Of a DNA stretch of 9,955 nt, positions 1 through 9,955 are shown piece by piece. The position numbers and the translations under genes are program-made. The notes under the pieces are model-generated. The model was given only the letters and a program-made list of their open reading frames with translations, searched no databases and had not been told where the DNA came from. Source of the DNA: an uncultured Eubacteriales bacterium (GTDB lineage: Bacteria; Bacillota; Clostridia; Oscillospirales; Oscillospiraceae); contig CAKTLJ010000038.1 in the NCBI GenBank assembly GCA_934572535.1, forward strand, positions 1 through 9,955, given 5' to 3'. How positions within the stretch are numbered: position 1 is the first letter of the stretch; each line of letters starts with the position of its first letter.

Positions 1-432
1 GCAGGAGCCACGCCAAAACCTCCCTTGTTAAAGGGAGGGGGACCGCCGGGACGGCGGTGGAGGGATTCCGGTTTAGGAGCCACGCTGTTCGTTGACGGGA
101 ATCCCCCCGGCACAGCTGCGCTGCGCCACCCCCCTTTGACAAGGGGGGCAGGACCCACGCCCCTGCGCGCCCAGCCGGTGGGCGCGCCGCCTCCCACGCC
201 CCGACACGGGGCCGCAGGCCAGGCCGACCGGACCCGCCACTTGGCAAGATTCGACCCACCCCCACGGGGTCCAGGGGGGACCCCTGGTCTTCTTTCCCCC
301 CATTTCTTGAAAGAAATGGGGGCCGCCGGAGGCAAGACCCACCTGGAGGGCAAATGCAGCGCCCCGCCAGAAGAATCCCCCCCGGCACAGCTGCGCTGCG
401 CCACCCCCTTTGACAAGGGGGGCAGGACGGGA
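1..432 (+). repeat. Composite intergenic hairpin repeat, copy A
   Basis: A run of short G/C-rich inverted repeats that recurs at 7994-8482 and 9685-9955. Modules in order: a CCTCCCTT/AAGGGAGG hairpin followed by an ACCGCCG/CGGCGGT hairpin (about 18-72); a CCCCCTTTGACAAGGGGG-type hairpin (about 99-152); GCGCGCCCA/TGGGCGCGC (about 166-190) with a conserved tail to about 232; CCAGGGG/CCCCTGG (about 260-282); a 26-bp palindrome with arms CCCCCATTTCTT and AAGAAATGGGGG (297-322); a tail with CACCTGGAGGG (331-372); then a second copy of the second module (372-432). No open frame with protein-like composition is seen. The element ends about 25 bases before the ribosome binding site of the next gene. 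Whether it is a dead mobile element, a RNA or DNA structure, or a transcription terminator array cannot be told from sequence. Confidence 0.85.
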
Positions 433-472
433 ATCCCCCCAGATATCACAGAAGAAAAAGGAGGCGTTCTCC

Positions 473-1537
473 ATGACAAACTCTGATCCGTACTATCTCC
501 GGGTCACCCTCTTCGGCGCGGTGACGCTGGAAAACCGCCTCGGGCGGCTCCGGGAGAATCCCTCCCGGCAGGCAAAGCCCTGGCGGCTGCTCAAATACCT
601 CCTCGTCCACCGGGGCCGGGAGGTCCCCCTGGCGGAGCTGAACCGGCTCTGGCCGGACTTCGGCACCGAGAACGCCGCCCGCGTGCGCCTGAACCGCCTG
701 CGCGAGGACCTGGACGCCATCGGCCTGGGCGGGAAAAACGGCCTGGTCCACTTCGCCGCCGGGGCCTACCGCCTCAACCCCCGCTACGCCCTCGACGTGG
801 ACGAGGACCGCCTGGGCGACCTGCTGGCCCGCTTCTGGGCCTGCCGCGCGGACGACCCCCTCGGCCTGCGCCTGGCCATGGCCGCCCTCACCCTGCTCGA
901 CGGGCCGTTCCTCGACAAGTCCGCCGACCCCTGGGCCGCCCCCCTGCGCGAAAAATACCGCGGCGAGTTCCTCCGCCTCGCCCGCGAGGTCCTCGCCCGC
1001 TGCCGCGCCCAGGACGACGACCGGCCCATCCCCCTCCTCCTCCAGCGCGCCCAGGTCATGGCCCCCGAAAACGACGCCCTGCCCCGCGACGCCCGCGCCT
1101 ACCTCGTGGAGAAATACGGCCGCGCCAACCTGCCCTCCTACGCCGCCGCGCCCCCCAGGCCCCGCAAGGAGACCGCCCACGAGATCGTCAAAAAGATCAT
1201 CATCGAGGACGACAAGGTCTTCTTCATCAGCGCCGCCAGCGACCGCAGGCCTCTCGCCTACGCCAAGTGGGAGGTCCTCCCCCTCAGCCGCGCCTACCAG
1301 CAGGACGGCCTGCACGGCCTGCTCGTCGCCGTCGCCCGCGCCATCCACCGCGGCTCCATCCGCACCCGCGCCGACTCCAGGCTCACCCGCGCCCTGCGCA
1401 AGCCCCTGCACGCCATGGGCCTGGAGACCTTCCTCGACATGGAGGAGGACCGCGCCGTCGCCCTGCTCGCCGAGCTGACCGAGCGCGCCCTCAACGACCC
1501 CGCCTACGACCCCGCAGGGGAGGCCTTCCTCCCCTGA
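473..1537 (+). CDS. SARP/BTAD-type transcriptional regulator, short form (354 aa)
   Basis: Probable DNA-binding regulator of the SARP (AfsR/DnrI-like) type. Residues about 8-102 look like the OmpR-like winged helix: LRVTLFGAVTLE at the start, then QAKPWRLLKYLLVHRGREV, LAELNRLWPD and the recognition-helix region ARVRLNRLREDL, ending FAAGAYRLNP. Residues about 109-215 resemble the bacterial transcriptional activation domain, with DGPFLDKSADPWAAPLREKY as the family-like core. A proline/arginine linker (226-233) leads to a C-terminal part (234-354) I do not recognise. There is no ATPase or sensor domain, so it is not a full AfsR-type protein. The start at 473 is chosen over an in-frame start at 410 because AAAAAGGAGG lies at 456-465, and because the earlier start would lie in the repeat. 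No promoter is evident between repeat and gene. Target genes are unknown; the neighbouring pncB has its own promoter and need not be a target. Confidence 0.75.
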   Translation: MTNSDPYYLRVTLFGAVTLENRLGRLRENPSRQAKPWRLLKYLLVHRGREVPLAELNRLWPDFGTENAARVRLNRLREDLDAIGLGGKNGLVHFAAGAYRLNPRYALDVDEDRLGDLLARFWACRADDPLGLRLAMAALTLLDGPFLDKSADPWAAPLREKYRGEFLRLAREVLARCRAQDDDRPIPLLLQRAQVMAPENDALPRDARAYLVEKYGRANLPSYAAAPPRPRKETAHEIVKKIIIEDDKVFFISAASDRRPLAYAKWEVLPLSRAYQQDGLHGLLVAVARAIHRGSIRTRADSRLTRALRKPLHAMGLETFLDMEEDRAVALLAELTERALNDPAYDPAGEAFLP

Positions 1538-1554
1538 GACCGGGTTCCGGGCGC

Positions 1555-1580
1555 AAAAAAAGCCGGTCCCACGACCGGCT
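1555..1580 (-). terminator. Intrinsic terminator reading leftwards
   Basis: Perfect 8-bp hairpin (AGCCGGTC at 1561-1568, loop CCAC, GACCGGCT at 1573-1580). On the minus strand it is followed by seven U residues (A run 1555-1561). On the plus strand the hairpin is followed by AACATATCC, so it is a poor terminator for the regulator gene upstream. Its minus-strand substrate appears to be the promoter at 1590-1618. Confidence 0.75.
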
Positions 1581-1589
1581 AACATATCC

Positions 1590-1618
1590 ACTATAGCACG
1601 AGCTCGGCCAGGGGTCAA
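1590..1618 (-). promoter_or_regulatory. Candidate sigma-A promoter, minus strand, feeding straight into a terminator
   Basis: On the minus strand TTGACC (1618-1613), a 17-base spacer and TATAGT (1595-1590) make a good vegetative promoter. The start point would be near 1583, three or so bases before the terminator hairpin, so the predicted transcript is only about 30 nt. No gene lies between. Confidence 0.5.
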
Positions 1619-1693
1619 GGGAGAGGCGGCCCAGGAAGGCAAAATCTCCGTTTTGCACGATTTTTCATGGTGCAATTTGAACAACTTTGCCGC

Positions 1694-1722
1694 TTGTCAA
1701 ATGCCCTCCCTTGTGCTATATT
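1694..1722 (+). promoter_or_regulatory. Promoter of the candidate structured RNA
   Basis: TTGTCA (1694-1699), 17-base spacer, TATATT (1717-1722). This is near consensus for the vegetative sigma factor; the start point would be near 1729-1731. Confidence 0.7.
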
Positions 1723-1729
1723 ATAGTCA

Positions 1730-2020
1730 GAAAAGGAAAGGGTGAGTCCAATGTACAGGTAAACCCAGACAGCAAGAAAGCCCACAGGCTTGCGGTCGGA
1801 GCATTCTTTCGACGGGATCGTTCAACATAAAAGCTACCTCGCTTCAGAGGATCATATAGATGGAAAGAAATGTTGGGAACGGTGTACAGCTCGAACGAAA
1901 TGTCAATGAACTATGTGGAATCCGCAGAAAGAGAGGTTAAATTGATGTTAGATAATAAGAGCGCAGGGTGACCCTTGGCTGGGAAGGAGCGATCCACCGG
2001 CCAAGGGTTACCTTTTTTTT
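1730..2020 (+). ncRNA. Unclassified structured RNA upstream of pncB (possibly with short ORFs)
   Basis: A transcript of about 290 nt bounded by its own promoter and a strong terminator, clearly AT-richer than both neighbouring genes. Pairings seen by eye: closing helix TGTACA 1752-1757 with 1883-1888; hairpin 1772-1793 (GCAA/TTGC and GCC/GGC); hairpin 1795-1813 (GTCG/CGAC); helix CGTTC-AACAT 1819-1828 with ATGTT-gg-GAACG 1870-1881, which holds an inner CCTC/GAGG hairpin (1837-1850). A second domain has TCAAT 1903-1907 with ATTGA 1941-1945 around a GTGG/CCGC hairpin. This makes a four-way-like junction. Two short frames overlap it: 1860-1940 (26 codons, AGAGGA upstream) and 1870-1971 (33 codons, weak ribosome site), so a small peptide is the main alternative. 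I see no T-box, tmRNA, 6S, SRP or RNase P signature. The raiA RNA family has roughly the right size class, but I cannot confirm a match. Confidence 0.55.
1967..2020 (+). terminator. Strong intrinsic terminator of the structured RNA
   Basis: GGTGACCCTTGGC (1967-1979) pairs with GCCAAGGGTTACC (2000-2012), 13 bp with one G-U pair, followed by eight T residues (2013-2020). It separates the RNA from the pncB promoter. Confidence 0.9.
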
Positions 2021-2021
2021 G

Positions 2022-2053
2022 CCCGCCCAGCCCCGCCGAGGGGGGCGGGTTTT
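2022..2053 (+). terminator. Second, tandem terminator-like hairpin
   Basis: CCCGCCC (2022-2028) pairs with GGGCGGG (2043-2049) followed by TTTT (2050-2053). It sits just after the first terminator and would back it up, insulating the pncB promoter that begins three bases later. Confidence 0.55.
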
Positions 2054-2055
2054 GG

Positions 2056-2084
2056 TTGACTTGTCAGGGCGTTGGGCCTATAAT
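2056..2084 (+). promoter_or_regulatory. pncB promoter
   Basis: TTGACT (2056-2061), 17-base spacer, perfect TATAAT (2079-2084). Transcription should start near 2091, giving a leader of about 80 nt. Confidence 0.8.
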
Positions 2085-2098
2085 AAGTGTGATATCCC

Positions 2099-2126
2099 GC
2101 GAAGCGTCCCTTGGGAGGTGCTTCGC
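2099..2126 (+). promoter_or_regulatory. Leader hairpin of pncB mRNA
   Basis: GCGAAGC (2099-2105) pairs with GCTTCGC (2120-2126), with a possible inner TCCC/GGGA pairing. It is followed by CTATTTTAT, which is only weakly U-rich. It lies near the predicted 5' end and could be a weak attenuator or a stabilising 5' hairpin; no known NAD riboswitch pattern is visible. Confidence 0.4.
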
Positions 2127-2173
2127 CTATTTTATAGCGGCCGCGCCGCTGAGATGAAACCGAGGATAAGGAC

Positions 2174-3634
2174 ATGAATACAAGTAAGACCCTGAACATG
2201 ACCATGCTGTGCGACTTCTATGAGCTCACCATGGGCAATGGCTACTTCAAGGCCGGGTACAAGGACCGCATCACCCACTTCGACCTCTACTTCCGCAGCG
2301 TGCCCGACCGGGGCGGCTACGCCATCGCCGCCGGGCTGGAGCAGGTCATCGACTACATCCAGGACCTCCACTTCGACGCGGAGGACATCCAGTACCTCCG
2401 CGACCGGAAGATGTTCGACGAGGACTTCCTCCGCTACCTGGCCGACTTTACCTTCACCGGCGACATTTACGCCATCCCCGAGGGCACCCCCGTCTTCCCC
2501 CACGAGCCCATCCTCACCGTGCGGGCTCCCGCCATCCAGACCCAGCTGCTGGAGACCTTCCTCCTGCTGACCATCAACCACCAGTCCCTCATCGCCACCA
2601 AGGCCAACCGCATCGTCCGCGCCGCCAAGGGCCGCCCCGTGCTGGAGTTCGGCTCCCGCCGCGCCCAGGGCTCCAGCGGCGCCATCGACGGCGCCCGCGC
2701 CGCCTTCATCGGCGGCTGCAAGGGCACCGCCTGCACCATCTCCGACCAGCTCTACGGCGTGCCCGCCGGGGGTACCATGGCCCACGCCTGGGTCCAGATG
2801 TTCGAGACCCAGTATGAGGCCTTCCGCACCTACTGCGAGATCTACCCCCAGAACCCCGTCCTCCTGGTGGACACCTACAACACCCTCAAAAGCGGCATCC
2901 CCGACGCCATCCGCGCCTTCAACGACGTGCTCAAGCCCCAGGGCATCACCAAATGCGGCATCCGCCTCGACTCCGGCGACATGGCCTACCTCACCAAAGA
3001 GGCCCGCCGGATGCTCGACGAGGCCGGGTGGACCGAGTGTACCATCACCGTCTCCAACTCCCTGGACGAGAACGTCATCCAGGACCTCCTCCTCCAGGGC
3101 GCCCAGATCGACGCCTTCGGCGTCGGCGAGCGCCTCATCACCGCCCGCAGCGAGCCGGTCTTCGGCGGCGTGTACAAGCTCGTCGCCGTCGAGGACGACC
3201 AGGGCAACCTCATCCCCAAGATCAAGCTCAGCGAAAACGTGACCAAGATCACCATCCCCCAGTTCAAAAAGGTCTTCCGCCTCTTCGACAACGCCGACGG
3301 CATGGCCATCGGCGACTGGATGTGCACCTACGACGAGGGAGTGGAGGACAACCTCAACCCCGACGGCAGCCTGACCATCTTCGACCCCGACGTGACCTGG
3401 AAGACCAAGACCATCTCCAACTTCACCGCCAAGCAGATCCAGATCCCCATCTTCCTGAACGGCAAGCTCGTCTACCAGCGGCCCACCCTGCCGGAGATCC
3501 AGGCCTACTGCAAGGCGCAGATGGATACCATGTGGGACGCCGTGAAGCGCTTTGAAAACCCCCACAACTACTACGTGGACCTGTCCCGGAAGCTCTGGAA
3601 CATCAAGTATGCGCTGCTGACCCACCACCAGTGA
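2174..3634 (+). CDS. pncB: Nicotinate phosphoribosyltransferase (486 aa)
   Basis: Cytoplasmic enzyme of NAD salvage (EC 6.3.4.21): nicotinate + PRPP + ATP gives nicotinate mononucleotide. The N-terminus TMLCDFYELTMGNGYF (10-25) matches the family's opening T-D-x-Y-x-L-T-M pattern. RPVLEFGSRRAQG (154-166) is the conserved FGxRRAQG block, with IDGARAAFIGG following. GGTMAHAW (199-206) carries His204, likely the histidine that is phosphorylated by ATP. LLVDTYNTLKSG and IRLDSGDMAYL are the barrel motifs expected for the phosphate and PRPP site. At 486 aa it is full length for the Firmicutes form. The start is supported by GAGGATAAGG just upstream. It has its own promoter and is followed by a terminator, so it appears monocistronic. 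No nadD, nadE or pncA lies in the window. Confidence 0.96.
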   Translation: MNTSKTLNMTMLCDFYELTMGNGYFKAGYKDRITHFDLYFRSVPDRGGYAIAAGLEQVIDYIQDLHFDAEDIQYLRDRKMFDEDFLRYLADFTFTGDIYAIPEGTPVFPHEPILTVRAPAIQTQLLETFLLLTINHQSLIATKANRIVRAAKGRPVLEFGSRRAQGSSGAIDGARAAFIGGCKGTACTISDQLYGVPAGGTMAHAWVQMFETQYEAFRTYCEIYPQNPVLLVDTYNTLKSGIPDAIRAFNDVLKPQGITKCGIRLDSGDMAYLTKEARRMLDEAGWTECTITVSNSLDENVIQDLLLQGAQIDAFGVGERLITARSEPVFGGVYKLVAVEDDQGNLIPKIKLSENVTKITIPQFKKVFRLFDNADGMAIGDWMCTYDEGVEDNLNPDGSLTIFDPDVTWKTKTISNFTAKQIQIPIFLNGKLVYQRPTLPEIQAYCKAQMDTMWDAVKRFENPHNYYVDLSRKLWNIKYALLTHHQ

Positions 3635-3647
3635 GCCCGCGCAAGGA

Positions 3648-3676
3648 TTGACAATCCCACCCGGAGAGGGTATAAT
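3648..3676 (+). promoter_or_regulatory. Promoter of the EIIC gene
   Basis: Perfect consensus: TTGACA (3648-3653), 17 bases, TATAAT (3671-3676). It begins only 13 bases after the pncB stop. The predicted start, about 3683, falls inside the 5' arm of the adjacent hairpin. Confidence 0.85.
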
Positions 3677-3718
3677 AGTCTCCACATGTGTCAAGACACT
3701 TGTGGAGACTATTTTTTT
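3677..3718 (+). terminator. pncB terminator overlapping the next gene's start point
   Basis: Arms 3677-3692 and 3695-3710 pair over 16 positions with a single T-T mismatch, followed by A and seven T residues (3712-3718). Read-through RNA from pncB contains the whole hairpin and should terminate. RNA started at the adjacent promoter lacks the first several bases of the 5' arm, leaving a shorter stem set back from the U tract, and should escape. Confidence 0.8.
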
Positions 3719-3747
3719 GCTCCCGACGAGAGAAAAGGAGAAACGCA

Positions 3748-4854
3748 ATGAGTGGATTCAAAGCATTCCTGGCGCGGAAGAACATCGTCTTTTCCGCCAA
3801 ACGCTACGGGGTGGACGCCCTGGGGGCCATGGCCCAGGGCCTGTTCTGCACCCTGCTGGTGGGGACCATCCTGAACACCCTGGGCACCCAGCTGGGCATC
3901 GGCTTCCTGTCGGCCACGGTCGTCACCCTCGGCTCCGGCGACGCCGCCGTGGGCTACACCATCGGCGGCCTGGCCTCGGCCATGGTCGGCCCCGCCATGG
4001 CCATCGCCATCGGCTACGCCCTCCAGGCCCCGCCCCTGGTCCTCTTCTCCCTGGCCCCGGTGGGCTACGCGACCAACATCCTGGGCGGCGCGGGCGGACC
4101 CCTGGCCGTGCTCGTCATCGCCATCCTCGCCGCGGAGTGCGGCAAGGCCGTCTCCAAGGAGACGAAGATCGACATCCTGGTGACCCCCATCGTCACCGTC
4201 CTGGTGGGCATCGGCGCGGCCTACCTCATCGCGCCCCCCATCGGCCAGGCGGCCTCCTGGGTGGGCAGCCTCATCATGTGGGCCACCGAATTGCAGCCCT
4301 TCTTCATGGGCATCCTCGTCTCGGTCATCGTGGGCATCGCCCTGACCCTGCCCATCTCCAGCGCGGCCATCTGCGCCGCCCTGGGCCTGACCGGGCTGGC
4401 TGGCGGCGCGGCCGTGGCGGGCTGCTGCGCCCAGATGGTGGGCTTCGCCATCCTCTCCTTCCGCGAGAACCGGTGGGGCGGCCTGGTCTCCCAGGGGCTG
4501 GGGACCTCCATGCTCCAGATGGGCAACATCGTCCGCAACCCCAGGGTCTGGATCCCGCCCACAGTGGCCTCGGCCATCACCGGGCCGATCGCCACCTGCC
4601 TCTTCCGCCTGGAGATGAACGGCACCCCCGTCTCCTCGGGCATGGGCACCTGCGGCCTGGTCGGGCCCATCGGGGTCTACACCGGCTGGGTCAGCGACGT
4701 GGCCGAGGGCCTGAAGGCCTCGGTCTCCGGCCTGGACTGGCTGGGGCTGGTCCTGGTCTGCTTCGTCCTGCCCGGCGTGCTCACGTGGCTGATCGGCATC
4801 CCCTGCCGGAAGCTGGGCTGGATCAAGGAGGGCGACCTGAAGCTGGAGGCGTGA
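3748..4854 (+). CDS. PTS EIIC-like membrane transporter subunit, stand-alone (368 aa)
   Basis: Integral membrane protein of the PTS_EIIC_2 kind, recognised from its start FLARKNIVFSAKRYGVDALGAMA (7-29), the many glycine/alanine-rich membrane segments through the chain, and the conserved EMNGTPVSSGMGTCGLVGP block beginning at Glu289, probably the substrate-binding loop. Classical EIIC proteins move a sugar as it is phosphorylated by EIIB. No EIIA or EIIB gene or domain is present here, which is common for this subfamily, so the substrate and even PTS coupling are unproven. The start at 3748 is chosen because AAAAGGAG lies at about 3733-3740, seven bases upstream, and because the protein family begins here; an in-frame start at 3688 would lie in the leader hairpin. 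No clear intrinsic terminator follows. Confidence 0.85.
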   Translation: MSGFKAFLARKNIVFSAKRYGVDALGAMAQGLFCTLLVGTILNTLGTQLGIGFLSATVVTLGSGDAAVGYTIGGLASAMVGPAMAIAIGYALQAPPLVLFSLAPVGYATNILGGAGGPLAVLVIAILAAECGKAVSKETKIDILVTPIVTVLVGIGAAYLIAPPIGQAASWVGSLIMWATELQPFFMGILVSVIVGIALTLPISSAAICAALGLTGLAGGAAVAGCCAQMVGFAILSFRENRWGGLVSQGLGTSMLQMGNIVRNPRVWIPPTVASAITGPIATCLFRLEMNGTPVSSGMGTCGLVGPIGVYTGWVSDVAEGLKASVSGLDWLGLVLVCFVLPGVLTWLIGIPCRKLGWIKEGDLKLEA

Positions 4855-4962
4855 GCGCCCGCCCTTCCGCAATGTGCACAAATAAAAGTCGTGGTTTTCT
4901 ACAAATACGACAAGGGGAAATGGTGTAAAACGATAAAAATGGCGCGCGCTGCCAAGTAAGGC

Positions 4963-4991
4963 TTGAAAAACGGCCCCAAAAGGAAGATACT
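4963..4991 (+). promoter_or_regulatory. Probable promoter of the small lipoprotein gene
   Basis: TTGAAA (4963-4968), 17 bases, GATACT (4986-4991). The leader of about 57 nt can form GGTG-GGCG / CGCC-ta-CACC (about 5000-5030), ending just before the AAAGGAGG ribosome site. The rest of 4855-5040 shows no gene. Confidence 0.5.
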
Positions 4992-5054
4992 AGAGGGTGG
5001 GCGAATTGTGATCCATCCGCCTACACCGATCCGCAAACCAAAGGAGGAACTGAG

Positions 5055-5204
5055 ATGAAGAAGATGATCGCCCTGTGCATGGCAGCCCTGATGAGCCTGG
5101 CTCTGCTGGCCAGCTGCACGTCCGCTGACCCTGAGCACCCCTATGATCGGGAGCCTGCGCCCGCCAACGGCACCACCGCAGTGGTCTCCGCCCAGCAGGT
5201 CTGA
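5055..5204 (+). CDS. Very small lipoprotein (49 aa)
   Basis: A short gene supported by a strong ribosome binding site (AAAGGAGG at 5040-5047, 7 bases before ATG), an upstream promoter-like sequence and a terminator 13 bases after its stop. The protein has a lysine-containing N-terminus (MKKM), a hydrophobic core (residues 5-19) and a lipobox LLASC ending at Cys21. Signal peptidase II cleavage would leave a 29-residue mature peptide, CTSADPEHPYDREPAPANG followed by a short valine/glutamine tail, with no cysteine beyond the lipid anchor and a proline-rich middle. Lipidation at the outer face of the membrane is a confident prediction; function is unknown. It may be an accessory peptide, a signal-peptide-derived messenger, or a decayed longer lipoprotein. 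Confidence 0.75.
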   Translation: MKKMIALCMAALMSLALLASCTSADPEHPYDREPAPANGTTAVVSAQQV

Positions 5205-5217
5205 GCGCCAGACGAGA

Positions 5218-5264
5218 ACCGCCCCAGCCGCGCGGCACACCGCGCGCGGCACGGGCGGTTTTTT
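5218..5264 (+). terminator. Terminator of the small lipoprotein gene
   Basis: ACCGCCC (5218-5224) pairs with GGGCGGT (5253-5259), with further inner G/C pairing (GCCGCGCGG against CCGCGCGCGGC), followed by six T residues (5259-5264). Confidence 0.85.
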
Positions 5265-5270
5265 GCGCGC

Positions 5271-5300
5271 AAAAAAACTCCCCCGGCAAGCCGGGGGAGT
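5271..5300 (-). terminator. Terminator of hpf
   Basis: On the minus strand a perfect 11-bp hairpin (5300-5290 with 5287-5277) is followed by a run of seven U (A run 5271-5277). It faces the plus-strand terminator only six bases away, closing two convergent units. Confidence 0.9.
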
Positions 5301-5343
5301 GGAACTACATAAGGGAAACGGCCCGCAGGCCGGGGCGCTGCGA

Positions 5344-5886
5344 TCAGGCCTGGTCAATGATGAGGCCGTAGCCGCCGTCGTTGCGCTTATACACCACGGA
5401 GTAGGCGCCGCCCTCGTCCTCGTTGCGGAAGGCGAAGAAGGAGTGGTTCACCAGATTCATTTGCAGGATGGCCTCCTCCACGGTCATGGGGTTGAAGAAG
5501 AAGCGCTTGGTGCGGACGACCTGGATGAGGTCCTCCTCTTCGTCCTCGTCGGGCACGAAGTATTCCTCTGCGGGCGCGACCTCAAAGGCCTCCTTGCGCA
5601 GGCGCTTCTCCAGGCGGGACTTGTTCTTGCGAAGCTGGCGCTCGATGGAGGCGACGGCAGCGTCGATGGAGACGAACATATCCGAGGTGCTCTCTGACAC
5701 ACGGATGACGGTGGAACCGGAACGGATGGTGACCTCCAGGATGTTCCGGCCCTTCTCCACGCTGAAGATGACGGAGACGTCGGGCTCGGTCTTAAAGTAA
5801 CGGTCCAGCTTGCCGATCTTCTTTTCGGCGTAAGCATGTACACGGTTGGGGATGTTCACTTTCTTGTCGGTAAAGGTGAATTTCAT
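5344..5886 (-). CDS. hpf: Ribosome hibernation promoting factor, long form (180 aa)
   Basis: Binds the 30S subunit and joins two 70S ribosomes into inactive 100S dimers during starvation or stress. The N-terminal ribosome-binding domain covers residues 1-95 (MKFTFTDKKVNIPNRVHAYA, KKIGKLDRYF, SVIFSVEK, then DMFVSIDAAVASIERQLRKNK). An acidic linker (about 104-120, PDEDEEED) leads to the C-terminal dimerisation domain (123-180) with VVRTKRFFFNPMTVEEAILQM and NHSFFAFRN, the hallmark of the long form. ATG at 5886 is chosen because AAAGGAG lies 9 bases upstream; an in-frame TTG at 5895 would abut that site. It is transcribed alone from the promoter at 5954-5982. The same protein is called YvyD or RaiA-like in other annotations. 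Confidence 0.96.
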   Translation of the reverse strand: MKFTFTDKKVNIPNRVHAYAEKKIGKLDRYFKTEPDVSVIFSVEKGRNILEVTIRSGSTVIRVSESTSDMFVSIDAAVASIERQLRKNKSRLEKRLRKEAFEVAPAEEYFVPDEDEEEDLIQVVRTKRFFFNPMTVEEAILQMNLVNHSFFAFRNEDEGGAYSVVYKRNDGGYGLIIDQA

Positions 5887-5953
5887 ATGGGTCAACTCCT
5901 TTCGTGGGGGCGCAAGGGGAGCGAGAGAAGGTCTCCTTCGTCCTTACAGGCAC

Positions 5954-5982
5954 AGTATACCATATATCCCTATAAAAGTCAC
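5954..5982 (-). promoter_or_regulatory. hpf promoter
   Basis: On the minus strand GTGACT (5982-5977), 17 bases, TATACT (5959-5954). It lies in a locally AT-rich stretch, about 60 bases upstream of the hpf start. A stress-sigma promoter would be expected from Bacillus, but the sequence looks vegetative. Confidence 0.6.
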
Positions 5983-6074
5983 GTTGTTTTTGGTAAAAAG
6001 ATAAAATGAATTTCGGAAGGAGCGGCTTAGGGGCGAAGAATGGACAGACGCCTCGCTTTGACAAAAGCCACCCC

Positions 6075-6103
6075 TTGACGGATGGGAAAAATTGGGATAC
6101 GAT
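6075..6103 (+). promoter_or_regulatory. Promoter of a candidate small RNA
   Basis: TTGACG (6075-6080), 17 bases, TACGAT (6098-6103). It points away from the hpf promoter and reads into the terminator at 6161-6194. The stretch 5983-6074 between the two divergent promoters shows nothing I can name. Confidence 0.55.
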
Positions 6104-6109
6104 AGTGGC

Positions 6110-6194
6110 GGCGGCAGGTGTTGTCCGTCAGATGACATCGTTCATTCCATTCTCCTGCTTCGCGCTCCCGGGTGACCGGGGGCGCGCTTTTTTT
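6110..6194 (+). ncRNA. Candidate small RNA, about 85 nt
   Basis: Defined by a promoter on the left and a strong terminator on the right with no gene between or beyond on this strand; the next features are all on the minus strand. Before the terminator, GCAGG (6114-6118) can pair with CCTGC (6154-6158), and TGTC/GACA forms a small inner hairpin (about 6122-6137). A pyrimidine stretch TCTCCT (6151-6156) resembles an anti-Shine-Dalgarno sequence, as in some regulatory RNAs that block translation starts. No convincing short ORF fits. No known family is recognised; expression is not proven. Confidence 0.45.
6161..6194 (+). terminator. Terminator of the candidate small RNA
   Basis: CGCGCTCCCGG (6161-6171), loop GTGA, CCGGGGGCGCG (6176-6186), 11 bp with one G-U pair, then C and seven T residues (6188-6194). 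Confidence 0.85.
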
Positions 6195-6206
6195 CTTCGC
6201 GGCACG

Positions 6207-6237
6207 AAAAACGCCCCCGGACCATCGGTCCGGGGGC
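6207..6237 (-). terminator. Terminator of the yabP-yabQ-divIC-yabR cluster
   Basis: On the minus strand GCCCCCGGACC (6237-6227) pairs perfectly with GGTCCGGGGGC (6223-6213) across a 3-base loop, followed by G and five U (A run 6207-6211). It lies about 28 bases after the yabR-like stop. Confidence 0.9.
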
Positions 6238-6265
6238 ATGGGGGCAGGTGTGTGTGGAGGGAGGG

Positions 6266-6781
6266 TCAGCGGTGGCCGCTGCGGCGGGAGCTGCGCTTCT
6301 CGGTCATGCGCAGGTCGGAGAGGCGGCTGTCGGACTGCTGCATGAACTGCTTGAGCCGGGCCTCGAAGTCGGCGGGGCCTGCGGTCTGCTGGGCCGCGGT
6401 GGGGCGGGCGTCCCGGCGGTGGCCGCCGCTGCCGTGGTGGTTGGCGTGGGCGGGGCGCTCGTTTCCGCCGCCTCGGTTTCCGCCCCGGGGCTCAGACCGG
6501 CCGCTCTGCCGCTCGCCGCGGGGCGCGTTCTGGGGACGGGGAGGAGGGGGCGCGGCCTTCTTGATCGACAGGTTGATGCGGCCCGCGTCGTCGATCCCTA
6601 CGACCTTGACCTTGACCTGCTGGCCTTCCGTCAGGAAGTCCTTCACGTCGGTCACGTAGGAATGGGCGATCTCAGAGATGTGACAGAGTCCGGACCGGCC
6701 ACCGGGCAGGGCCACGAACGCGCCGAATTTGGTGATGCTCTTGATGTTTCCTTCCAGGATTGCGCCTACACTGATTTCCAT
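6266..6781 (-). CDS. yabR: S1-domain RNA-binding protein, YabR-like (171 aa)
   Basis: A single N-terminal S1 domain spans residues about 3-75 (VGAILEGNIKSITKFGAFVAL, GLCHISEIAHSYV, VKVKVVGIDDAGRINLSIK), the fold that binds single-stranded RNA. Residues 76-136 are a low-complexity, disordered stretch rich in Pro, Arg, Gly and His, with RGGNRGGG-type repeats. The C-terminal FEARLKQFMQQSDSRLSDL (139-157) followed by a basic tail is the ending typical of YabR/CvfD-type proteins. The gene follows divIC, as in B. subtilis, which supports the name. The ribosome site AGGAGG is 13 bases before ATG, longer than usual. Exact role is unsettled in the family; post-transcriptional control is likely. The terminator-like hairpin upstream suggests its expression can be uncoupled from divIC. 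Confidence 0.87.
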   Translation of the reverse strand: MEISVGAILEGNIKSITKFGAFVALPGGRSGLCHISEIAHSYVTDVKDFLTEGQQVKVKVVGIDDAGRINLSIKKAAPPPPRPQNAPRGERQSGRSEPRGGNRGGGNERPAHANHHGSGGHRRDARPTAAQQTAGPADFEARLKQFMQQSDSRLSDLRMTEKRSSRRSGHR

Positions 6782-6811
6782 ATGTACTGAAAATCCTCCT
6801 CGTTGTATTTC

Positions 6812-6831
6812 AAAAAAGAGGGAGTCCTCTT
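6812..6831 (-). terminator. Weak terminator or attenuator between divIC and yabR
   Basis: On the minus strand AAGAGG (6831-6826), loop ACTC, CCTCTT (6821-6816), then a U run (A run 6812-6817). The stem is only 6 bp and overlaps the divIC stop codon, so partial termination is more likely than a full stop. Confidence 0.45.
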
Positions 6832-7108
6832 AATCTGTGATGTAAAAGATGCGGTCGTTGGGGGAGACCAGGCCCAGACGCTCCCGGGCGATATCCTCCA
6901 CGAAGTTGGGGTTATCGCGGTTTTCGATGGCGTTGGACAGCTCGGTGTTGCTCTGCGTCTGGTCGTCTACCTGCTGGCTCAGGCGCTCGGCGGTGGCCTT
7001 GGCGGCGGAGATGTGGTGCCGGACGCTGACCAGCTGGAAGATCATGAGGGCCAGGACCAGAACAAGGACCAGACGCCCAAGAAGACCGACTCGTTTCAAG
7101 TGGAACAC
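6830..7108 (-). CDS. divIC: Septum formation initiator, DivIC/FtsB family (92 aa)
   Basis: Small bitopic membrane protein of the divisome that works with FtsL/DivIB-type partners to activate septal peptidoglycan synthesis. Residues 8-28 form one membrane helix (GLLGRLVLVLVLALMIF), followed by a coiled coil (about 30-65, heptad-rich SAAKATAERLSQQVDDQ) and the conserved C-terminal block NPNFVEDIARERLGLVSPNDRIFYI (66-90). The start is a GTG at 7108 with ACGGAGG nine bases upstream; no ATG fits. Position between yabQ and yabR matches the B. subtilis order, so in this species as well division and sporulation genes are co-transcribed. The first 197 bases overlap the run-on end of the yabQ frame. 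Confidence 0.92.
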   Translation of the reverse strand: MFHLKRVGLLGRLVLVLVLALMIFQLVSVRHHISAAKATAERLSQQVDDQTQSNTELSNAIENRDNPNFVEDIARERLGLVSPNDRIFYITD

Positions 7109-7592
7109 GGTGGTGCGCCTCCGTTTCTTCTCCCCGGGGAAAGGGGTCTCCGCCGGGGGCTCTATGCACTAGATGATACATTCTACTCCGAAACGAAGGA
7201 AAAGGAAAGCGTTTTTTCAAAGTTTTCCGGACAAAACGAAAATAATTTATCAACGGACCCGCGAGGATGAAACACAGCCTGCGAACCGGGGCGAGGAGGG
7301 CGTCCAGGCCGCGGCGGACCCAGGGGCTGAGGAGGAGGAAGTACCAGGCCGCGCCCAGGAAGAGGGAGGCGGCGAGGTAGAGCCGCACCCGCCCGTCCTC
7401 CAGCCGCGCGGCGGCGAGGAAGAGGGTCAGGCAGACCAAAAGCCAGAAGGCCAGGTCCAGCAGCTCCCGGAGGGCGCGGTGGGCGGCGGCGCGGCGGACC
7501 AGGCGGAGCAGGTCATAGCTCAGGCCCAGGCCCAGCCCCAACCCCAGGCAGACCAGGAAGGCCCGGGCCTGGGCAAACGGGTCGAGGCTCAT
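6912..7592 (-). CDS. yabQ: Spore cortex biosynthesis protein YabQ, with an unusual C-terminal run-on (226 aa as read)
   Basis: Membrane protein needed for spore cortex formation in B. subtilis, acting at the outer forespore membrane. The first part fits: SYDLLRLVRR after an opening hydrophobic segment (10-26), further membrane segments at about 44-62 and 71-90, then an amphipathic basic region (LINYFRFVRKTLKKRF, 114-129). ATG overlaps the yabP stop by four bases, indicating translational coupling. After about residue 145 the sequence becomes Pro/Arg/His/Gly-rich, and residues 162-226 are encoded in a different frame of divIC. Such composition is what an unselected frame of a GC-rich gene looks like, so the functional protein may end near residue 145-160. 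A lost stop codon or a frameshift just upstream of divIC would explain this. YabQ identity is good; the true end is uncertain. Confidence 0.8.
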   Translation of the reverse strand: MSLDPFAQARAFLVCLGLGLGLGLSYDLLRLVRRAAAHRALRELLDLAFWLLVCLTLFLAAARLEDGRVRLYLAASLFLGAAWYFLLLSPWVRRGLDALLAPVRRLCFILAGPLINYFRFVRKTLKKRFPFPSFRSRMYHLVHRAPGGDPFPRGEETEAHHRVPLETSRSSWASGPCSGPGPHDLPAGQRPAPHLRRQGHRRAPEPAGRRPDAEQHRAVQRHRKPR

Positions 7593-7873
7593 CCCCGGAA
7601 GAGGCGGCCGAGGAAGCCGCCGCCGCGCGCGTCCTCCTCCTCGTAGGTCAGGGCGTCCACCGTGCCCTCCACCAGCAGGTCGCCGCCGTCCAGGCTGAGC
7701 TTCTCGATGTGCAGGTCGCTGCCCCGGACGAGGAGGCTGCCGCAATTGGTGGACATGACGATGGTGGACTCGTCGAAGCTCTCCACGCCGTCCACCCCCG
7801 AGACGGTGAGGCGGCCGCGGTGGTCCAGGGTGAGCCGGTGGGGCGCGGCCCCGGTCTTTTCGTCGAAGGGCAT
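7589..7873 (-). CDS. yabP: Sporulation protein YabP (94 aa)
   Basis: Small YabP/YqfC-family protein made in the mother cell during sporulation. The core is typical: PHRLTLDHRGRLTVSGVDGVESFDESTIVMSTNCGSLLVRGSDLHIEKLSLDGG in residues about 11-64, then DLLVEGTVDALTYEEE, and a short glycine/arginine tail. The family forms a beta-rich fold; in B. subtilis yabP is co-transcribed with yabQ and is less critical than yabQ. ATG at 7873 is supported by GGAAAGGA about 9 bases upstream. The hup and S4-domain (yabO/rqcP) genes that often precede yabP in Firmicutes are absent here; a repeat block is found instead. Confidence 0.93.
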   Translation of the reverse strand: MPFDEKTGAAPHRLTLDHRGRLTVSGVDGVESFDESTIVMSTNCGSLLVRGSDLHIEKLSLDGGDLLVEGTVDALTYEEEDARGGGFLGRLFRG

Positions 7874-7908
7874 GTGATCCCGTCCTTTCCCATGGTGTGG
7901 TCATGACC

Positions 7909-7938
7909 AGTCTATGCGGGGCAGGGCGGGGGTATGAC
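7909..7938 (-). promoter_or_regulatory. Candidate sigma-E-type promoter of yabP
   Basis: On the minus strand GTCATAC (7938-7932), about 15 bases, CATAGACT (7916-7909). The second box fits the mother-cell sigma-E -10 pattern CATACAnT in seven of eight positions, and a mother-cell promoter is expected for yabP. The -35 match is weaker. No vegetative promoter is seen in 7874-7990. Confidence 0.4.
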
Positions 7939-7993
7939 GGCGGGTTTGTCAGAAGAGCTGCGCAAAGGGTCCAATGTCCCCGTCCGTAGGGCG

Positions 7994-8260
7994 TGGGGGC
8001 TTGCCCAAAGCCTCCCTTGTCAAAGGGAGGGGGACCGCCGGGACGGCGGTGGAGGGATTCCGGGTTAGGAGCGACGTTGTGCGTCAACGGGAATCCCCCC
8101 GTCACAGCTGGCGCTGTGCCACCCCCCTTTAACAAGGGGGGCAGGGCGGCGCGCCCACCGGCTGGGCGCGCGGGGGCGTGGGGAATGCCCTTCGGGGGAC
8201 CGCCGGGACGGCGGTGGAGGGATTCCGGGGCAGGAGCGACGCCTGTAGGGTGGGGCATTG
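7994..8260 (+). repeat. Composite hairpin repeat, copy B left part
   Basis: Same order and strand as copy A: the CCTCCCTT/AAGGGAGG and ACCGCCG/CGGCGGT hairpins, the GGAATCCCCCC spacer, the CCCCCCTT-taac-AAGGGGGG hairpin and the GCGCGCCCA/TGGGCGCGC palindrome (about 8151-8172). A partial second copy of the ACCGCCG module follows (about 8198-8245). Bases differ from copy A in loops and spacers, while most stem positions are kept, including compensating changes. No gene. Confidence 0.85.
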
Positions 8261-8482
8261 CTTCTGGCGGGGGGTTGGGGGGACCCTCCAGGTGGGTGTT
8301 GCCTCCGGCGGCCCCCATTTCTTTCAAGAAATGGGGGGAAAGAAGACCAGGGGTCCCCCCTGGACCCCGTGGGGGTGGTTCAAGACCTGCCGGGTGGTGC
8401 CCCTGGTTGGCCTGGCCTGCGGCCCCGTGTCGGGACGTGGGAGGCGGCGCGCCCACCGGCTGGGCGCGCGGGGGCGTGGGGT
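8261..8482 (-). repeat. Composite hairpin repeat, copy B right part, inverted
   Basis: The tail, the 26-bp palindrome (8312-8337), the CCAGGGG/CCCCTGG hairpin and the GCGCGCCCA module all occur here in reverse order and on the opposite strand relative to copies A and C. Copy B is thus made of a forward part and an inverted part joined near 8260. The 26-bp palindrome may also serve as a transcription stop for the operon to its right, which has no terminator of its own. Confidence 0.85.
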
Positions 8483-8545
8483 GGTGACCTTCGGGGGTGC
8501 TTCTGGCTGGGCGCGCGGGGGTGTGGGTGGTGACCTTCGGCGGGG
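8458..8545. repeat. 47-bp tandem duplication at the end of the repeat block
   Basis: The unit starting GGCTGGGCGCGCGGGGG at 8458 is repeated from 8505 with a few differences, each containing TGGTGACCTTCGG. The second unit ends one or two bases before the stop codon of the next gene. A related partial unit sits at 8160-8197. Confidence 0.75.
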
Positions 8546-8546
8546 G

Positions 8547-8843
8547 TCAGTCAGGGGCGGCCTCCTGGAGGAGGGAGGCCAGCAGGGCCACATACTGGGT
8601 GAACTGCTCCCGGCCAAAGGGGAGGAGGGTATAGGTGGTGTTGGGCCGCTTGCCCACGAAGGCCTTTCGGCTCTGGAGATAGCCCTCGGTTTCCAGCAGC
8701 TCCAGCTGCTTGCCCAGGTTGCCGGGGGTGGCCTGGGTCAGGTCCTGGAGGGCCCGGAAGCTCTGGGGGCCGGACAGCAGGGCGGCGATGACGGTCAGCC
8801 GCAGACGGGACTGGAAGGCGGACGGGATCTGGGAGAGTTCCAT
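8547..8843 (-). CDS. Small winged-helix transcriptional regulator (98 aa)
   Basis: A compact DNA-binding protein of the HTH_34 type (related to MarR/ArsR folds). Residues 8-93 cover the whole domain: SAFQSRLRLTVIAALLSG (first helices), SFRALQDLTQATPGNLGKQLELLETEGYL (helix-turn-helix, recognition helix near 40-50), and KRPNTTYTLLPFGREQF (wing and last helix). It has no ligand domain. ATG at 8843 is used; an upstream in-frame start at 8900 lies inside the neighbouring gene and gives a non-conserved cysteine-rich extension. The gene begins 4 bases after the stop of the membrane protein gene, so the two form an operon, and the regulator probably controls its own unit. The trigger is unknown. Confidence 0.87.
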   Translation of the reverse strand: MELSQIPSAFQSRLRLTVIAALLSGPQSFRALQDLTQATPGNLGKQLELLETEGYLQSRKAFVGKRPNTTYTLLPFGREQFTQYVALLASLLQEAAPD

Positions 8844-8847
8844 GCCG

Positions 8848-9600
8848 TCACGCCCCCTCCGGCAGCTTCCGCAAGCGACGGGCGGTAAACAGCAGGGCAA
8901 CGGGCGAGAGGAAGAGTTTCATCAGGAACAGAAAGACCGAGGCCCACAGGAGGGAAGGGCTGATGGTGGCGCTGTTGACAAAGAGACACAGTGCCAGGCA
9001 GCCCAGGAGCAGGGCCAGGATGACCAGAGACAGCCAGCGCAGGGGCGCGTCCTCCACCAGGAGACTGGTAAAGAGCAGGGGGAGCAGGGGGAACAGGAGG
9101 GGGGTTATCCACTGGGCGGCCCATTGGGCCATCAGGGCCAGGTTGAAGGGGTTGGCCTCCCCCATGACGGAGACCGTGTTGCTGTGGATGTGCATGGCCA
9201 GCATCGGCAGGATGTTGAACACCAGGATCAGCAGCAGGGCGGCCTGCCAGATGGACAGGACCATACAGGGGAGCCTGGACAGGGCTTTGCTGGTCTTTTC
9301 CCGCTGCCAGAACAGGCACAGAACCAGGTAGCCCAGGAGCAGACAGCCCCGGAAGATCCCATACAGAAGGGGCCGGGCCGCCCCGAAGGGCCGGAAGGAG
9401 TAGAGGGAGGGGAAGAGAAAGGACAGAATATCCGTCCCCTCGATGGAGAAAAGCAGAAAGGCCAGGATCAGCCAGACCAGCCCCGCCCGGAAGAAGGAGG
9501 AGGCCAGGGGCCGGAAGGAGGGCGCGGTGCGCTCCAGCGCGTCCCGAATGATCCGCAGATCGTCCCGGGCGGCCATGAGGTCGGTGTTGGGTGTGTTCAT
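8848..9600 (-). CDS. Membrane protein of unknown function, six predicted helices (250 aa)
   Basis: Residues 1-35 are a soluble N-terminus (MNTPNTDLMAARDDLRIIRDALERTAPSF), followed by hydrophobic segments at about 37-52, 76-98, 112-135, 160-182, 188-208 and 217-239, and a basic tail (RRLRKLPEGA). Charged loops are short and no enzymatic motif, Walker box or signal peptide is visible. The start is supported by AAAGGAGAG six bases before ATG and by the promoter at 9635-9663. I do not recognise the family. In Clostridia, genes of this shape are often paired with a winged-helix regulator, as here, which suggests a regulated membrane function such as export or envelope stress, but that is inference. 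Confidence 0.82.
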   Translation of the reverse strand: MNTPNTDLMAARDDLRIIRDALERTAPSFRPLASSFFRAGLVWLILAFLLFSIEGTDILSFLFPSLYSFRPFGAARPLLYGIFRGCLLLGYLVLCLFWQREKTSKALSRLPCMVLSIWQAALLLILVFNILPMLAMHIHSNTVSVMGEANPFNLALMAQWAAQWITPLLFPLLPLLFTSLLVEDAPLRWLSLVILALLLGCLALCLFVNSATISPSLLWASVFLFLMKLFLSPVALLFTARRLRKLPEGA

Positions 9601-9634
9601 AGACAACTCTCCTTTCAAGATTACTCTATAAAAT

Positions 9635-9663
9635 AGAATACAGGATAAAAGGGGATCTGTCAA
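9635..9663 (-). promoter_or_regulatory. Promoter of the membrane protein-regulator operon
   Basis: On the minus strand TTGACA (9663-9658), 17 bases, TATTCT (9640-9635). The leader is about 28 nt before ATG. The AT-rich TTTTATAGAG near the start point could hold an operator, but no clear palindrome is seen. Confidence 0.75.
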
Positions 9664-9684
9664 GGAAATGCTGGGAAATTTTAC

Positions 9685-9955
9685 GGAATCCCTCCACCGC
9701 CGTCCCGGCGGTCCCCCTCCCTTTGACAAGGGAGGCTTTGGCGTGGGTCCGCCCCCAAGACGTTCGACAAACACCCCACGCCCCCGCGCGCCCAGCCGGT
9801 GGGCGCGCCGCCTCCCACCTCCCGACACAGGGCCGCAGGCCAGGCCAACCAGAAGCACCACCCGGCAGGGCTTGAACCACCTCCACGGGGTCCAGGGGTG
9901 CCCCCTGGTCTTCTTTCCCCCCATTTCTTGAAAGAAATGGGGGCCGCCGGAGGCA
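9685..9955 (-). repeat. Composite hairpin repeat, copy C (cut by window end)
   Basis: Begins with the ACCGCCG and CCTCCCTT hairpins inverted relative to copy A (9685-9745). A unique spacer follows, then from about 9773 to the window end the GCGCGCCCA module, the CCAGGGG-type hairpin and the 26-bp palindrome (9918-9943) in the same strand sense as copy A. It is therefore another mixed-orientation copy, mirroring copy B around the operon at 8547-9600. The element continues past the window. Confidence 0.85.

Follow-up and report, generated by a model that had tools for sequence, protein, structure and literature searches.

Within the window, by which we mean the whole analysed stretch of 9,955 nucleotides, we identified an element that is real, conserved and, within the scope searched, undescribed. 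We collected 67 distinct copies of it, the window included, spread over 42 genomes or records of Oscillospiraceae and their relatives (the 42 is a hand count, and one of these genomes may coincide with the named Vescimonas fastidiosa record). We read it as a dispersed gene family with a frame of 8–10 codons, forming a stand-alone mini-message for a very small intracellular peptide, and we consider this reading slightly better than even (probability about 0.52). It is favored because the principal frame, ORF2, is read as codons and because the element is free-standing, with varied downstream genes and with a separate promoter for the neighboring pncB; transcription, translation and peptide function of the element are inferred from sequence. 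In the window, the element extends over positions 1561–2053, from the divergent minus-strand unit through a second terminator-like hairpin (T2), and comprises the following features:

1561–1580, minus strand: hairpin followed by a T-run, directly 3′ of the minus promoter (terminator scan)
1590–1618, minus strand: divergent sigma70-type promoter, TTGACC-17-TATAGT (promoter scan)
1694–1722, plus strand: promoter of the plus transcript, TTGTCA-17-TATATT, with a conserved ATAGTCA 3′ of the −10
1736–1749, plus strand: 5′ module GAAAGGGTGAGTCC, Shine-Dalgarno-like, at the predicted 5′ end of the RNA, recurring in the copies as GAAAGGGTGATACC and variants
1751–1762, plus strand: mini-ORF1, ATG TAC AGG TAA (MYR), with an ATG here in 44 of 67 copies
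1819–1881, plus strand: helix 1819–1828/1870–1881 enclosing a hairpin at 1837–1850, with some comparative support (four sequences)
1927–1936, plus strand: second Shine-Dalgarno-like sequence, GAAAGAGAGG, recurring with near variants across copies
1945–1971, plus strand: ORF2, eight codons (MLDNKSAG) with stop TGA at 1969–1971, showing codon conservation
1967–2020, plus strand: terminator T1, stem 1967–1982/1997–2012 followed by eight T (scan and folding)
2032–2053, plus strand: second terminator-like hairpin, T2 (terminator scan)

The first-pass annotation had described an undescribed, AT-richer RNA element of no known class with its own promoter and terminator, and these outlines hold. The promoter at 1694–1722 is of sigma70 type, with 10 of 12 consensus matches and an extended −10, and the terminator at 1967–2020 was recovered with the stem arms and eight T listed above. 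GC content is 0.455–0.465 at 1700–1999 versus 0.675–0.75 at 1200–1599 on the upstream side; downstream, it is about 0.55 at 2000–2299 and 0.625–0.655 at 2200–2499. The element also lies outside all Rfam classes tested: no Rfam 15 family reached its gathering score in the window, and 20 loci, chosen from those fetched among the relatives, yielded one tRNA only. At E values up to 10, eight sub-threshold matches appeared, the best two being microRNA models placed on the terminator hairpin. Among the papers listed for Oscillospiraceae, Ruminococcaceae, and Vescimonas, none described such an element, which is weak evidence that no description exists; it might be contained, unlabelled, in a human-microbiome catalogue of candidate structured RNAs (PMC8040213). 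New relative to the first-pass annotation are the two mini-ORFs (1751–1762 and 1945–1971), the divergent minus promoter with its hairpin (1618–1561), and the multicopy nature of the element.

Copies were collected by several routes. A pncB scan gave 80 loci, and 16 whole genomes searched with element DNA revealed a multicopy family with conserved ends and a variable middle, whose members are dispersed and, in three genomes (G006, G008, and G009), clustered within a few kilobases. A pattern for the 3′ end was matched in 18 of 300 genomes in the family of G004 and in 14 of 394 in its order, while the reversed control gave no match in either search. At the class level, 4 of 391 genomes matched at three mismatches, and these were judged to be chance, the other parts of the element being absent by eye. 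The 5′ module alone produced six matches in 4 of 147 genomes, three of them copies already known, and all six lead to an LD[INT]K ORF2. The plasmid collection contributed one true match, from V. fastidiosa strain MM35, with MLDIKSEG as ORF2 and MT as ORF1 (three other matches, at E = 7, were not counted as true). This copy is flanked by a TetR-family regulator on one side and spoVAC on the other; the gene table lists nothing in the gap, but it is known to be incomplete, so that the absence of a listed gene is no proof of missing annotation. A phage origin was dropped: viral contigs contained no exact match to the pattern, and blastn gave nothing in phages.

Most copies were found by a pattern containing ATGTTAGAT, and the regular expression used for extraction requires [LI][DE][INTP]K and allows no more than 11 residues. 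Since both pick such copies, the core-residue counts over 66/67 copies are biased; free of this bias are the position of the ORF2 stop and those copies that were recovered through the 5′ module. A set of 53 copies served for the analyses of stop position, upstream palindrome, and minus-promoter spacing. For the divergent-unit and terminator counts we used the 52 copies with enough flank, compared with shuffles that preserve base composition only.

ORF2 consists of 8–10 codons of the form M(x)LD[INT]K..., 3′ of GAAAGAGAGG or a near variant. Its stop, which is not part of the search pattern, follows after 8 or 9 codons in 53 of 53 copies, and the length of the frame therefore shifts by whole codons. 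Among 66 copies there are 47 distinct peptides, of 8 (29 copies), 9 (34), or 10 (3) residues, with no visible export signal and no conserved C-terminus. In the same 66 copies, the core Leu codon is TTA in 56, TTG in 5, CTG in 4, and ATA (Ile) in 1; the core Asp codon is GAT in 63, GAC in 2, and GAA (Glu) in 1; and the core Lys codon is AAG in 65 and AAA in 1. For the excess of synonymous changes in this set, P = 0.006, a rough value from six distinct changes with TTA–CTG taken as one. The sole two non-synonymous core changes, ATA and GAA, are conservative (Ile for Leu, Glu for Asp) and both belong to L112, the most diverged copy, which was found via its 5′ part and encodes MIEPKNLEK. In the order-level search, all seven matches with an altered Leu, Asp, or Lys codon were synonymous (TTA to TTG five times, TTA to CTG twice). 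Two copies in genome G377, found from the 5′ module alone, encode MKLDIKTEEK and MTLDTKKAEK; both use the codons CTG and GAC, with the start codon one triplet further upstream. The frame is also kept in copies with indels in the spacer between Shine-Dalgarno sequence and ATG, and in L152, where AAG replaces the usual ATG, an ATG is present one codon upstream. Judged by this codon-level pattern, ORF2 is likely translated. The core codons are nonetheless near-fixed as nucleotides (GAT, AAG, and TTA at the frequencies just given), which would also fit a constraint at the RNA level, and the search patterns favor such copies.

The end of ORF2 is interlocked with the terminator. In the window, the 5′ arm of T1 starts within ORF2 and includes its stop codon; counted from where the ORF2 stop codon starts, the T1 hairpin with its T-run begins at −6 to +2 bases in 50 of 52 copies, and the whole stop codon is within the T1 stem in 47 of 52. 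The variable C-terminal residues of ORF2 tend, by their position in the sequence, to fall in the base of this stem, and they may vary because their codons also form it. Beyond T1, a second hairpin with a T-run is present in 29 of 52 copies, compared with 8.4 in shuffles. Such a layout could belong to a translation-sensing regulatory RNA, in which ribosomes on ORF1 and ORF2 would decide whether the terminator overlapping the ORF2 stop forms, and the peptide would act only while nascent. At the sequence level, the placement of T1 speaks for this alternative, and bmrB offers a precedent: the available part of that report describes a leader peptide controlling the terminator that lies within it (PMC4191407). 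Moreover, K-N-x-E at positions 5–8 in 8 of 66 peptides (by eye) resembles KNAD, given as the arrest segment of the CmlA leader in the accessible section of PMC10192921, but exact KNAD occurs in none of the 66. One copy (L111) lies upstream of an ABC-F-like gene. Further points weigh against translation sensing: the best-conserved residues are N-terminal and not those nearest the peptidyl transferase centre, the second terminator-like hairpin recurs as counted above, pncB has its own promoter, some neighbors look convergent by eye, and no gene is constant downstream. We consider this alternative unlikely, though worth keeping in mind.

The downstream genes illustrate the last point. In ten hand-chosen loci, all ten co-oriented downstream genes differ in Pfam family: NAPRTase, TraX, cyclophilin, sortase, ABC-F-like ABC, pyruvate formate lyase, EAL-GGDEF, glycosyltransferase, alpha-amylase, and DJ-1. 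Neighbors recur only in close relatives, namely TraX (L103 and L105) and cyclophilin (L104, L109, and L110), where TraX of L105 and cyclophilin of L109 and L110 were assigned by resemblance and not by a Pfam scan. By eye, some copies appear convergent with the adjacent gene. A role as attenuator of ABC-F genes was considered and dropped, L111 being a single case.

The first-pass annotation had also located the element upstream of pncB. This is true of the window and of two relatives, whose element DNA upstream of pncB is 79% (L001) and 69% (L002) identical by blastn, but not of the other relatives among the 80 pncB loci, over the stretch of upstream DNA available for each (blastn, E 0.01); in the printed part of the pncB upstream DNA of L003 to L010, the element is absent. 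A pncB attenuator was rejected because pncB has its own promoter, shared by most of the printed relatives that lack the element: in all of these except L010, TTGACTTGTCA is found together with a TATAAT box (by eye). Over the −35 of this promoter (window 2056–2084) lies an inverted repeat, TGACTTGTCA, which is kept in the printed relatives L001–L010 and L015 (by eye), even those without the element. Its retention there suggests a candidate repressor site for NAD salvage, perhaps NiaR-like. The pncB leader (window 2099–2126) includes a 10-bp hairpin with a weak T-run, nearly identical in L001.

Elsewhere in the window, a perfect TTGACA-17-TATAAT promoter (3648–3676) stands just 5′ of a PTS EIIC_2 gene (3688–4854), and a ribosome hibernation factor gene with S30AE domains occupies 5344–5895 on the minus strand; Rfam reported no raiA RNA in the window. 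ARAGORN called a minus-strand tRNA-Glu at 622–708, within the open frame 410–1537; Rfam gave no tRNA match there, and the call is probably false. GC-rich interspersed repeats occupy 1–422, 8005–8527, and 9684–9955, in several copies and both orientations, the longer ones about 88–100% alike.

A further proposal of the first-pass annotation was a multi-branched structural RNA with a closed junction, which folding did not bear out. Bases 1729–1966 alone give a z-score of −0.27, with 71 of 200 shuffles folding as well or better, so that the z-score of −3.45 for the whole transcript is that of the terminator. We compared the proposed helices in an alignment of four copies (the window, L001, L002, and L102). 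The closing helix 1752–1757/1883–1888 (75% paired) and the hairpins 1772–1793 and 1795–1813 (77% and 65% paired) are without two-sided change and were not sustained. The helix 1819–1828/1870–1881 fared better, with 92.5% of cells paired and two two-sided changes; its enclosed hairpin is invariant in the four copies. Two-sided changes are confined to one of five helices in four sequences, and among 500 shuffles of the structure as a whole, 75 contain two or more such pairs and 15 attain the covariation score. Because 75 shuffles do as well, the support for this helix is suggestive only, a hint of structure on four sequences. A structural RNA would draw on this helix and hairpin, and the absence of an Rfam match leaves room for a new class; with the unremarkable folding outside the terminator, the unconserved closing helix and two hairpins, and an ORF2 read as codons, we regard it as highly improbable. 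The first-pass annotation had pitted codon conservation against compensatory pairing here, and both were encountered: codons are conserved in 1945–1971, the last nine codons of the frame 1870–1971, and compensatory pairing is not absent, one upstream helix having two compensated pairs.

The middle region varies in length from a few tens of bases (L104 and L122) to several hundred, and paralogues within one genome have common ends and differing middles. Three copies (L116, L117, and L118) form a second middle sub-family, with a common GUGUGGACA segment and a CCCAAGU..AUACACAC segment, in which a long-distance pairing of CGUGUG with CACACG is possible. A dual-function or non-coding small RNA would account for the differing middles of paralogues if these paired with target mRNAs, the ORFs only holding ribosomes and stabilizing the RNA. 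The middle helix with two compensated pairs would suit such an RNA, and stabilization by a 5′ Shine-Dalgarno sequence is possible, going by the accessible text of PMC3997798. However, some copies, such as L104 and L122, retain a middle of only a few tens of bases, and a small RNA does not need ORF2 to be conserved at the amino-acid level. We rate this explanation as quite unlikely, and return to the peptide-encoding mini-message.

At the other end of the transcript, an ATG stands 3′ of GAAAGGGTGATACC or a variant in 44 of 67 copies, and in 40 of these 44 a stop follows after 2–4 codons. ORF1 thus has a simple layout of Met, usually Tyr, Phe, or Trp, zero to two further codons, and a stop; codon 2 specifies one of these aromatic residues in 38 of 44 copies, as TAC, TTC, or TGG, and the commonest peptides are MYR (13 copies) and MY (8). 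We take the 5′ module to be complementary to the 16S tail; the 16S 3′ tail was found in 0 of 11 genomes searched. ORF1 is not essential, since 17 of 61 copies with a called 5′ module have no ORF1 ATG and six copies have no module by the rule applied. For some of the 17, the module was called at a wrong site, as in L102, whose true site has ATGTACAG.

These features can be combined into a putative mode of action. Transcription of the plus strand would start near 1729, and the 5′ Shine-Dalgarno sequence and ORF1 would load ribosomes, which would protect the 5′ end of the RNA; ribosomes on ORF1 may also gate access to ORF2. ORF2 would be short enough for repeated translation by the same ribosome, as reported for mccA, and many formyl-Met-Leu-Asp-x-Lys peptides could be made per message.

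The element includes a second, predicted transcription unit, on the minus strand. A sigma70-type minus promoter is present in 45 of 52 copies, compared with 6.9 in shuffles, and a hairpin with a T-run lies 3′ of it in 39 of 52 under a loose rule, compared with 0.2 in shuffles, although the stretch searched in the real sequences was longer by as much as 100 bases. This hairpin, in 29 of 52 copies (counted from the list), starts at most 16 bases from the minus −10, so that the minus RNA would be little more than the hairpin; the window's minus transcript is predicted to be only about 25–30 nt. TGTTGGG is found at the predicted start of the minus RNA. The geometry of the two promoters is tight: the minus −35 and the plus −10 are about 98 bp apart, a distance constant within one base in 34 of 44 copies (44 of 53 gave a minus promoter under the spacing rule). 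In L001, the two −10 regions form an exact 11-base inverted repeat, GTGCTATATTA, at 5260–5270 and 5384–5394, as if the divergent promoters were commonly controlled. Upstream of the plus −35, a palindrome, TTTTGTACAAAA, is striking in some copies and loosely conserved overall. For a shared operator, a first search matched in 0 of 15 genomes, and a second, giving five matches in 4 of 15 genomes, was rejected: two lie beside G008 copies and three are not the element by eye. Taken further, the mini-message reading would make this a new kind of gene, namely a free-standing multicopy message with frames of 2–4 and 8–10 codons that holds ribosomes, yields formyl-Met-(x)-Leu-Asp-x-Lys peptides, and is co-controlled with a divergent promoter yielding only a terminator hairpin. 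As a family of dedicated protein-coding genes, it would rank with the smallest known. We advance this fuller proposition tentatively, as a possibility that falls short of even odds.

Dispersal in multiple copies, with neighbors that differ between genomes, might also point to a small non-autonomous, MITE-like mobile element that happens to carry promoters, and other interspersed repeats do occur in the window. Such an element is barely credible here, given the coding-type conservation, the lack of viral and phage matches, and the absence of long terminal inverted repeats in three copies examined. The only repeats in those three are hairpins, the paired −10 regions of L001, a 75% match between an A-run and a T-run in the window, and a few 10–13-base pairs; in L115, an 11-base T-rich direct pair does not flank the element.

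If the mini-message reading is true, Oscillospiraceae and their relatives possess a family of 8–10-codon genes so far invisible to annotation, since gene callers pass over frames this short and RNA searches look for structure. Mini-messages of the mccA type would then exist outside antibiotic clusters as well, and the family would offer a natural system for reiterative translation. It would also pose a sharp question about a promoter that drives, in many copies, nothing except a terminator hairpin. The copy in a named human isolate, V. fastidiosa MM35, makes the element testable.

Several known systems share individual traits with the element. SR1/SR1P of Bacillus subtilis is a dual-function small RNA that also encodes a peptide, and the element is likewise a small RNA gene with a predicted peptide. 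In contrast to SR1P, this peptide is far shorter (8–10 residues); the element is also multicopy, and most copies have a divergent promoter. Its RNA is predicted to begin with a strong Shine-Dalgarno-like sequence, which recalls the STAB-SD stabilizers, for which the available part of the source reports that a strong 5′ Shine-Dalgarno sequence can stabilize mRNAs with no need of a start codon (PMC3997798). In the element, however, an ATG comes next in 44 of 67 copies and in 40 of these begins an ORF of 2–4 codons, and the 5′ module belongs to a small stand-alone unit. With the leader-peptide attenuators bmrB and CmlA, to the extent that the accessible portions of the two reports describe them, the element shares a short ORF whose translation could disturb a terminator hairpin (PMC4191407, PMC10192921). 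It differs from them in having no constant downstream gene, conserved residues that are N-terminal, and, for 29 of 52 copies, an additional terminator-like hairpin.

The closest parallel is mccA, the microcin C heptapeptide gene, for which we draw on the available sections of a single report (PMC6495379). There, ORFs of 2–8 codons can undergo reiterative translation in which the ribosome does not leave, an effect that weakens once mccA is extended from its 7 codons to 11 and 15; a strong Shine-Dalgarno sequence is typical of ORFs of the mccA type, and ribosome binding to mccA induces termination (PMC6495379). The element resembles mccA in having a terminator hairpin behind a very short ORF with a putatively strong Shine-Dalgarno sequence, and the length of ORF2 is near the range of repeated translation by one ribosome, as that part of the report gives it (PMC6495379). 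Several differences separate the two. ORF2 has 8–10 codons and is preceded by GAAAGAGAGG, compared with seven codons in mccA according to the same sections (PMC6495379), and a C-terminal Asn is found in only 4 of 67 element peptides. The neighborhood may differ as well: a Pfam scan of 15 proteins from the window or downstream of copies named no MccB-type adenylating or modifying enzyme, while two of the 15 had no family match. The element, unlike mccA, is dispersed and carries a second mini-ORF and a divergent hairpin unit. The element most likely works like an mccA-type message but is not an mccA gene.
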